Of a DNA stretch of 64,000 nucleotides, positions 1-64,000 are shown piece after piece (positions within the stretch are counted from its first letter, which is position 1; each line of letters starts with the position of its first letter). Where the stretch lies: NCBI GenBank assembly GCA_016342755.1, contig JAEINS010000016.1:1-64000 (forward strand). Reading direction: 5' to 3'. The notes beneath the pieces were generated by a model. It saw only the letters and a program-made list of their open reading frames with translations. It was not told the origin of the DNA and ran no database searches. Made by a program: the position numbers and the translations under genes. Origin of the DNA: Melioribacteraceae bacterium. Lineage in GTDB: Bacteria > Bacteroidota > Ignavibacteria > Ignavibacteriales > Melioribacteraceae.

Positions 1-229
1 AGGATGGCTAAAATTCCACTTTTTTCGGGAATTTTAATTGTCGTTTAAAAGGAATTATAAATGTCGTTAATCAAAAGGACAAATATTAAACGAAGCTTCT
101 ATCAAAACATTCAATTATGAAGATGGTTCTAGCTCCAAAGGATTTACTCCTACCTATTTATTCGAACCATATACTACTCAATTTTCAAATACAATAGTTA
201 AATTAATCAATCAAAATAATCCATTTGTT
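1..229 (+). pseudogene. Possible 5' remnant of the following ORF, split over two frames
   Basis: The reading frame of the next ORF stays open upstream to base 71 (an in-frame TAA lies at 68-70) but has no ATG, GTG or TTG before 230. Another frame, about 36-86, reads LKGIINVVNQK and joins sensibly to GQILNEASIKTF of the first frame at an AAAAGG run near 74-79. This looks like one coding sequence with one or two frameshifts, cut by the left edge. A sequencing error in the A-run would explain it equally well. No homologue is recognised. Confidence 0.35.
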
Positions 230-976
230 ATGAGCACAAATAGCACTACAATTAATTCTATTCCAACTAAAAGTGAACACAAGAATGTAATGGATTATCA
301 TTATTTCCAAGAGTGTAAAAGCTTGTGGGATATAATTGAACAACACTCACAATTGGTGAATGAAAATAATCCCTCTACTAAATATGGATATAGGTATCTA
401 GGAACTGAAAATGATACTAGAAAAAAAGGGCAAATAAACTTTTATTACTACCAAAGACCTAAAAATAAGTTTTTAGAATTTCTCAAAAAAGAAGAAAAAA
501 GGCTCAAAGAAAAATACTCCTTGTCACCCAACACACTATTGCAATTAGATTATCAAATAGAAGCAAATAATTATGCAAGAGAAAAGATTATTGATTATAT
601 AAAAAATAATTGGGTGTATAATGAGCAAAAAGGTCTTGTTAATATAATTGCTCAAACTAGAATTGCTGCTTCATATGGTTTATTACAAATGCTTTATTCC
701 ACAGCAGTTTTAGATAATGATTATCCTGAAACACTAAGTGATATTCCAGAAATGCTAAATGATCACTTTATTGGACTAAACTACTGTGTTCGTAACTTAA
801 AATTGTTGTTTTTTAGACATAATAAATTCTCTTTAGAGGAAACAAAATGTTGGGAGCCTAAACCAAAGTCAAAGTTTAAATTCGGGATTGGATATGAAAG
901 TGCATTAATGGGCATGTTTTACCAATGGAAGCTGGCAAGAAAGATAAAGGACAGCCAATTTATCAAAAAGAAGTAA
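230..976 (+). CDS. Hypothetical protein, possibly lysozyme/transglycosylase-like
   Basis: 248 codons from the first in-frame ATG. No ribosome site precedes this ATG and the frame is open a further 159 bases upstream, so the true start is probably lost or lies in the frameshifted region to the left. There is no signal peptide from this ATG. The middle is lysine/glutamate-rich and helical. Around residues 145-160 the stretch AASYGLLQMLYSTA loosely resembles the ES-x-GLMQ-x-x-x-STA core of SLT-type lytic transglycosylases, and a later YESALMGMFYQW could match their second helix, but the usual catalytic Glu-Ser pair is not obvious. The function is therefore a weak guess. The next gene follows after 36 bases and has its own AGGAG site. 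Confidence 0.5.
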   Translation: MSTNSTTINSIPTKSEHKNVMDYHYFQECKSLWDIIEQHSQLVNENNPSTKYGYRYLGTENDTRKKGQINFYYYQRPKNKFLEFLKKEEKRLKEKYSLSPNTLLQLDYQIEANNYAREKIIDYIKNNWVYNEQKGLVNIIAQTRIAASYGLLQMLYSTAVLDNDYPETLSDIPEMLNDHFIGLNYCVRNLKLLFFRHNKFSLEETKCWEPKPKSKFKFGIGYESALMGMFYQWKLARKIKDSQFIKKK

Positions 977-1012
977 TTAATAATTCTAAGTTATTTTTAC
1001 CTAGGAGATAAA

Positions 1013-3308
1013 ATGATTAAATCATATTTATTAATCTTTATAGTAATAATTCTTTCGATAAATAGTTTTTCACAAACTGTATCAAATTTGGAAGATAAAA
1101 CAACCATAAAAAATCAACTTCAAATTAAATTTGGTAATGATTATAAAATAACTGACTTTATAAATATGTCAGAAGTTGAAAATAATATTAGTGAACATAA
1201 ACTTAGATTTATCAGTAATCCAAGGGATCTATTGAGTAACTGTATAATATTTACCGCTAAAGAAAAAATGGATTCTGCTAATAATATATTAGGGATATAT
1301 AAAAACAATAATATAATTTGGTATTATGATAAAATACTTCCATCTAAAAATCGTAATGGGATAATATCTGCAACCTTCGATTTGACAAATAATGGGGAAG
1401 TTGAAATAATTACACTTTGGGAAATAATTGAACCTAGTTCTAAAAATTACAATTTGTGGATTCATTCTTGGGATGGTCAATTTGGGCAATGTATAATTGA
1501 TACATCTTATAATGAAAGTGAAATTACAACAGATAAAAATGCACTATATGATATAGTAGATTTTGAAGGTGACAATATTTGGGAAATAGTTACAAATAGC
1601 GTCTACAATGAACATCTTCATACTACTGTTTATTCATATGATGGTATTTCATTTAAAGATGATCCATCGAAAAATGATATTTCGATTGAAAAATTCTTCC
1701 CAAGAAATAATTTTTCAGTTAAGATAAACTTAAAACTAACTTTTTTATCAGAAAACTTATTTACCTATAAATATAATATTACAAATGAAAATTCCAGTAA
1801 ACAAATGATTAATGTTTTTGATTTATACACTAATCCTGATTCGATTATTACAATAAATAGTCCTTCAGGTTGGAATGGAGTTAAAATGGGTAAGGCCATT
1901 TCGTGGTCGGATTCACTTAATTTCATCCATCTTTCGACAAAAAATTTAATTGAACCTGGAAATAGTTGCAATGAATATTCTTTTGCAGCACTAGGAATTC
2001 CGTCTATTTCTAAATGTTATTTAAGAGGTTTAAATCATGAGACATATTTCGGAGATGATTTATATACAACAGTAGATGATTATGAAAATAATTCAATAGT
2101 GCTATTTACAGTTGGTTCTAATATCATAGATTCAACAATTACTATTATTGAATTTATTGATACAATAACTTCTTATACTGACAGTTCCTTTAAGTTTAAC
2201 TGGATACAAAACGAACAAACCAGAGATAAATACAATTCTATATTAAATAATGCAAAAAATTATTTAGAAACTAATAATAACAGTTTAGCAAAAGCAGAGT
2301 TACAAAAAATATTAACAGAATCTGTTCTTGACAGTTCTACAGTATTAACAAGCGAAGCATTTGCATTACTTTATTATAATACAGAATATTTAATTGAACA
2401 AATAAAGGATGAAGCACCAGCCGGAATGCCGGTAAAACTAATAGACAGCCAAGGCCATTTGCTAAAAGGCGGTACTTTAGAACAGTATGATGGAAGCTGG
2501 CAAAACGTAATAAATAACGGCAACGGTACTTTTATTGTTAATACAGAACGTGCAGCAATAAGCCTAAAAATGAATTACCTTGGCGGTTGGCAGCAGTTAA
2601 ACAATATTACAGTCGGGCAAGATACAGTTGTTTTCCAAACAGTTAACACAACAGTTCAGTTAAAAGACAGCCAAGGCAACAGATTGCCAAATGAAGGAAT
2701 TGTTTCTTTCTACGCCGGTAAATGGCAAATTATAGATACAACCCAAAACGGAACTGCTTCCAAAAGAATACAGTTTTAGAGTTAAGTATCTTGGTGCTAA
2801 CATTGACAAAAAACAGAATGTAGAAACTGAACCTTTAGTTAAATTCAATACGGTTAATACAACTATTCAACTAAATGACAGTCAAAACAACACATTACTA
2901 AATGAAGGAGTTGCTTCTTTTTACGCAGGTAGATGGCAAGGTATAGATATAACGCAAAGCGGAACCGATTCTATAGAACTGTTACCTAAAGAATACAGTT
3001 TTAGAATTGAGCACGAAAATATTCTTAACGATAAAAAACAAAATTTAAATGATGATACTGATGTTCAGTTTTCAACAATTCCGGTTACTGTTTCAGTTAA
3101 GGATAATAATGGTACTCCGATTGACAACGCCGAAGTAAGTTATTACTCAAAAAAATGGAATCTTGTTGGAGTTACAAACAATAATGGAGAGTTTATAATT
3201 GAACTGCTTCCAAAAAATATTTCATTCAGAATAAAAGTTGGGATACAGAATTTTGATAAAAAACAAGATACTAGTGTTATTAACGTAGTTGAGATTATTG
3301 TTGAGTAA
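1013..3308 (+). pseudogene. Secreted tandem-repeat protein disrupted by a frameshift
   Basis: The gene starts at ATG 1013 behind AGGAG. The first ~20 residues are a signal peptide ending FSQ. Residues ~115-200 contain two acidic FG-GAP-like stretches (DLTNNGEVEIITLW, DFEGDNIWEIV), a pattern seen in beta-propeller surface proteins. From residue ~474 there are four tandem ~75-residue repeats, each beginning V-x-L-x-DSQG and containing SFYAGxW. The open frame stops at 2777-2779 inside repeat 2, but the other half of the repeat array continues in another frame from about 2751 to TAA 3306-3308. Repeat 2 is 211 nt where repeat 3 is 225 nt, so 14 nt are missing. There is no T9SS sorting domain at the end. 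The truncated 588-residue product may still be made and exported. Specific function is unknown. Confidence 0.75.
2432..3308 (+). repeat. Four tandem ~75-codon protein repeats
   Basis: Repeats begin at 2432, 2654, 2865 and 3090, giving lengths of 222, 211, 225 and 219 nt. Shared elements are DSQ(G/N)N near the start, SFYAG(K/R)W in the middle (SYYSKKW in the last copy), ELLPKEYSFR and DKKQ. Repeats 2 and 3 are close enough at DNA level to show exactly which bases repeat 2 has lost. They are likely beta-sandwich modules of a surface protein. Confidence 0.8.
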
Positions 3309-3311
3309 TTT

Positions 3312-3344
3312 AAACCTCCGAGGTTTTAAAAACCTCGGAGGTTT
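3312..3344. repeat. Perfect palindromic element after the repeat-protein gene
   Basis: Arms aaacctccgaggttt (3312-3326) and aaacctcggaggttt (3330-3344) are perfect 15-bp reverse complements around a 3-base centre. Each arm is itself nearly palindromic. The element starts 4 bases after the stop codon at 3308, so it probably acts as a transcription terminator. A related, partly decayed copy lies at 18251-18290, also directly after a gene end, so it is a repeat family rather than a one-off hairpin. Confidence 0.8.
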
Positions 3345-3374
3345 CTGTATTATCGAAAAAACAGGAGAAAAAAA

Positions 3375-4019
3375 ATGAGAAATACATATATACTGCTGAT
3401 GATAATATTCTTATCATCACTAGCCTATTCCCAAACAATTTATGATGTTGAACCTGGTACGTCCGGGAATGAAATTTATCTTTCGCTAGAAAACATTTCA
3501 GAAGGTGATTTAAGTTCAAGCTTATTTGTTAAAGAAAAAAGTAATTCTGAGTTTATTGAGTTTACAAAAAACGAAGTTATTTTAGAAAACTTAAAAACAA
3601 GTGAAATTAAAGATGCATATTTCAAATTTGATATTAAAAGAGACGCACCGGTAAATGAACTTGACACACTTAAATTTTTGATTTCAAATAAAAACGGATA
3701 TTCAATTAGCAAAGATATTATTGTAAAATATCTTCCGCCTTCAAATTTTGAACTTGAACAAAATTATCCAAATCCATTTAATCCAAGTACGAAAATAAGA
3801 TTTCAATTGCCACAAAATGCAAAGGTCACTCTAAAAATCTATGATATTCTTGGTTCAGAAGTTACCACACTTATAAATCAAAATAAAACTGCCGGCTTTC
3901 ATGAAGTAAATTGGCAAGCAATAAATTATTCTAGCGGAACTTATATTTATCAATTAATTGCTGAGATGGAAACTGGAGTTACTAAAATAGATAAGAAAAA
4001 AATGTTATTACTTAAATAA
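3375..4019 (+). CDS. Small secreted protein with T9SS type A sorting domain
   Basis: 214 residues, with AGGAG just before ATG 3375. Residues 1-20 are a signal peptide ending AYSQ. Residues ~21-120 form a short beta-rich domain without a recognised family. From ~124 the type A sorting domain begins (FELEQNYPNPFNPSTKIRF) and runs to the end with the usual Y-D-I-L-G, SSGTYIYQL and MLLLK landmarks. In Bacteroidota and Ignavibacteria such domains direct proteins through the outer membrane by the type IX secretion system, after which the domain is removed or anchored. With only ~100 residues of cargo, a structural or adhesive role is more likely than an enzyme. It follows the repeat-protein gene and is closed by the hairpin at 4049-4106. 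Confidence 0.85.
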   Translation: MRNTYILLMIIFLSSLAYSQTIYDVEPGTSGNEIYLSLENISEGDLSSSLFVKEKSNSEFIEFTKNEVILENLKTSEIKDAYFKFDIKRDAPVNELDTLKFLISNKNGYSISKDIIVKYLPPSNFELEQNYPNPFNPSTKIRFQLPQNAKVTLKIYDILGSEVTTLINQNKTAGFHEVNWQAINYSSGTYIYQLIAEMETGVTKIDKKKMLLLK

Positions 4020-4048
4020 TGGCGTATATGTATTGATGAAGGAAACAC

Positions 4049-4106
4049 AAATCCCCGCAATTTTTACTTGCTCGCAATTTTGTTGGGTAGGAGATTGCGG
4101 GGATTT
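4049..4106. terminator. Terminator shared by two convergent genes
   Basis: Perfect 13-bp arms aaatccccgcaat (4049-4061) and attgcggggattt (4094-4106), with a 32-base loop and a T-run continuing to the right. It lies between the plus-strand gene ending at 4019 and the minus-strand gene ending at 4109, so it can serve both. Confidence 0.8.
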
Positions 4107-4108
4107 TT

Positions 4109-5509
4109 TTATTTCGTTATAATATTTATATTTCCCGACATTGTACTTATTTCGATTTTATTATTCGACTCACTTCCAATACTTCCAATTCCAATCATAC
4201 TGCTACCAAGTTTTTTAATTTTCACCGGAATATCGGTTCTAATCTCCGAGTATTCAGCAGTAAGATCAACAGTTCCTTCATATCCTTCGGGCATTCTTAT
4301 TTTAACTTCACCATATTCACTAATTATTTTAACATTATTAGGAACTTTATCAAGATCGAGTAAGGTTACATTACTTTTATTACTAATTTTTACATTATTA
4401 GCTGTAATTTTTTTGAAATCAATATTTGAGTATTGAGCTTCTATTTCTATATCTCCACGAATATTTTTTGCGTCAATAGAAGAGCTCTGGGTAATAATGG
4501 AAATATTTCCCCCGATATTATTAAGCCTAAAGTTTGAATAAGAATCATCCACGTTCAAATCCCCTTTTGCATCAGTAATATTAAGATTTCCGCTTTTTAT
4601 TATAACATCCATTTTATCCGACGCGGTTCCGGTAATTTTACTTAAATCACACTCAGAATAAGGCGCGTCAATTTTAACACCGCCAACATTATTACAATAA
4701 ATATTTCCGCTCCGCGTAACAATTGTGGTCATTCCGCCTATATTATTTATTTCCATATCGCTGTAAGGAGAATGAATATCCAAATCTTTTGTAACATCTT
4801 TTATTTTAATTGTACCGCTTCTAGAACCTATTTTGCATTCTCCATCAATATTGTTCACGTATAAGTCCGAATAATCAGCCTTAATATCCAGTTCACCGGC
4901 AAATTTATCTATTTTCAAAACTGAACTTCTGGTTTCTAAATTTAACTGCCCTTCTGAATTTTCTATCTGAATATCGCCATAATTATTATTAATCTCTTGA
5001 AGATTACCGCAATTTCTCAGTAAAATTTCATTCCCGTTGCCGGATAACTTAAACTCCTCTTCAAGATCAAATATTTTAAGTTCGCTATAACTAAAATCGG
5101 CAGTAAGTAAATTATGCTTTGGAACAAATATTTTACCCGTTACATTAATTGAAATATTATACACAAATTTTAATCGTAATAAATCCCAGAAACTCCAGCC
5201 GCCATTATGTTTTGGAGCTTCAAAATAAAGGTGTAAAATTGAATTAGTATTTTCTTCAACTATCTTAAAATTTTCAATAAATTCTTTCTCAAAATCCCCA
5301 TCACTGCACGAAACCTCAACATTTAAGTTAAAACTAACAGACTGTTTATCCCACGCCTGAACTGTAACATCCATTCCGGGATAAGCTTTTAATACAATTT
5401 TCTGATCAGCGGAAACGTTAAAAGATTCATCTATTTTTTTAGATTTTTGCGCGGAAATTACTGAACAGACAAACAATAATATTATAAATACCTTAATTGA
5501 AGTTTTCAT
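4109..5509 (-). CDS. DUF4097-family beta-repeat exported protein
   Basis: 466 residues with an N-terminal signal peptide (hydrophobic stretch ~5-18, cleavage near ISAQ). From ~residue 30 the protein is a run of short beta-strand repeats of the form 'S-G-N-I-x-I ... YSD-L-x-I-x-N-I-x-G', ending GNINIITK. This is typical of DUF4097/putative auto-transporter adhesin head domains, which form right-handed beta-helices. No catalytic motif is visible. The start overlaps the end of the upstream one-TM protein by 17 bases, and that gene abuts an ECF sigma factor, so the three form one operon. DUF4097 proteins are commonly found beside sigma/anti-sigma pairs. A role in sensing or responding to envelope state is inferred from context only. 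Confidence 0.8.
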   Translation of the reverse strand: MKTSIKVFIILLFVCSVISAQKSKKIDESFNVSADQKIVLKAYPGMDVTVQAWDKQSVSFNLNVEVSCSDGDFEKEFIENFKIVEENTNSILHLYFEAPKHNGGWSFWDLLRLKFVYNISINVTGKIFVPKHNLLTADFSYSELKIFDLEEEFKLSGNGNEILLRNCGNLQEINNNYGDIQIENSEGQLNLETRSSVLKIDKFAGELDIKADYSDLYVNNIDGECKIGSRSGTIKIKDVTKDLDIHSPYSDMEINNIGGMTTIVTRSGNIYCNNVGGVKIDAPYSECDLSKITGTASDKMDVIIKSGNLNITDAKGDLNVDDSYSNFRLNNIGGNISIITQSSSIDAKNIRGDIEIEAQYSNIDFKKITANNVKISNKSNVTLLDLDKVPNNVKIISEYGEVKIRMPEGYEGTVDLTAEYSEIRTDIPVKIKKLGSSMIGIGSIGSESNNKIEISTMSGNINIITK

Positions 5510-5999
5510 TTTTCACCTCTATTAGAATTAAATCTTCTATAGCTTTAAGTTTCATTTTATAAAGATTCATTAACCTTTGCTCTTTAACCGTAGAGCTGAT
5601 TTGAATATTTTTTAAGTCGGATATTGCCAGATTTATTCCCTTAATTCTCTCAAAATTTTCCCCGAATTGTCCATCAACAACTACTTTGGGGTATTTCAAA
5701 TTATCTTCGTCAATTATGCTGTTTTCCAGATTATTAATTACATCCGAATAAACTTTGTTTACCTTCAACAAATTTGGAGTTCTTTGGTAGATAGAATTTT
5801 CAATAGTTGTGTACAAACCAACTATCATAAAATAAACCACGACAGTAAATCCCATTCCAAAGACAAAACTTTTGAGATCGAGAAAAATCTTTTTTCTCTC
5901 TTTTTGCGGGAATGATTTTTTTACACCTTTCCAAATTCTATTTCGCTCAGAGTTTGTAATAAATTCATCTTCTGAATAAAACGATTTTTTATCTATCAT
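5493..5999 (-). CDS. Single-pass membrane protein, putative anti-sigma factor
   Basis: 168 residues. Residues 1-44 are charged and probably cytoplasmic, ~45-67 form one transmembrane helix (GMGFTVVVYFMIVGLY) and ~68-168 are mostly helical and probably periplasmic. Its ATG directly follows the TAA of the ECF sigma gene with no spacer, and its 3' end overlaps the DUF4097 gene, so translation is likely coupled. Position and topology fit an anti-sigma factor that holds the sigma factor at the membrane. However, no ZAS (HxxxCxxC) zinc motif is present and no anti-sigma family is recognised, so the role rests on context. Confidence 0.6.
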   Translation of the reverse strand: MIDKKSFYSEDEFITNSERNRIWKGVKKSFPQKERKKIFLDLKSFVFGMGFTVVVYFMIVGLYTTIENSIYQRTPNLLKVNKVYSDVINNLENSIIDEDNLKYPKVVVDGQFGENFERIKGINLAISDLKNIQISSTVKEQRLMNLYKMKLKAIEDLILIEVKNENFN

Positions 6000-6539
6000 T
6001 TAAATTGTCTCCGACTGTTTCAGCCATTTTTCCCTTAAATATTTTTTTGTCCTGCTTAAACTTGTTCTGCACGCAACAACACTTGTGTCCATCATTTCAG
6101 CAATTTCAGAATGAGAATAACCTTCAACTTCAAATAATATAAATATTGCTTTCTTTTCTTCAGTTAAACCGGAAAGAAGCCATTTCATATCATGCGTCCA
6201 CTCAAAATTATCTTCAAACTCAACTTTGTGCAGTTTTTCCTGAGCATCAAGATCTTCAAAATTCCACTTATTATTTTTCTTTAAATCTGAACGCATTTCG
6301 TTTAAGCCAATTCTAAAAAGCCATGTTGAAAACTTAGATGTACCATGAAATCCGTTTATATACCTGAACGCTTTTATAAAAGTATTCTGAGTCCAATCCT
6401 CCGCTAAATCCCTGTCCTTTGCAAACTGCATTAGAAAACAGAAAAGATTATCCGCGTGAAAATCAAAAAGTTTGCGGCTGGCGTTCTGATCGCCGGATTT
6501 AATCTTAGCAATTATTTGAAGTTCTTCTTTTTTATTCAT
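6000..6539 (-). CDS. ECF-subfamily RNA polymerase sigma factor
   Basis: 179 residues. Region 2 spans ~20-90 (FDFHADNLFCFLMQFAKD, then DWTQNTFIKAF and FSTWLFRIGLNE). Region 4 spans ~118-172 (LTEEKKAIFILFEVEGYSH, SEIAEMMDTSVVACRTSLSR, a helix-turn-helix). It lacks region 3, as expected for an extracytoplasmic-function sigma factor. Together with the following putative anti-sigma gene and the DUF4097 gene it forms a three-gene operon. A candidate promoter with ECF-like elements lies 31 bases upstream of the ATG and would allow autoregulation. Confidence 0.9.
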   Translation of the reverse strand: MNKKEELQIIAKIKSGDQNASRKLFDFHADNLFCFLMQFAKDRDLAEDWTQNTFIKAFRYINGFHGTSKFSTWLFRIGLNEMRSDLKKNNKWNFEDLDAQEKLHKVEFEDNFEWTHDMKWLLSGLTEEKKAIFILFEVEGYSHSEIAEMMDTSVVACRTSLSRTKKYLREKWLKQSETI

Positions 6540-6569
6540 TCCAATTCAATTAACTGAATAACTAATACT

Positions 6570-6598
6570 TAGATATGAAAATATAGGTAAACGTTACA
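6570..6598 (-). promoter_or_regulatory. Candidate autoregulated ECF promoter
   Basis: On the minus strand TGTAACGTTT begins at 6598 (TGTAAC = 6598-6593), followed by a 17-base spacer and TATCTA (6575-6570), 31 bases upstream of the sigma-factor ATG. An AAC-containing -35 element is common in ECF promoters. Assignment by eye from one site only. Confidence 0.35.
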
Positions 6599-6627
6599 AG
6601 GAGTACATATTTTTTTGGCGGGATGGC

Positions 6628-6655
6628 AAAAAAAACCCTTCGTAATGAAGGGCTT
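6628..6655 (-). terminator. Intrinsic terminator of the SprA-related gene
   Basis: Read on the minus strand: AAGCCCTTC, loop ATTAC, GAAGGG, then eight T residues. It lies 11 bases after the stop codon at 6667. Confidence 0.85.
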
Positions 6656-6666
6656 AAACGGAGTAT

Positions 6667-7338
6667 TTATTTTACTTTTACGTCGAGCTTTGTCGGTGTC
6701 ATCTTATGATTTTCAATTCTTCCACTCGAATCATAAGTAGTAATTTCATTTTTACTTTCAAATTTATCTAAAGGTTTTTCGCCAGTCTTTAAACTTTCAA
6801 TACTATCCTTAGAATCACTAAGCTTTTTCTTCTGGAGTTCAACCTGCGCATTTCTCTCCATCTGCGCGGCTTCCTGGGCAACTTTACGATCCTGGGAAGA
6901 CGGCCGCTGCGGAGCTAATGCAGCCTGCTTAATCTGCCTGGCTTTTCTAATTGTAGCTTCCGGGTCATCTGGAACGGGCGAAACATCGATGGAAACATCT
7001 CCGCCAGAAGCGTACCTTTGTCCGTCAGGACCAATTGTGTACTCATAGTTTGGCGGTCCGCTCGATAATGAACCTGCTGTTCTCTTGTGAGCTTGCTCAT
7101 GGATTTTTACTTCCCTGTCACGATCCTTAAGCCTCTTAACTTCTTCTTGCTCTTTTTTCTTTTCTTTAACTTCAGAATCAGGTGCTTTTTCAAATTCTAA
7201 ATCAGGGTTTTTATTCTGTTTTTCTTCCACTTTAGAATTTTTATCGTTGGCTTTTTTTGCCTGAGCAGCACCGTTTAATCCAAGTTCTACATTTAAGTTA
7301 ATGTAGTTATTCTGTAGAGAAACTCCTGTGGCTGACAT
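6667..7338 (-). CDS. SprA-related family protein, putative metalloprotease catalytic domain
   Basis: 223 residues. Residues ~40-80 are lysine/glutamate-rich and likely coiled or disordered. At ~82-88 there is a zinc-protease-type HExxH (HEQAHKRTAG), followed by the family signature GPPNYEYTIGPDGQRYASGG and DVSIDVSPVPDDPEATIRKA. These match the SprA-related family; its name does not mean the T9SS translocon SprA. No signal peptide is seen, so it is cytoplasmic or exported by an unusual route. A moderate ribosome site (AAAGGATTG) precedes the ATG. It is probably its own transcription unit, with the terminator at 6628-6655. The substrate is unknown; the HExxH is seen, the protease activity is inferred. 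Confidence 0.8.
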   Translation of the reverse strand: MSATGVSLQNNYINLNVELGLNGAAQAKKANDKNSKVEEKQNKNPDLEFEKAPDSEVKEKKKEQEEVKRLKDRDREVKIHEQAHKRTAGSLSSGPPNYEYTIGPDGQRYASGGDVSIDVSPVPDDPEATIRKARQIKQAALAPQRPSSQDRKVAQEAAQMERNAQVELQKKKLSDSKDSIESLKTGEKPLDKFESKNEITTYDSSGRIENHKMTPTKLDVKVK

Positions 7339-7472
7339 AAAACAATCCTTTGTTTAATTAATGTCTACTTACTCAACTCCATCATCGGAAGAAAGATTAG
7401 AATCTTTAATAAGTTTTTTTAAACTTTTCTTTAAAGTTTAGGGAAATACACATTTGGTTCAATTTGGAGGGC

Positions 7473-7505
7473 ATAAACCCAATTTCTTTAAGAAATTGGG
7501 TTTAT
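7473..7505 (-). terminator. Palindromic terminator after the alcohol dehydrogenase gene
   Basis: Perfect 16-bp arms (7473-7488 ataaacccaatttctt and 7490-7505) around a single central base. It begins 6 bases past the stop codon at 7511-7513 on the minus strand. Confidence 0.75.
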
Positions 7506-7510
7506 AAACT

Positions 7511-8677
7511 TTATAACGCTAATTCATAAATTTTTCTGATATCTTCTTTTTCCAACTTTTTATAATTACCCATAGGAGCAGATAAAGCAGCATTTTCAGT
7601 CAATTTATCAAGATCTCCTTTTTTAACGCCAACTTCAGTTAATGAAATTGGTGCTCCAAGTAATTTATAATAATCTTGCAACATTTCAATCATTTTATCA
7701 GCTTTTTCTAAATCCGTTCCATCAGTAATTCCAAATATTTTCTCCGCAAATCTTACAAACTTTGAAGGATTAGCTCTTGAAACATATTTCATCCAGGCCG
7801 GGAAAATAATTGCCAGTCCGGCTCCGTGCGCAATATCAAAATAAGCACTTACAGAATGTTCCATCTGATGAGTTGCCCAATCGCCGCCGCTTTTTCCGGC
7901 ACCAACAACTCCGTTTAACGCCATTGTTGCAGACCATGCAAGCTGTGCCCGTGATTCATAATTTTCCGGCTCATTTACACAAATTTCACCATGATTCATT
8001 GTAGTCCTAATGATGCCTTCAATCAACTCGTCCTGAATATCTGTACTTTTAGTACTATCAAAATACTGTTCAAACAAGTGTGAAAGTGTATCAACTGTTC
8101 CATTTACAGTTTACTCTTTTGGCAATGTAAACTGAATTTCCGGATCAATTACAGTAACTGTTGGATATGAACTGCTGCCAGCGGTAAACGCCCATTTTTT
8201 ATATTCATCTTCTTTTGTTACAACAGCAAAAGCATTCATTTCTGAACCAGTAGCTGATAAAGTTAAGATTGTAAAAATTGGAAGTGACTTTGTTGCCGCG
8301 GCCTTTCCTTCAAAACAATCCCAGATATTTCCATCAAAATAAAATCCGGCAGCAATAACTTTTGCGCTATCAATCACACTTCCGCCGCCAACTGCCAAAA
8401 TTCCGTCTACATTTTCTTTTTTACACAAATCAATGGCTTCGTTTACTTTTGCAAGAACCGGATTTGGTTTAACTCCGCCAAGTTCAACAAATTCAATTCC
8501 ATTTTCTTTAAGCGATGCAACCGTTTTATCATATACTCCATTTTTGAAAATAGATGATTTTCCATAAAGTAATAAAACTTTTTTAACGGCATTTTCTTCT
8601 ATTTCTTTTCCAATTTGTCCAATGGTTTCTTTTCCAAATAATACTTTGGTCGGGTTATAAAAGGCAAAGTTATTCAT
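7511..8677 (-). pseudogene. YqhD/BDH-type iron-containing alcohol dehydrogenase, interrupted by an in-frame stop
   Basis: The whole 388-codon frame aligns in length with E. coli YqhD (387 aa). It begins MNNFAFYNPTKVLFG, carries the NAD(P)-binding GILAVGGGSVIDSAK and ATGSEMNA, and ends IRKIYELAL. One codon, 8113-8111, is TAA: the frame reads FTLPKE-stop-TVNGTVDTLSH with no frame change. YqhD has Gln at this place (LPPRQVANGVVDA), so a CAA-to-TAA change is the simplest explanation. Metal ligands D and H (DTLSH) and the later histidines (MEHSVSAYFDIAH) all lie after the stop, so the upstream product cannot be active alone. The second half has no ribosome site at its first ATG (8077). The gene is 16 bases after the M23 gene, likely in the same operon. 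Readthrough or sequence error is possible. Confidence 0.85.
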
Positions 8678-8693
8678 ATCTATTTCCTTAAAA

Positions 8694-9968
8694 TTATGAT
8701 TTTTTGTTTTCCTGATTGTTTTTTTCTATTACAGCAATTTGATTATTTAAACCAAGCTTACCATAAATAACAGATTTTGCTGAATTAAATTCAGTAAAAT
8801 ATTCTTTTTCTAAAGGTTTGGTCGGCGGAAATTTCTGGGTAAGATAATTTACAAGCTGTCCATTTTTCCAGAATCTGAAATCTAAATGCGGTCCGGTTGA
8901 AAGACCTGAGCTTCCAACATATCCAATTATCTGACCCTGTCTGACTTTAGTTCCGGTTTTTATTCCCTTTCCATATCTTGATAAATGCAAATATGCACTC
9001 TGATAAGTACCATTATGACGGATCTTTACTAGTCTGCCAGCCTGACCTTTATACTTAGCTTCCGCAATTACACCGTCGCCAACAGCTCTAACCGGTGTTC
9101 CGCTTGGCGCGGCAAAATCAATTCCTAAATGAGGTCTTCTTGTTTTTAAAATTGGATGCAGACGACTGTAAGAAAATCTGGAACTAATTCTTGAAAATTT
9201 TAGCGGGGTTTTAAGAAACTCTTTCCGCAGACTATTTCCTTCTTCATCAAAATATGTAAATCCATTTCCGTCATCAAAACCATACGCAAAATAATCATTT
9301 TTGAAATGAGTAAATTTTGCGCCAAGTATTTTTCCAATACCAACAAAAACATCATCAATGTATTTTTCTTCATAAACAGCAGTAAAAGAATCACCTTTCT
9401 GAATTCTAAAAAAATCGATCTGCCATGCGTAAACTTCAGATAAGGAACCTGCTAAAACCGGAGTAACATTTTGTTCGCTTAAAGTCTGGTAGAGTGAATA
9501 ATCAATTATCCCGGAAACAGTTTTCTCTCTTATTACAACTTCTTTCTCTCCATTTTTAACCGTTATTGAATCAGCAATATTTAGAATAACATATTCAACC
9601 GGATTCTGCTGATAAACAAAATACTTAACATGTTCTACGGAATCCGTTTCGGAATAAATTGTATATTTTTTTCCGGGCCGGATTTTTCTAACATCAAATG
9701 AATCTTTAATTTCGCCTGCAATTTCATGTATTCTTCTGTACGAAACATTATGGGCATTTAGAATATCAGAAATAGTTTCGTTTTTTTGTACTTCAGATTT
9801 AAACTCATTTAAGCTGTCAGCATCTTCAATTCCGAATTCGTTTTTTTCAACAACTAAAGTATCGGCATTAAGCGCTTCAGTTTCCGGATCTTTTTCATTA
9901 ACTGTACAGCTACAAATAAAAACGGATACTGCTAAAAAGAAAATAGAGTATAATTTTTTCAAGGTCAT
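8694..9968 (-). CDS. M23-family peptidoglycan endopeptidase lipoprotein
   Basis: 424 residues. A lipoprotein signal ends with ICSC (Cys21). Residues ~60-110 resemble an OapA/LysM-like region (ISDILNAHNVSYRRIHEIA, PGKKYTIY). The M23 domain covers about 275-375: HLGIDFAAPSGTPVRA supplies the first zinc ligands (H, D), AYLHLSRYGKGIKTG follows, and the closing motif is GPHLDFRF. In most M23 enzymes that motif is HxH; here the second histidine is Asp, so zinc binding may differ or be lost, although similar GPHLDxR forms may be usual in this lineage. It lies 12 bases after the MoxR gene, in one minus-strand operon. Likely a periplasmic cell-wall hydrolase or an activator of one. Confidence 0.85.
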   Translation of the reverse strand: MTLKKLYSIFFLAVSVFICSCTVNEKDPETEALNADTLVVEKNEFGIEDADSLNEFKSEVQKNETISDILNAHNVSYRRIHEIAGEIKDSFDVRKIRPGKKYTIYSETDSVEHVKYFVYQQNPVEYVILNIADSITVKNGEKEVVIREKTVSGIIDYSLYQTLSEQNVTPVLAGSLSEVYAWQIDFFRIQKGDSFTAVYEEKYIDDVFVGIGKILGAKFTHFKNDYFAYGFDDGNGFTYFDEEGNSLRKEFLKTPLKFSRISSRFSYSRLHPILKTRRPHLGIDFAAPSGTPVRAVGDGVIAEAKYKGQAGRLVKIRHNGTYQSAYLHLSRYGKGIKTGTKVRQGQIIGYVGSSGLSTGPHLDFRFWKNGQLVNYLTQKFPPTKPLEKEYFTEFNSAKSVIYGKLGLNNQIAVIEKNNQENKKS

Positions 9969-9980
9969 TTTATATATAAT

Positions 9981-10970
9981 TTATTTTAGTAAGTTTTCTA
10001 TTATATCAACACTGGAAATGCCTTCAGCTTCGGCAGAAAAACTAGGAATTATTCTGTGGCGAAGTACAGGAATTGCTGAAATTTTAATATCATCAATATT
10101 AGGAGTAAATCTGCCTTCCATCACAGATCTGGCTTTAGCGGCAAGAACAAGATATTGCGAAGCTCTTGGACCTGCGCCCCAGCTTACCCATTCTTTTACA
10201 TATTTATCTTCTGTAGTTTTAGGTCTGCTTGCGGTTACAAGTTTTATAGCAAATTTAATTACATTATCCGCAATTGGAACTCTTCTAACTAAATTTTGAA
10301 ATTCTATTATTTTTTTATTGGAAATAACTTTTTTTAGATCGGCTTTGTAATTGCTTGTAGTTGATTTTATAATTTCCACTTCTTCGGCAAAAGAAGGATA
10401 ATCGAGCCACAAATTGAACATAAATCTATCTAACTGCGCTTCCGGTAATGGATAAGTACCTTCCTGCTCAATTGGATTTTGAGTTGCCAGAACAAAAAAT
10501 GGTTCATCTAGTTTATAAGTTGTTCCGGCAGCGGTAACTTTATGTTCCTGCATTGCTTCTAAAAGAGCAGCCTGGGTTTTTGGCGGTGTTCTGTTTATTT
10601 CATCGGCTAAAACAATATTTGCAAAAACAGGACCTTTTATAAACTTGAACTTTCTTTCTTTTGAATTAATATCTTCTTCAATAATCTCAGTTCCGGTAAT
10701 ATCACTCGGCATTAAATCGGGAGTAAACTGTATTCTGTTAAAACTGAGATCGAGTACTTCTGAAACTGTTTTGATCAATAACGTTTTTGCCAGACCGGGA
10801 ACACCAACCAGCAGACAATGTCCGTTTGAAAACAAACTTATAAGTAATTCATTTATAATCTGATCCTGGCCAATTATAACTTTGCCAATCTCATTTTTAA
10901 TTTTTTCTACAGTATTTTTTAATTGAAGAACTAATTCTTCATCATTAATAGTTGAATTTTTATCTGACAA
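9981..10970 (-). CDS. MoxR-family AAA ATPase
   Basis: 329 residues. Walker A is GVPGLAKT (~residues 57-64), Walker B is IVLADEINR, followed by TPPKTQAALLEAMQE, sensor ATQNPIEQEGTYPLPEAQLDRF and a C-terminal lid ending DIIENLLK. These are the standard MoxR landmarks. MoxR ATPases act as chaperones that assemble or activate partner complexes, often with VWA-domain proteins; no VWA gene is seen here. It lies 7 bases after the SurA-like gene and 12 before the M23 lipoprotein. The context suggests a function linked to envelope protein maturation, which is inference. Confidence 0.9.
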   Translation of the reverse strand: MSDKNSTINDEELVLQLKNTVEKIKNEIGKVIIGQDQIINELLISLFSNGHCLLVGVPGLAKTLLIKTVSEVLDLSFNRIQFTPDLMPSDITGTEIIEEDINSKERKFKFIKGPVFANIVLADEINRTPPKTQAALLEAMQEHKVTAAGTTYKLDEPFFVLATQNPIEQEGTYPLPEAQLDRFMFNLWLDYPSFAEEVEIIKSTTSNYKADLKKVISNKKIIEFQNLVRRVPIADNVIKFAIKLVTASRPKTTEDKYVKEWVSWGAGPRASQYLVLAAKARSVMEGRFTPNIDDIKISAIPVLRHRIIPSFSAEAEGISSVDIIENLLK

Positions 10971-10977
10971 AATTGAC

Positions 10978-12246
10978 CTATAACCTTGTTTCCCAAAAAA
11001 CAGTTTCTTTTAGTTCTTTAATCATTTTTTCATATTGTTTTTGCTGTTTATTATATTCAGCTAATTTTTTCAACTCTTCAAAATCATTTTCAAGATTAGC
11101 TCTGTGCGGCAAATTATGTTCAATCAATTTAACAATATGGTAGCCGTAGGTATCTCTATTCATCTGAATTCTTTTTGGATAACTGATTTCATTTTTCTCC
11201 ATTTTCCTAACAGTTTCAAGAACAGATTTTTCCATCTGGCCAACTTCTAAAATTCCCAGATCTCCGCCAAACTTTGAAGTTTCTTTATCATCACTAAATT
11301 TTTCTGCCATATCATTAAACGATTTATTAAATCTGACAATACTGTCTCTAACCTCAGTTAAAAATTCAATTGCTTTAAGATCGGCATTATCATCAGGTTT
11401 TATTTTTAACAAAATGTGTCTTGTATGAATTGATTCACCTTTTTTCTCTAAAAGCTCAATTATATGAAATCCTACCGGTGATTCAATAACTTCACTAAGT
11501 TCACCAGGATTTAACTGAAATGCCGCTGCTTCAAATTCCGGGAAGAAAACTCCTCTTTTAACTGAACCTAAATCACCACCCATTTTTGCACTTCCCGGAT
11601 CCTCGGATAATTCTGTGGCTAATGTGGCAAAATCGCCGCCGTTTTTAATACTGTCTAATAATTCCTGAGCCTGCAGTTTTATTTTTTGTTTTAAGCCTTC
11701 ACTTGCTTTGGGATTTTTGAATATATGTGAAAGTTTGAATTTCTCAGGTATAAGTCCTAAAGAATCTTTATAAGTAAAATAAAACTCTTCAACTTCTCTT
11801 CTTGTTACGTTTACCTGACTAAAATTTTTCTGCTTAATCTGCTGAACCATAATATTCTTGCGCATATCCTCACGAAGTTCCCGCCTAATCTTCTCTATAC
11901 TCATTCCGTAAGCTTCTTCAACTTTTTCTCTGGAACCATACTGGTTTATAAAATAGTTTAGCTGACTATCTAACTGCATATCAACTTCATCATCCTTAAC
12001 AACAATAGAATCAAGTTCAGCTTTAACATATAAAAGCTTTTCTTCAATCATTGTATTAAGAAGCTGCTCACGAATTTTTGGATCATTTGGGTTTACATTT
12101 CTCTGAATCGCAAAATAATTAGCCTGCATATCCAGTTCAGATTTAAGAATAATTTCATCACCAACTTTAGCAACAATTTTGTCTAAAACATCCTGTGCAT
12201 TTATTGTCAGTAGAGATAACAAAAGAAAAATCACAACTTTCTTCAT
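10978..12246 (-). CDS. SurA-like periplasmic peptidyl-prolyl isomerase/chaperone
   Basis: 422 residues. The signal peptide ends near INAQ (~18). An N-terminal SurA chaperone domain (KIVAKVGDEIILKSELDMQ) is followed by two parvulin-type PpiC domains, at ~175-265 (FKLSHIF, FATLATELSEDPGSAKMGGDLG, FHIIELLEKKGE) and ~270-365 (IHTRHILLKI, FSDDKETSKFGGDLG, YHIVKLIEH). This is the full SurA layout. In E. coli SurA chaperones outer-membrane proteins across the periplasm; the role here is presumed equal, and it may also serve T9SS cargo. It is the third of three consecutive SurA/parvulin genes on the minus strand. Confidence 0.9.
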   Translation of the reverse strand: MKKVVIFLLLSLLTINAQDVLDKIVAKVGDEIILKSELDMQANYFAIQRNVNPNDPKIREQLLNTMIEEKLLYVKAELDSIVVKDDEVDMQLDSQLNYFINQYGSREKVEEAYGMSIEKIRRELREDMRKNIMVQQIKQKNFSQVNVTRREVEEFYFTYKDSLGLIPEKFKLSHIFKNPKASEGLKQKIKLQAQELLDSIKNGGDFATLATELSEDPGSAKMGGDLGSVKRGVFFPEFEAAAFQLNPGELSEVIESPVGFHIIELLEKKGESIHTRHILLKIKPDDNADLKAIEFLTEVRDSIVRFNKSFNDMAEKFSDDKETSKFGGDLGILEVGQMEKSVLETVRKMEKNEISYPKRIQMNRDTYGYHIVKLIEHNLPHRANLENDFEELKKLAEYNKQQKQYEKMIKELKETVFWETRL

Positions 12247-12259
12247 TTAATAACCTTAT

Positions 12260-13090
12260 TTACTTGTTTATTTTTACGTTATACTTCGAATAAAGACTTT
12301 CAATCAGTTCTTTATAAAGCAGCTTACGTTTATTTACTTTTAATCTTTTTTCTACAACTTCTTTCACATACTCAAATTCGGGAATATCTCCCTCATTTAA
12401 TTTTTGAACAAGTTCAACAATAACAAACCGGTTTGGTTCCGAATTAAGTACTATACTTAATTCATGTTCATTTAAATTCTTAATAACTCTTAAAATACCC
12501 GGGTTGCTAATTTCAAATGGATAGAATAGTTTTTCTTCATTGATAGAAATTATATCAGAAGTATCTTCAATTTGTTGTATAACTGTTGTCCAATTATTTC
12601 TTAAAACATTTTTTCTAAAATTTACCGCTTTATCAAACTTACTGAAATATGCGTCTCTAATTATAAAAGCATCCTCATTAAGTCTGTATTCCGCTTTATG
12701 CTCTTTATAATGCTGTTTAAGTTCCCAGTCAGTTACTTCAATTATATTTGAAGAATAATAATTCTGAAGAACCAAAGCTCCGGCTAAATCTTTTTTTGTA
12801 TCCTCAAACAGTTTCTTAAATTTGGCACTATAAATTATACTATCGTCAACAGCTTTTTGAAAAAGAATTTCTCTTTCAATCCACTTCTGAATATATTCAT
12901 TTTTAAAGCTTTCATCTACAAAATTAGAACTAAGAATCTCCCTCAGTTTTTCAACTGATAAAATTTCGTTCTTAACTTTGGCTGCACCGGGGAAACTCTC
13001 CTTTTTAGATTCACAGCTGCTTAAACTTAAAGCAGCCGTAACAATTAAAAGATTAATTAGAACCGGACATATATGCTTTTGTAAGTTCAT
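12260..13090 (-). CDS. SurA-N-like lipoprotein with degenerate parvulin region
   Basis: 276 residues from ATG 13090. A GTG further upstream at 13117 is possible, but the 13090 start gives a compact lipoprotein signal (MNLQKHICPV, lipobox SLSSC). The gene overlaps the end of the upstream parvulin gene by 38 bases. Residues ~40-160 look like a SurA/PpiC N-terminal helical domain (YIQKWIEREILFQKAVDD, ELKQHYKEHKAEYRL). The segment where a parvulin domain should be lacks the usual HILI and GGDLG motifs. It is probably a binding/chaperone lipoprotein that works with its two enzymatic neighbours. No precise family was identified. Confidence 0.75.
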   Translation of the reverse strand: MNLQKHICPVLINLLIVTAALSLSSCESKKESFPGAAKVKNEILSVEKLREILSSNFVDESFKNEYIQKWIEREILFQKAVDDSIIYSAKFKKLFEDTKKDLAGALVLQNYYSSNIIEVTDWELKQHYKEHKAEYRLNEDAFIIRDAYFSKFDKAVNFRKNVLRNNWTTVIQQIEDTSDIISINEEKLFYPFEISNPGILRVIKNLNEHELSIVLNSEPNRFVIVELVQKLNEGDIPEFEYVKEVVEKRLKVNKRKLLYKELIESLYSKYNVKINK

Positions 13091-15038
13091 CTTTATAAAG
13101 TACCGGAGCGTAAACACTTTCCAATTTATTTATATATTGTTTTTCTAATCTGTCACTTTCTATTTCCTGATATGAACTGGAAATTTCCGCGTATGCTTCT
13201 TCAAATGTTTTTACTCTTGCCGCATCTTTTTTATTAATTTTAAGAATAATCCACTCGTCATCCGCAATCTGAATTGGTTCGGAAAGATCACCTTCATTCA
13301 ATTTAAAAGCCATTTTCGAAACTTCATTTAAATCAGCGTTAACCAATTCAAAATGACCTTCATTTTTCTGGGCACCTTTTCTTTTTGTTGAAGCAGCGGC
13401 TATTACATTTATTGCGGCACCTTCATTCTTAATTTTATTATATATTTCTTTCGCTTTTACTTCTGTATCAACCATTACTTCATGATAATCAACTCTGTCT
13501 TCCCATCTGTAATTATCTTTTGTCAATTTATAATACTCTTTCAGTTTTAAAGTATCAATTGCAATTCTATTCCATATTTCTTCTTCCTGAAGCTTAAATA
13601 TATAAATACCGTTTTTGTATTCATCCATTAAAGCGGCAAAGTCGCTGTCAGTTTTTTCAAGAATCATTGCTTTGGCTGATAAAATCTGATCTGAAGAAAC
13701 TTGCTTAATTAAATTTTCAATATTTTCTTTATTAACAAGTTTTTGAACTGAACTTTTATTAACGGCAGGATTATTAAATAAACTATCGGCAGTATATACT
13801 TTTCCGGCTATTGAATAAAGAACTGTATCTTTAACTCCTGACTTTTCATTATCTTCATTATAAGCACCAAAAGTTACAGAATCTAATTTAGAAGATACAA
13901 ACTCAATACCGCTATTATTCAGCTTAAAATTAACATCCGATTTCAAACTCTCTATAAATTTATCTAAATCATATTGGTAACGAACTTTCTCATACATTTT
14001 TGATAATTTTTGGCGTTCTTCATTAAAGCTTTTTTGTGATTCAATTTTATTTACTTTAATTACATGATATCCAAATTTTGTACGTACTATATCAGAAATC
14101 TCACCTTCATTCAATTTAAAAGCCGCTTCATCAAATGGTTTAACCATCATTCTTCTTTCAAAAGCACCTAGTTCCCCGCCATTTTTACCGCTGCCCGGAT
14201 CATCCGAATATTCTTTTGCAACTTCACCAAAATCAGTTCCGGCTTTAATCTTTGCTAAAGCTTCATACATTTTTGCCAATGCAGAAGAATCAGTTTTTTC
14301 AATTGGGAAATCGCTTTTTATTAAAATATGCTGAGCGCTAATTTTTTCTTTTCGCGGAATAATTTCACTTGCTTTTAGTAAATGAAATCCAAATCTGGAT
14401 GGAACAGGTTCTTTGTAAACTTCATCAGCTTTTAAAGAAAAGATCGCATCTTCTAATTCAGGAAATATAACTCCGCCGGTAATATAATAAACGTCACCGC
14501 CAAAGTTTTTAGAGCTGTTATCTTCGCTATATTTTTTACATGCTTCGTTCCAGTCTTCACCGGCTAAAATTTTATTAAGATATTCCTTAGCTTTTTCTTT
14601 AGCCTGTTCTTTTGAAATTGTATCCTGCCTAATTAAAATATGAGCCACTCTTACTTCATTTTTACGTTTTTCATAAATTTCTTTTAAGCCTGGTTCAATA
14701 ACTTTTTTCTCTTTAATATAAGATGAACCAATTCTATTTTTATAATCTAAAAATTCACTCTGAAGATCTTCTTCCTTATCAAAACCTCTTACAGAAGCAT
14801 CTCTTAGTTTCATTTTAAACTTTGTATATAGATCTAAAAATTTTTCTAAATTCTGCACAGAATCTTTTTTTGCATTTTCAATACCGCCAACATTCTGAGC
14901 ATACGCTTTTTCAAATTCATCCATAGTAATTTTATAATCGCCATATTCGGCAACAACAATTTTTGAATGTTCCGGTGTACACGATGCTAATAATGCAATT
15001 AGACCAATCAACAAAAATGAGACAAAACTTAACCTCAT
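13053..15038 (-). CDS. Parvulin-type peptidyl-prolyl isomerase lipoprotein (two PpiC domains)
   Basis: 661 residues from ATG 15038, chosen because GGAGGTA lies 7 bases upstream; the frame extends to 15059 without a better site. The lipobox is LLASC. The first parvulin domain (~125-225) has VRVAHILIRQ, YSEDNSSKNFGGDVYYI and FGFHLLKASE. The second (~230-330) has ISAQHILIK, YSDDPGSGKNGGELGAF and FGYHVIKV. A long C-terminal part includes a third, weaker PpiC-like segment (YHEVMVDTEVKAKEI, FELVNADL). It is a large outer-membrane or periplasmic folding factor, and the first gene of a minus-strand operon running through two more SurA-like genes, moxR and the M23 gene. Confidence 0.88.
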   Translation of the reverse strand: MRLSFVSFLLIGLIALLASCTPEHSKIVVAEYGDYKITMDEFEKAYAQNVGGIENAKKDSVQNLEKFLDLYTKFKMKLRDASVRGFDKEEDLQSEFLDYKNRIGSSYIKEKKVIEPGLKEIYEKRKNEVRVAHILIRQDTISKEQAKEKAKEYLNKILAGEDWNEACKKYSEDNSSKNFGGDVYYITGGVIFPELEDAIFSLKADEVYKEPVPSRFGFHLLKASEIIPRKEKISAQHILIKSDFPIEKTDSSALAKMYEALAKIKAGTDFGEVAKEYSDDPGSGKNGGELGAFERRMMVKPFDEAAFKLNEGEISDIVRTKFGYHVIKVNKIESQKSFNEERQKLSKMYEKVRYQYDLDKFIESLKSDVNFKLNNSGIEFVSSKLDSVTFGAYNEDNEKSGVKDTVLYSIAGKVYTADSLFNNPAVNKSSVQKLVNKENIENLIKQVSSDQILSAKAMILEKTDSDFAALMDEYKNGIYIFKLQEEEIWNRIAIDTLKLKEYYKLTKDNYRWEDRVDYHEVMVDTEVKAKEIYNKIKNEGAAINVIAAASTKRKGAQKNEGHFELVNADLNEVSKMAFKLNEGDLSEPIQIADDEWIILKINKKDAARVKTFEEAYAEISSSYQEIESDRLEKQYINKLESVYAPVLYKDELTKAYMSGSN

Positions 15039-15118
15039 AAAAAATACCTCCAATATCATTTTAAATTAAACTTTTAATATTACCCATTGAATTTTTGAAA
15101 ATCAACAATGCTAATTTT

Positions 15119-16063
15119 CTAACTACGTTTTATTTGTGAAAATGAATTTCGTTCCCAAAAAACTCCGTTTGAATATCCTTGAATTAAAATATCGTCTTCT
15201 GCAAGTTCTAATCTTTTTTCTGCTAAACAGGCAAAAGTTTCGTCCAGTTCAATTCCCACATAATTTCTTCTTAATTTTTTTGCTGTAACCGATGTTGTTC
15301 CCGATCCCAAAAACGGATCAAAAATAACATCTCCTTTATTGGAACTTGCTATTATAATTTTGGCTAATAACTTCTCAGGTTTCTGAGTAGGGTGCTCGGT
15401 ATTTTCGGGCATGGACCAGAACGGAATAGAAATGTCCGTCCAAATATTTGAAGGATGTGTAAGTCTAAAACTGCCATTATCACTTTCTTTCCAGTCCTTA
15501 GGGTCACCATTGTCGTTTCTATACGGAGCCATTACTTTTCTTTTAAGTTTAACATCATCAACGTTAAAAACATATCTGTCAGAAACAGTTGCAAACCAAA
15601 TATCTTCTGAGTTGTTTTTCCAATTTGTTTTTGCGCCTCTTCCCTTTTCTCTTTCAAATGTTATTCTATTTCTAATCTTAAAATATTTTTCAAGAATTAA
15701 ATGAATTGAAGTAGAAGAACGCCAATCGCCACAGAAATATATTGATGCCGTAGGTTTTAGAATACGAACAAACTTTGATATATATGAATCGATCCATTCG
15801 GAATAACCTTCAATACTCATCTCTTTAAATTTATTTGAATTAAAAGATTTATACATATTGTAAGGAGGATCGAGAAAAAGTATATCAACAAATTTATCGG
15901 GAAGAAAATCTATTACTTCAAAAAGATCCTGATTAATGGTTTTATTTTTAATCTCCCGGTAACTAACCTTTTCTGAAATTGAGATTAATTTTTGCGAATA
16001 AATTTCTCTCTCATTTTCAGATAAATTTATTGTTCTATTTTGAGGTGCTTTTGTTTTTATCAT
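15119..16063 (-). CDS. Beta-class DNA adenine methyltransferase (orphan)
   Basis: 314 residues from ATG 16063 (an upstream TTG at 16072 is less likely). Motif IV is DILFLDPPYNMY (~70-82), and the AdoMet-binding motif I comes late: FDPFLGSGTTSVTAKKL, then NYVGIELDE. This order (DPPY, recognition region, FxGxG) marks the beta class, and DPPY favours N6-adenine. HPTQKPEKLLAKII lies between them, as usual. No restriction endonuclease or specificity subunit is nearby, so it is an orphan methylase, possibly epigenetic, or part of a split system outside the window. The target sequence cannot be deduced. It follows metG on the same strand behind a terminator-like hairpin. Confidence 0.88.
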   Translation of the reverse strand: MIKTKAPQNRTINLSENEREIYSQKLISISEKVSYREIKNKTINQDLFEVIDFLPDKFVDILFLDPPYNMYKSFNSNKFKEMSIEGYSEWIDSYISKFVRILKPTASIYFCGDWRSSTSIHLILEKYFKIRNRITFEREKGRGAKTNWKNNSEDIWFATVSDRYVFNVDDVKLKRKVMAPYRNDNGDPKDWKESDNGSFRLTHPSNIWTDISIPFWSMPENTEHPTQKPEKLLAKIIIASSNKGDVIFDPFLGSGTTSVTAKKLRRNYVGIELDETFACLAEKRLELAEDDILIQGYSNGVFWERNSFSQIKRS

Positions 16064-16078
16064 ATTTATCAAAATAAA

Positions 16079-16098
16079 GGCGACTTACTAAAGCCGCC
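16079..16098 (-). terminator. Hairpin after metG
   Basis: On the minus strand GGCGGCTT, loop TAGT, AAGTCGCC (one G-T wobble) is followed by TTTATTTT. It lies 13 bases past the metG stop and only 15 bases before the methyltransferase ATG, so it may limit read-through into that gene. Confidence 0.6.
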
Positions 16099-16110
16099 AT
16101 AAATTACAAT

Positions 16111-18159
16111 TTATCTAACTTCTGTTCCATTTTTAATTGATTTATCAACTTCTACAACACTTAATCCGTTTTCACCTTCAACAGCTAAAATCATTCCCTG
16201 AGATTCATTTCCCATAAGTTTAGCCGGTTTAAGGTTTGCAACCATCACTACTTTTTTGCCTATTAAATCTTCCGGTTTATAAGCTTCTGCAATACCAGCA
16301 ATAACTTGTCTGGTTTCACCTTTTATTTTTACCTGTAACTTTAATAATTTTTTACTCTTTTTAATTTTTTCTGCTTCAAGAACTTCAGCAACTCTTAGTT
16401 TAATTTTAACAAAATCATCAAATTCTATCTGCTTAAAGTCCTCCGCATCTTCAACTACTACACCGTCAACAACACCAAGCTTATTAATCTGGGCATCAAT
16501 AGCTTCATCTTCAATTTTAGTAAAAAGAATTTCCGATGTATTTAACTGAGTTCCGACTTTAAGATTTGCATTGCCGCAATCATTCCATTTAACCGGTCTG
16601 GCAGCTAACATGTTAAATATTTTTGTTGAAGATTCTGGAATTACCGGACTCATTATTTCAGCTAAAGTATAAATAGTCTGAAGACAAATATTTATTGTAG
16701 TTGCGGTTCTCAATTTATCCTGCTTTATACTTACCCATGGTTCTGAATCATTAAAATATTTATTTCCGGCGCGGGCAAGATTCATCATCTCTAAAACAGC
16801 ATCTTTAATTTTATATTTTTCAATCAGCTCACCAATCTTCTTTGGCTGACTTTCAATATAGCTTAGCATATCTTTATCAATATCAAGAAGTTCGCCAGTT
16901 TCAGGCACTTTACTTTCAAAATGTTTATTAGCAAAAATAAAAGTTCTATTCACAAAGTTGCCAAGAATATCAGCCAGCTCATTATTATTTCTGCCCTGAA
17001 ATTCTTTCCAGTAAAAATCTGTATCCTTCGATTCAGGCAGGTTTGCCGCTAAAGTATATCTTAACGGATCAGCAGGAAATTGGTTAAGAAAATCAATTGC
17101 ATCAATTCCCCAGCCTCTGGATTTTGAAAACTTCTTTCCTTCAAAATTTAGGAATTCATTAGCAGGCACATTTTCAGGATATAAGTATTGATCATCCGGA
17201 TTTGCATCATTCCATGCCATTAAAATAGCCGGGAAAATTATTGTATGGAAGACAACATTATCCTTTCCAATAAACGCGATGTATCTTGTATCTTTATCTT
17301 TCCAATATTTTTTCCATAAATCAGGTTCGCCGCGTTTCTCCGAAAGCTCTTTTGTAGCTGAGATATAACCAAGTACAGCTTCAAACCATACATATAATAC
17401 TTTATCATCAATCCCGTCAAGCGGAACTTTTACACCCCAGTCTAAATCGCGTGTAATTGCACGATCTTTTAAACCATCGTGAAACCAGCCTTTGCAGTAT
17501 TGAAGTACATTATCTTTCCACCCAATTTTCGAATTCATTTCATCAATGTATTTCTTTAACCGTTCTTCATACTTTCCTAATGGGAAATACCAATGCGAAG
17601 TTTCTCTAAGCTCAGGTGTAGAACCGCTTATTTTACTAACCGGATTTACTAATTCTGAAGGGTCATATAGCGAACCGCATTTTTCACATTCGTCGCTTCT
17701 TGCTTCTTCATATCCGCATTTTGGACAGGTTCCTTCAACGTATCTATCGGGCAAAAACCTCATAGATTTTTCATCATAAAACTGATGTGATTTTTTAACA
17801 TTGAACAAACCGGCATCATAAAAGCATTTAAAAAATTCTTTAGCATTTTTATGATGTGTAGGAATACTAGTTCTGGAATAAATATCGAAACTCATTCCAA
17901 ATTTTGTGAATGCGTCTTTATTTATATTATGAAATCTATCAATTACTTCCTGTGGAGTTATACCTTCATTATCTGCTGTAATAGTAATAGGAACTCCGTG
18001 TTCATCGGAACCGCAAACGTAAATTATATCAGTTCCCTTTAACCTTTGGTATCTAACAAATATATCTGCCGGTAAATATGCTCCGCTTAAATGTCCAAGA
18101 TGAATTGGTCCGTTAGCATAAGGCAATGCACTTGTTACTAATATTTTTTCTTCAGCCAA
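16111..18159 (-). CDS. metG: Methionyl-tRNA synthetase
   Basis: 682 residues, starting at a TTG codon (18159); an in-frame TGA lies at 18177-18175 and there is no ATG or GTG in between. The class I signature HIGH appears as HLGHLSG at ~21, after ALPYANGPI. The zinc-binding knuckle is CPKCGYEEARSDECEKCG (~145-162), and the KMSKS loop is KFSKSRG (~340). A C-terminal Trbp111-like tRNA-binding domain (~575-682: FVKIKLRVAEVLEAEKI, GIAEAYKPEDLIGKKVVMV) matches the long E. coli-type enzyme. It charges tRNA-Met in the cytoplasm. Its role is unrelated to its neighbours. Confidence 0.97.
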   Translation of the reverse strand: MAEEKILVTSALPYANGPIHLGHLSGAYLPADIFVRYQRLKGTDIIYVCGSDEHGVPITITADNEGITPQEVIDRFHNINKDAFTKFGMSFDIYSRTSIPTHHKNAKEFFKCFYDAGLFNVKKSHQFYDEKSMRFLPDRYVEGTCPKCGYEEARSDECEKCGSLYDPSELVNPVSKISGSTPELRETSHWYFPLGKYEERLKKYIDEMNSKIGWKDNVLQYCKGWFHDGLKDRAITRDLDWGVKVPLDGIDDKVLYVWFEAVLGYISATKELSEKRGEPDLWKKYWKDKDTRYIAFIGKDNVVFHTIIFPAILMAWNDANPDDQYLYPENVPANEFLNFEGKKFSKSRGWGIDAIDFLNQFPADPLRYTLAANLPESKDTDFYWKEFQGRNNNELADILGNFVNRTFIFANKHFESKVPETGELLDIDKDMLSYIESQPKKIGELIEKYKIKDAVLEMMNLARAGNKYFNDSEPWVSIKQDKLRTATTINICLQTIYTLAEIMSPVIPESSTKIFNMLAARPVKWNDCGNANLKVGTQLNTSEILFTKIEDEAIDAQINKLGVVDGVVVEDAEDFKQIEFDDFVKIKLRVAEVLEAEKIKKSKKLLKLQVKIKGETRQVIAGIAEAYKPEDLIGKKVVMVANLKPAKLMGNESQGMILAVEGENGLSVVEVDKSIKNGTEVR

Positions 18160-18250
18160 AATTACACTCGAAATTCATTTTAAATTAAAGGGTAAATATA
18201 AGAAAAATAAGTTTTGTTTGTTGGGTATAAAGGAAAGATTTTGGAAGGAA

Positions 18251-18290
18251 TTAGAAACCTCCAGAGTATTAAAACCCCGGAGGTTTCTAA
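18251..18290. repeat. Second, partly decayed copy of the 'acctccgaggt' palindrome
   Basis: Outer arms ttagaaacctcc (18251-18262) and ggaggtttctaa (18279-18290) are perfect 12-bp reverse complements. The centre has drifted from the intact copy at 3312-3344. It lies directly downstream of the minus-strand lipoprotein gene ending at 18306 and probably terminates it. Confidence 0.75.
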
Positions 18291-18305
18291 AGAACTAATA
18301 AATAT

Positions 18306-19289
18306 CTATAAATCCAGACTTACTTCAAATTCACCTTCTAAAGTAACTTCTTCTATTGATAAATTAAGATTGGATGAAGAAGACATACTAATAAGAGAAT
18401 AAAGTTTATTTTTATCTCTAATTAATTTAGTAGCCATTTCGTCGTATAATACCTGATCAAAATAATTTAAAGTACTTTTTGAGAAGTTATAAGTCTCTCC
18501 GGCAGCAATAACGTGACCAGCAATTTTAAAACTATTTAATCCCGCTGTAGTTTCACTTAAATAAGAAGTAGCAAGATATAAGCTTATTGTAGCATCACCT
18601 GTACCGTTATTAGTTATACTTCCGCCAATATCTGTAACCAGAATCTTTTCTAGATTATACTTTTCATCAGATATATCTAGTTCACCGGTAATATTTTTTA
18701 CCGCTGGTAAAATAAATCTTAAATAGTTGAACTTTAGATTAAGATTCGGATCACCTGTAGCTTCTATAGTTAGCTTATAAGTTTGTCCCGGATGTGATGA
18801 GAAAAATCCGAACAATGCAGTAGTATTTATAGCTAATGAAGAAACAGTTGCACCATCAGCAATAGTCTGATCTAAAATTAAAGTAGCGCCTGCACCAGAT
18901 GTTGTAGAGATTGTAAATGTCATGTTTGCAATGTTGCCAGAATTATTAACTACATTTGCACCAAATCCGGCTAATGTTGCCGCAGCTTCCGCAATTGTTC
19001 CTAAATTAAGTTCAATATTTTGTGTTTCAGCCATTATGTTATTTCCTGAACCCACAACTTTTCCTAATACTGAACCGGAACCTGAACCTAAAGTGAAATC
19101 ACTTAATAATTCTATTACTTCTGTTGATGCTGTTAAACTTGGCTGCGAATTTATTATAGGTTCACTAATCTCAGCATCTAAAACTACTAAAATATCATCG
19201 GCCGGGTTAGTAACATCACAACCGGTAATAAACAACGATAATGCAATTATAGCGAACATTAAGTTTTTCAAAATTGTATTCTTTTTCAT
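18306..19289 (-). CDS. Hypothetical lipoprotein
   Basis: 327 residues from ATG 19289, where TTGGAGAA sits at the right distance; a TTG at 19304 lies inside that ribosome site and is rejected. The lipobox is LFITGC. The rest is beta-rich with many Gly/Thr/Ser residues (GSGSGSVLGKVVGSGN, NNSGNIANMTFTIST), and resembles the late-embryogenesis/Ig-like exported proteins common in this group, but I recognise no family. It is followed by a beta-barrel-like partner gene 24 bases upstream on the same strand (19314-20006), so the two may form an envelope pair. Confidence 0.75.
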   Translation of the reverse strand: MKKNTILKNLMFAIIALSLFITGCDVTNPADDILVVLDAEISEPIINSQPSLTASTEVIELLSDFTLGSGSGSVLGKVVGSGNNIMAETQNIELNLGTIAEAAATLAGFGANVVNNSGNIANMTFTISTTSGAGATLILDQTIADGATVSSLAINTTALFGFFSSHPGQTYKLTIEATGDPNLNLKFNYLRFILPAVKNITGELDISDEKYNLEKILVTDIGGSITNNGTGDATISLYLATSYLSETTAGLNSFKIAGHVIAAGETYNFSKSTLNYFDQVLYDEMATKLIRDKNKLYSLISMSSSSNLNLSIEEVTLEGEFEVSLDL

Positions 19290-19313
19290 ATTTATATTCT
19301 CCAAATATTTTAA

Positions 19314-20006
19314 TTAAAATTGATAACTTAAACCAAATGTAAGAACCGGATACCATTTAATATCCTGAATGGCATCTTCCATAACCTTAGCGTTATCATG
19401 TACATTTGGATCCGTGGTAGGGTAGATCATTGAATTTTTATCAGCTTTCAAAATAACATCAGGCGAACCCTGATATATTACACCTAAATCAAAAAAGAAT
19501 CCAAGTTTTTTATCACTTGCAACTGGATTTCCATATCCAATACCTATATAAGGACTTACAGCACTCGAAGGCTCAATCGTCAATTCAAGTTTACCAATTT
19601 GTTCAGGTGTATATACAGTTCTCTCACTAAGAACTACATTATCAGCAATCATTCCGGTTCCGGTAACATCATTTGTATTAATCAAAAGTCCGGCACTTAA
19701 TCTAAACCAATTCTCAAATGGCATATAATCAACTAAAGCGGCAATTGAAAAAAAGTTTAAATCAGCTTCATAGTTTAAAGCATACTCTCCCTCTCCCGGA
19801 TCAGTTTCGCCATCGTGAGTATAACCTAAAAAGTTTATTCCTCCTCTAACGTTAAACTGAGAATTAAGACTTCTAACAACACCTATTTCGGCACCAAGTG
19901 TACCAATTCTAAAAGTTACCGCGGTTCCACTCTGCGAAAAATTCTCAACTGGCAGAAAAAGCATTATAAATAATGCCGGTAATAAAAAGTATAGGGGTTT
20001 TTTCAT
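19314..20006 (-). CDS. Predicted outer-membrane beta-barrel protein
   Basis: 230 residues from ATG 20006, preceded by AAAGAGGGAAAC; the ATG at 20021 lies upstream of that site and is less likely. The signal peptide ends NFSQ (~25). The mature part alternates amphipathic strands (FRIGTLGAEIGVV, FNVRGGINFLGY, WFRLSAGLLINTND, PYIGIGYGNPV) and ends with the aromatic YQF typical of barrel proteins. Predicted 8-10 strands, outer membrane. Its substrate is unknown. The lipoprotein gene downstream is likely co-transcribed. Confidence 0.78.
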   Translation of the reverse strand: MKKPLYFLLPALFIMLFLPVENFSQSGTAVTFRIGTLGAEIGVVRSLNSQFNVRGGINFLGYTHDGETDPGEGEYALNYEADLNFFSIAALVDYMPFENWFRLSAGLLINTNDVTGTGMIADNVVLSERTVYTPEQIGKLELTIEPSSAVSPYIGIGYGNPVASDKKLGFFFDLGVIYQGSPDVILKADKNSMIYPTTDPNVHDNAKVMEDAIQDIKWYPVLTFGLSYQF

Positions 20007-20184
20007 GTTTCCCTCTTTCATTTAATTATTATAAAAAACTATTTAATTTATTTATGTCAAAAAGTCTGATGATTTTTAATGTAGCTAATATAAATTATTA
20101 AAACTATGAAAAAAATTATATTCTGATTTGTACTTGTTTCAGAAAACAAAACTTTAATTCTTTACTAATTAAGCACCAGTTTAA

Positions 20185-20793
20185 CTACTCTTTATCTTCT
20201 TCTTCATTAATTTCAATATTGTTTTCTTTAGCAGCTTCCGGAGTAATTTCTCTGTAAACGGGTTCACTATAGTTAACATTTACAACAAGACAGCCGGCTA
20301 AAATATCGTGAAGTGCCTGTTTTTTTTCTGTAAAAGCGGCTATTATATACCCAATATTAAGAATTAAACCTGATAAAATTTTCCCGAAATATCTTCCGCT
20401 CGCCTTGCCAAATCCAATTCTGGCTCCGCTCATATCAGTTACTTTAATACCGACAGCCATTTTTCCTAATGTTGCCTGTTTTGAAGATGATTCCATTAAT
20501 GCATAATATAACCATTGAATAAAGAAAACAATAATAAGAGTAATTATTCCAAACATAATTATCATTATTATTGAAGCCGCCGAAACATCATCCTGAACTA
20601 AAACACTATTTGATGTAAACTTTGTAAATGATCTGTCAAATTCGTCGAAGTTAGTCATTCCCAGCAGGCTAACACCAAAGATCATCCACAATGGGATGAA
20701 TATAACCGTATGAATTGCACCTAAGACAATTTTATCAATAATTAAGGCTAAAAATCTTTTCCAGAAACCGGCATATTTTTTTGTGTATTCCAT
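20185..20793 (-). CDS. RDD-family membrane protein
   Basis: 202 residues from ATG 20793, chosen because TGGAG lies 7 bases upstream (another ATG at 20805 is too close to the site). The N-terminus has AGFWKRFLALIIDKIVLGAIH, a typical RDD opening with Arg-...-Asp; there are three or so TM helices (~15-45, ~75-105, ~135-155), GKMAVGIKVTDMSGARIGFGKA in the middle and an acidic C-tail (EINEEEDKE). RDD proteins have uncertain function, sometimes linked to ion transport. The gene stands alone between short spacers. Confidence 0.88.
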   Translation of the reverse strand: MEYTKKYAGFWKRFLALIIDKIVLGAIHTVIFIPLWMIFGVSLLGMTNFDEFDRSFTKFTSNSVLVQDDVSAASIIMIIMFGIITLIIVFFIQWLYYALMESSSKQATLGKMAVGIKVTDMSGARIGFGKASGRYFGKILSGLILNIGYIIAAFTEKKQALHDILAGCLVVNVNYSEPVYREITPEAAKENNIEINEEEDKE

Positions 20794-20847
20794 CTGATAC
20801 TCCATTATATTTTCATCACATGAATTTACAAATATAAAATATTCTAA

Positions 20848-22206
20848 CTAAAAAATAATAGATTTAAAATTTTCTGCAGTATGAACTTTTACACCTTTAA
20901 ACCTGTCAAGTAGATTTCCACCCAGCCAGTTTACAGATTCATCATCTCCGTGAAATAAAATTATTCTTCCCGGCTTAAGTTTTTCCGCAATATCTAAAAG
21001 TTCCTCTCGGTGGGAATGTGCTGTAAATCTGAAGTTTTCAATCTCGCATTTAATGTTAAAAACTTCATCATCGTTTCCTAAAGTTAAATCATCACCCTTT
21101 TTACTCTTGCTTATTTTATAGCCCGGAGTATCAGGATCCATATAACCAACGGTAAAAATGGCAAAATCTTTTTGTCTAAACCAATATTTTGCCAGAACAA
21201 ATGAAGCAGTTTTTTTAAGAATCATACCGCTGGAAGCAAAAACTATACTGGGTTTTCTCCTAAACAGATCAAAACTAGAGACCTCATAAAGTTTTTCTCT
21301 GGGAATTTCTGTAATCTTAAAATTTGGATCAATCATATTTACAAGATATCTGTTGCTGTCATACAGTCTCGAAATTTTCTCACCCAATCCGCCAGTATAT
21401 ATGGGTACTTCTGTTAGTTTACCGCTTTTCATTTTATCGTGAACCAGCTTCAATAACTCCTGAGTTTTACCTAATGAAAAAACCGGGATTAATATTGATC
21501 CTCCTTTTCCAATAACTTCATTCGCCTTATCAGTAAACCTTTTTTCTCTCTCTTCCCTTGTACCAATTTCTTTTGTATCGGTAGAACCATAAGTTGATTC
21601 TAATAATAATACATCTACCGGTTTTTCGGGAAGTTTGGCGCCGGATAATAAATACTGGCTATTTAACTTTGTATCGCCGCTGTAATATATTTTTTTATTT
21701 TGATATTCTATTAAAATTCCGGCTGATCCTAAAATATGTCCGGCATCAAAAAACTCAACGGTTATCGATTTATTATTTTGAAGAGTTGTAAGTTCAAACG
21801 GCTCATTATATTTACTTTCATTTACAGACCGCATTAATAAATCAATTTCATCATGAGTATAATGCTGCACCAAATCTGTTTCTTCAATTTCCTCTTTCAA
21901 AATAGCAACGGTTGAATGAAGAGTTAAAGAAGAAATTTCCCTTGTTTGTGGTGTCATGTAAATTTTTAAATACGGAAATTTATTTATTAAATATGGAAGT
22001 GATCCAATATGATCCTGATGCGCATGCGATATAAAAACATAATCAATAGGTTTGTCTTCTAATTTAGAAAAATCGGGTAAGGATTCTGAGCCAACTTTTC
22101 TGGGATGAACTCCGCTATCTAAAATAACTCCTATTCCATCTATGTTTAGATAGAAACAATTTATTCCTGAATCGTTTGCACCGGCAAGCGGTAAAAATTG
22201 GATCAT
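20848..22206 (-). CDS. Beta-CASP metallo-beta-lactamase ribonuclease-like protein
   Basis: 452 residues. The MBL signature is HAHQDHIGSLP (~60-70), the second metal ligand lies near FDAGHILGSAGI, and the YSGDTKLNSQYLL aspartate follows. The beta-CASP insert starts at LLLESTYGSTDTKE and includes SSGMILKKTASFVLAKYWF; the C-terminal RMMBL domain has AHSHREELLDIAEKLKPGRIILFHGD. This architecture matches CPSF/Ysh1-type exoribonucleases acting on RNA in the cytoplasm. It lacks the KH domain of archaeal homologues. It sits 6 bases after the YihY gene, possibly co-transcribed. Confidence 0.88.
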   Translation of the reverse strand: MIQFLPLAGANDSGINCFYLNIDGIGVILDSGVHPRKVGSESLPDFSKLEDKPIDYVFISHAHQDHIGSLPYLINKFPYLKIYMTPQTREISSLTLHSTVAILKEEIEETDLVQHYTHDEIDLLMRSVNESKYNEPFELTTLQNNKSITVEFFDAGHILGSAGILIEYQNKKIYYSGDTKLNSQYLLSGAKLPEKPVDVLLLESTYGSTDTKEIGTREEREKRFTDKANEVIGKGGSILIPVFSLGKTQELLKLVHDKMKSGKLTEVPIYTGGLGEKISRLYDSNRYLVNMIDPNFKITEIPREKLYEVSSFDLFRRKPSIVFASSGMILKKTASFVLAKYWFRQKDFAIFTVGYMDPDTPGYKISKSKKGDDLTLGNDDEVFNIKCEIENFRFTAHSHREELLDIAEKLKPGRIILFHGDDESVNWLGGNLLDRFKGVKVHTAENFKSIIF

Positions 22207-22212
22207 CTTAAC

Positions 22213-23157
22213 CTAACTCTGAATATATGGTTCAGCATTGTCTTTTTCATTGCTCTCTTTTCTTTCCCTATATAACTGACCAATTTCTGCTCCTAAAACA
22301 AAAAGAACTGACGAATAAAATATCCAGAAAGCAACAACAACCATTAATAAAAAGGCTCCGTATATTTTGTTGAGAATCAAGAAATTTGCAACGTAATAGC
22401 CAAAAACACTTCTGGCAATTTCCCACAACAGTGTAGCCCAAAAAGCGGCAACTAACGGAATCTTCTTGCCTAATTTTTCATAGGGTATTAAATAATAAAA
22501 AAGCGCGAACAATGAAAAAATTATAAGTACGGAAGTTATTGAAAATATTGAATCCTGAAATCCGCTAATTTGAAAAATTTGCAGAATTTCTATTTTATCC
22601 GCAAAGTCTATTAATATATTTATTGTCGGTAAAATGAATGTTGAAAGGAGAATAAAGAATATTAGCAGCAGTACCATTCCAAAATCTCTTAACATGGCTA
22701 TAAAAAAATGTTTCTGATTTGGAACTCCAAAAATATTATTCAGAACACTGCGCATACTGCTAAACAACCAGCTAGAAGTAAAAAGTAATCCTAATCCGCC
22801 TAAATAACCGGCAAGTGTTTTGTATTCAATAAATCCCGGAAGCCTTTGCAGAATAACTTGTTTTGTATAATCCGCATATTCAGGATAAGGAATAATTGTA
22901 TCGGTTAATCTATAAAGCTGCTGTTCAATATTCTCAAATGAGATTACATTGCCAAGCACCGAAAAAATTATAAGTATTAATGGAATAATACTTACAAGCA
23001 GCGAATATGCAATTCCGGCACCAGCCAGGAAAAGATGATTTTCATCCATACGGTGATAAACGCCAACAACATAATGAGAGAAAAATTCTCTTATTTTTTT
23101 CAGATTGGTTTTGCCAAAAATATTGTTCAGATAATTTATAATTTTATTTTTACTCAT
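22213..23157 (-). CDS. YihY/BrkB-family inner-membrane protein
   Basis: 314 residues from ATG 23157 (a TTG at 23178 would add seven residues). About six TM helices follow an N-terminal amphipathic segment; hallmarks are FLAGAGIAYSLLVSIIPLILI (helix 1), LGLLFTSSWLFSSMRSVLNNIFG and PLVAAFWATLLWEIARSVFGYYV. The family was once called ribonuclease BN by error and is now seen as a membrane protein of unknown transport or envelope function. The C-terminus is charged. It overlaps nothing and ends just before the beta-CASP gene. Confidence 0.9.
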   Translation of the reverse strand: MSKNKIINYLNNIFGKTNLKKIREFFSHYVVGVYHRMDENHLFLAGAGIAYSLLVSIIPLILIIFSVLGNVISFENIEQQLYRLTDTIIPYPEYADYTKQVILQRLPGFIEYKTLAGYLGGLGLLFTSSWLFSSMRSVLNNIFGVPNQKHFFIAMLRDFGMVLLLIFFILLSTFILPTINILIDFADKIEILQIFQISGFQDSIFSITSVLIIFSLFALFYYLIPYEKLGKKIPLVAAFWATLLWEIARSVFGYYVANFLILNKIYGAFLLMVVVAFWIFYSSVLFVLGAEIGQLYRERKESNEKDNAEPYIQS

Positions 23158-23235
23158 GAATACGCTTGTTAAATACAAATTTTTAATAAAAAGAAATATA
23201 GCACTTTTTAATAAGTTATAATAGCACCATACGTT

Positions 23236-24225
23236 TTAACAAAGCTCCTCTAACTTTTGGAGATTATTAAATTCACCTAAGGCAATCAGTTTATCTCCTT
23301 TTTCAATTATGTAGGATGATTTTGGATTATAGGTGTAATCCCTATTTTTACCCGATACGGCGATTATCATGATATTTAATTCTTTTCTGATTGGAGCTGT
23401 AGCCAGGGTCTGCCCAATTAAACTGGATTTTTCCGTAACATTAAGTTCTTCAATTTTTATATCAATACCTCTTTTACGGACAATTACATCTATAAAATCA
23501 CTAACTCCGGGACGTAATAATAATTGGATCATTCTGTTTCCGCCTAACTCATACGGCTTTACAACCCTATCAGCACCGGCCTTTTTTAACTTTGATTCAG
23601 TTTTTTCATCAATGGCTCGCGCAACAACAAGAATTTTCTTACTAAGTTCCTTTGCTGATAATGTTATAAAAACATTTTCAGCATCTGTTGAAACAACTGC
23701 CACTAAACCTTTTGCCTTAGTTATTCCAGCTTCGTACAAAACTTCATCGCTTGACGCATCCCCAATTATAAAGGTATAATCTAATTGTTCAAGCTGTTCG
23801 GAAAGTGCTGTGTCATTTTCAATAATTACAAATGGTTCTTTCCAATACTTTAATCCTTCACAAATATATTGTCCCATTCGTCCATACCCGCAAATGATAT
23901 AGTGATTTGTAAGTTCCTCAATTTTCCTCTTCATTCTTCTTCTCCTTAACATTTGCGTTTCCAAAAGGAATTGTACCGCCCGCCCGCCAGTATAAGCGAT
24001 AGTTGTAACTCCGCTAATAATCAGTAGAATAGACAGTGTCTTTCCGCCCATCGACATATCGTGTACTTCTCTATAGCCGGTTGTGGAAATAGTAATAACA
24101 GTCATATATAACGAATCAAAAAAGTCCCACCCTTCTATAAGCATGTACCCAATTGTTCCGGCAAGAATTACAGCAGGAATTAACACAATTCCTAATATTA
24201 ATTTTCTCTCAGCTTTTCTAATCAT
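23236..24225 (-). CDS. Two-TM potassium channel with TrkA-N/TrkA-C (RCK) domains
   Basis: 329 residues from ATG 24225 (TTG at 24234 rejected). TM1 ~9-31, pore loop ~35-55 (FFDSLYMTVITISTTGYREV), TM2 ~62-85, then TrkA-N (YIICGYGRMGQYICEGL, nucleotide-binding GxGxxG, ~105-225) and TrkA-C (~245-329). This is a Kch/MthK-like ligand-gated K+ channel. The selectivity filter reads TTGYRE where TVGYGD is usual: the second glycine is Arg. That may be a lineage trait or alter selectivity. It is divergently arranged from the LiaF-like operon, with 211 bases between the two starts. Confidence 0.88.
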   Translation of the reverse strand: MIRKAERKLILGIVLIPAVILAGTIGYMLIEGWDFFDSLYMTVITISTTGYREVHDMSMGGKTLSILLIISGVTTIAYTGGRAVQFLLETQMLRRRRMKRKIEELTNHYIICGYGRMGQYICEGLKYWKEPFVIIENDTALSEQLEQLDYTFIIGDASSDEVLYEAGITKAKGLVAVVSTDAENVFITLSAKELSKKILVVARAIDEKTESKLKKAGADRVVKPYELGGNRMIQLLLRPGVSDFIDVIVRKRGIDIKIEELNVTEKSSLIGQTLATAPIRKELNIMIIAVSGKNRDYTYNPKSSYIIEKGDKLIALGEFNNLQKLEELC

Positions 24226-24436
24226 TATTACCAATTAAATTAAACCATTACCCGAAACTATTTCATTTATAATGAACCTACAAGAAAAAAAATTAAACGG
24301 CTTATTAGAATTGATTAAACAACATCGGTTTTTCCTTTATTCACCGATAAAACCAGAGTACTTACCGATTTTTATTTTCATGTAATATAAATAGAATATA
24401 AATTGCGCCCAGTTATTAAAATAGTATGGAGCAACA

Positions 24437-25123
24437 ATGTCAGATAAATATGTTTCAAAAGGAAGAATAATTTTTGGTCTCGGGCTTATTCTAATTGGAA
24501 TATTGTTTCTTTTAGATAATTGGGATATTATGTATTTCAATTTGCCTTTTGCATTATTCCAGTGGGAAACTTTTTTCATAATACTGGGATTATCAATTGT
24601 TCTGCTTACAAACAATAAACCAGTGGGTATAGTATTTCTTTTATTAGGTATCTTTGGTTTATTCCCAAAATTCTGGCCGCTTATCTTAGTTGTATTAGGT
24701 ATTTACTTAATATTAAATAAAAACCGAAGTCTGAAATACGATATTTTAAACAGAAGCATAGAAGACATCGGCGATAAAGCTGATCAGATAAATGATATCT
24801 CAATTTTTGGCGGCGGAAACAAAATGATTTCAAAAAGTAATTTTCGCGGCGGTAAAGTAACGGCTATTTTTGGCGGATCAGAAATTGATTTAACAAACTG
24901 CAAACTTGCCAAAGGAAATCAGATTATTGATATAGTTCTTGTTTTTGGCGGTACTTCATTTTTTGTTCCCAAAGACTGGAATGTTATAATAGATATAATA
25001 CCATTATTTGGCGGATTTTCCGATTCGCGCCGTAAAAATCCCGTTCTAGCTATTGATGAAGAAAAAACTCTTATAATAAGGGGTGTAACAATGTTTGGCG
25101 GCGGCGAAGTTAAATCATATTAA
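24437..25123 (+). CDS. LiaF-like membrane protein (copy 1)
   Basis: 228 residues; ATG 24437 follows GGAG. Residues ~10-95 hold four hydrophobic segments (IIFGLGLILIGILFLLDNW, FFIILGLSIVLL, VGIVFLLLGIFGL, FWPLILVVLGIYLIL) of the LiaF/LiaI transmembrane region type. From ~118 comes the DUF2154-type C-terminal domain with repeated FGG turns (IFGGGNKMI, FRGGKVTAIFGGSEIDL, FGGTSFFVP, LFGGFSD, MFGGGEVKS). LiaF proteins inhibit a partner histidine kinase and report envelope stress. It is the first gene of an operon with copy 2, a LytS kinase and a LytTR regulator, so a sensing or inhibitory role for that kinase is a reasonable inference. Confidence 0.85.
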   Translation: MSDKYVSKGRIIFGLGLILIGILFLLDNWDIMYFNLPFALFQWETFFIILGLSIVLLTNNKPVGIVFLLLGIFGLFPKFWPLILVVLGIYLILNKNRSLKYDILNRSIEDIGDKADQINDISIFGGGNKMISKSNFRGGKVTAIFGGSEIDLTNCKLAKGNQIIDIVLVFGGTSFFVPKDWNVIIDIIPLFGGFSDSRRKNPVLAIDEEKTLIIRGVTMFGGGEVKSY

Positions 25124-25138
25124 TTAGGAGAATTTAAA

Positions 25139-25867
25139 ATGACAAAATATAAATCAAATTCAAGACAATGGCTTGGTATAGTTTTAATTATACTTGGAGC
25201 TTTTCTTATACTGGATAATTTTTATTATTTCTATCTGACTGATCTAATTTTTTCGTGGCAAATGATTTTTATAGCTGTAGGAACATTTATCCTAATCAAT
25301 AAAAAGCATGATTATTTTGGACTAATATTAATTGGTATTGGCGGAATATCGATAGCATCGGAATATTTTAATTTTTCTGCTAGAGAAGTATTCTCCGATT
25401 TTTGGCCTATACTTTTAATTCTATTAGGAGTTTATGTTTTGTATAAAAGAGATAATCCGGAGGGAAGAAAAGACAAAAAATGCTGTTTTAATGAAGAGGA
25501 TGGAATAAGGGAAGCAAAGGTGGTTGATGGTTTAATTGATATAACCGCTATATTTCATTCAATAAAACAAAAATACGATTTAACAAATTTTAGAGGCGGA
25601 AAGATTACTGCCCTGTTTGGACACGCGGAAATAGACTTGTCAAATTGTCATTTAGCTGAAGGTACAAATATTATTGATGTTTTTACAATGTTTGGCGGAA
25701 CTGAAATTTATGTTCCAAAAGGATATAAAACATTAGTTGAAGCTACAGCAATTTTTGGCGGAGTTGATGATAAAAGAAGATCGGACCCGAATGAAATATT
25801 ACCGGACGATAAAATTTTGATAATTAAAGGTTTAACCCTTTTTGGCGGATGTGAGATATTTGCATAG
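25139..25867 (+). CDS. LiaF-like membrane protein (copy 2)
   Basis: 242 residues, ATG 25139 after AGGAG, 15 bases behind copy 1. Same layout: four hydrophobic segments in ~12-105, then a beta domain with FRGGKITALFGHAEIDLSNC, MFGGTEIYVP, IFGGVDDKRR and LFGGCEIFA. Compared with copy 1 the FGG at the first turn has become an FHS (ITAIFHSIKQK), and a cysteine-containing acidic linker (KDKKCCFNEEDGIRE) is inserted. The paralogy is clear, so the two may form a heteromer. It ends 6 bases before the kinase gene. Confidence 0.85.
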   Translation: MTKYKSNSRQWLGIVLIILGAFLILDNFYYFYLTDLIFSWQMIFIAVGTFILINKKHDYFGLILIGIGGISIASEYFNFSAREVFSDFWPILLILLGVYVLYKRDNPEGRKDKKCCFNEEDGIREAKVVDGLIDITAIFHSIKQKYDLTNFRGGKITALFGHAEIDLSNCHLAEGTNIIDVFTMFGGTEIYVPKGYKTLVEATAIFGGVDDKRRSDPNEILPDDKILIIKGLTLFGGCEIFA

Positions 25868-25873
25868 AAAATT

Positions 25874-26938
25874 ATGATAAATCCCTTTGTAAAAAATAGC
25901 AGAGTATTACTAACTTATATATTTATTTGGATTGTTATAATCCTAATACAATTATCAAGTTTTACATTAATATTAAACCAGCCGTTTAACTATGCACTGG
26001 CCGATAGTTTAATCTTTAACTTAATGTATTTTTTTCTTGGGTTAAGTTTCTGGTATCCGGCGCAATATATTACTTTTGAAAATAATTCCATTTTCAAAGT
26101 TGCAACTAGTCATATAACTGCGTCAATAATTACTGTTGGTTTTTGGTGTATTGCCGGCTATTATCTGTTAACAAATTTCGCTAACATTTCGGCTGGTTAC
26201 GAATCATTTTTAACCAAATCTCTTATCTGGAGATTTTTAGTCGGCATTTATTTTTACCTGATTATTGCTTCAATTAACTATGTTATTATCTACTACAATA
26301 ATATGAAAGCAACTCAGCTTAAAGAGAGTGAAATGAAATCTTTATTTAAGGAAGCTGAATTAAAATCGCTGAAATACCAGATTAATCCGCATTTCATTTT
26401 TAATAGTTTGAACTCAATAAGCTCATTAACAATTTCGGATCCCGAACTTGCCAGAGAAATGACAATTAAACTTTCAACTTTTTTTAGAAGTACTTTATTA
26501 AATAATGAAAAAAAATTAAACAGCCTTGAGGATGAATTAGAATCAATTAAATTGTATCTCGATATTGAAAAAATAAGATTTGAAGATAAGTTTGAATATG
26601 TTGAAAACTTAGACAAAGTATGCGAAAAAGCTCTTTTACCAAACATGATTTTGCAGCCAATCTTCGAAAACGCTATTAAACACGGAGTATATGAAAGTCT
26701 TGAAAAAGTAATAATTGATTTTAAATGTTCAAAAAAAGATAATTATCTGGTTTTAACAATTGAAAACAATTTTGATCCTGAGTCTGTTTCTAAACGTGGC
26801 GAAGGTATCGGATTATCAAATATAGCTTCAAGATTAAAAATGATTTATGATCAGGATAACTTAATGACTTATGAAAGGAAGAAATCCAGCTTTATTGTAA
26901 CACTTTATATCCCCTTTGAAAATGGAGAAAAAGAATGA
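25874..26938 (+). CDS. LytS-family sensor histidine kinase
   Basis: 354 residues. Several TM segments fill ~10-150, with no separate extracytoplasmic sensor. The PF06580 kinase core starts with LKYQINPHFIFNSLNSIS (phosphorylated His at ~175), continues with YLDIEKIRFEDKF and PNMILQPIFENAIKHGVYE (N box), and ends with the G box GEGIGLSNIASRLKMIY. It has no ribosome site of note, so translation may be coupled to the LiaF-like gene upstream, and its end overlaps the regulator gene by 4 bases (ATGA). Lacking a periplasmic domain, it probably senses through the membrane or through the two LiaF-like partners. Confidence 0.92.
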   Translation: MINPFVKNSRVLLTYIFIWIVIILIQLSSFTLILNQPFNYALADSLIFNLMYFFLGLSFWYPAQYITFENNSIFKVATSHITASIITVGFWCIAGYYLLTNFANISAGYESFLTKSLIWRFLVGIYFYLIIASINYVIIYYNNMKATQLKESEMKSLFKEAELKSLKYQINPHFIFNSLNSISSLTISDPELAREMTIKLSTFFRSTLLNNEKKLNSLEDELESIKLYLDIEKIRFEDKFEYVENLDKVCEKALLPNMILQPIFENAIKHGVYESLEKVIIDFKCSKKDNYLVLTIENNFDPESVSKRGEGIGLSNIASRLKMIYDQDNLMTYERKKSSFIVTLYIPFENGEKE

Positions 26939-27690
26939 GTACAAAAGTTAAAACTTTAATTATAGATGATGAAAAACTTGCAAGAAGCCTTATAAAAAAA
27001 TATTTAGAAAATAAAAATAATATAGAAATAATTGGCGAATCTGAGAATGGATTTGACGGAATAAAAAAGATTAATGAATTAAAACCCGATCTGGTTTTCT
27101 TAGATATTCAAATGCCAAAGTTAAACGGATTTGAAATGCTGGAGCTTATTGAAGATCCTCCGGTAATTATTTTTTCAACTGCATTCGATAAATATGCGCT
27201 TAAAGCTTTTGATGTTAATGCAACAGACTATCTGCTAAAGCCATATTCAATGGATAGATTTGATGAAGCACTTTCCAAAGCGGTTTCTAAGATTGGGGAA
27301 TTTTCATCTGCAAAAAAAGATGCTTATGAAAAACTAAATGAACAATACTTACACGAAATAGAATATCTCGATAGAATCGTAATTAAAAATAATCAGAAAA
27401 TTTCTATTGTTGCAACTGAAAAAGTTCATCTTTTTGAAGCACAGGATGATTATGTTAAACTTTTTACTGACGATGGTAATTATCTTAAACAGAAAACCTT
27501 GAAGTTCTTTGAGAATCAGTTGGATCCTAAAAGTTTCTTACGAATTCACAGATCATATATAATCAATCTGTCATCAATAAAACAAATTGAATTAGCTGAA
27601 AAGGATACTCATAAAATTATTTTAAAAAACGGCATGTCTGTTAAAGCCAGTAAAACTGGTTATTCCAAGCTAAAAGAAGTATTATCGTAA
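26935..27690 (+). CDS. LytTR-family response regulator
   Basis: 251 residues. The receiver domain occupies ~1-120: acidic pocket DDEKLARSL, phospho-acceptor Asp in LVFLDIQMPKLNG (~56), then FSTAFDKYALKAFDVNATDYLLKPY. A linker leads to a LytTR DNA-binding domain, ~145-250 (FEAQDDYVKLFTDDGNYLKQKTL, FLRIHRSYIINLSSI, KNGMSVKASKTGYSKLKEVL). It is the cognate regulator of the LytS kinase, with overlapping genes. LytTR regulators bind repeated ~9-bp sites; none was identified with confidence here. Confidence 0.93.
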   Translation: MSTKVKTLIIDDEKLARSLIKKYLENKNNIEIIGESENGFDGIKKINELKPDLVFLDIQMPKLNGFEMLELIEDPPVIIFSTAFDKYALKAFDVNATDYLLKPYSMDRFDEALSKAVSKIGEFSSAKKDAYEKLNEQYLHEIEYLDRIVIKNNQKISIVATEKVHLFEAQDDYVKLFTDDGNYLKQKTLKFFENQLDPKSFLRIHRSYIINLSSIKQIELAEKDTHKIILKNGMSVKASKTGYSKLKEVLS

Positions 27691-27771
27691 TTCTATTTAA
27701 CCTCTTTTAATTATCTAATTGCGGTTTTAATACTCTAATATTATATTTTGTTCTTAAATAAAGAGGAAGAG

Positions 27772-29343
27772 ATGCAGATAGATAAGGATATACAATCACG
27801 CCAGGAAGCCCGCGATTTATGTGCTAAAGCAAAAGAAGCCCAATTAGAATTCAAACATTACAATCAGGAACAGGTTGATAAAATTATAAAATCAATGGTT
27901 GATGCCGGAATGAGGGAATCTGAAAGGCTTGCTAAGATGGCTCTGGAAGAAACCGGCTTTGGTAAATGGGAAGATAAGCTTATAAAAAATCAGTTTGCAA
28001 CCCGTGATGTTTATAATCATATAAAAGATTTAAAAACTGTTGGCGTTATTGAAACACGCAGCAATGGAAAAATTGTCCGTATAGCTGAACCAATGGGAGT
28101 TGTAGCGGCAATAATCCCTTCAACAAATCCAACCTCTACTGCAATGTTTAAAAGTATTATTTCTCTTAAATGCAGAAATACAATTGTCGCAAGCCCGCAT
28201 CCCAAAGCAGTTAATTGTACTCTTGAAGCATTAAAAGTTATGTCAGAAGCTGCAGTAAGTGCCGGAGCTCCTAAAAATTTAATTCTTGGCATGACAATTC
28301 CTACTCTGGAAGGAACCGAAGCATTAATGAAAGAAGATAATGTTGCCATAATTTTAGCAACCGGAAGTAATCCAATGGTAAAAGCGGCGTACAGTGCCGG
28401 CAAACCTGCTTATGGTGTTGGCTCTGGCAATGTTCCGTCTTACATAGACAGATCCGCAAATTATAAAAAAGCTGTAAGCGATATTATTAAAGGAACAACT
28501 TTTGACAATGGAACTTTATGCTCATCAGAGCAGGCAATGATTGTAGACAGACCTTTAGCCGAAAAAGTAATTGCTGAATCAAAAAGTAAAGGAATCTATT
28601 TTGTAACTTCTGAAGAGAAAAGAAAACTTGAAAATGCAGTTACAAAAGGTGGAAAACTTAACGCTGAAATTGTTGGTAAATCGGCTGAGTTTATTGCTGA
28701 ATATGCCGGAATAAAAGTACCAGCCGGAACAAAAGTTTTAGCCGCAGAATGTACAACCGTTGGGCACGATGAACTTTTATCAATGGAAAAACTTTCGCCT
28801 ATGCTGGCATTTTATGTTGTTGATGGCTGGTTAGACGGATGTCATAAATGTATAGAATTATTAAAATTTGGCGGAATTGGTCATACACTTTCAATTCATG
28901 CAAATGATCAGGATATAATAATGAAATTTGCGCTTGAAAAACCCGCTTTCAGAATTGTTGTTAATACTCCCAGCTCACTAGGAGCCGTTGGTTATACAAC
29001 TGATTTAGCACCAACATTAACCATTGGCGTTGGAACCTGGGGCGGCTCAATTATATCGGAAAATGTTTCTGCTGTACATTTAATGAACGTTAAAACATTA
29101 GCCTACGAAACAAAACCGATAAACGAAGGGAACTCAGTATCATCTTTAAAACATGTATCGTCAAGTTCAGGTTTTATGGAAACAATTGAAGAAAGACTTA
29201 GAGCCAGAGCTGGAAATCCCGTAATAAAAGAGAAAACTAATCAGCCGCAGGAAAAAATAGTTCCTAAGGATAAAAGTGCTGTATTTGGATCTGGAATTTC
29301 GAAAGGCGAGATAAATAAAATTATCAGTGAGTTTAAACATTAA
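27772..29343 (+). CDS. CoA-acylating aldehyde dehydrogenase with C-terminal extension
   Basis: 523 residues from ATG 27772, which has GAGGAAGAG just before it; an in-frame ATG at 27748 is less likely. The fold is that of the acetaldehyde/propionaldehyde dehydrogenases (AdhE N-terminus, EutE/PduP): PMGVVAAIIPSTNPTSTAMFK, KAAYSAGKPAYGVGSGNVP, catalytic Cys250 in FDNGTLCSSEQ, and the closing GVGTWGGSIISENVS. It converts an aldehyde, NAD+ and CoA to acyl-CoA. After residue ~470 a polar, proline/lysine linker ends in a short amphipathic helix (GISKGEINKIISEF). Such linker-plus-helix tails are encapsulation peptides in some bacterial microcompartments, but no shell protein gene is in this window. 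It is likely transcribed alone, with the hairpin at 29377-29412. Confidence 0.92.
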   Translation: MQIDKDIQSRQEARDLCAKAKEAQLEFKHYNQEQVDKIIKSMVDAGMRESERLAKMALEETGFGKWEDKLIKNQFATRDVYNHIKDLKTVGVIETRSNGKIVRIAEPMGVVAAIIPSTNPTSTAMFKSIISLKCRNTIVASPHPKAVNCTLEALKVMSEAAVSAGAPKNLILGMTIPTLEGTEALMKEDNVAIILATGSNPMVKAAYSAGKPAYGVGSGNVPSYIDRSANYKKAVSDIIKGTTFDNGTLCSSEQAMIVDRPLAEKVIAESKSKGIYFVTSEEKRKLENAVTKGGKLNAEIVGKSAEFIAEYAGIKVPAGTKVLAAECTTVGHDELLSMEKLSPMLAFYVVDGWLDGCHKCIELLKFGGIGHTLSIHANDQDIIMKFALEKPAFRIVVNTPSSLGAVGYTTDLAPTLTIGVGTWGGSIISENVSAVHLMNVKTLAYETKPINEGNSVSSLKHVSSSSGFMETIEERLRARAGNPVIKEKTNQPQEKIVPKDKSAVFGSGISKGEINKIISEFKH

Positions 29344-29376
29344 AATATGCCACAGAATAAAAACCGGATTTATATT

Positions 29377-29412
29377 ATCAAGATGAATAATTATATAATT
29401 ATTCATCTTGAT
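29377..29412 (+). terminator. 36-bp perfect palindrome after the aldehyde dehydrogenase gene
   Basis: Left arm atcaagatgaataattat (29377-29394) is the exact reverse complement of 29395-29412. It lies 33 bases past the stop codon. No strong T-run follows, so it is either a factor-independent stop or an RNA-stabilising hairpin. Confidence 0.65.
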
Positions 29413-29545
29413 TTATAACATTGAATTTAATAAGTTTATTGCCAGTCTAGAAAACTTTTGAAGCAAGGGTGATTCATAATTGTATATGGTTAGAAAGCAC
29501 GTGTAATACGGCTTTTGTAAGTTTTCGGTTTAAATTTGGGATGAT

Positions 29546-29737
29546 ATGAAAAACCTGGTAAATAAAAATTATTATAAGTGGACAGTTAAAGACGGTGACT
29601 ATGATTTGTTTTTAACTGAGCAGGAAGATATAGACAAAAAAAATAAGATAAAAAGAATTAGAAATTTTTCAATTTTTTCTTTTTTTATTTCTGCAATGGT
29701 CATTGCTGTTTTTTATTTTTTCAAGAGAGGATTTTAA
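29546..29737 (+). CDS. Small single-TM hypothetical protein
   Basis: 63 residues. The N-terminal ~38 are charged ([17 protein letters not shown]), then a KIKRIRN basic patch leads into one TM helix ([15 protein letters not shown]) and ends KRGF. GGGATG sits just before the ATG. It converges on lptB and the two stop regions overlap by 4 bases. No family is recognised; coding is supported by the ribosome site and sensible composition only. Confidence 0.5.
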
Positions 29738-30477
29738 CCGTATCTCTCTAATTTGAAATTTTCACCAAGGTATAATTTTCTAACCTCACTATCTTCAGCT
29801 AATTCATTCGCAGAACCGGATTTAAAGATCTGACCATTAATTAGAATATATCCTTTATCTACAATACTTAAAGTTTCATGCACGTTGTGATCTGTAATTA
29901 GAATTCCAATCCCTTTATGCTTCAAATTTGCAACAATGCCCATAATATCTTCAACTGCTATAGGATCAACTCCGGCAAATGGTTCATCCAATAATATAAA
30001 TTTTGGTTTTGAAGCCAAAGCTCTTGCTATTTCAGTACGCCGTCTTTCTCCTCCGCTTAACTGAAATCCTAAACTTTTTCTTATATGTGTAATGTTCAGT
30101 TCTTCAAGTAATTGCTCCATTCTTTCTTTACGTTCAGTTTTCGGAATATTAAGCATTTGGAGCACTGCCATAATATTATCTTCAACACTAAGCCGTCTAA
30201 ATACTGATGCTTCCTGAGGCAAATAACCAACACCTTGTTTAGCTCTTTTATACATAGGCTCAGATGTTATTTCGTTTTCTTCAAGAAAAACCCTGCCGGC
30301 ATTAGGTTTTATCATCCCGACAATCATATAAAAGGTTGTAGTCTTTCCGGCACCGTTGGGTCCAAGTAATCCCACTATCTCCTTCTGTTCAACCTCTATA
30401 GAAACCTTATTTACAACTGTACGTTTTTTATAAACTTTTACTAAATTTTCACTTCTTAATGTTAGGATTTTCGACAT
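29734..30477 (-). CDS. lptB: LPS export ABC transporter ATP-binding protein LptB
   Basis: 247 residues. Walker A is GPNGAGKTT (~38), Q-loop [17 protein letters not shown] signature [16 protein letters not shown], Walker [14 protein letters not shown] and H-loop [20 protein letters not shown] and the RKLYLGENF end are characteristic of LptB. It powers extraction of LPS from the inner membrane with LptFG (not in the window). It is last in the ruvB-kdsA-kdsC-kdsD-lptC-ostA-lptB operon, one base after the preceding stop. Confidence 0.97.
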
Positions 30478-30478
30478 A

Positions 30479-31822
30479 TCATTTCTTTGGTTTATTTAAC
30501 AACTCTTCTTTTGGGGGTTTATTTTTATGAATCTGAAATGCTGGCAATGTAAATTCTAATTCTTTACCTGTAACCAATTTCTCAGGATGATATTCAGTTT
30601 TTGGCGATTTATACAATTTCACATCAGTTACAAAATTATCTTCAAAATAAATTTTTGCTTTCCCCGAGCTGGATTTTATAAGTCCGCCCGGTTCATTTTT
30701 ATCGTAATTATAATATATACTTAAAACACTTCCGTCTACTTCTGTTCTATTTAAATTATTCTCTTTAAAGAATATCTTAAGCGAATCACCCATTATCTGG
30801 TCAAATCTGTTTTTATTACTACTATTATAAGAAAGTAAAAACGCGTTCTGAACAATATCGATATAATTTAAATTATTATTTTTTATAAATATATTTATTG
30901 TATCGCCTAATAATTGCGAGTTATCGTACCATAAAACAGGCTGTTTTGTTTCATCGTTTTTACGGGCAATAAAAATCCGTTCTTCTTCCTTTATGTAAAT
31001 GGTTTTATCATTTACCGATGAAAACTGACCTCTGATAATCTTAACCGAATCAGAAGCAATTAATTTGTGAAGTGAATCTTTCTCTGATTCGAGTATCATT
31101 GATGAAATTAGAAGTGTATCTAATTCGCCGGTACTTGAAGTATCTATTTGGGTTAACAAAGGATTTCCCGTAATCTTGGTATAATTGGTTTTTCCCAGGT
31201 CTTCAAGATATTCACCCGTTATAACTATATTATTCTCAGGATTAGTAATCTTAACGTTTCCATAAGCGTATGTTAGCTGGTCTTCTTTAAAATTTATTAA
31301 ACTATCCGATTTAATTGAAGAAAGTGAATCTGAAATCCTCACATCCCCGGTAGCAATCGATTTATTTATATCGTTGTAATAAATTAATAAATTTGAACTG
31401 AGTTTATTTAATCCATCAAATAAATCTACTTCATCCTTAAATCTTGCTCTTTTTTCATTAAAATAGTAAAAGCCGCTTTTTGCTGATAAGATTGTGTGTC
31501 CGTCATTTAAAATTATTGCTTTATCAGAATAAGCGTACTTAGTGTCTCCAAAATATCTTATATGTTCTGTTAAAATTGTAATTGTGTCCTGCACTGCAAC
31601 AACATTGCCAATTAACTCTACTTCATTTCTAGCCAGAAACCGGATTGCTCTGTTGCATGTTATCTTAACTTCCCCCTGGGTCATAACTACATTATCAACC
31701 CATTCCTGGACACTTTCTTTTCCAATTTTTCCACCTTTAAGAAGATCACCTGTAACGGTCAGTTCTTCTTGTGCAATAAGACTTGAGATAAAAATGAACA
31801 ATAATAGGATAACTTTTTGCAT
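30479..31822 (-). CDS. OstA-like (LptA-type) periplasmic LPS transport protein
   Basis: 447 residues with a signal peptide (~1-16, ending SSLIAQ). The mature part is a long run of beta-jellyroll OstA repeats ([10 protein letters not shown]..., [51 protein letters not shown]). At 447 residues it is over twice the length of E. coli LptA (185), so it is the long Bacteroidota-type 'OstA-like protein', which may extend the bridge across the periplasm. Genes on either side (lptC and lptB) confirm the pathway. Confidence 0.88.
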
Positions 31823-31827
31823 GATAT

Positions 31828-32376
31828 TTATTTTATCCCATTATTATTTTGTGATGTGAAAACCGGATGGAAAATTTTATAGTTAACAAGTGACTGATCA
31901 GATTCGAATCCGTAACCTTCTGTTTTATCTTCGCCGTTTACAATTGTTACAAACTCTTCAGTTACAATCTTCTGATCCTTATTTCTCCACATTAATTCCT
32001 CTGTATACAAAGTCACACCGCTATCACTAGCGGCAACAACGTTTTCAATGGCATACATATCATTTGTTTTATTATTTATTTTTCCTTTAACCGAAGTTAA
32101 GGTAGAAGTATTAACACCTTCTTCGTTGTAAAAATGAATTTTCACACTTTTAAGCAACGTTACTTCTGTATCAGTATATTTTCTTAAAGTGTCAAAGTAT
32201 AAAATGGCTTTAAGTTCGCCTAATTCTGTAATTCTAACTTTTGAATTATAAATCTCCTGATCAGGAATTTCTTCACTGGTTAAACTTTCAACAATTACAG
32301 GTTTCACTTTGTTTTTGGAACAGAAAGAAAAACTAACTGCCAGAACAGTTAAGAATATTATGTTTTTTAAACTCAT
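31828..32376 (-). CDS. lptC: LPS export ABC transporter periplasmic protein LptC
   Basis: 182 residues. The N-terminus carries a signal with a Cys at ~20 (SFSFCSKNK), suggesting a lipoprotein rather than the TM anchor of E. coli LptC. The rest is a single LptC jellyroll (EIPDQEIYNSKVRITELGEL, VHFYNEEG-like strand, LTSVKGKINNKTNDMYAIENV). The first 4 bases overlap the end of kdsD and the gene ends 5 bases before the ostA-like gene, so translation is tightly coupled. It passes LPS from LptFG to the OstA-like bridge. Confidence 0.88.
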   Translation of the reverse strand: MSLKNIIFLTVLAVSFSFCSKNKVKPVIVESLTSEEIPDQEIYNSKVRITELGELKAILYFDTLRKYTDTEVTLLKSVKIHFYNEEGVNTSTLTSVKGKINNKTNDMYAIENVVAASDSGVTLYTEELMWRNKDQKIVTEEFVTIVNGEDKTEGYGFESDQSLVNYKIFHPVFTSQNNNGIK

Positions 32377-33350
32377 CTGGCTTCTAAGCCAATTTTAATA
32401 AGATCATGAATATGTACAATACCAACCGGATGTTTTTGTGAATCGGTAATAATTAGCGATGTAATATTATATTTCTCCATCTGATGTAAAGCAAATGACG
32501 CTAGATAATCTTCCTGAATTGTCTTAGGTCCAACTGTCATTATATCTTCAGCATTTAATCCTTTCATATCCAATGTTTTTTCAAGAAGTCTTCTTAAATC
32601 ACCGTCAGTAATTATTCCTACTAATTCGCCTTTATCATTAACAACAGCAGTACAGCCTAATCTTTTGGAAGTAATTTCGTAAATGGTTTCTATAAGAGGA
32701 GTATTTACATTAACTATGGGAACATGATTTCCTTTAATCATAATCTCTGAAAGCTTTAATGAAAGGCGTTTACCCAGACTTCCGCCCGGATGCAATAGAG
32801 CAAAATCATCAGGAGTGAAACCCCGTTTTTCAATTAACGCAACAGCAACAGCATCTCCCATTACAAGTGTTGCGGTTGTTGATGAAGTTGGCGCAAGATC
32901 ATGAGGACAAGCTTCTTCGGCAACTGAAACATCTAAAACTATATCACTTAATTGTGCTATTCTGGAATTTAGATTTCCAACCATTGCAATTATTGTTACC
33001 TCAAGTCGTCTAAACATTGGAATCAGATTTATAAGTTCTTCTGTGTTACCACCTTTAGAAGCAATTATAACTATATCATCTTTCCTTACCATTCCTAAAT
33101 CGCCATGAAAAGCATCTGTCGGATGCATGTAAATTGCAGCAGTTCCTGTCGAGTTAAGTGTTGCAACAATCTTTCTGGCAATTAAGCCCGATTTACCCAT
33201 TCCCGTTAATACAACTCTTCCTTTCGATTTATAAATTACATCAACTGTCTGAACAAAATTTTCATCAATTTTATCTTCTAAATTTTTAACAGCATTGGTT
33301 TCTATTCTTATAACTTCTTTGCCTTTAGCAATTATCTGCTCTTCAGACAT
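32373..33350 (-). CDS. kdsD: D-arabinose-5-phosphate isomerase (KdsD/KpsF)
   Basis: 325 residues from ATG 33350, preceded by GGAGGAAATTG; the frame runs to 33374 but without a better site. An N-terminal SIS domain (~35-170: GRVVLTGMGKSGLIARKIVATL, SKGGNTEELINLIPMF, CPHDLAPTSSTTATLVMGDA) is followed by two CBS domains (~200-325; NTPLIETIYEITSKRLG, GIITDGDLRRLLEKTL). It converts ribulose-5-phosphate to arabinose-5-phosphate, the first Kdo precursor. The neighbours kdsC and kdsA catalyse the next steps. Confidence 0.96.
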   Translation of the reverse strand: MSEEQIIAKGKEVIRIETNAVKNLEDKIDENFVQTVDVIYKSKGRVVLTGMGKSGLIARKIVATLNSTGTAAIYMHPTDAFHGDLGMVRKDDIVIIASKGGNTEELINLIPMFRRLEVTIIAMVGNLNSRIAQLSDIVLDVSVAEEACPHDLAPTSSTTATLVMGDAVAVALIEKRGFTPDDFALLHPGGSLGKRLSLKLSEIMIKGNHVPIVNVNTPLIETIYEITSKRLGCTAVVNDKGELVGIITDGDLRRLLEKTLDMKGLNAEDIMTVGPKTIQEDYLASFALHQMEKYNITSLIITDSQKHPVGIVHIHDLIKIGLEAR

Positions 33351-33382
33351 CAATTTCCTCCATAATAAAATCAATCATATAT

Positions 33383-33877
33383 CTATGTACCTTCTTTATA
33401 TGATTGAACTAATAAGTTATTTATATTTACTATAATTTCTAAAGCGCTTTCTCCTTCGCAAACAAAATCAACAACGCGCTTCACTTCTCTGCGTGCATGT
33501 TTAGGCGCAGCAGAAACTCCAACCTTCTGAAGTAAAGGAATATCAAGTAAATTATCACCTATATAGAATACATTTTCAAATTTTAACTTTTTTTTATCTA
33601 TTAACTTTTGCACAAAGCCCAATTTATCCAGGGTTGCTGAAGCAAAAAGCGTAAAACCCTTTTTATCAAAGAAGGATGTTACTTCGTCTTTATTACGCCC
33701 GGTAATTACACCTACCATAGAACCATTAATTGATAAGGTTTCAAAAAGGACTTTTATTTTTTCTTCCGCGTCAACTGTATAAAATGATGAGAGATCTTCT
33801 TCGCCTAGATATAAAACGCCTTCAAGATCGAATAAAAACAGCCTGACTTTTCTGAGGTTCAATAAAATATTATTCAT
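33383..33877 (-). CDS. kdsC: Kdo-8-phosphate phosphatase (KdsC-like, HAD family), variant active site
   Basis: 164 residues, family length. HAD motif I is FLFDLEGVL (~13-21); KdsC enzymes normally have D-x-D-G-V-L, so the second Asp (general acid/base) is Glu here. Motif II is VITGRN, motif III the Lys in LDKLGFVQKL, and motif IV GDNLLDIPLL in place of the usual GDDxNDxPLL. It would remove phosphate from Kdo-8-P. Position between kdsA (8-base overlap) and kdsD strongly supports the role, but the changed residue leaves the activity uncertain. Confidence 0.85.
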   Translation of the reverse strand: MNNILLNLRKVRLFLFDLEGVLYLGEEDLSSFYTVDAEEKIKVLFETLSINGSMVGVITGRNKDEVTSFFDKKGFTLFASATLDKLGFVQKLIDKKKLKFENVFYIGDNLLDIPLLQKVGVSAAPKHARREVKRVVDFVCEGESALEIIVNINNLLVQSYKEGT

Positions 33878-34691
33878 TGTTTTTTACAATCTCATCAATT
33901 TTTTTTAGTTCAATTAATAAATCTTCAAGTTCTGATAGTGCTAACTGACTTGCAGCATCACTTTTTGCCTCCGAAGGATTTGGATGAACCTCAAGAAATA
34001 ACGCATCGATACCTACGGCTACAGCGGCTTTTGCTAATGGTCTTATATATTCAGGGTTACCTCCGGTAATTTCACCGGTTCCCGGCATTTGTACCGAATG
34101 AGTCGCATCCATAACAACCGGATAACCCAGTTCCCGCATTATAACTAATGAACGCATATCAACAACAAGATTATTATATCCGAACGTTGAACCCCGCTCT
34201 GTGAATAAAATATTATTGTTGCCCGTTGATCTAACTTTTTCCGCAGCATGTTTCATATCACCAGGAGCCAGAAATTGTCCTTTTTTAATATTTACAATTT
34301 TTCCGGTCTTGCCCGCGGCCACAAGTAAATCGGTCTGTCTGCACAAGAACGCCGGAATTTGAAGTATATCAACCACTTCAGCAGCCTTTGCCGCTTCTTG
34401 CTCAGTATGAATATCGGTTACAAGCGGTAGTAACAACTCATCTTTAATCTTTTTTAGTATTGCAAGAGCTTCTTTGTCACCAAGTCCGGTAAAAGAATTT
34501 ACACTTGTTCTATTTGCTTTTTTGTAACTTGACTTAAATATAAACGGGATATTTAGTCTTTCCGTAATCGCTTTAATTTCTTTGGCGGTATTAAAAGTAA
34601 TTTCCTCACTTTCAATAACGCAAGGACCGGCCATTAATACAAACGGATTTCCGCCGCCAAATATTATATTATTAATTTTAACTTTGTTCAT
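33870..34691 (-). CDS. kdsA: 3-deoxy-8-phosphooctulonate synthase
   Basis: 273 residues from ATG 34691 ([12 protein letters not shown]). A longer frame reaches 34736, but that would overlap ruvB more deeply and has no ribosome site. Family landmarks: [32 protein letters not shown]-like [47 protein letters not shown] and [15 protein letters not shown]. It condenses arabinose-5-phosphate with phosphoenolpyruvate to Kdo-8-phosphate in the cytoplasm. It overlaps the end of ruvB by 14 bases and the start of kdsC by 8. Confidence 0.97.
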
Positions 34692-35715
34692 CAAATAAAC
34701 CTTTATCACTATTTGCTTTTTTTCTTGTTTTACCAAATCTGATATAAGCCAAATCGGTTGCTTCTCTGCCTCTTGGTGTACGCTGTATAAATCCCTGCTG
34801 AATTAAAAACGGTTCGTATACTTCTTCAATTGTTCCGGCATCTTCATTTACAGAAACCGCAAGGTTATTTAATCCAACCGGACCGCCGTTAAATTTCTCA
34901 ATAATAGTAAGGATAATATCTTTATCCATCTCATCAAGCCCGTATTCATCCACTTCTAAAGCATCTAGTGCTTTTTTTACAATTGCCAGATCAACAACCG
35001 TTTTATCTTCAAAGTCCGCAAAATCACGTGTTCTTCTTAACAATCTATTAGCAATTCTGGGAGTTCCTCTCGATCTTTTTGCTAATTCGAAAGCAGCATC
35101 TTCATCAATATTTAGATTAAGAATGTTTGAAGAGCGTTTTATAATTGTACATAAAAGTTTGCTGTCATAATAATCGAATCTTGATTTTATCCCAAAACGA
35201 TCTCTCAACGGAGCGGTTAATAAACCGGCTCTGGTTGTTGCACCAATTAAAGTATATTTGGGAAGTGTTAATTGAACTGTACGCGCATTAGGTCCGGAAT
35301 CTATCATTATATCTAAAGTATAATCTTCCATAGCCGAATAAAGATATTCTTCAACTACAGGAGAAAGACGGTGTATTTCATCAATAAAAATCACAGATTT
35401 TTCTTCAAGATTTGTTAGAATTCCCGCAAGATCACCCGGCTTTTCTAAAACCGGTCCAGAAGTAATTTTCAATTTAACGCCCATTTCATGGGCAATTATA
35501 TGTGCAAGTGTTGTTTTACCAAGTCCGGGAGGGCCGGTTAATAAAACATGATCTAAACCTTCATCACGTTTTTTTGCGGCTCCGATAAATACTTTTAAGT
35601 TTTCAACAATTTTTTTCTGACCAGTAAACTCATCAAAGCTTATAGGTCTTAAAGCATGCTCAAACTTTTTATCATCAATTCCAAGAATAGGATTTGTAGT
35701 TTCCGAATCTCTCAT
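34678..35715 (-). CDS. ruvB: Holliday junction branch-migration helicase RuvB
   Basis: 345 residues from ATG 35715, with AAGGTG before it (a GTG at 35721 is inside that site). [15 protein letters not shown] opens the AAA+ domain; Walker A is [12 protein letters not shown], Walker [10 protein letters not shown], sensor [16 protein letters not shown], arginine-finger region [15 protein letters not shown], and the C-terminal winged helix ends [18 protein letters not shown]. With RuvA and RuvC (not present here) it drives branch migration. It heads the Kdo/LPS-export operon, an odd functional mixture held together by overlapping genes. Confidence 0.97.
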
Positions 35716-35738
35716 AAACACCTTAAATATTCAGCCAA

Positions 35739-36875
35739 TTAAGAAGTGATTTTAGGATTTTGTATAAATCTTAAAGTCACCTTTTCTTTAGCGAAAAGTA
35801 ATAAAATAACCGATAAATAGATAATAATTGTAAGAATGAAACTCTCAAAAATAGTAAAACTTTTACCAATATATTTATTGATTCCGGGAAACCAGGCACA
35901 TCCATATAAAATAATAAGATGAACAATATAAATATATAATGAATTTTTACTCACTTTTGATAAAAACTGAGGCAGTTTATAATCATTTTTGAAAATCAGA
36001 CTAATTCCTAAAACAATTATTATTACAATTCCTAACCTGTAAAATACCATTGCCGAATTTGGATGCCAGTAAGAAAACCCGTTTAGGTAATTATTTTCCA
36101 GATGATTAAATAGAAATCCAATAACAAATAAAAATATGGTAACTATGGATAATTTTAACACTCCATTACTGTCTAACCCGGTTTGCGAATTTTTTCTTAA
36201 CCATGAACCAAAATATGCTCCGGCAAAGATATAGCCTAACCATGGAAATAAAGGGAATATTGATCCGGTACCATAGTAAAAATATCCTGCCAAATAATCG
36301 GGCAAAATAGAACTCCAATTAAACGCATTTATAAATGGCGAAATGGCAAATATTATTATTGCTCTCACCAGATATGAAAATGAAAGATCGAATTTTATTT
36401 TTTTTTCAGCCAGATAAATTAATACAATTAATAAAAGACCTATACCAATTACGTGCAGTGCATCGACTGTGAAAAATATTTGCCATTGTTTTGCGGTAAC
36501 ATCACCAAAATAAACAATTGTATGTGTTGGATATCTAAGGAGGTATCCGATTAAAACCAGTAATAATCCTCTTTTGATTCCCTTTTTAACTCTGGGATTA
36601 CTTTTTTCATTTTCGGATTTGATTAATAAATAATTAAATACCGTTCCGGTAGTAAAGAAAAAAATTGGAGCTGTAATTCCTCTAACTAAATTCCAAAGAT
36701 CGAAGAACATAGTACCAGATTGGCGAAATTTTTCACTTAGAAAAACATCAAACGAATGTCCTTCTATCATTAAAAAAACGGCAAGAAGTCTTAATATATC
36801 TAGAAAAACTATTCTTTCTTGTTTTGAATTATTCAACCGGTTTACACTTATTTTTTTGATTGAGGAAAGATACAA
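35739..36875 (-). CDS. DUF1624/HGSNAT-like membrane acyltransferase
   Basis: 378 residues, ~10 TM helices. The opening ERIVFLDILRLLAVFLMIEGHS and NLVRGITAPIFFFTTGTVF match DUF1624 (heparan-alpha-glucosaminide N-acetyltransferase catalytic) proteins more than classical acyltransferase-3. The first codon is uncertain: the longest frame begins at TTG 36875 without a ribosome site, and another TTG lies a short way downstream at RL|NNS; no ATG occurs before residue ~37. Likely transfers acyl groups to an envelope glycan. It stands between ruvB and the T9SS-cargo cluster. Confidence 0.75.
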   Translation of the reverse strand: MYLSSIKKISVNRLNNSKQERIVFLDILRLLAVFLMIEGHSFDVFLSEKFRQSGTMFFDLWNLVRGITAPIFFFTTGTVFNYLLIKSENEKSNPRVKKGIKRGLLLVLIGYLLRYPTHTIVYFGDVTAKQWQIFFTVDALHVIGIGLLLIVLIYLAEKKIKFDLSFSYLVRAIIIFAISPFINAFNWSSILPDYLAGYFYYGTGSIFPLFPWLGYIFAGAYFGSWLRKNSQTGLDSNGVLKLSIVTIFLFVIGFLFNHLENNYLNGFSYWHPNSAMVFYRLGIVIIIVLGISLIFKNDYKLPQFLSKVSKNSLYIYIVHLIILYGCAWFPGINKYIGKSFTIFESFILTIIIYLSVILLLFAKEKVTLRFIQNPKITS

Positions 36876-36952
36876 AATTGAGGAGTTAATTCTTAAAAAT
36901 GAAATTATAGTAATATGAATAAAAACATGAACATGTTTCTCTAAAAAACAAT

Positions 36953-36989
36953 GCCGGTAACATCTTAATACTACTTGATGTACACCGGC
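36953..36989 (-). terminator. Terminator of the first T9SS-cargo gene
   Basis: On the minus strand AGCCGGTGTACATC pairs with GATGTTACCGGC across an ~11-base loop (imperfect), followed by ATTGTTTTTT. It starts 11 bases past the stop at 37000. Confidence 0.7.
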
Positions 36990-36999
36990 TATTAAAATA

Positions 37000-38301
37000 T
37001 TATTTTATCAACAGCATTTTTTTAGCTTCGGAAAATTGATTAGCTGTAATCTTATAAATATAAAATCCGCTGTTTAGTTTTGAAGCATCAAACTTTTGTT
37101 TGTAAACTCCTGCACTTTGTTTTTTATTTACCAGCGTAGTTACTTTTTCTCCGATTAAGTTGAAGATTTCCAGAGTTACAAATCCGTCTCTGGGAATTGA
37201 GTAGGTAATATTTGTAACCGGATTAAACGGATTTGGGAAGTTCTGATCAAGCTCGTAGTTTTCAGCAACATTAAATTCAATTCCATCCAAATTGAAATAC
37301 TCAAATCCGCCGTCAGTATCAATTTGTTTTAATCTATAATTGTAAATCCCACTTGCTGAAACTGTGTTATCAATATATTTATAATATTTAGGTGAATTGC
37401 TATTACCATGTCCTTCAACAAAACCTATTTTTTCCCATTCTGCTAACTGATTACTGTTAACTAACAACTGTCTTCCAACTTCAAATCCGTAGTTATTAAC
37501 TTCAGTAGCCGTTTCCCAATTAAGTGTAATTGATGAGTTTGTTTGGTTAGCTGTGAATGTTGTCAGTTCTACAGGGAGAGGAGCTTGCATCCAACCTGAT
37601 GCAACTCTGATTCCATCAAGGTCAATATGCCCACTCTTAGGGTTTTCTCTAATTTGTAATGAGGATAGTTCTGTAGCATCTGCACCTGTCGAAATTGTAA
37701 CTGATGCTAGAGGTTCAGTGGAAGACAACAAAGGATTTATCCATAATTTTAATAAATCATCGCCTGTTAGAAAATTATAACTTAATACTATTAGATAAGT
37801 TTCATTCTGTGAAAGTACAATGGAAGAGTAAGTTGGCACTATTGTTTTAGCTATGCCAACTAAATATTTGCCCATGATAGTACTTTTTTTTACATAAACT
37901 TTAGCTTTTAATGCATTCCCATCCAGATTTAAGAAATAATCGCCGTCAAGATCCATGTAATCCAAACCATCACTAGAGATATTCATTAAAAATGAGACAT
38001 AAATTGAATTGCCATTTTCAGAAACACTTGTGAATTCTCTCGTTATTCTCTCTCTCCCTGTAGCTCCGCCTTTTACAACTATTTTTTTTCCAATTCCTGA
38101 GGAAGGATAATCGGAATAAGATAAATTTCCTTCAATAACTTGAATAGGCACACTACCACTATTCGATTCCCAATTAGTTGCAAGTGTTTTCAAATTCCCA
38201 GTTGATGTGAAATTAAAATTTTCTTCCCATGACAAGGCTTGTGCTTGAATATTTATTATAGTAAATACCAATAAGAATAAAACAAAAACTAACTTTTTCA
38301 T
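37000..38301 (-). CDS. Secreted T9SS-sorted protein with LPVELTxF linker domain
   Basis: 433 residues. The signal peptide ends NIQAQA (~22). Residues ~23-235 form a beta-rich concanavalin-like domain (WEENFNFTSTGNLKTLA, YLIVLSYNFLTGDDLLKLWI), which may bind glycans. LPVELTTFTANQTNSSITLNWETATEVNNYGF-type linker (~245-275) is the familiar Bacteroidota module before the sorting domain. The type A sorting domain runs ~350-433 (YELDQNFPNPFNPVTNITYSI ... KKMLLIK). It is predicted to be exported to the cell surface or medium. Last of four such genes in a row. Confidence 0.88.
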   Translation of the reverse strand: MKKLVFVLFLLVFTIINIQAQALSWEENFNFTSTGNLKTLATNWESNSGSVPIQVIEGNLSYSDYPSSGIGKKIVVKGGATGRERITREFTSVSENGNSIYVSFLMNISSDGLDYMDLDGDYFLNLDGNALKAKVYVKKSTIMGKYLVGIAKTIVPTYSSIVLSQNETYLIVLSYNFLTGDDLLKLWINPLLSSTEPLASVTISTGADATELSSLQIRENPKSGHIDLDGIRVASGWMQAPLPVELTTFTANQTNSSITLNWETATEVNNYGFEVGRQLLVNSNQLAEWEKIGFVEGHGNSNSPKYYKYIDNTVSASGIYNYRLKQIDTDGGFEYFNLDGIEFNVAENYELDQNFPNPFNPVTNITYSIPRDGFVTLEIFNLIGEKVTTLVNKKQSAGVYKQKFDASKLNSGFYIYKITANQFSEAKKMLLIK

Positions 38302-38367
38302 AATTGCCCCAAGTTATTTTTAGACTGCGAGCTATCCCCATGCTCATTTCGAAGAGAGTATAACGAT

Positions 38368-38413
38368 AATATTTTTAAATGTAAATCAGGTTTTCTTTAC
38401 ATTTAAAAATATT
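38368..38413 (-). terminator. 18-bp stem hairpin after the nuclease-like gene
   Basis: Perfect 18-bp arms (38368-38385 aatatttttaaatgtaaa and 38396-38413) around a 10-base loop, 10 bases past the stop codon at 38424. Confidence 0.75.
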
Positions 38414-38423
38414 CACTATAAGT

Positions 38424-40172
38424 TTACTTTACCAACAAAGCTTTAACTGTCTTCCTAAAATCGCCGCAGTTCATTTTTATAAAGTAAGTTCCTGATGCGA
38501 GGTTCTTCCCATCAAACTTTATTTTGTGCTTACCAGATTTTGCAGTTCCGTTATAAAGTGTTTTTATTTTATTGCCGAGAACATCAAACACATTTATTTG
38601 TACTGAATCGCCTTGACGTGTATCCAAAGATGGAATCGCATATTCTATTGTTGTAGAAGGGTTAAACGGATTTGGATGATTTTGAAATAAATTATATTTA
38701 CTTGGAATATTATCATTTTCAGTATGATTATTAGTTAACGGTTTTACACTAAAATCGGCAACTGTAGGAAGGTGATCTGAAGCTAAAATAACATCAGATG
38801 ATTCAATTCCGTGATTTGATAATGTATCAATATCAATAAAAGGTGTTAATAGTGTAAACGAATTCTTCAGTTCTAGAACAGAATTAGAATGAACAATGTA
38901 ATCCAATCGTCCAGGTGAAAAATCACTATTACCATTATACCAAGTTATAGCAGCAGGAAATCCAGTTGCAAAAGGTTTTACATCAGATAAATCTGTATCA
39001 TCCCAGTCAGGCGAAAATTTTTCACCGTATGAACCTGTGTTTTGAATATCACCATTAATTAATGTTTGTTGTTGCTGAGCATATCCCACTAAATTCATAT
39101 CACCAACAATTACAATAGGAGAATTTTCTTGAAGAGTAAATGGTCCTGTTCCATTTTTCAAATCTCTAATCAATGACATAATGTGATCAATTTCTTTTTG
39201 TCGCTTAAACTCATTATCACAACAAGGCGGATGAGCAGAAATAAAAAGCATTTCTTTGCCAGCATCTTCAAGATCTAACAAAAATGCTGAATTTCCATCA
39301 ATCGGATAAGAGTTGATCACAGGATATTTACCTACATAAATATTATCGCTATTGGTGCTGCTGTAATACCAAGTCTGGTCTGGCAAAAACTCTTTTATTA
39401 AATCGGCCGTTTGCTTTGCGGAGTGATCATAGATTTCTTGAAATCCAATGATATCGGGCTTTAATGCCTGAAAGATTCTCTTAAAATTATTTTTTCTTGA
39501 ACTTTTATGAAGATTATCAAATAAAACATTATACGAAAGAACTCTAATGTTCTCATCATCTTTTTTATCAATAGAATAAGGGAGTTCTGAGTAAATTGCT
39601 GATGTAAACTGAAACTCGAGTCCTCCATCTTCATTCGGAAGCTTATCGCCATCAGTCCTTTCATCTCTAAACAATACATTAAACTTTTCATTATCAAATA
39701 ATAATCTATCTAATATTTTTGTATCTCTATTAATTAAAAACTCAAATCTATTAGAAGTAACTGTTGGCAAAGAAATTAAACCAATATTTGGATGATATAT
39801 AGTTTCGCTATTATTCTCATAATAGTATTTACCTTCTCGTTCACCTATTTTATACTCTAACTCTGCTCCTATTCCATCAACGCTTTTACCAGTTGCTGAA
39901 TTAGCATCAGCATCAATATACATTACTAAATCATTGTTCGACTGGAAATTCATTTCAGTTCCCACTTCTAGGTAAAAATAAATAAACTTATCATCATTTT
40001 GGATTTTCAAATTTCCAAAATCAATATTGATTCCGTCATTTTCTGAGTCTGTGTATAAGGAGCTAATATTATCCCAATCGGAAAAATCTTCGTCCAGATA
40101 TATTGTTTGAGCATTTAATGAGAATGTAAAAAGCAGAACTAAAAATATATATCGAATTGTTTGATTCATCAT
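38424..40172 (-). CDS. Secreted endonuclease/exonuclease/phosphatase-domain protein, T9SS-sorted
   Basis: 582 residues; two adjacent ATGs (40172, 40169) follow GGAG, and the second is better spaced. The signal peptide ends SLNAQ. Residues ~22-200 resemble a CBM9-like beta domain (DWDNISSLYTDSENDGINID). The EEP domain (~208-480) has RVLSYNVLFDN, IIGFQEIYDHS (catalytic Glu), SAHPPCCDNEF, VGDMNLVGYAQ and ASDHLPTVADF, so the metal-dependent phosphodiesterase/nuclease core is complete. The sorting domain (~495-582) begins FQNHPNPFNPSTTIEY. Likely degrades DNA or phosphoesters outside the cell. One of four clustered T9SS cargoes. Confidence 0.88.
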   Translation of the reverse strand: MMNQTIRYIFLVLLFTFSLNAQTIYLDEDFSDWDNISSLYTDSENDGINIDFGNLKIQNDDKFIYFYLEVGTEMNFQSNNDLVMYIDADANSATGKSVDGIGAELEYKIGEREGKYYYENNSETIYHPNIGLISLPTVTSNRFEFLINRDTKILDRLLFDNEKFNVLFRDERTDGDKLPNEDGGLEFQFTSAIYSELPYSIDKKDDENIRVLSYNVLFDNLHKSSRKNNFKRIFQALKPDIIGFQEIYDHSAKQTADLIKEFLPDQTWYYSSTNSDNIYVGKYPVINSYPIDGNSAFLLDLEDAGKEMLFISAHPPCCDNEFKRQKEIDHIMSLIRDLKNGTGPFTLQENSPIVIVGDMNLVGYAQQQQTLINGDIQNTGSYGEKFSPDWDDTDLSDVKPFATGFPAAITWYNGNSDFSPGRLDYIVHSNSVLELKNSFTLLTPFIDIDTLSNHGIESSDVILASDHLPTVADFSVKPLTNNHTENDNIPSKYNLFQNHPNPFNPSTTIEYAIPSLDTRQGDSVQINVFDVLGNKIKTLYNGTAKSGKHKIKFDGKNLASGTYFIKMNCGDFRKTVKALLVK

Positions 40173-40235
40173 AATCTCCAGACTAGTTTTATAGAAATCT
40201 GTATACTATTTTTTAGATAAACAAATTTATTCAAA

Positions 40236-41726
40236 TTATTTTAATAATAAGACCTTAATAGTCTTTTTAAAATTTCCATACCGCATGTTTACAAAGTATG
40301 TTCCGCTTGGAAGATTCTTTCCGTCAAATTTTATTTTGTGATTACCAGATTTAGCAGTTCCGTTATAAAGTGTTTTTATTTTATTGCCAAGAACATCAAA
40401 CACATTTATTTGTACTAACTCTCCATTAGGTATCCCAACGGATGGAATTGAATATTCTATTGTTGTACTTGGATTAAACGGATTTGGATAGTTTTGTTTC
40501 AGATGGAAATTTTGCTGAATAGTTTTAGATTCTAATATACCTGTAATTACTGATTCAATTTGTGAAAAATCTTTATACTTCATTAAATAAACTTTCTGAT
40601 CAATCTCGGCTCCAAAATATAAATTATCATTTTCATCCTTAAAAATTTGATCTTTCAATTGATATTTTAACATTGAATCGAATATTGGCTCGCCGATTAT
40701 ATCTCCGTTATCATCAAAATAATACAGGCTGTTTAATTGCTCTCCCTGATCCATCAGCGAATATAAAACAGCCCGTTTCCCATTACTAAAATTTGAATAT
40801 GAAAAACTACTGTTGCCGAAATAAAAATCTTCAATTCCCATTTTACCGCTATTAATTTCAAAACTTTTTTTATCCAGCAGATTCCCATTTATATCAACTT
40901 TATATGAGTTTAGCTTTAGAGAATCAACTAACAAAATTTGAAATAGAGAATCACTTATGGTAAAACTTCTTAACCAGTGGTTTTCATCATTCATAAAATA
41001 TTGATCAAGATGTTGCAAAGAATCGATAAATGCTTTTGTAATTAGTGTATCTGTACCTGAATACGATTTGAAATACAACCCGGTTTCTCCGTAAAAAATA
41101 TTTAGATAAGGAATTAAATATTCTCCTTTTGTATTAACACTTATAAATGGATTTGAAGGATGCTCTTCTACATTTTCATTTATATCAACTAACTTATTAC
41201 TGCCGTCAACACTAATTTTTCTTACCCAGATTTGTCCGCCAAAATCTGTTACGGAAATTATACTTTCACCCTCTTTAACAAATGCATTTCCAGTTCCAAC
41301 ATAACCTGTTCCGCATTCTGGATAAAAATTTCCTCCTAACGTGAATTTCCCACGCGCAGAATCTTCATTAAAAAAACTCCCGATAAAATCACTCCCATAT
41401 CTAGTAAAGCCGTCTTCATAAGTGACTGAGAATGTAGTATCAAATATTCCAAATGATTCTTCATCGGCTGAATATAATATTGAGCTGTAGTTCCGAATCA
41501 CAAAGTTGCTTCCAATAGCCTCTCCAAACTGGTTATATCTTTGAGCTGCCTTTATAACTGCATCATATCTGTTCTCGCTCCAGGTAAGTAGAAAGCCTTT
41601 GGCGGAATCTGGATAAACTTCTATAATATATTTGTTATAACCTGCTAAATTATAATCAGATGATTTTTCATACTGAGCAACTGACATTGTTGAGATTATT
41701 AAAAGAAATAGGAATATGTATTTCAT
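40236..41726 (-). CDS. Secreted protein of unknown function, T9SS-sorted
   Basis: 496 residues with a signal peptide (ending SVAQY, ~19). Residues ~20-400 contain beta-strand repeats with many Asp/Asn/Tyr residues and may form a propeller, but no family is recognised. The type A sorting domain starts at LKQNYPNPFNPSTTIEYSI (~411) and runs to the end. The DNA for most of that domain (40293-40496) is identical to that in the next gene, which points to a recent exchange or duplication. It ends 63 bases before the nuclease-like gene, on the same strand. Confidence 0.85.
   Translation of the reverse strand: MKYIFLFLLIISTMSVAQYEKSSDYNLAGYNKYIIEVYPDSAKGFLLTWSENRYDAVIKAAQRYNQFGEAIGSNFVIRNYSSILYSADEESFGIFDTTFSVTYEDGFTRYGSDFIGSFFNEDSARGKFTLGGNFYPECGTGYVGTGNAFVKEGESIISVTDFGGQIWVRKISVDGSNKLVDINENVEEHPSNPFISVNTKGEYLIPYLNIFYGETGLYFKSYSGTDTLITKAFIDSLQHLDQYFMNDENHWLRSFTISDSLFQILLVDSLKLNSYKVDINGNLLDKKSFEINSGKMGIEDFYFGNSSFSYSNFSNGKRAVLYSLMDQGEQLNSLYYFDDNGDIIGEPIFDSMLKYQLKDQIFKDENDNLYFGAEIDQKVYLMKYKDFSQIESVITGILESKTIQQNFHLKQNYPNPFNPSTTIEYSIPSVGIPNGELVQINVFDVLGNKIKTLYNGTAKSGNHKIKFDGKNLPSGTYFVNMRYGNFKKTIKVLLLK
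40293..40496. repeat. 204-nt direct repeat, copy A (sorting-domain cassette)
   Basis: Identical base for base to 41797-42000 (constant offset 1504). Codes for the NYPNPFNPSTTIEYSI ... SGTYF part of the T9SS sorting domain. Flanks differ at once on both sides. Confidence 0.95.
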
Positions 41727-41739
41727 TCGAGTTACCTAA

Positions 41740-43596
41740 TTATTTTATCAGCAAAGCTTTAATTGTTTTCCTAAAATCACCGTGATTTATTTGAATAAAG
41801 TATGTTCCGCTTGGAAGATTCTTTCCGTCAAATTTTATTTTGTGATTACCAGATTTAGCAGTTCCGTTATAAAGTGTTTTTATTTTATTGCCAAGAACAT
41901 CAAACACATTTATTTGTACTAACTCTCCATTAGGTATCCCAACGGATGGAATTGAATATTCTATTGTTGTACTTGGATTAAACGGATTTGGATAGTTTTG
42001 GAATATATTAAAATTTCTTGGGATCTCACTAATTTCATTAGTAACTGTTATATCATTATCAACAACTATAAAAGTTTTCCATCCGTCTTCTGTAAAAAGA
42101 ATTTGATTACCAGATAAACCATACGCTTCTTTGTTGGAGATAAAACTAAACCTATCAATATTCACATTAAGAGTATCCCAAGTTTGTCCTCCGTTTTCGC
42201 TAAAATACGAATTACTGGGTGTTGATGCCCAAATACTGTCTTCATTTAATAAATAGTCATCTGTAATGCCAAATAAAAATGTATGATTAGAATTTATATT
42301 TCCCCATGTAATTCCCCCATCTGTTGACTTTATATAATACCCTACAGCTACATAATCAGCATATGAAGCACCTAGAACAATGCAATTCTTTTCAAATAGT
42401 TTACAATTAACTAAATCATAAAGACCAACTATATTGCCAGCTCCAATAGGCAATTTTTTCCAACTTTTGCCACCATCAATTGTTTTATAGGCAGTTCCAC
42501 CACTATTAGCTATTCCATCTGAAACTGAAACGAAAGAAAAATCAAACACTGCACTCTGAAAAATTGAATCTATTTCAGATTTATACCAACTTGCTCCACT
42601 ATTATTCGTGTAATAAATAGCTGAATTAAAATCATTCCCTTCCCCCTGGTGCATTCCAATAAAGCCAACCGTTCTATTTATAAAATGAAAAGTTTTAACA
42701 AGCTCATCCGTAATAGAAAATAGACTAAACCATGTGCTACCACCATCATTTGTAAAGTATAAGTTTTTTACTCCTAAAACCCAGCAATCATTTTCGTAAA
42801 CAAATTGCAATTTTGATAATTTTTCATCATCGCCAAAACTAATATTCTCCCAAGACAATCCTCCATTAGAGGTTATTGAGATTGTTGAATCATTTTTTAC
42901 AATGCCTCCAACATCTCTGTTAAGAAAGAATATTTTAGAGGCTTTCCGGTCATTAATAATAGTCGATAGTTCTTCATTTTGTTTTGGAATTGTTCCCAAA
43001 GTATCACCATTTATTATTGCAGCCTTCAAGGATTTTGTATATTGCCCGCCTTCAGAGGTTAGATGAAAAGTTTTTCCGACTCCTTTCTCAAATATTATTT
43101 GTTCAGAAACTAAGAAATCAGATTCTTGAAATAAATAAGCAGAGTCATCACCAAACAGCTGATAATCATATAATTGATTTTCTGGTCTCGCATCATCTTT
43201 ATCAAGATAGGTTATAAAATATGATATTTCGTCGCATAATTTCCATTCAACTGTTGAATCAGGTTCATAAGTAAAAGAATATATCTGACTATCCTCACCG
43301 CAATCATATAAAAAAACATTTTTTTCATAACAACGAAGTGTATTTGCTAAGGAATCAAATCGGACATGATAAATTCTATTTTGCTCCATCATTGTGTAAT
43401 AGTGAAATCCATTTGACATCACTGTATCACTTATCACTTCCACAATATGTTCTTTAGAAACACAATCAATCTCACAACTGATGGATTCATAAAACCATTT
43501 ATTTCCGATAGCTAAAGGATAAAAGTCAGAATTTGAATTTTGTGCTGAAAGAATATTTGCCCAAACTATTACAAGTGCTAGTAAAAAAAATCTCAT
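41740..43596 (-). CDS. Secreted BNR/YCF48-like repeat protein, T9SS-sorted
   Basis: 618 residues from ATG 43596, which has GGAAGAAG before it; the frame extends to 43623 without a better start. The signal peptide ends LSAQ. Residues ~20-210 are a beta domain; ~215-520 hold repeated BNR/Ycf48-type units with the Asp-box pattern (ITSNGGLSWENISF, YFTNDGGSTWFSL, YYTNNSGASWYKSE, YKTIDGGKSWKKL, KSTDGGITWGNI, YFSENGGQTWDTL), i.e. a beta-propeller. The sorting domain (~530-618) shares 204 identical bases with the preceding cargo gene. Surface or secreted protein; ligand unknown. Confidence 0.9.
   Translation of the reverse strand: MRFFLLALVIVWANILSAQNSNSDFYPLAIGNKWFYESISCEIDCVSKEHIVEVISDTVMSNGFHYYTMMEQNRIYHVRFDSLANTLRCYEKNVFLYDCGEDSQIYSFTYEPDSTVEWKLCDEISYFITYLDKDDARPENQLYDYQLFGDDSAYLFQESDFLVSEQIIFEKGVGKTFHLTSEGGQYTKSLKAAIINGDTLGTIPKQNEELSTIINDRKASKIFFLNRDVGGIVKNDSTISITSNGGLSWENISFGDDEKLSKLQFVYENDCWVLGVKNLYFTNDGGSTWFSLFSITDELVKTFHFINRTVGFIGMHQGEGNDFNSAIYYTNNSGASWYKSEIDSIFQSAVFDFSFVSVSDGIANSGGTAYKTIDGGKSWKKLPIGAGNIVGLYDLVNCKLFEKNCIVLGASYADYVAVGYYIKSTDGGITWGNINSNHTFLFGITDDYLLNEDSIWASTPSNSYFSENGGQTWDTLNVNIDRFSFISNKEAYGLSGNQILFTEDGWKTFIVVDNDITVTNEISEIPRNFNIFQNYPNPFNPSTTIEYSIPSVGIPNGELVQINVFDVLGNKIKTLYNGTAKSGNHKIKFDGKNLPSGTYFIQINHGDFRKTIKALLIK
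41797..42000. repeat. 204-nt direct repeat, copy B (sorting-domain cassette)
   Basis: Identical to 40293-40496. The corresponding region of the gene at 38424-40172 is related but visibly diverged, so the exchange was specific to copies A and B. Confidence 0.95.
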
Positions 43597-43724
43597 CACT
43601 TCTTCCATGATTTTGTTAAACATAAATTAACAAAACATTAATTTAGTTTAAATTATTTTAGGACTAATATTTTTATAGTTGGAGTAATTGAGAGCTACAT
43701 GAAAAATCTGTATAACACCCAATT

Positions 43725-45083
43725 TTAATGATGATTTATAAACTCGTCTTTCTTCAGATAAATTCTTAACCAGAAATATGCAGTTAGTCCGGCTAATAAG
43801 TTTGAAATTAAAGCTGACGCAAAAATACCTTTCACACCTAATAAATATGAGCCGAGATAAGCAAGAGGTACATATAATATAAACATTTGAAGTATCATCA
43901 GTACAGTTGAATTAAAAGGTTTGTTTAATACGTTAAATGCTGTCTGAGAAATTCTTAAAATACTCTGAAACCCATAACCCCATGATACTATGGCAAAATA
44001 TAACGAAGCAATTTCAATCACTCTTAAATCATCATTAAATAATGAGGCAAAGTATTTTCCGATTATCATTAATATTACAGCAGTACAAATTCCCCAGCTA
44101 ATTCCAAACTGATATGCTCTTTTGATAACCAGACGTACTCTATCTATTTTACCTGCACCCTGGTTTTGACCAATATATGGACCAAGAACTACCGAGAGCG
44201 AAATTATAACCGCGGCAAAAAGCATTTCAACTCTTGATGCAACTCCAAAGGCAGCAACAGCTTCTTTACCAAACGAAGCAACCAAAGCTGTAATAAAACC
44301 CATAGCTAATGGAACTACTAAGTTTGTTCCCGCAGTAGGAATACCTATATATAAAAGTTTTTTCCATGAAATTATAACTTCACTTATTTTAGGAACTTTA
44401 AAAGTTATCATGTTATGATGCCGCTTAAGAATGTATAATGATAGCACAAGTGTTAAGGCTCTTGAAATAACCGTAGCAATTGCGGCTCCGGTAAGTTCAA
44501 GTCTGGGAATAATTCCAAATCCAAAAATAAAAATTGGATCAAGCAAAATGTTAACCGCAACAGATGAAACCATTACAATACTAGCTGTTTTAGTATCACC
44601 CGATGCACGAATTGCACTATTACCAACCATCGGTATCACTAAAAAAAACATTCCCGGATACCAGTATAGCATGTAATCCTTTATCAAGCCTAGTGTTTCT
44701 GCATTAGCTCCAATTAAAGTAAACACAGGTTCAATTGTAAAAAGTCCTAGAAAAATAAAACAGGCAACTATAATAAGTGAAAGAACCAGGCTATCAGTTG
44801 TTAACCTTTGAATTTTATATTGATCACCCTCACCAATAGCTTTAGAAATTATTGCAGAGGCTCCCACACCAAGCCCCGTTGCAATACCGGCAACAACCAT
44901 TACAACAGGAAATGTAAAGCTCATTGCCGCAAGCTCTGTTGTACCAAGCTGACCTACAAAATAGGTATCAACAATATTAAACATCATGGTAGCCAGCATT
45001 CCAAAAAACATTTGAAAACTAAGCTTCATCAATTGCTTTGTTACATTTCCTTCGGTTAATATTGCTTTTGTTTTTTTCTTCAT
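43725..45083 (-). CDS. MATE-family multidrug/Na+ efflux transporter
   Basis: 452 residues with 12 predicted TM helices in two six-helix halves. The first half opens with VTKQLMKLSFQMFFGMLATMM; GTTELAAMSFTFPVVMVV and ATGLGVGASAIISKAIGEGD are family motifs, and the second half repeats them (GIPTAGTNLVVPLAMGFITALVASFG, GVASRVEMLFAAVIISL). It expels cationic drugs or metabolites in exchange for Na+ or H+. The ATG has no ribosome site and directly follows a terminator-like hairpin, which may govern its translation. Confidence 0.92.
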   Translation of the reverse strand: MKKKTKAILTEGNVTKQLMKLSFQMFFGMLATMMFNIVDTYFVGQLGTTELAAMSFTFPVVMVVAGIATGLGVGASAIISKAIGEGDQYKIQRLTTDSLVLSLIIVACFIFLGLFTIEPVFTLIGANAETLGLIKDYMLYWYPGMFFLVIPMVGNSAIRASGDTKTASIVMVSSVAVNILLDPIFIFGFGIIPRLELTGAAIATVISRALTLVLSLYILKRHHNMITFKVPKISEVIISWKKLLYIGIPTAGTNLVVPLAMGFITALVASFGKEAVAAFGVASRVEMLFAAVIISLSVVLGPYIGQNQGAGKIDRVRLVIKRAYQFGISWGICTAVILMIIGKYFASLFNDDLRVIEIASLYFAIVSWGYGFQSILRISQTAFNVLNKPFNSTVLMILQMFILYVPLAYLGSYLLGVKGIFASALISNLLAGLTAYFWLRIYLKKDEFINHH

Positions 45084-45093
45084 ATAAAATAAA

Positions 45094-45111
45094 AGCGGAG
45101 TTAAATCCGCT
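45094..45111 (-). terminator. Hairpin abutting the MATE start codon
   Basis: On the minus strand AGCGGA, loop TTTAAC, TCCGCT, then TTTATTTTA up to 45085. It would end lysA transcription, but lies only 10 bases before the MATE ATG, leaving no room for a promoter between them, so it may instead act as an attenuator or leader hairpin of the MATE gene. Confidence 0.6.
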
Positions 45112-45205
45112 CTGGTTAAATAATTATACAGACAAATAATTTCTATTTTGAAGCATGCCTATCGGCAGGAAAAATGACTGAGAAATCTTTACCGCAATTT
45201 TCTAT

Positions 45206-46477
45206 TTAATGTAATCCATCAACAATTTTCTCATCATAAAGAAGATGCTCGAATGTTTCCCGGCTTCTTACAACATAATATTTATCACCATCTACCATTA
45301 CTTCTGCCGGTCTTCTTCTTGCATTATAGTTTGAGGCCATTACCATTGAATAAGCTCCGGCTGACATCACTGCTAATTTATCGCCACTCTTAACTTTAGA
45401 GATCTCTCTTTTCTTGGCAAGAAAATCGCCACTTTCACAAACAGGACCAACTACATCAGCAATAATATCTTCTTCACCATTTTTTATTACTGGTTGTATA
45501 TGATGATAACTACCATAAATACTGGGTCTTAGAAGATCAGTCATAGCAGCATCAGTTACAATAAAGTTTTTGTTATTGTTTGATTTTGTATATAAAACCT
45601 CAGTAAGCAAAACCCCGCCATTTGCAGTAAAGTAACGACCAGGTTCAAACATAATTTCGCAATTAAGTTTCTTAAATAATGGCACAATTGCTTCAGCTAA
45701 CTGAGCCGGAGTAAACGTTGTTTCATCCTTATATAACACGCCCATTCCGCCGCCAATATCAAAATGCTCTATGGATATTCCGTTTGAACGAAGTTCTTCA
45801 ACTAAAGAAGATAATTTTTCAACTGCTTCTATATAAGGTTCAATGGTTGTAATTTGTGAACCAATATGCATATCAATACCAGTCATTTTTATATTTGGCA
45901 TTTTATCACATTCAGTAAAAAACTGTACAGCTTCAGTTGCCGCAATTCCAAATTTATTTTCTGCAAGTCCGGTAGAAATATAAGAATGTGTTTTTGCGTC
46001 TACATTTGGATTAACCCTAAACGCAACATGGGCAACTTTACCTAGTTCACCGGCAATTTTATTAATTAGTTCAACTTCTCCGTAAGATTCAGCTTTTATA
46101 ATTAGAACATCATTTTCCAATCCCATTCTAATTTCATCGGCAGTTTTGCCAACGCCGGTTAACAATATTTTTTTAGGATCAATACCTGCTTTTAATGCTC
46201 TATAAAGTTCACCTGCCGAGTTCACATCAATTCCGCTTCCAAGATCAGCAAAGGTTTTTATCACATTAAGATTAAAATTGGATTTAGACGCAAAAAATAT
46301 TTTATGATTTACGTCTTTAAATGCGTTAGTAAATTCCAGGTACCTGTCCTGAAAAAACTTTTTGCTGTAAACATACAAGGGTGTTCCAAGCTCATCAGCA
46401 ACCGGATTTAATTTTACATCTTCGCAGTAAAGTTCATTTTCTTTATAAATGAAATAATCTGAATTAAAATATCTCAT
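45206..46477 (-). CDS. lysA: Diaminopimelate decarboxylase
   Basis: 423 residues. The PLP-binding Lys is in KIFFASKSNFNLNV (~50-60), in place of the common YAxKAN. Other motifs: GSGIDVNSAGELYRAL, DMHIGSQI, FDIGGGMGVLY, FEPGRYFTANGG, GPVCESGDFLAK and SAGAYSMVMASNYNARRRPAEV. These define fold-III DAP decarboxylases, which make L-lysine from meso-DAP, the last step of lysine synthesis. The gene is divergent from leuS, with 182 bases between their starts. The MATE gene lies downstream. Confidence 0.95.
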   Translation of the reverse strand: MRYFNSDYFIYKENELYCEDVKLNPVADELGTPLYVYSKKFFQDRYLEFTNAFKDVNHKIFFASKSNFNLNVIKTFADLGSGIDVNSAGELYRALKAGIDPKKILLTGVGKTADEIRMGLENDVLIIKAESYGEVELINKIAGELGKVAHVAFRVNPNVDAKTHSYISTGLAENKFGIAATEAVQFFTECDKMPNIKMTGIDMHIGSQITTIEPYIEAVEKLSSLVEELRSNGISIEHFDIGGGMGVLYKDETTFTPAQLAEAIVPLFKKLNCEIMFEPGRYFTANGGVLLTEVLYTKSNNNKNFIVTDAAMTDLLRPSIYGSYHHIQPVIKNGEEDIIADVVGPVCESGDFLAKKREISKVKSGDKLAVMSAGAYSMVMASNYNARRRPAEVMVDGDKYYVVRSRETFEHLLYDEKIVDGLH

Positions 46478-46576
46478 ATTTTATCCCCACATTTAAAATT
46501 TTCACAACAGCTTCAAAAATATGAAATTATATTTTTATCTAATAATTTTTTTATTGATCTCTTTATTTTTCCTCAG

Positions 46577-46624
46577 AAAAGTTAACTTTTTCATCCTTGA
46601 TATCTGGCTCCTATTTAGTTAACT
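46577..46624. promoter_or_regulatory. Pair of AGTTAACT palindromes between lysA and leuS
   Basis: AGTTAACT occurs at 46580-46587 (within a 14-bp palindrome AAAAGTTAACTTTT, 46577-46590) and again at 46617-46624, 37 bases apart. Both lie in the divergent promoter region. This is a candidate operator; there is no direct evidence of a regulator, and GTTAAC is easily made by chance in AT-rich DNA. Confidence 0.3.
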
Positions 46625-46659
46625 TTAGGGTTATTTTTTCACAAAAATCATGAATAATT

Positions 46660-49128
46660 ATGAAATATCCATTTAACGAAGTTGAACAAAAATGGCGTAA
46701 AAACTGGGACGACAATAAATCATTTAAAACTAATTTCACTGATCTTGAGAAGAAACTTTATACTCTTGTGATGTTTATTTATCCTTCAGGCGCTAAATTA
46801 CACTGTGGTCACTGGTACAATTACGGGCCAACTGATTCATGGGCTAGATTTAAGAAGCTGCAAGGACATAATGTATTTGAACCGATGGGATACGATGCTT
46901 TTGGTCTTCCTGCAGAAAATTATGCTATTAAGACTGGGATTCATCCTTACGACAGCACAATGACGAATATAAAAGATATTCGGGAGCAGTTAAAAACTAT
47001 GGGCTGTATGTACGACTGGGATTCAGAACTTATGACTTGTGTTCCTGAATACTACAAATGGAATCAATGGTTATTCCTTCAATTATATAAAAAAGGATTA
47101 GCTTACAGGAAAAACGCGCCGGTTAACTGGTGTCCAAGCTGCCAGACTGTTCTTGCAAACGAGCAGGTTCAAACTGACGGAACCTGTGAAAGATGTGATA
47201 CACTTGTTAATAAAAAGAATTTAACCCAGTGGTTCTTTAAGATTACTGAATACGCTGATGAATTACTTGACGGATTAGAAAAAATTGAATGGCCGGAAAA
47301 AACTAAGCTGATGCAGAAAAACTGGATCGGTAAAAGTAGCGGTGCTGAGATTGAGTTTGATATTGTTGGTCATGATAAAAAAATAAAAGTGTTTACAACA
47401 CGTCCTGATACACTTTACGGTGTTACTTACGTTGTGCTTGCTCCTGAATTAGATTTAGTTCAGGAAGTGACAACTGATGAATATAAAAAAGGTGTTGAAG
47501 ATTATATTGAATCTGTAAAATCACTTTCCGAAATTGAAAGAACTTCAACCACAAAAGAAAAAACCGGTGTTCATACTGGTGCGTTTGCAATTAATCCGGT
47601 TAATGGCGAAAAAGTACCGATCCTAATTGCCGATTATGCGCTTGCAAGCTACGGAACCGGCTGTGTAATGGCTGTTCCGGGTCATGACATTAGAGATTTT
47701 GAATTTGCAAAAAAGTTTGAACTTCCAATCAGAAAAGTAATTCTTGAAGATGGTAAAACCGCTGAAGAAGAATTAACTGAAGCTTTTACTGAAGTCGGGA
47801 CTATGATTAACTCTGATATATTTAACGGAGAACGTTCTGATGCCGGCAAAGAAAAAATCACAAAATATTTGAATGATAAAAATGTAGGAAGACAAACTAT
47901 AAATTACCGATTACGCGACTGGCTAATTTCCCGCCAGAGATATTGGGGAACTCCAATTCCGGTTGTTTATTGCGATTCATGCGGCGAAGTAACTGTTCCA
48001 GAAGACCAGCTGCCGGTTGAACTTCCATACGAAGTTAATTTTTCGCATGACGGCGGATCGCCTCTTGCTACAAATGAAGAGTTTGTAAATTGTAAATGTC
48101 CAAAGTGCGGCGGCGATGCTAAACGTGATGTTGATACTATGGATACTTTTGTTGATTCATCCTGGTATTATTTACGCTATATGAATCCTAAGTTTTCTGA
48201 TGGAATGTTTGATAAAGATCTTGGCGATAACTGGACTCCGGTTGATATGTATGTTGGCGGCGCGGAACATGCTACAATGCATTTATTATACGCAAGATTC
48301 GTTCATAAATTCTTACGCGATATTGGAATGGTTAACAGTGATGAACCTTTCCAAAAGCTGATACACCAGGGAACCATTACTAATGCTGGTGCCAAGATGT
48401 CTAAATCGAAAGGAAATGTAGTTAATCCTGATGAGTTTATTAAAGATGTTGGTGCTGATGTATTTAGAATGTACTTAATGTTTATGGGACCTTATGAACT
48501 TGGCGGTGACTGGAGTGATAAAGGAATTGTTGGTGTTGATAGATTTGTTCAGAGAATTTACCAGATGATTAAAAATCACGAAGGTATTTCAAAAACTAAT
48601 CCGGCTGAAAACACTTATGATATTGGCTCTCTTTCTGAAGAAGAAAAAAATGTTTATCGTAAAGTGAATCAGTCACTTAGTAAAATTGCTGTTGAGATTG
48701 AACATTTCAGATTTAACACTGCTGTTGCTGTTTTAATGGAATTATTAAATGAGCTGACTAAAAATCTTTCCGGCTGTAGAAAAGATCTTAAGACTTATGC
48801 CTTGGAACGAATTACCGTTATGCTTTCTCCATTGGCTCCTCATCTTGGTGAAGAAGCATGGAGTCTTTTAGGAAAAGATACTTCTTTAAATGAAAGCCCG
48901 GTTTGGTTTGAAGTTGATGAAAAAGCTTTAACTGTTGATGAAGTAACAATTGTTGTTCAGATAATGGGTAAAGTTAGAGCCAAATTTGAAATGCCTTTGG
49001 ATAGTGATGAAGCTGCTGTTAGGGAAACTGCAATGAGTAATCCTAACGTGCTGTCGCATATTGAGGGAAAAACTATTGTTAAAGAGATTTACGTTAAAAA
49101 TAAAATTTATAATATAGTAGCAAAGTAA
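46660..49128 (+). CDS. leuS: Leucyl-tRNA synthetase
   Basis: 822 residues. The HIGH motif is AKLHCGHWYNYGPTD (~47), KMSKS is AKMSKSKGNVVNPDEF (~575). Zinc sites are CPSCQTVLANEQVQTDGTCERC and CDSCGE/CKCPKCGG. The CP1 editing domain (~220-410) includes VFTTRPDTLYGVTYVVLAPE and GTGCVMAVPGHDIRDFEFA, so post-transfer editing is intact. The C-terminal domain (VVQIMGKVRAKFEMP) ends with the usual VKNKIYNIVAK-type tail. It charges tRNA-Leu. Plus strand, followed after 102 bases by serS. Confidence 0.97.
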   Translation: MKYPFNEVEQKWRKNWDDNKSFKTNFTDLEKKLYTLVMFIYPSGAKLHCGHWYNYGPTDSWARFKKLQGHNVFEPMGYDAFGLPAENYAIKTGIHPYDSTMTNIKDIREQLKTMGCMYDWDSELMTCVPEYYKWNQWLFLQLYKKGLAYRKNAPVNWCPSCQTVLANEQVQTDGTCERCDTLVNKKNLTQWFFKITEYADELLDGLEKIEWPEKTKLMQKNWIGKSSGAEIEFDIVGHDKKIKVFTTRPDTLYGVTYVVLAPELDLVQEVTTDEYKKGVEDYIESVKSLSEIERTSTTKEKTGVHTGAFAINPVNGEKVPILIADYALASYGTGCVMAVPGHDIRDFEFAKKFELPIRKVILEDGKTAEEELTEAFTEVGTMINSDIFNGERSDAGKEKITKYLNDKNVGRQTINYRLRDWLISRQRYWGTPIPVVYCDSCGEVTVPEDQLPVELPYEVNFSHDGGSPLATNEEFVNCKCPKCGGDAKRDVDTMDTFVDSSWYYLRYMNPKFSDGMFDKDLGDNWTPVDMYVGGAEHATMHLLYARFVHKFLRDIGMVNSDEPFQKLIHQGTITNAGAKMSKSKGNVVNPDEFIKDVGADVFRMYLMFMGPYELGGDWSDKGIVGVDRFVQRIYQMIKNHEGISKTNPAENTYDIGSLSEEEKNVYRKVNQSLSKIAVEIEHFRFNTAVAVLMELLNELTKNLSGCRKDLKTYALERITVMLSPLAPHLGEEAWSLLGKDTSLNESPVWFEVDEKALTVDEVTIVVQIMGKVRAKFEMPLDSDEAAVRETAMSNPNVLSHIEGKTIVKEIYVKNKIYNIVAK

Positions 49129-49140
49129 TTTATTACACTT

Positions 49141-49199
49141 ATTTGTCATTCTGAGGAATCCGTTAAATAGGATTTCTCACTTCGTTAGGAATGACAAAT
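49141..49199. repeat. Nested palindromic repeat between leuS and serS
   Basis: Outer arms atttgtcattc (49141-49151) and gaatgacaaat (49189-49199) are perfect 11-bp reverse complements. Inside, tgaggaatcc (49152-49161) pairs with ggatttctca (49170-49179) with one G-T wobble. The sequence resembles the 'gtcattctgag ... aatgaca' intergenic palindromes I recall from this bacterial group. It may serve as the leuS terminator. Confidence 0.7.
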
Positions 49200-49229
49200 T
49201 AAAATAGACTTCAAATTATTGAGGAAATA

Positions 49230-50507
49230 ATGTTAGACATAAAATTAATTAGAGAAAATCCTGAACTTGTAAAGCAGGGAATCTCTAATAAAAATGAAAA
49301 AGATACAGTTGATGAAATTTTGGCGGCTGATAAAGAAAGAAGAGAACTAGTAGCCAAAGTTGAAGAATTAAAAGCTAAAAAAAATAAAGTATCGCAGGAA
49401 GTTGGAAAACTTAAAAAAGCTGGTGAAGATGCATCTGACATAATTGCTGAGATGGGAAAAGTTGCCAACGAAGTAAAAGAGCTTGATGAAAAACTGAGAG
49501 AAGTTGAAGATAAGTTAAATGAGCTTTTAATGTGGGTTCCTAATCTTCCAAACAAAAATACACCAATTGGTAAAAGTGCCGATGATAATATTGAAACAAA
49601 ACAATGGCTGCCGGAAGGTTTTAATTTTGAAAACGATTTTGAAAAAATGGATCACGTTGAGCTTGGCAAAAAATTAAACATTCTGGATTTTGAACGCGGT
49701 GCTAAAATCAGCGGATCGGGTTTCCCGGTTTATGTTGGCAAGGGTGCAACTCTGGAACGTGCTTTAATAAACTATATGCTCGATCTTCATATAAACGAAC
49801 ATGGATTTACAGAAATTCTACCGCCTTTTATGGTTAATGCCGAATCAATGCGCGGTACAGGTCAGTTACCTAAAATGGCTGATGATATGTACACCTGCGA
49901 AAAAGACGGAGTTTATCCCATTCCTACTGCCGAAGTTCCTATAACTAACCTTCACAGAAAAGAAGTGCTTGAAGAAAAAGATCTTCCGATAAATTATGTT
50001 GGTTATTCAGCGTGCTTCAGAAGAGAGGCCGGTTCTTATGGTAAAGATTCTAAAGGCTTTTTAAGAGTACATCAGTTTAATAAAATAGAAATGGTGAAAT
50101 TTGTTAAACCGGAAACTTCTTATCAGGAATTAGATAAACTGGTAGATTACGCAACTGAAATTTTAGAGAAATTAAAAATACCTTATAGAATACTGCAATT
50201 ATGTTCTGGCGATTTAAGTTTTGCAGCTGCAATGTGCTTTGATATTGAGACATGGTCGCCTGCGGAAAATAAATGGCTCGAAGCCTCATCGTGCAGTAAC
50301 TTTGAAGATTTCCAAGCCAGGAGAGCAAGTATCAGATATCGTAAAACTGAAGATAAAAAATTAGATTTTCTACACACTCTAAATGGTTCCGGTCTTGCAA
50401 CAAGTCGGTTGATGGTTTCTTTACTCGAAAATTATCAGACTCCGGAAGGCAAAATTATTGTACCTGAAGTTTTACAAAAGTATACCGGGTTTAAAATTAT
50501 AGGTTAG
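49230..50507 (+). CDS. serS: Seryl-tRNA synthetase
   Basis: 425 residues. The N-terminal tRNA-binding coiled coil spans ~28-100 (LVAKVEELKAKKNKVSQEVGKL, VANEVKELDEKLREVEDKLNELL). The class II core has motif 1 near LERALINYMLDLHINEHGFTE, motif 2 FRREAGSYGKDSKGFLRVHQF and motif 3 NGSGLATSRLMVSLLENYQ. The active site EVSSCSN-like ASSCSNFEDFQARR is present. It charges tRNA-Ser. It follows leuS on the plus strand and is closed by the hairpin at 50521-50542. Confidence 0.97.
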   Translation: MLDIKLIRENPELVKQGISNKNEKDTVDEILAADKERRELVAKVEELKAKKNKVSQEVGKLKKAGEDASDIIAEMGKVANEVKELDEKLREVEDKLNELLMWVPNLPNKNTPIGKSADDNIETKQWLPEGFNFENDFEKMDHVELGKKLNILDFERGAKISGSGFPVYVGKGATLERALINYMLDLHINEHGFTEILPPFMVNAESMRGTGQLPKMADDMYTCEKDGVYPIPTAEVPITNLHRKEVLEEKDLPINYVGYSACFRREAGSYGKDSKGFLRVHQFNKIEMVKFVKPETSYQELDKLVDYATEILEKLKIPYRILQLCSGDLSFAAAMCFDIETWSPAENKWLEASSCSNFEDFQARRASIRYRKTEDKKLDFLHTLNGSGLATSRLMVSLLENYQTPEGKIIVPEVLQKYTGFKIIG

Positions 50508-50520
50508 TTTTAATTTCATT

Positions 50521-50542
50521 AAGCCGGATTAATATCCGGCTT
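50521..50542. terminator. Bidirectional terminator between serS and the deacetylase gene
   Basis: Perfect arms aagccggat (50521-50529) and atccggctt (50534-50542) with loop taat, T-rich to the right and A-run poor to the left. It lies between convergent genes. Confidence 0.85.
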
Positions 50543-51319
50543 TTAATTTCCCTCTATTATCAAATCTCTCATAGTCATAAATTTCATATCATTGTTTTTT
50601 ACAAATTTACAAATCGCTTCAAGAACATGAATACTGACTGTCTGTTTAGGAAGATTTTGTTCATCAGAAATTCTATGAGCGTAGAAAATAACTATCAAAT
50701 TATTTACTCTTGCATACTCCAACAACTTCAAAAGATATTCTTCGTAGTTGCCATAACTATTATCAATTCCTAATCCAAAAACAATTCTAGAACCATTGGC
50801 ATAATTTTTTTGTTCCGGAGCGTCTGTCTTCCCGTAAGTTGTTGCCCTAATTATATTAAAATGATCTAATAAAACTTCGTCAGTATCTTTTGTTCTTGCT
50901 CCGCCAGGATAGGCAAATGAGTTTATTTTTAATCCATTCTTTTCTAAAATTTCTATTGATGGTAATATATCCGTTTGAATATATTCATCAAGTTTATCTG
51001 CCTGTGAATATTCTTTTGCCTTTTTGTGATTCAAACCATGAGAACCAACCTCGTGCCCTTTTGACTGTAATAGGCGTAATTTTTCAAAATCTTCTTCAGA
51101 TAATGTATTTAGATTGGAAATAAAAAATGTCGCTTTCCAGTCATATTTCTGCAACCCTAAATCCGCGTTATACCAATCACTAATAAAATAATCATCAAAA
51201 GTTATTACTACTCCGCCTCCATTAACTTCCTTAATTGTCTTCTCACAAGAAAGTAACAGAGTAATTGAAAAAATGATGCCAATTACTTTTAGGAGTCCAT
51301 TATTTAGTATTTTAATCAT
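50543..51319 (-). CDS. Polysaccharide deacetylase (NodB-domain) lipoprotein
   Basis: 258 residues from ATG 51319. The lipobox is LLLSC (~25). The NodB domain (~35-230) contains VVITFDDYFISDW (catalytic Asp-Asp), WKATFFISNL, GHEVGSHGLNHKKA (metal-binding H-x(3)-H), FAYPGGARTKDTDEVL and LIVIFYAHRIS. Family 4 carbohydrate esterases remove acetyl or acyl groups from glycans such as peptidoglycan, chitin or exopolysaccharide. It is likely periplasmic or membrane-anchored. Convergent with serS; upstream lies a 340-base spacer. Confidence 0.88.
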   Translation of the reverse strand: MIKILNNGLLKVIGIIFSITLLLSCEKTIKEVNGGGVVITFDDYFISDWYNADLGLQKYDWKATFFISNLNTLSEEDFEKLRLLQSKGHEVGSHGLNHKKAKEYSQADKLDEYIQTDILPSIEILEKNGLKINSFAYPGGARTKDTDEVLLDHFNIIRATTYGKTDAPEQKNYANGSRIVFGLGIDNSYGNYEEYLLKLLEYARVNNLIVIFYAHRISDEQNLPKQTVSIHVLEAICKFVKNNDMKFMTMRDLIIEGN

Positions 51320-51663
51320 CACAATTCATTGAAATGTATGTGGAGAGACAAAGTTTGTTTCATGTTAATAATTTACTTTCGATAATTATTGTTAAACATT
51401 ATTTTTATTTACTAGATGCCTTAGAAGACATAAACTCTTTTAATAAATTATATATTTGAAAAAACAAATACTTTGGAAGAAAACATTGAATTATTAACTC
51501 TGGGAACTAATTAAAATTCATCTAAAGTATTCCTTTTGCATTTAATTGGGTCTTTTTCTTAGTTGCCCAAAATCACAAAAACTTAGATACTAAATCTTTT
51601 CCACCATTTTTAAACAGATAGTTTGTATTTTTAGACTTCAAAAAAATTGTAGATATTATACCT
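51320..51663. other. Intergenic spacer without recognised gene
   Basis: 344 bases, strongly AT-rich, between the divergent deacetylase gene and the ABC exporter operon. Only short shadow frames are present. It must hold promoters for both directions, but I see no unambiguous promoter elements, RNA gene or repeat. Confidence 0.6.
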
Positions 51664-53412
51664 ATGAAAACACTGTCAGAACTGAATAAGTACTTTATTA
51701 AATACAAGAATAAACTTGCCCTCGGAATTTTGTTTATAATCATATCCGATGTTTCGCAGGTAATTATTCCATTCTTCTTAAAAGAAGCAATAGACTCATT
51801 TAAAGAAAACATTACAATTGAAAGCATTGTTAAGTATGCTTTATTTATTGTTGTAGCTGCTGTTATTAGCGGTATTTTTAGGTTCTTTATTCGTGAAACT
51901 ATTATAGTTGTTTCCAGAGAAATTGAGTATGACCTGAGACAGGATTTCTGGACCCATATTCAAAAATTGTCTTACCGGTTTTTTCAGAATACTACGACCG
52001 GAAATATTATGGCTCATGCTACTAATGATATTGCGGCAGTACGTATGTATGTTGGACCGGCAGTTATGTATTCTGTTGACACATTTATAAAATCAATAAT
52101 TGTAATAACAATTTTAATATCTATAAATCCGCTGCTCACATTCTATACGCTTATTCCACTGCCATTTATGTCGGTTGCTGTTTATTATATAAGTAAAAAA
52201 CTTCATAAAAAATTCACAAAGATTCAGGAAAGGTTTTCTGACTTAACAACAAAGGCTCAGGAAAGTTTTTCAGGTATTCGTGTTGTTAAATCGTATGTTC
52301 GTGAAAAACGCGAGATTTATGAATTTACAAATTTGAGTGATCTTTATTTCACAAGTATGATGGATAAAGTAAAACTCCAGGCTTTTTTTATGCCGATTAT
52401 CTTTTTTATTACCGGACTCTCGGTAATTGTTATAATTCTATTCGGCGGCAGAATGGTTATTGATAAGGAATTAACAATAGGTGAAATTGCCGCATTTGTT
52501 GCCTACATAGGAATGCTTACCTGGCCGATGATAGCTTTTGGATGGGTAATGAACCTAATTCAGCAGGCTTCGGCAAGTATGAAGCGGCTAAAAAAAATGC
52601 AGTCGGAGAAAAGTGAAATTAGTGATACTGAAATAACTGATTATTCTATAAATGACATTAGCGGAAAAATTGAATTTAAGAATGTTAGTTTTAAATATAA
52701 AGAAGACCTTCCGGAAGTATTATCAAATATAAACTTGAAAGTTAACAATGGTGAAACTTTAGCTATAGTAGGGCATACAGGTGTTGGGAAAACTTCTTTT
52801 GTTAATCTGATTCCCCGTTTATATGATACCGTATTAGGCGATATATTAATTGATGATAAACCGATTAAAGAAATCCCATTAAATATTCTTAGAAAAAACA
52901 TTGGTATTGTTCCTCAGGAAGCGTTTTTATTTTCAGATACAATTGAAAATAATATCCTTTATGGAGCTGATATTAAAGATGATAATCTTCTAAAAGAAGT
53001 ATCAAAAATTTCTCTTCTTGATAAAGATGTTGAATCATTTCCTAATAAATATAATACAATTTTGGGTGAGCGCGGAATTACTTTATCTGGCGGACAAAAA
53101 CAAAGAACAAGTCTGGCACGTGCTTTGGCAATTGATCCTAAAATATTAATTCTTGATGATTCGTTCTCTGCTATCGATACAAAAACCGAAGAAGAAATTC
53201 TTATCAATCTTAAAGCGTTTATGAAAAACAGAACCAGTATTATTATAAGTCATAGAATATCGACTGTTAAAGATTCTGATAAAATTATTGTACTTGATGA
53301 CGGCAAAATTACGGAGGAAGGTACACACGATGAACTGGTGGCTAAAAAAGGAATCTATGCCGATATTCATTTTAAACAACTGCTTGAAGATGAACTTAAA
53401 CAAATTAATTAA
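51664..53412 (+). CDS. Heterodimeric ABC exporter subunit with degenerate ATP site
   Basis: 582 residues. Six TM helices (~1-310) are followed by one nucleotide-binding domain: Walker A GHTGVGKTSF, Q-loop IGIVPQEAFLF, signature ITLSGGQKQR, Walker B LILDDSFSAID, H-loop ISHRISTV. The residue after the Walker B Asp is Asp, not the catalytic Glu, so this subunit supplies the degenerate site. The next gene, 22 bases downstream, is a full-length partner. Together they match TM287/288- or BmrCD-type heterodimeric exporters for drugs or lipids. Confidence 0.93.
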   Translation: MKTLSELNKYFIKYKNKLALGILFIIISDVSQVIIPFFLKEAIDSFKENITIESIVKYALFIVVAAVISGIFRFFIRETIIVVSREIEYDLRQDFWTHIQKLSYRFFQNTTTGNIMAHATNDIAAVRMYVGPAVMYSVDTFIKSIIVITILISINPLLTFYTLIPLPFMSVAVYYISKKLHKKFTKIQERFSDLTTKAQESFSGIRVVKSYVREKREIYEFTNLSDLYFTSMMDKVKLQAFFMPIIFFITGLSVIVIILFGGRMVIDKELTIGEIAAFVAYIGMLTWPMIAFGWVMNLIQQASASMKRLKKMQSEKSEISDTEITDYSINDISGKIEFKNVSFKYKEDLPEVLSNINLKVNNGETLAIVGHTGVGKTSFVNLIPRLYDTVLGDILIDDKPIKEIPLNILRKNIGIVPQEAFLFSDTIENNILYGADIKDDNLLKEVSKISLLDKDVESFPNKYNTILGERGITLSGGQKQRTSLARALAIDPKILILDDSFSAIDTKTEEEILINLKAFMKNRTSIIISHRISTVKDSDKIIVLDDGKITEEGTHDELVAKKGIYADIHFKQLLEDELKQIN

Positions 53413-53434
53413 ACATACTTATTAAGGAATTTTA

Positions 53435-55210
53435 ATGATTCATAATCATGATGATATAGTTGGTAAAGCTTACGATTCTACTTTAATGAAACGCCTGCTG
53501 GGTTATATAAAGCCTTATAAGAAATATGTAGTACTTTCTATCTTATTAAACCTTATTGTTGCCGGACTTGGACCGTTAAGACCTTATTTAACAAAGCTTG
53601 CTATTGATGATAATATAGAAGTGGGAAATTACGACGGATTACTAACCATAGCGGTATTACTTGTTATATCATTGGTTTTACAATCTGCCATTCAATACTT
53701 TCTTACCTACTTTACACAATATATGGGTCAGAAAATTATTTACGATTTACGCAAAAAAGTATTTACACATGTACATAAATTATCACTTAAATATTTTGAT
53801 AAAACTCCTATCGGAAGATTAGTAACAAATGCTACAAATGATATTGAATCTCTTGATCAGATGTTCTCATCAGGGATTGTGATGATATTCAGTGATATTT
53901 TTATAATAATCTGGATACTCTTTTTCATGTTTTTTATGTCTTGGGATTTATCACTTGTTACTTTATCGGTATTGCCATTTTTAATTTATGGTACATTCCT
54001 ATTCAGAAAAAAAGTTCGCGAAGCTTACCGCAGAGTAAGAAAACATTTATCCAGGCTTAATTCATATATGCAGGAACATGTTTCGGGAATAAGTATTGTG
54101 CAAATATTCTCGAAAGAAAAGGAAGAGGAAAAACGGTTTTCTGAAATAAATAATGATCATAAGAAAGCAAACATTGATTCAATTTTCTACTATGCAATAT
54201 TTTATCCTAGTGTAGAACTGATCAGTTCAGTTGCGGTAGCTTTAATTATCTGGTACGGAGGAAGAGGAATATTAGAAGGTGTTGTAACAACCGGCGATCT
54301 GATTGCGTTTATATTATTCACCGAAATGTTCTTTAGACCAATCCGGGATTTATCGGAAAAATATAATATTCTTCAAACAGCAATGGCTTCATCAGAAAGA
54401 ATTTTTGGATTACTTGATAATAATACATTTATAGAGAACCCGGAAAATCCTGAAGAGTTAGAAAATGTTAAAGGTGGAATTGAATTTAAAAATGTAAATT
54501 TTGCATACAATGAAGAAAATTATGTTTTAAAAAATATTTCTTTCAAAATTGAACCGGGTGAAACTGTAGCTATAGTTGGCGCTACCGGAGCCGGTAAAAC
54601 TACTATTATTAATACATTCACCAGATTCTATGATATTAATAGCGGTGAAATATTATTGGACGGGAAAAATATTCGTAACCTTAGAAAAGAAGATTTAAGA
54701 AAATATATTTCAGTTGTATTGCAGGATGTTCAGTTATTTTCGGGTACTATCAAATCTAATATTGATTTGAACTCTTCTAAAATTTCACAAGAACAGGTTA
54801 TAGAAGCGGCTAAAACAGTTGGGGCAAATAGTTTTATAGAAAATCTTCCAAACAAATATGATGAGATTGTAAAGGAAAAAGGTGCAACTTTAAGTGTAGG
54901 ACAAAAACAATTAATTTCTTTTGCGCGCGCTTTGGCTTATAACCCTAAAATCTTGATACTTGATGAAGCCACTTCCAGTATTGATACAGAAACCGAAATG
55001 CTAATTCAGAAAGCTATTGAGAAACTATTAGTGGGCAGAACCTCTATTGTTATTGCTCATAGATTATCTACAATTCAAAATGCCGATAAAATAATTGTAA
55101 TGCACAAAGGTGAAATTAGAGAGATTGGAAATCATCAGCAATTGCTTGCTAAAAAAGGTATCTATTATAAATTGTATCAGCTGCAGTACAAAGATCAGGA
55201 AGTAGCTTAA
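53435..55210 (+). CDS. Heterodimeric ABC exporter subunit with catalytic Walker B glutamate
   Basis: 591 residues: an elbow helix, six TM helices (~25-335) and an NBD with Walker A GATGAGKTTI, Q-loop SVVLQDVQLF, signature ATLSVGQKQL, Walker B LILDEATSSID and H-loop IAHRLSTI. The Walker B Glu is present, while the signature motif is LSVGQ (Gly to Val). So its Walker site pairs with the good LSGGQ of the first subunit, and the first subunit's weak Walker B pairs with LSVGQ. This is the expected asymmetric arrangement. Confidence 0.93.
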   Translation: MIHNHDDIVGKAYDSTLMKRLLGYIKPYKKYVVLSILLNLIVAGLGPLRPYLTKLAIDDNIEVGNYDGLLTIAVLLVISLVLQSAIQYFLTYFTQYMGQKIIYDLRKKVFTHVHKLSLKYFDKTPIGRLVTNATNDIESLDQMFSSGIVMIFSDIFIIIWILFFMFFMSWDLSLVTLSVLPFLIYGTFLFRKKVREAYRRVRKHLSRLNSYMQEHVSGISIVQIFSKEKEEEKRFSEINNDHKKANIDSIFYYAIFYPSVELISSVAVALIIWYGGRGILEGVVTTGDLIAFILFTEMFFRPIRDLSEKYNILQTAMASSERIFGLLDNNTFIENPENPEELENVKGGIEFKNVNFAYNEENYVLKNISFKIEPGETVAIVGATGAGKTTIINTFTRFYDINSGEILLDGKNIRNLRKEDLRKYISVVLQDVQLFSGTIKSNIDLNSSKISQEQVIEAAKTVGANSFIENLPNKYDEIVKEKGATLSVGQKQLISFARALAYNPKILILDEATSSIDTETEMLIQKAIEKLLVGRTSIVIAHRLSTIQNADKIIVMHKGEIREIGNHQQLLAKKGIYYKLYQLQYKDQEVA

Positions 55211-55243
55211 AAATAATGGAGTCTGTTTAAGTGTAAAACTTAA

Positions 55244-55885
55244 CTATGTTATTCCATGTTTCTTTTTATAATCGAGCCAGTTTCTTTTTAGATCTATAAA
55301 GGCTTCCAGATTAGGCTGAATTAAAAACGGATTAGTTTTACGTTCTTTATCAATTGTTGATTCTGCATCCGCTCCATAATTATGTCCCGGAAAAACTCTG
55401 GTTTCTTTAGGCAGCCTTAATAACTTTTTATGTAAAGAATGATATTCATCATGAGCCTGATCGGCCAGATCAGTTCCGCCAACTTTACCCACAAACAAAG
55501 TATCGCCTGTAAATACAGCATCACCAATATAAATACAAATGGAGTCCTGAGTATGTCCGGGAGTGTGAATGATTTTTACAGTCAATTCACCTAATTCAAT
55601 TTCATAATCATCAATTAACGGTGAGTCAGTTCTTGGATCTTTATCACAAAATCCTAATGGTTTTATTCCTGTAAATCTTTCAATTCTAACATTCCCTTCG
55701 GTATGATCGAAATGTCTGTGAGTATTAAAAATGTATTTTATCTCAATCTCATTTTCAACAGCATAATCGTAAATTTTTTTTGGTGAATATGACGGATCAA
55801 TTACAATTCCCTTTTTTGTTTTATCACAAGCGGCCAGATATCCAAAATTTCTATCGCCCCCGGTTAAAAATTGCTTAACAATCAC
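55244..55885 (-). CDS. MBL-fold hydrolase (glyoxalase II/persulfide dioxygenase-like)
   Basis: 213 residues from GTG 55885, chosen because GGAGG sits 5 bases upstream; the TTG-initiated longer frame (55903) has no site. The metal-binding signature is FNTHRHFDHTEG (~55-66), then HTPGHTQDSICIYIGDAVFTGDTLF and a final FPGHNYGADAE. The length is typical of single-domain hydroxyacylglutathione hydrolase or ETHE1-like proteins; the C-terminal substrate-binding helices of true GloB are short. Likely acts on thiol esters or persulfides. It converges on the ABC exporter operon. Confidence 0.88.
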   Translation of the reverse strand: MIVKQFLTGGDRNFGYLAACDKTKKGIVIDPSYSPKKIYDYAVENEIEIKYIFNTHRHFDHTEGNVRIERFTGIKPLGFCDKDPRTDSPLIDDYEIELGELTVKIIHTPGHTQDSICIYIGDAVFTGDTLFVGKVGGTDLADQAHDEYHSLHKKLLRLPKETRVFPGHNYGADAESTIDKERKTNPFLIQPNLEAFIDLKRNWLDYKKKHGIT

Positions 55886-56011
55886 ATTTTCCTCCAAAAT
55901 CAAAATTCGTTATTCTATGGTTACTAATAATTTTTGAAGATACATTTTTAAGAAATGAGATACAACAAAACAAATTTAGTTCTATCTATTATAAGGTCAG
56001 TTTAAAAAAGG

Positions 56012-56043
56012 CGGATGACATCTCCTTAAAAAGATGCCATCCG
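56012..56043 (-). terminator. Terminator of the thioredoxin-like gene
   Basis: On the minus strand CGGATGGCATCT, loop TTTTAAGG, AGATGTCATCCG (one wobble), then GCCTTTTTT. It begins 6 bases past the stop at 56050. Confidence 0.85.
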
Positions 56044-56049
56044 TAAAAT

Positions 56050-56508
56050 TTATTTTTTTACAAATGATTCGATGTGCTTAACATATTCAGCCGGAGTCAT
56101 ATCCTGATATCCGGTTCGCCCGACTTCCTTTCCAGTTTTATCAAGCAATAAGACAGTCGGGAATCCTCTTACTCCATATTTAGCGGCTAATTCATTATTC
56201 GCTTTTTTTAGTTCGGCTGGCTGTACAGTTTTTCTTGGAAAATCTAATTTAAGAAGAACTAAATTTTCGTTCGCATATTTAATAAATTCTTTTTTTGATA
56301 AAATATTTTCATCAAGTCTTATACACCAAATACACCAGTCCGAGCCTGTAAAATCGACTAAAATTGGTAATCCTTTTTTATGCGCAACTTCTTTAGCTTT
56401 ATTATAATCGGTTAACCAATTTAATTCACCTGTTCCTGCCGAAACTTGTGAAACAACAAATAACACAGCTAAAGCCGTTAGTAGAATTTTTGATTTGATT
56501 TTTTTCAT
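56050..56508 (-). CDS. Periplasmic thioredoxin-fold protein with WCIWC motif
   Basis: 152 residues, with AAAGGAGAAC before the ATG. The signal peptide ends SQVSAG (~24). A thioredoxin_7-type domain follows: LPILVDFTGSDWCIWCIRLDENIL with a C-I-W-C redox pair (~56-59), and the cis-Pro loop in YGVRGFPTVLLLDKTGKEVG. It likely works as a periplasmic disulfide reductase or oxidase. It is divergent from a DUF255 (thioredoxin-like) gene 105 bases away, and both proteins have short CxxC motifs preceded by similar ADW/ACH contexts, so a common pathway is possible. Confidence 0.9.
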   Translation of the reverse strand: MKKIKSKILLTALAVLFVVSQVSAGTGELNWLTDYNKAKEVAHKKGLPILVDFTGSDWCIWCIRLDENILSKKEFIKYANENLVLLKLDFPRKTVQPAELKKANNELAAKYGVRGFPTVLLLDKTGKEVGRTGYQDMTPAEYVKHIESFVKK

Positions 56509-56613
56509 TTTGTTCTCCTTTATATTTTTAATAGACTTTTATTATCATTAAAAAGTTAGATGCTAAATATATAATTTAGTTGCACAAAATTTATAACAAT
56601 TTATAAAAGAATA

Positions 56614-58761
56614 ATGTCTATTAATTTACAATTACCAAATAAAATTATGACTAATCCACAACTCTTCTCTTTGAATAGGACTTCTACTCTTATTTTGTTA
56701 TTTTTGTTCCTGGTAAATATAACTTATCCTCAGAAAGTGAGAAGCAATATGGCAAGTAAAAATCATCTTAAAAACGAAACAAGTCCTTATTTATTGCAGC
56801 ATGTTTATAATCCGGTTGATTGGCATCCATGGAATGATTCTATTCTGGATCTGGCTGAAAAAGAAAATAAACTTGTAATAATAAGTATTGGTTACGCTGC
56901 ATGCCATTGGTGCCATGTAATGGAACATGAATCATTTGAGGATAATGAAGTTGCAGAATTAATGAATGAACATTTTATATCAATTAAAGTTGATAGAGAA
57001 GAACGCCCCGATATTGATCAGATATATATGACTGCCGCTCAGTTATTAACCGGGCGCGGCGGATGGCCGTTAAATATTATTGCTTTACCAGACGGCAGAC
57101 CTATTTATGCCGGCACATATTTTCCTAAAGCAAAGTGGATGTCTCTACTTTCACAAATAGTTGATCTCAAAAAAAGCTCATATAATAAGTTAGCGGAACA
57201 GGCAGCCAATTTAACAAATGGTGTTGCAATGTCTGAGTTTATAAACGATGTACAGACTCCCGGAGAATTTACTACTGAAACATTAGATGAAATATTTGAG
57301 AACATAATTTCTACAATTGATTTTACTGATGGCGGATTTGACCGGGCTCCAAAATTTCCGCTTCCAATTGCGCATAAGTTTTTACTTAACTATTACTATA
57401 AAACCAAGAATCCAAGGGCTTTAGAAGCAGTAACCATAACACTTAACAAAATGGCCGGCGGCGGTATTTACGATCAGCTTGGCGGCGGATTTGCAAGATA
57501 CTCTGTTGATGATAAATGGTTCGCTCCTCATTTTGAAAAAATGTTATATGATAATGGACAGTTGTTAAGTTTGTATGCAAGTGCATATCAGATTAATAAA
57601 AATGAAAAATATAAATCGGTTATTGCAGAAACTATCGATTTTACTTTGCGCGAGCTTACTTCAGAAGAAGGTGGATTTTATTCTTCTTTAGACGCGGATA
57701 GCGAAGGTATAGAAGGCAAATTTTACGTTTGGAAAAGTGACGGGTTAAAAAAACTTCTTGGAAATGATTACGAAATATTTTCCGCTTTCTATAACATTAA
57801 AGAATCCGGCAATTGGGAAGACGGAACTAATATTTTTTATAACACAGACACAATTAAAGAATTGGCAAAAACTATAAGCCTCAGTGAAAGTAAGATTTCT
57901 GAATCTTTATCAAGATCAAAACAAATTCTTTTTAAGGAGCGGAGTAAAAGAATAAGACCGGGCCTGGACGATAAAATTTTGACTTCGTGGAATGCTTTAA
58001 TGTTAAAGGGAATTACAGATGCCTACAGAGTTTTTAATAAAAAAGAGTATTTAGACATTGCATTAACAAATGCTAATTTTTTGAAAGAGAATGTAATTAC
58101 TAAGGATTTTAAACTTTTCAGAAATTATAAAAACGGGAAATCTACTATAAATGCTTTTCTGGATGATTACTCTATATTGATAGAAGCGTTTATAAATCTT
58201 TACCAGGCTACGTTTGATGAGGTATGGCTGAACATTTCTAAATCACTTGCAGATTATGTAATTCAACATTTCTATAATAGCGAAAATGGAATGTTCTTTT
58301 ATACTTCAGATTTGGATAAAAAACTTATCGCAAGAAAATTTGAACTTACGGACAACGTTATTGCCTCTTCAAATTCTGTTATGGCTAATAATCTTTTTAT
58401 TCTTGGTAAATATTTTAGCGAAGAGAAATACATTAATAAATCGCGGCGAATGCTTAATAATATATTGCCCAATGTTATAAAAGGCGGAGCTTTTTATGCT
58501 AACTGGGCTAATCTCTTCTTTTTATTTACATCTGAAATAAATGAAGTTGCTATTCTGGGAGAAAACGAAAAAATATTTTTAAATGAATTTGATCATCATT
58601 TTCTTCCAAATACAATTTTTGCCGGAGGTAATAAAGAAGGCAGTATTCCATTATTGAAAAACAGATTAGTTGATGGCGAAACTAATATTTATGTCTGCAA
58701 AGATAAAGTCTGTAAACTTCCGGTTAAATCTGTGCAGGAAGCTCTTAAGCAGATTGAATAA
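56614..58761 (+). CDS. DUF255/YyaL-type thioredoxin-domain protein with N-terminal hydrophobic extension
   Basis: 715 residues from ATG 56614; ATG 56647 would give a tidier signal peptide (TSTLILLFLFLVNITYPQ). Family proteins usually begin at NHLKNETSPYLLQH, here residue ~49. The DUF255 thioredoxin-like domain (~48-210) has GYAACHWCHVMEHESF (CxxC), VDREERPDIDQIY and TGRGGWPLNI. The rest is an (alpha/alpha)6 barrel like N-acylglucosamine 2-epimerases (GGFDRAPKFPLP, YDQLGGGFARYSVDDKW, HFEKMLYDNGQLL). SPATA20 homologues have unclear function. The leader suggests export, unlike the typically cytoplasmic relatives. Confidence 0.9.
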   Translation: MSINLQLPNKIMTNPQLFSLNRTSTLILLFLFLVNITYPQKVRSNMASKNHLKNETSPYLLQHVYNPVDWHPWNDSILDLAEKENKLVIISIGYAACHWCHVMEHESFEDNEVAELMNEHFISIKVDREERPDIDQIYMTAAQLLTGRGGWPLNIIALPDGRPIYAGTYFPKAKWMSLLSQIVDLKKSSYNKLAEQAANLTNGVAMSEFINDVQTPGEFTTETLDEIFENIISTIDFTDGGFDRAPKFPLPIAHKFLLNYYYKTKNPRALEAVTITLNKMAGGGIYDQLGGGFARYSVDDKWFAPHFEKMLYDNGQLLSLYASAYQINKNEKYKSVIAETIDFTLRELTSEEGGFYSSLDADSEGIEGKFYVWKSDGLKKLLGNDYEIFSAFYNIKESGNWEDGTNIFYNTDTIKELAKTISLSESKISESLSRSKQILFKERSKRIRPGLDDKILTSWNALMLKGITDAYRVFNKKEYLDIALTNANFLKENVITKDFKLFRNYKNGKSTINAFLDDYSILIEAFINLYQATFDEVWLNISKSLADYVIQHFYNSENGMFFYTSDLDKKLIARKFELTDNVIASSNSVMANNLFILGKYFSEEKYINKSRRMLNNILPNVIKGGAFYANWANLFFLFTSEINEVAILGENEKIFLNEFDHHFLPNTIFAGGNKEGSIPLLKNRLVDGETNIYVCKDKVCKLPVKSVQEALKQIE

Positions 58762-58763
58762 GT

Positions 58764-59096
58764 TTACCAGTCTACTATTACAAGTCTGAGTATAAAGCTA
58801 TAAAAATAAAATGCCCCCAATGGAACATACACCATTATAGGTAACAAATTAGAATTGTTCATCATAAACAACAATGATAACAGCGGTAATCCAACAATAA
58901 TTGCAAAGAAAATTATCCAGCCGAATCGTTCTTCATCCCAGAAATATTGGAGTAAAGATTATAGCAGCTAATACAGTTAATATGAATGTAAATCCAAAAC
59001 CATGATGCAGAAAAATAGTGCTGTTGTTGATAATTCATAATTAAGCCATTGCCGCAGCCTTTGGATAGCATAATTCTTATTGATTTCTATTTCCAT
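58764..59096 (-). pseudogene. Decayed small membrane-protein gene with compensating frameshifts
   Basis: ATG 59096-59094 follows GAGGG at good distance. The first frame codes MEIEINKNYAIQRLRQWLNY and STTALFF, then stops. A middle segment in another frame reads HHGFGFTFILTVLAAIIFTPIF. The last part returns to the first frame: FWDEERFGWIIFFAIIVGL, then NLLPIMVYVPLGAFYFYSF, ending VIVDW-TAA at 58766-58764. The total is 333 nt (111 codons), so the two shifts cancel. The composite resembles a small protein with three TM helices. Pseudogene or two base errors. Confidence 0.65.
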
Positions 59097-59140
59097 AATT
59101 CCCTCTTAAAATCACCCAGATTGTTGGCTGCGTATATTAA

Positions 59141-59171
59141 GTAGAATCAGACTGGTTAAATCTGATTCTAC
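59141..59171 (-). terminator. Hairpin after the DUF2911 gene
   Basis: Perfect 11-bp arms gtagaatcaga (59141-59151) and tctgattctac (59161-59171), loop of 9 bases, starting 7 bases past the stop codon at 59179. Confidence 0.7.
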
Positions 59172-59178
59172 AATTTAA

Positions 59179-59757
59179 TTATTCGCTTACTTCTATATTA
59201 AACGGTATTTTAATTTTTTCCCAATGTAAATATGCGGTTGCCGATGTACCCGCTAATTTTTCAAAACCATATTGCAGCCATTCTTGATGATCGGCATTTT
59301 GCGGATTAACATTAATCCTGAGCGCATCATTTTCCGCATCGTATAAATAACTTCCCCAGATGTCATTTTTATTACTGAAAATGATAGTCCATTCTTTTTC
59401 AGACGGAATCATGTAAACTCCATACTTGCCCGCGTTAAGTTTTTCCCCTTCTACTATTACATTTTTCGAAAACTCAATTGTTGTGTTTTCATTAGCACCG
59501 GCACGCCAGGGAAACGGATTATTTTTAGAATATTTATTTCCCGGAGCCATTCCGTATGGAACAAGGTCGCCCCAAATTTTTCGCCCTTTAACACCAGGAC
59601 GGCTATAAACAATAGTGATATCCGTATCAACGCCAATTGTCTGCGAAACACCGGCTTTCAAACTTAACCTGACTTTATTGTTTTGAGCCTGCAAAGATTC
59701 GCTAAACAGCAAAGCAAGTACTAATAGTAAATATATTGGTAAAACTGTTTTTCTCAT
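59179..59757 (-). CDS. DUF2911 exported protein
   Basis: 192 residues from ATG 59757, preceded by AGGAG (the ATG at 59772 lies upstream of the site). The signal peptide ends LQAQ (~24). DUF2911 landmarks: VDTDITIVYSRPGVKGRKIWGDLVPYG-like segment (~42-70), WRAGANENTTIEFSKNVIVEG and LNAGKYGVYMIPSEKEWTIIFS. The family is common in Bacteroidota and of unknown function, predicted periplasmic or surface. The spacer upstream separates it from the pentapeptide gene. Confidence 0.88.
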   Translation of the reverse strand: MRKTVLPIYLLLVLALLFSESLQAQNNKVRLSLKAGVSQTIGVDTDITIVYSRPGVKGRKIWGDLVPYGMAPGNKYSKNNPFPWRAGANENTTIEFSKNVIVEGEKLNAGKYGVYMIPSEKEWTIIFSNKNDIWGSYLYDAENDALRINVNPQNADHQEWLQYGFEKLAGTSATAYLHWEKIKIPFNIEVSE

Positions 59758-59826
59758 TTTTTCTCCTAACATGGATTTTTTGACACGATTATTAAAATAC
59801 GAACAGTTGATAAAATGTACAAATAT

Positions 59827-60408
59827 CTACTCTATAATTACACCAAGCTCTTCGATTAATGCAACAGCTTCCGGCAAAGTAAATTTTGCGCTTTTAATTT
59901 CGTTAATCTGTGGATTTATTCTATACCCAAAAGCATTTGTGAAATCCGCATTATTCAACTTTGTCTGTTCAAATAGACTTCCCGATAATTCAGCATTTTC
60001 AAAACTTGCGTTAGTTAAATCAGCTTTATAAAAATCACTGTTCAAAACTTTGCAGTCAATAAAATTTGTTCCCTTTAATTCAAGCATCGAGAAGTTACAA
60101 TCAGATATAATTGAATTTACAAATTCTATTTTTAGTATTAGCCTATTAACATTGGTAAAATCTATTCCTATTAATTTACTTTCTATAAATTTTGCATTTT
60201 GAAATTTTGTGCCGCTTATAGAAACCAAACTCAAATTGCACTGAATAAATTCACAGTTCAAAAAAAGTGTGTCATATAACAGACAATTTGAAAAATCACA
60301 ATTTTTAAATGTACAATCGTAAAATGATTTTTGTCCTAATTCTTCTTTTGCATACAGAACATCATTAAACTCACTTTCTTCAAAATACTCTTCACTTAAC
60401 TCACTCAT
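59827..60408 (-). CDS. Pentapeptide-repeat protein
   Basis: 193 residues; GAGGG precedes the ATG. About 25 tandem units of the A(D/N)LxX type fill ~25-170 (FKNCDFSNCLLYDTLFLNCEF, FSMLELKGTNFIDCKVLNSD, LTNASFENAELSGSLFEQTK, LNNADFTNAFGYRINPQ), predicting a right-handed quadrilateral beta-helix, i.e. QnrB/MfpA-like or McbG-like shape. There is no signal peptide. Its ATG overlaps the YheT-like gene by 4 bases, suggesting coupled expression. Pentapeptide proteins can mimic DNA or bind gyrase, but most are uncharacterised. Confidence 0.92.
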   Translation of the reverse strand: MSELSEEYFEESEFNDVLYAKEELGQKSFYDCTFKNCDFSNCLLYDTLFLNCEFIQCNLSLVSISGTKFQNAKFIESKLIGIDFTNVNRLILKIEFVNSIISDCNFSMLELKGTNFIDCKVLNSDFYKADLTNASFENAELSGSLFEQTKLNNADFTNAFGYRINPQINEIKSAKFTLPEAVALIEELGVIIE

Positions 60409-61370
60409 TTCACCCTCATAGAATTATTTAAAAACTCAACCGCTCTTCTTTCACTCCAAAAACTTCCAGCATTATTAAAATCTACAAATCCAACATGCCC
60501 GCCATGTTTAGGAGTCTCGAGAAATACCGCCTCAGATTCTTCGGTTTCATTAAATGGATAACAACTTCCCGAAAGAAAAGGATCATCAAGAGCATTTATA
60601 ATTAGTGTCGGAATTTGAATATCAGATATTAAATTTATAGAACTGCATTTAGCCCAATAATCTTCGGCATTTTTAAAGCCGTGTATTGGTGCTGTATATA
60701 TATCATCATAAGTTTTGAAGTTTTTAATTTTATTAAACCCTTCTAATGAAATTTTATTTGGATACAATTCTTTTTTAGCAAGCAGCTTTTTTTTAAGCTT
60801 CAGCAAAAAACGTTTCATGTAAATCCAGTTTCTCTTCCTGGATAATTCTTCTGAACTGGATTTTAGATCACAAGGAACAGAAATAACAACTGCATTGGAT
60901 ATTTTATTGCGAATGTTTTCACCTAGATATTTTAAGGTTACATTACCTCCCATGCTAAAACCGACTAGAGAAATTGTATTATAATTATAGTCCTTATTAA
61001 CATGCTCAATAACAGTTTCAAGATCATCAGAACTGCCGGAATGATAAAACCTTAAAACTTTATTAATCTCTCCCGAACAGGATCTAAAGTTCCACGCCAA
61101 AACATCGAAGCCGGAATTATTTAATTCCCGAACCATACCGGTAACATAAGGCCGATTTGTATTCCCTTCTAATCCATGCGAAATTATAACAAGTTTGCCA
61201 GAACCAATTTTAGACCAGTCTAAATCAAGAAAATCTTCCTCAACTGTTTCAATCCTTTCTCTAACATAGTTTGGAATATCTATCTTACGAAACATCGATG
61301 AATAAATAGTCTGAACATGACCGCTTTTTAAAAAACCCGGGGCGTTATATTTTGAGTTTAATATAGTCAT
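60405..61370 (-). CDS. YheT/EMB8-like alpha/beta hydrolase
   Basis: 321 residues. YNAPGFLKSGHVQTIYSSM is the family's N-terminal signature. The nucleophile elbow is VGFSMGGN (Ser at ~147), the oxyanion region VISHGLEGNTNRPYV, the acid LIINALDDPFLS (~257) and the histidine GGHVGFVD (~294). The catalytic triad is complete. Relatives act on lipids or acyl esters in membranes. It overlaps the start of the pentapeptide gene by 4 bases. Confidence 0.92.
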   Translation of the reverse strand: MTILNSKYNAPGFLKSGHVQTIYSSMFRKIDIPNYVRERIETVEEDFLDLDWSKIGSGKLVIISHGLEGNTNRPYVTGMVRELNNSGFDVLAWNFRSCSGEINKVLRFYHSGSSDDLETVIEHVNKDYNYNTISLVGFSMGGNVTLKYLGENIRNKISNAVVISVPCDLKSSSEELSRKRNWIYMKRFLLKLKKKLLAKKELYPNKISLEGFNKIKNFKTYDDIYTAPIHGFKNAEDYWAKCSSINLISDIQIPTLIINALDDPFLSGSCYPFNETEESEAVFLETPKHGGHVGFVDFNNAGSFWSERRAVEFLNNSMRVK

Positions 61371-61375
61371 TAAAA

Positions 61376-62659
61376 TTATCTTTCAATTTCCATATCTAAC
61401 CAATTTTCTAATGTTGAATATATTTTTTCTTTTTCTCCTCCTTCAAAACTTCTAATTCTTGTTCTATGCGAACCATCTTTTTTTACCATTTTAACAGCAT
61501 TGGTTTTGTCCCCAATATCAACAGCAGTTGCGGACCATGTATCATTTTCGCCATATATATAAAGGAAATTATTACTACTGTTTTTCAAATAGTTTTCAAC
61601 ATATCTCATCGGCTCAGGATCAAACATTAATTTTCCAAGAGCTGGCGCAAATATTTCCATAGTTGCAAAATCTGAATCGACATATTTCAGTAATCCTTCA
61701 AAAGGAGTAGTGTCATAACCGTAAAATCCAATTTCGGTGTAAGCCTGGTACATAAAAGGGCTAAGATCTTCCATCCCTTTTGTGTCAAAAAAACTTGGAT
61801 CGGAAACTGTAACAAGATGATCATTTAATTTTTCGGGACTTGAATCAGAATTAGGAATATTTTCCGGACCAACTAATCCCCACTGCCAATATGCAAAAGA
61901 ATATTCGAATACTGAATATTCCAGAATCATATCTAGATCGTATTTGAAAGTATAGTTTTTATCGTTGCAGTATTTCTGAAAATACGGCATAATCTTATCA
62001 CGATTTTTTAAAACACATTTTTGAAATTCCAATATTTTATCACGTGTTTCCTTTGTTCCAACATTTTCGAGAAAAGTGTGAATCTTTCTCTCTTCCTGTT
62101 CAAAATTTAGAGGAGCCACGTATGGAATCGAAACATCCACATCATTTGGATAATACGCACGATGGAATAACGTTGTCTGTCCGCCTTTGCTAACACCAGT
62201 TGTAATCCACTTCCCTTCATAAATTTGTTTGAAGGTTTCTATTATTCTATGATGATCAGCGGCCGCTTGCTCAACTGATAAATACTTCCAATATATCATA
62301 TCAGGAGCCGATTCACCAAAATATCGATGCTCTACAATTAGCTCATTCGATTTTAATATTCTGGTAACTTCGCTATGTCTGTTTTTGTTCGCCTGATATC
62401 CTTCTGTTACCATCACAACTGGGGAATCAAAATCAGTGTGTGATAAAAATATTCTTTGCTTAAACTTAGCACCATTTGGTCTTAAATGATTTACAGGCTG
62501 TTCAAACATAATTTGATAAGCTTCAGTAAAATGATTTGCTGTATCAATTTCTATAATTTCAATATTCGGAATCGCCTGTAATTTTTCTAACAGATCTGAT
62601 CCGGCTAATACAAAACTGCTTATAAATAAAAGGTATATTAATAACATACGTTTTTTCAT
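61376..62659 (-). CDS. S37-family (PS-10 type) prolyl/tripeptidyl aminopeptidase
   Basis: 427 residues from ATG 62659; the frame extends to 62713 but would overlap the M24 gene by 43 bases. The signal peptide ends FVLAGS (~18). Residues ~30-425 match the S37 family: FKQRIFLSHTDFDSPVVMVTEGY, EHRYFGESAP, catalytic Ser in WITTGVSKGGQTTLFH (~143), and YIYGENDTWSATAV before the final acid and His (KDGSHRTRIRSF). These are secreted or periplasmic enzymes releasing N-terminal tripeptides or proline-containing fragments. It lies 12 bases after the M24 gene. Confidence 0.9.
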   Translation of the reverse strand: MKKRMLLIYLLFISSFVLAGSDLLEKLQAIPNIEIIEIDTANHFTEAYQIMFEQPVNHLRPNGAKFKQRIFLSHTDFDSPVVMVTEGYQANKNRHSEVTRILKSNELIVEHRYFGESAPDMIYWKYLSVEQAAADHHRIIETFKQIYEGKWITTGVSKGGQTTLFHRAYYPNDVDVSIPYVAPLNFEQEERKIHTFLENVGTKETRDKILEFQKCVLKNRDKIMPYFQKYCNDKNYTFKYDLDMILEYSVFEYSFAYWQWGLVGPENIPNSDSSPEKLNDHLVTVSDPSFFDTKGMEDLSPFMYQAYTEIGFYGYDTTPFEGLLKYVDSDFATMEIFAPALGKLMFDPEPMRYVENYLKNSSNNFLYIYGENDTWSATAVDIGDKTNAVKMVKKDGSHRTRIRSFEGGEKEKIYSTLENWLDMEIER

Positions 62660-62670
62660 GATCGGCCTAT

Positions 62671-63852
62671 TTATTTTATAACTATTATTTCTTTCTGCGG
62701 ATTTGATAACCATTCAGCACCATATTTTGTCACTAGAACCATTTCTTCTATGGTTACAGTTCCTCTATCAATAACATCTAGACGCGGCTCAATAGTAAAG
62801 ACCATTCCTTCTTCAAGCTTTTTATATGGTTTCTCTGCATACTTTTCCCATTTTGGACCAAGTAACGCGGTACCATCATGAGAAAACCTTCCAACCTGAT
62901 GCCCAAGTCCGTGCGGGAATTCTTCAAACCCATTACTAACAACTATATCCCGTGCTATCTTATCAATTTCAAATGCCTCAATCCCAATCTTCATGGCTTC
63001 TTTAGCACTTTCAATTGCGTCAACTATTGTATCAAAACCCTTTTGCACATCATCAGGAACTGTATCTTCATAATCCTGCATAATATAAAATGTTCTCTGC
63101 ATATCGGAACAATACCCGTTTACCTTAACACCAAAATCCATATTAAGAACATCACCCTGCTTAACTAGCTTATTTGTCGGCGCATAATGAGCCTCTGCTG
63201 TATCATAGCCGGTAAATACGGCCGGACACACGCTCTCTTCCCACGCAAATTCTAAATTCCTATTTTTAACTTCTTCCTTCATAAAGGAAGCAATTTCCTT
63301 TTCCGAAACACCGGGTTTTATAAAATCCTTTACAAGATCAAATATATCTTCTGTATGAGAAATCGCGGCTTTAATACTTTCTATTTCCGTTTCAGTTTTT
63401 CTTTCTCTTAAGGCAGAAACTATTTTTTCGGCAGAAATTATTCTTTCGCCCATTCCTATTTCATCTAACATTTCTTTTAATGTTAAATACATTCCGAATG
63501 TTATTCCATCGCAGATTTCACTGCCAACGGAATAATTGATAGCAATATTCGAAGGATTAAGCTCTTTCATATATTCAATAAACGGAGTTTTTACACCTTC
63601 TACAAAACCAACAACATTATCATAAGCTCCGGTTTCCTCAACTGTTCTTTTATCATATCGGCCAACTATAGAATTAGTTTTACCGCCTTTGGAAATTATA
63701 AATGCTGAATGCCACGTTATATCGGCACTTACAAGAAATGCTAATGTTGGATCACCATTTATCTGACTCTCTCTTGCAAATGTTATCCAGCAATCAACAT
63801 CAAATTCTTTTAATAATTCTTTAGACTGATTTACCTTTTCTTTAACTAACAT
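62671..63852 (-). CDS. M24-family Xaa-Pro aminopeptidase
   Basis: 393 residues; AGGAG precedes the ATG. The creatinase-like N-terminal domain (~1-140) is followed by the pita-bread domain: metal ligands Asp in VLNMDFGVKVNGYCSDMQRTFY (two Asp), His in PHGLGHQVGRFSHDG, Glu in EGMVFTIEPRLDV and Glu in VTIEEMVLVTKYG. The five-ligand dinuclear metal site is complete. It removes the N-terminal residue before proline in the cytoplasm. Its neighbours (S37 peptidase and the incoming transporter gene) suggest peptide uptake and breakdown. Confidence 0.93.
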   Translation of the reverse strand: MLVKEKVNQSKELLKEFDVDCWITFARESQINGDPTLAFLVSADITWHSAFIISKGGKTNSIVGRYDKRTVEETGAYDNVVGFVEGVKTPFIEYMKELNPSNIAINYSVGSEICDGITFGMYLTLKEMLDEIGMGERIISAEKIVSALRERKTETEIESIKAAISHTEDIFDLVKDFIKPGVSEKEIASFMKEEVKNRNLEFAWEESVCPAVFTGYDTAEAHYAPTNKLVKQGDVLNMDFGVKVNGYCSDMQRTFYIMQDYEDTVPDDVQKGFDTIVDAIESAKEAMKIGIEAFEIDKIARDIVVSNGFEEFPHGLGHQVGRFSHDGTALLGPKWEKYAEKPYKKLEEGMVFTIEPRLDVIDRGTVTIEEMVLVTKYGAEWLSNPQKEIIVIK

Positions 63853-63867
63853 TTTTATCTCCTAAAA

Positions 63868-64000
63868 TTATTCAGCAAATCGTTTAAGTTTTTTCATAAA
63901 GACCAAAACCAATATTGCTGAAAAAATTAATAATCCTGTTAACACTAAAAAGTATTCATGATGCGAAAAATCGCTATAAAACTTACCTAACAACCCTGAT
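63868..64000 (-). CDS. C-terminal end of a membrane transporter (partial)
   Basis: The frame runs into the right edge; the visible 43 residues read GLLGKFYSDFSHHEYF, a hydrophobic helix (VLTGLLIFSAILVLVF) and a basic end KKLKRFAE. This resembles the last helix of POT/PTR-type oligopeptide transporters, but the piece is short. It ends 15 bases before the M24 gene, with AGGAG of that gene inside the gap, so it probably belongs to the same operon. Confidence 0.55.
   Translation of the reverse strand, partial: SGLLGKFYSDFSHHEYFLVLTGLLIFSAILVLVFMKKLKRFAE

Follow-up and report, generated by a model that had tools for sequence, protein, structure and literature searches.

Here, we report that two adjacent T9SS cargo genes of a Melioribacteraceae bacterium share an identical block of 204 bases within their sorting domains, which probably represents a gene-conversion tract, and that clustered sorting domains in these bacteria probably serve as direct repeats for homologous recombination. 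The genes lie in the window, i.e., the whole stretch of 64,000 nucleotides that was analysed (contig JAEINS010000016.1 of assembly GCA_016342755.1). The cluster comprises four tagged genes, all on the minus strand. The gene at 41740-43623 (627 aa) combines Sortilin-Vps10/YCF48-like matches with a sorting domain, and the gene at 40236-41726 (496 aa) has the sorting domain as its only Pfam match over the cut-off. The third gene, at 38424-40172 (582 aa), encodes an endonuclease/exonuclease/phosphatase domain and a sorting domain, and the fourth, at 37000-38301 (433 aa), carries a more diverged sorting domain (37012-37239) that exceeds the TIGR04183 cut-off. The C-termini of genes 40236-41726 and 41740-43623 score above the curated cut-offs for T9SS type A sorting domains, with 32.8 and 33.9 bits for TIGR04183 (cut-off 23) and 35.6 and 38.7 bits for PF18962 (cut-off 27), respectively. 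Their cargo parts are unrelated, as the initial annotation had stated; blastp detects no similarity between them at E<=1e-3, and their Pfam matches are not the same.

Positions 40293-40496 and 41797-42000 (minus strand) form a maximal exact match of 204 bases at an offset of 1504, which reproduces the identity that had drawn attention to these genes. Its boundaries are as sharp as had been described. On the cargo (5') side, identity is near-random immediately outside the match, and the QNYPNPFNP motif forms the 5' end of the tract at the point where homology stops; on the 3' side, 23 of the 54 remaining coding bases differ. The block had been taken to encode the sorting domain, which holds for part of the domain only, as in both genes the last 18 codons lie outside it and form, together with the stop codon, a putatively unconverted 3' end (40236-40292 and 41740-41796, both minus strand). 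The identical segment is thus embedded in homologous segments and identity is lost abruptly on both sides, the pattern of ectopic gene conversion. None of 2000 codon permutations of the gene pair gave a run as long as 204. When the genome was searched with the block at the DNA level (best 40 of 169 candidates scored), only the third sorting domain of the cluster (38424-38684, minus strand) came near among the 42 own-genome matches listed. This domain is 80% identical and hence diverged, in agreement with the initial annotation, and has a 35-base stretch from 38542 in common with both copies of the block.

Core and tail of the sorting domains tell conflicting histories, a further mark of gene conversion. 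The core of gene 40236-41726 equals that of gene 41740-43623 (0/204 mismatches), whereas the tail of gene 41740-43623 is nearer to that of gene 38424-40172, to which it is similarly close along its length (33/204 mismatches in the core, 12/54 in the tail). The tail of gene 40236-41726, in turn, mismatches these two genes at 23/54 and 20/54 positions and shows only background similarity to other sorting domains of the genome. Gene conversion with gene 41740-43623 as the probable donor and gene 40236-41726 as the probable recipient is the best reading of this pattern, the direction being read from one 54-base tail.

The initial annotation had proposed that such an event would let new cargo acquire a secretion tag. 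The tails of the two genes differ yet are homologous, and both genes had therefore been tagged before the event; a segment duplication by which untagged cargo acquires a tag is not what the window pair displays. The same tails, together with the scores over the family cut-offs, speak against tag capture, in which a recent sorting-domain copy would have been inserted at the 3' end of an untagged gene. Observations in favour of capture come from elsewhere in the genome. In the C26 trio, identity continues for ~110 bases beyond the stop codon in one pair (a GH9 enzyme and a protein without another Pfam match) and for ~11 bases in the other two pairs; in the C12 pair it spans the domain plus 74 bases beyond the stop codon; and unlinked pairs with unrelated cargo also occur (C12_309884/C28_25518, 87%). 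The whole-domain copies that include 3' flank, i.e., the C12 pair and one pair of the C26 trio, are compatible with tag acquisition. However, the two C12 cargo parts are in part related to each other (33% over 203 residues), and overall we consider tag capture unlikely.

Gene conversion between neighbours is also supported by the distance dependence of sorting-domain similarity. Pairs less than 5 kb apart were regarded as near and were counted if their cargo was unrelated and their sorting domains were at least 75% identical. The own genome is a draft of 56 contigs, and G067 and G048 are single-contig genomes. At least 150 sorting domains were found in the own genome (best 150 of 173 candidates); 149 entered the analysis, the remaining one being dropped for lack of a stop codon in its stretch, and the median identity of their 11,026 pairs was 55%. 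Seven of 28 near pairs in this genome were homogenised, as compared to 0/108 among pairs separated by 5-30 kb and 8/10,750 among more distant ones; two striking pairs, C9 and C12, with partly related cargo (30% over 135 residues and 33% over 203, respectively) stand outside the seven. Corresponding counts in G067, where 122 of 132 hits were entered (nine weakest and one contig-end copy omitted) and 121 used, were 2/44, 0/176, and 3/6,862. In G048, the sample consisted of those 103 domains, among the best 150 of 290 candidates, that had a further hit no more than 6 kb away; the counts were 9/44, 4/98, and 12/4,488, the far pairs being a biased sample. Label permutations equalled the near counts in 0 (own genome), 2 (G067), and 0 (G048) of 5000 cases. 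All 18 homogenised near pairs, which fall into 10 clusters, are same-strand pairs, with only 14 near pairs on opposite strands available for comparison. One candidate repeat, a longest common stretch of 119 bases between G067_1197092 and G067_1198048, was discarded as the two stretches simply overlap.

Exclusive same-strand orientation, and related cargo in some tandem neighbours, would also be in line with whole-gene tandem duplication, after which the cargo would have diverged fast while selection kept the tag diverging slowly. Yet the absence of any synonymous difference within the 204 bases, beside 23 differences in the next 54, is a pattern that selection on the protein cannot produce, and neighbours carry different Pfam families where their cargo is identified, which makes this scenario very improbable. 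The initial annotation had left gene conversion and segment duplication side by side; sharp ends, the core/tail conflict, distance dependence and recurrence in two single-contig genomes argue for conversion. Collapse or mis-join of the assembly at a repeat could be suspected in a draft, as several contig ends share 43-76-base repeats, some of them in or near sorting-domain genes, and as minor differences between the 204-base copies may have been lost during assembly. However, two direct copies with one intervening segment should permit only one linear order, copies that are 94-97% alike were kept separate in the same assembly, and the pattern recurs in the single-contig genomes G067 and G048, so that an assembly artefact likewise has very little probability.

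The extent of the shared tracts differs from pair to pair. Variants include 182 exact bases shared by GH3 and GH5 enzymes ahead of diverged tails, 245 exact bases extending 74 bases past the stop codon, 131 exact bases internal to the domain, and 88-89 exact bases from the domain start. Tract ends are thus not fixed as in a mobile gene cassette, and the term exchangeable cassette, under which the block had been introduced, is better inverted; the sorting domain has the appearance of a homology arm. A dedicated mobile cassette, moved by a site-specific recombinase or as a transposon-like unit, is barely credible, for although several tracts share a 5' end at the start of QNYPNPFNP, their 3' ends are found at points from the domain interior to beyond the stop codon, some tracts begin inside the domain, no inverted repeats of at least 40 bases were found within 34000-48000, and block matches in 293 other genomes of the class either are limited to the first 38-60 bases or have an identity of 69-75%. 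The same search led us to reject interspecies movement of a cassette, the full block being matched in 0/293 genomes (two matches scored per genome). Also rejected was the idea that the NYPNPFNP motif contains a signal conserved at the DNA level. At several of its positions, codon choice deviates from the usage of the genes in which it lies, e.g., CCA for the first Pro in 64% versus 32% in the own genome; preferred codons, however, differ among the own genome, G067, and G048, and shared descent or homogenisation gives the better fit.

Recombination at sorting domains is further indicated by the close genome pair G067 and G079, for which 44 of the 77 domain loci of G079, the best-ranked ones, were inspected. 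Seven of 13 synteny breaks lie inside the zone around a sorting domain, which makes up 14.2% of the aligned span (binomial P = 9e-4, presuming uniform break positions, and breaks near gene ends would be expected from any gene gain or loss). Merging the breaks at L365 (two), L380 (two), and L387 (three) leaves nine events, six of them at domains. Four events, at L365, L380, L393, and L408, fall at the start of or inside the domain coding sequence. They include a cargo swap upstream of a kept domain at L365, where identity is 94.8% in the 5' flank as far as the start codon and 99.0% over 1734 bases of domain and 3' flank, while the cargo DNA is unalignable. They also include a one-gene indel at L408/L409 that left a chimeric sorting domain; here, the domain of a 302-aa gene in G067 begins with the 5' part of one G079 domain and continues with the tail and 3' flanking DNA of the following one. 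At L380 and L367 the shorter form is that of G079, an 80%-complete draft in which an indel could be simulated if a repeat loop was skipped during assembly. The break at L367 lies at the end of the domain, and that at L368, 75 bases past the domain, is non-discriminating. A break at L392 was discarded as the end of a paralogous match, and this locus shows no break under a stricter cut-off; the cut-off also drops L391 (where the break falls within the domain, at 90% identity, and would have helped) and L373 (collinear). G067 stretches extend only ~400 bases downstream of isolated domains, and searches in G023, G079, and G067 brought the close pair G067/G079 to light but no further close genome by which the indels could be polarised.

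Conversion in the same genome pair is evident at L379, where the domain has 27/231 mismatches as compared to 13/1500 and 32/1500 in the flanks (P = 7e-14). Differing sites match the neighbouring domain at 21/39 positions in G079 and 14/39 in G067, which singles out no clear donor and which point mutation alone would partly give as well. Over the 32 loci with a match spanning the domain, divergence amounts to 143/7752 (1.8%) in the domains, 1073/43967 (2.4%) upstream, and 452/27300 (1.7%) downstream. Because summed domain divergence is not raised and L379 is the only clear converted domain between unchanged flanks among these loci, such events are not frequent on this time scale, most domains being unchanged. 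The comparison of G067 and G079 suggests that the tags are sites of gain, loss or swap of secreted proteins, and it points to the cargo rather than the tag as the part that is swapped, lost or gained.

No close relative of the window organism with both gene 40236-41726 and gene 41740-43623 was found. For the cargo of gene 40236-41726, a 36% homologue in G017 was the sole match listed from 58 genomes including the own one, and six peptide patterns retrieved no orthologues from the contig collection scanned, in which near records may be absent. A search via LeuS gave 75% as the best value, and the MATE neighbour had its best relative at 50% among 57 family genomes including the own one.

Ectopic gene conversion is well known from bacterial multigene families, e.g., tuf and rRNA genes or pilE/pilS. 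The events described here resemble these cases in their short tracts, sharp ends and homogenised copies, but they are confined to a secretion tag of ~85 codons in otherwise non-homologous genes. No title or abstract start in the open-access literature searched describes T9SS sorting domains as a route of recombination between genes for unrelated cargo. The nearest parallel is provided by the KLIKK proteases of Tannerella forsythia, six secreted enzymes encoded in two gene clusters with virtually identical T9SS C-terminal domains (PMC4404884), i.e., near-identical tags in clustered genes as in our case. As far as the excerpted text of that study goes, its authors regard the likeness as unusual, suggest a recent common origin with fusion of proteases to shared parts, and call for more research on that origin. 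Its excerpt treats one species at the protein level and contains no recombination analysis, whereas we describe DNA tracts, mosaics and junctions, and other genomes and enzyme families (PMC4404884). Homologous recombination also alters the T9SS cargo genes for gingipains and HagA in Porphyromonas gingivalis, a species capable of gene conversion, where, according to the sections available, domain rearrangement takes place among related proteins, whose adhesin and catalytic domains are exchanged (PMC5266723). In our genes, by contrast, it is the sorting domain that is shared, and it is attached to unrelated cargo. In polymorphic toxin systems, variable modules likewise recombine beside a conserved part, but the polarity is reversed, as the consulted part of that report has C-terminal cassettes recombining, and in our genes the C-terminal tag is constant and the N-terminal cargo varies (PMC3482391).

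In the model we propose, 68 sorting-domain codons of gene 40236-41726 would have been overwritten by a copy from the adjacent gene 41740-43623, and the 3' end of the tract would mark where the repair tract stopped, which is why the recipient may have kept its own tail. Clustered T9SS sorting domains would act as direct repeats, presumably through the ordinary recombination enzymes of the cell. Homologous recombination between them would homogenise neighbouring tags by conversion, and it could turn cargo over by deletion or insertion of single genes with a chimeric domain at the junction, or replace the cargo part upstream of a kept domain. One mechanism would presumably underlie both the events between G067 and G079 and the event in the window.

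Each genome examined encodes 77 to at least 150 proteins with this sorting tag, and their cargo is mostly unrelated. The tracts and junctions offer a concrete, testable route by which cargo may join or leave the tagged set, namely homologous recombination through the tag, and this route could possibly explain the virtually identical tags of the KLIKK proteases, as these are portrayed in the excerpt of PMC4404884. A further implication is that trees built from sorting domains, as well as short-read assemblies of such clusters, could be misleading. In our judgement, chances are even that the DNA of sorting domains provides a permanent platform for recombination in Ignavibacteria, and perhaps in all cases in which T9SS cargo genes are clustered. 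Conversion would keep neighbouring tags recombinogenic, crossing-over would add, delete or swap secreted proteins and always leave an in-frame tag, and the surface proteome would evolve by replacement of cargo behind a constant tag.

Two neighbouring minus-strand genes, gene a (40236-41726) and gene b (41740-43623), share an identical 204-base block at their 3' ends (40293-40496 and 41797-42000), with the position and length given in the initial annotation. Both encode proteins with a C-terminal T9SS type A sorting domain that scores over the curated cut-offs. The diverged third neighbour also described there is gene c (38424-40172, minus strand), whose domain is 80% identical, and a fourth neighbour (37000-38301) has a more distant sorting domain. 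The cargo is unrelated by Pfam content: YCF48/Vps10-like in b, an endonuclease/exonuclease/phosphatase in c and no other match over its cut-off in a. The boundaries of the block are as sharp as first claimed, as identity is lost immediately on the cargo side and falls to 31/54 in the last coding stretch. Elsewhere in the window, a repeat scan found a 36-base perfect palindrome (29377-29412).

Sorting domains of this genome have a median pairwise DNA identity of 55% (149 listed domains), and the longest identical run of the a/b pair was reached in none of 2000 codon permutations. A search for further copies, as the initial annotation had suggested, returned the third neighbour (80%) as the next best among the 42 own-genome matches listed, with 40 of 169 candidates scored; nearly all of the remaining 39 start at the domain start and most are shorter than 70 bases. 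Among 294 genomes of the class, its own included, the full block was found only in its own genome; 24 others match it at E<=1e-12, with matches that either cover the first 38-60 bases or span 119-201 bases at 69-75% identity.

The block (core) and the last 54 coding bases 3' of it (tail) give conflicting relationships. In the core, a and b differ at 0/204 positions and each differs from c at 33/204, whereas in the tail b and c are closest (12/54 mismatches, versus 23/54 for a and b and 20/54 for a and c). The tail of a is hardly closer to c (34/54 matches) than to unlinked domains (32). The simplest history would be an old local relationship between b and c and a different original sorting domain in a, 68 codons of which were overwritten from b; the short tail suggests this direction. 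Gene conversion or segment duplication had been proposed as a way for new cargo to acquire a secretion tag. On the basis of the core/tail conflict conversion is retained, probably between two already tagged genes, and tag acquisition by untagged cargo is not.

The pattern recurs within the genome. Among domains with unrelated cargo (blastp E>1e-3), near pairs (<5 kb apart) have a mean identity of 0.627 compared with 0.546 for far pairs, and 7/28 near pairs reach 75% identity, compared with 0/108 at 5-30 kb and 8/10,750 beyond, a count never given by 5000 label permutations. These seven pairs fall into three clusters: the three genes of the window, a trio on contig C26 (94-97%; one GH9 enzyme, the other two without Pfam match except tag-related) and a pair on C19 (80%; a CotH and an Lcl_C protein). 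Immediately upstream of the domain, over 60 bases, identity in these pairs is 0.33-0.57. Two further near pairs were left out because their cargo is partly related: a GH3 and a GH5 protein, each carrying CBM6, are identical over the first 182 bases of the domain and have diverged tails after them, and the exact match between the genes of a caspase-like protein and its neighbour is 245 bases long and extends 74 past the stop. Exact repeats of at least 50 bases comprise 12 domain-domain cases in the 54 kb domain zone versus 17 others, including long tandem repeats, in the remaining 676 kb of fetched sequence.

A 973-base exact direct repeat lies in the stretch around a sorting-domain gene on C8 (42021 and 43332). 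Two small contigs (C33:2686 and C45:2126) share 1267 identical bases, including a cargo part and a sorting domain, which could represent a recent gene copy, a strain variant or an assembly duplicate. Several contig ends (among C6:1, C50:39783, C7:137513, C17:105078, C45:3390, C36:1, C11:131688 and C17:1, the window start) share 43-76-base repeats, and some of these ends fall in or near sorting-domain genes, which may therefore be breakpoints of the draft assembly that hide more near-identical copies.

The near-pair excess is not merely an effect of this assembly, as it is also found in two single-contig genomes. In G067 (same family), 2/44 near pairs with unrelated cargo reach 75%, compared with 0/176 and 3/6,862 of more distant pairs (permutation 2/5000), and in G048 (same order) 9/44, compared with 4/98 and 12/4,488 (permutation 0/5000). 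The G048 domains at 1020833 and 1025503 share 131 exact bases between a diverged 5' end (13/45 mismatches) and a slightly diverged 3' end (7/76), and the G067 domains at 2724652 and 2726948 share 88 followed by a diverged remainder. All 18 such pairs in the three genomes (10 clusters) are same-strand, which is no test of orientation because opposite-strand near pairs are few (14). A large array in G048 (C1:3565000-3646000) also encodes long tagged proteins; most of their sorting domains are at least 90% identical, and their cargo ranges from near-identical to unrelated. In all three genomes, codon choice in the NYPNPFNP motif is unlike that of the genes carrying it, and the preferred codons differ by genome.

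Recombination through the domain is also suggested by comparison of G067 with G079, a draft genome of the same genus (120 contigs, 80% complete), at 44 of 77 G079 sorting-domain loci. Of these, 37 match fetched G067 stretches at >=93%, and 28 of the 37 are unbroken within the extent of those stretches. A zone reaching from 40 bases before the domain to 90 bases after it makes up 14.2% of the aligned span and contains 7 of the 13 breaks (binomial 9e-4) or, when breaks are combined into events, 6/9 (5e-4). Breaks near gene ends are expected under any gene turnover; four of the nine events (L365, L380, L393 and L408) lie at the start of or inside the domain coding sequence. At L365, identity is 94.8% over a 380-base stretch ending at the start codon and 99.0% over a 1734-base stretch that begins with the domain, and the cargo between is not alignable as DNA (proteins match only 28% over 119 residues). 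At L408/L409, G079 has three tagged genes (302, 733 and 648 aa) and G067 only the first and last; the domain of the G067 302-aa gene starts like its G079 orthologue, and its end and 3' flank resemble those of the 733-aa gene that G067 lacks. L380 and L367 each have one extra tagged gene in G067; the junctions lie within the domain or where it ends, and the extra cargo at L380 has no full-length match in G079. At these two loci the G079 assembler may have skipped a repeat loop; at L408/L409 the shorter form belongs to the single-contig genome, and the change at L365 is flanked by matching sequence on either side. At L393, tail and 3' flank differ from within the domain onward. The break at L368, 75 bases after the domain, is not diagnostic, and those at L378, L395 and L387 lie 1385, 216 and at least 746 bases (an indel) away.

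Since G067 and G079 diverged, conversion appears to have been infrequent. A domain-specific excess of changes (P<0.01) was found at 4/32 loci whose best match spans the domain and at none of the other 28. The excess at L367 is explained by its junction, and those at L395 and L378 are not significant after correction for 32 tests. At L379, 27/231 domain positions have changed, compared with 13/1500 and 32/1500 for the two flanks (P 7e-14). Its differing sites match the neighbouring domain at 21/39 in G079 and 14/39 in G067. The matches occur in runs, a pattern compatible with partial conversion on repeated occasions; it does not prove this, because mutation alone yields many such matches. Summed over the 32 loci, divergence is 1.8% in domains, 2.4% upstream and 1.7% downstream, and there is therefore no general excess in domains.

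No close relative of the window's organism was found in the collections searched; the nearest by LeuS are nine MAGs (63-75%) labelled Melioribacteraceae, Ignavibacteriae, Ignavibacteria, Bacteroidetes or bacterium. None of the titles and abstract openings listed by our literature searches describes recombination through this domain between genes with unrelated cargo. The closest known case is the KLIKK protease set, with virtually identical sorting domains whose origin is left open in the part of the source available (PMC4404884). Porphyromonas gingivalis is called capable of gene conversion, with rearranged adhesin domains in T9SS cargo, in the accessible part of another report (PMC5266723).

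We propose that tandem tagged genes provide direct repeats of ~200-270 bases, whose best conserved part is the 5' end (NYPNPFNP), and that the cell's recombination enzymes would presumably act on them in three ways. Non-crossover repair, as read from the window, would copy part of one domain into the next, with a 5' limit of the tract often at the end of homology and a variable 3' limit. Crossover between neighbours, as read from G067 and G079, would lose or gain one gene and leave a chimeric domain that is still in frame. Swapping of the cargo, suggested by the same two genomes, would result from recombination in which one arm lies in the domain and the other in the 5' flank.
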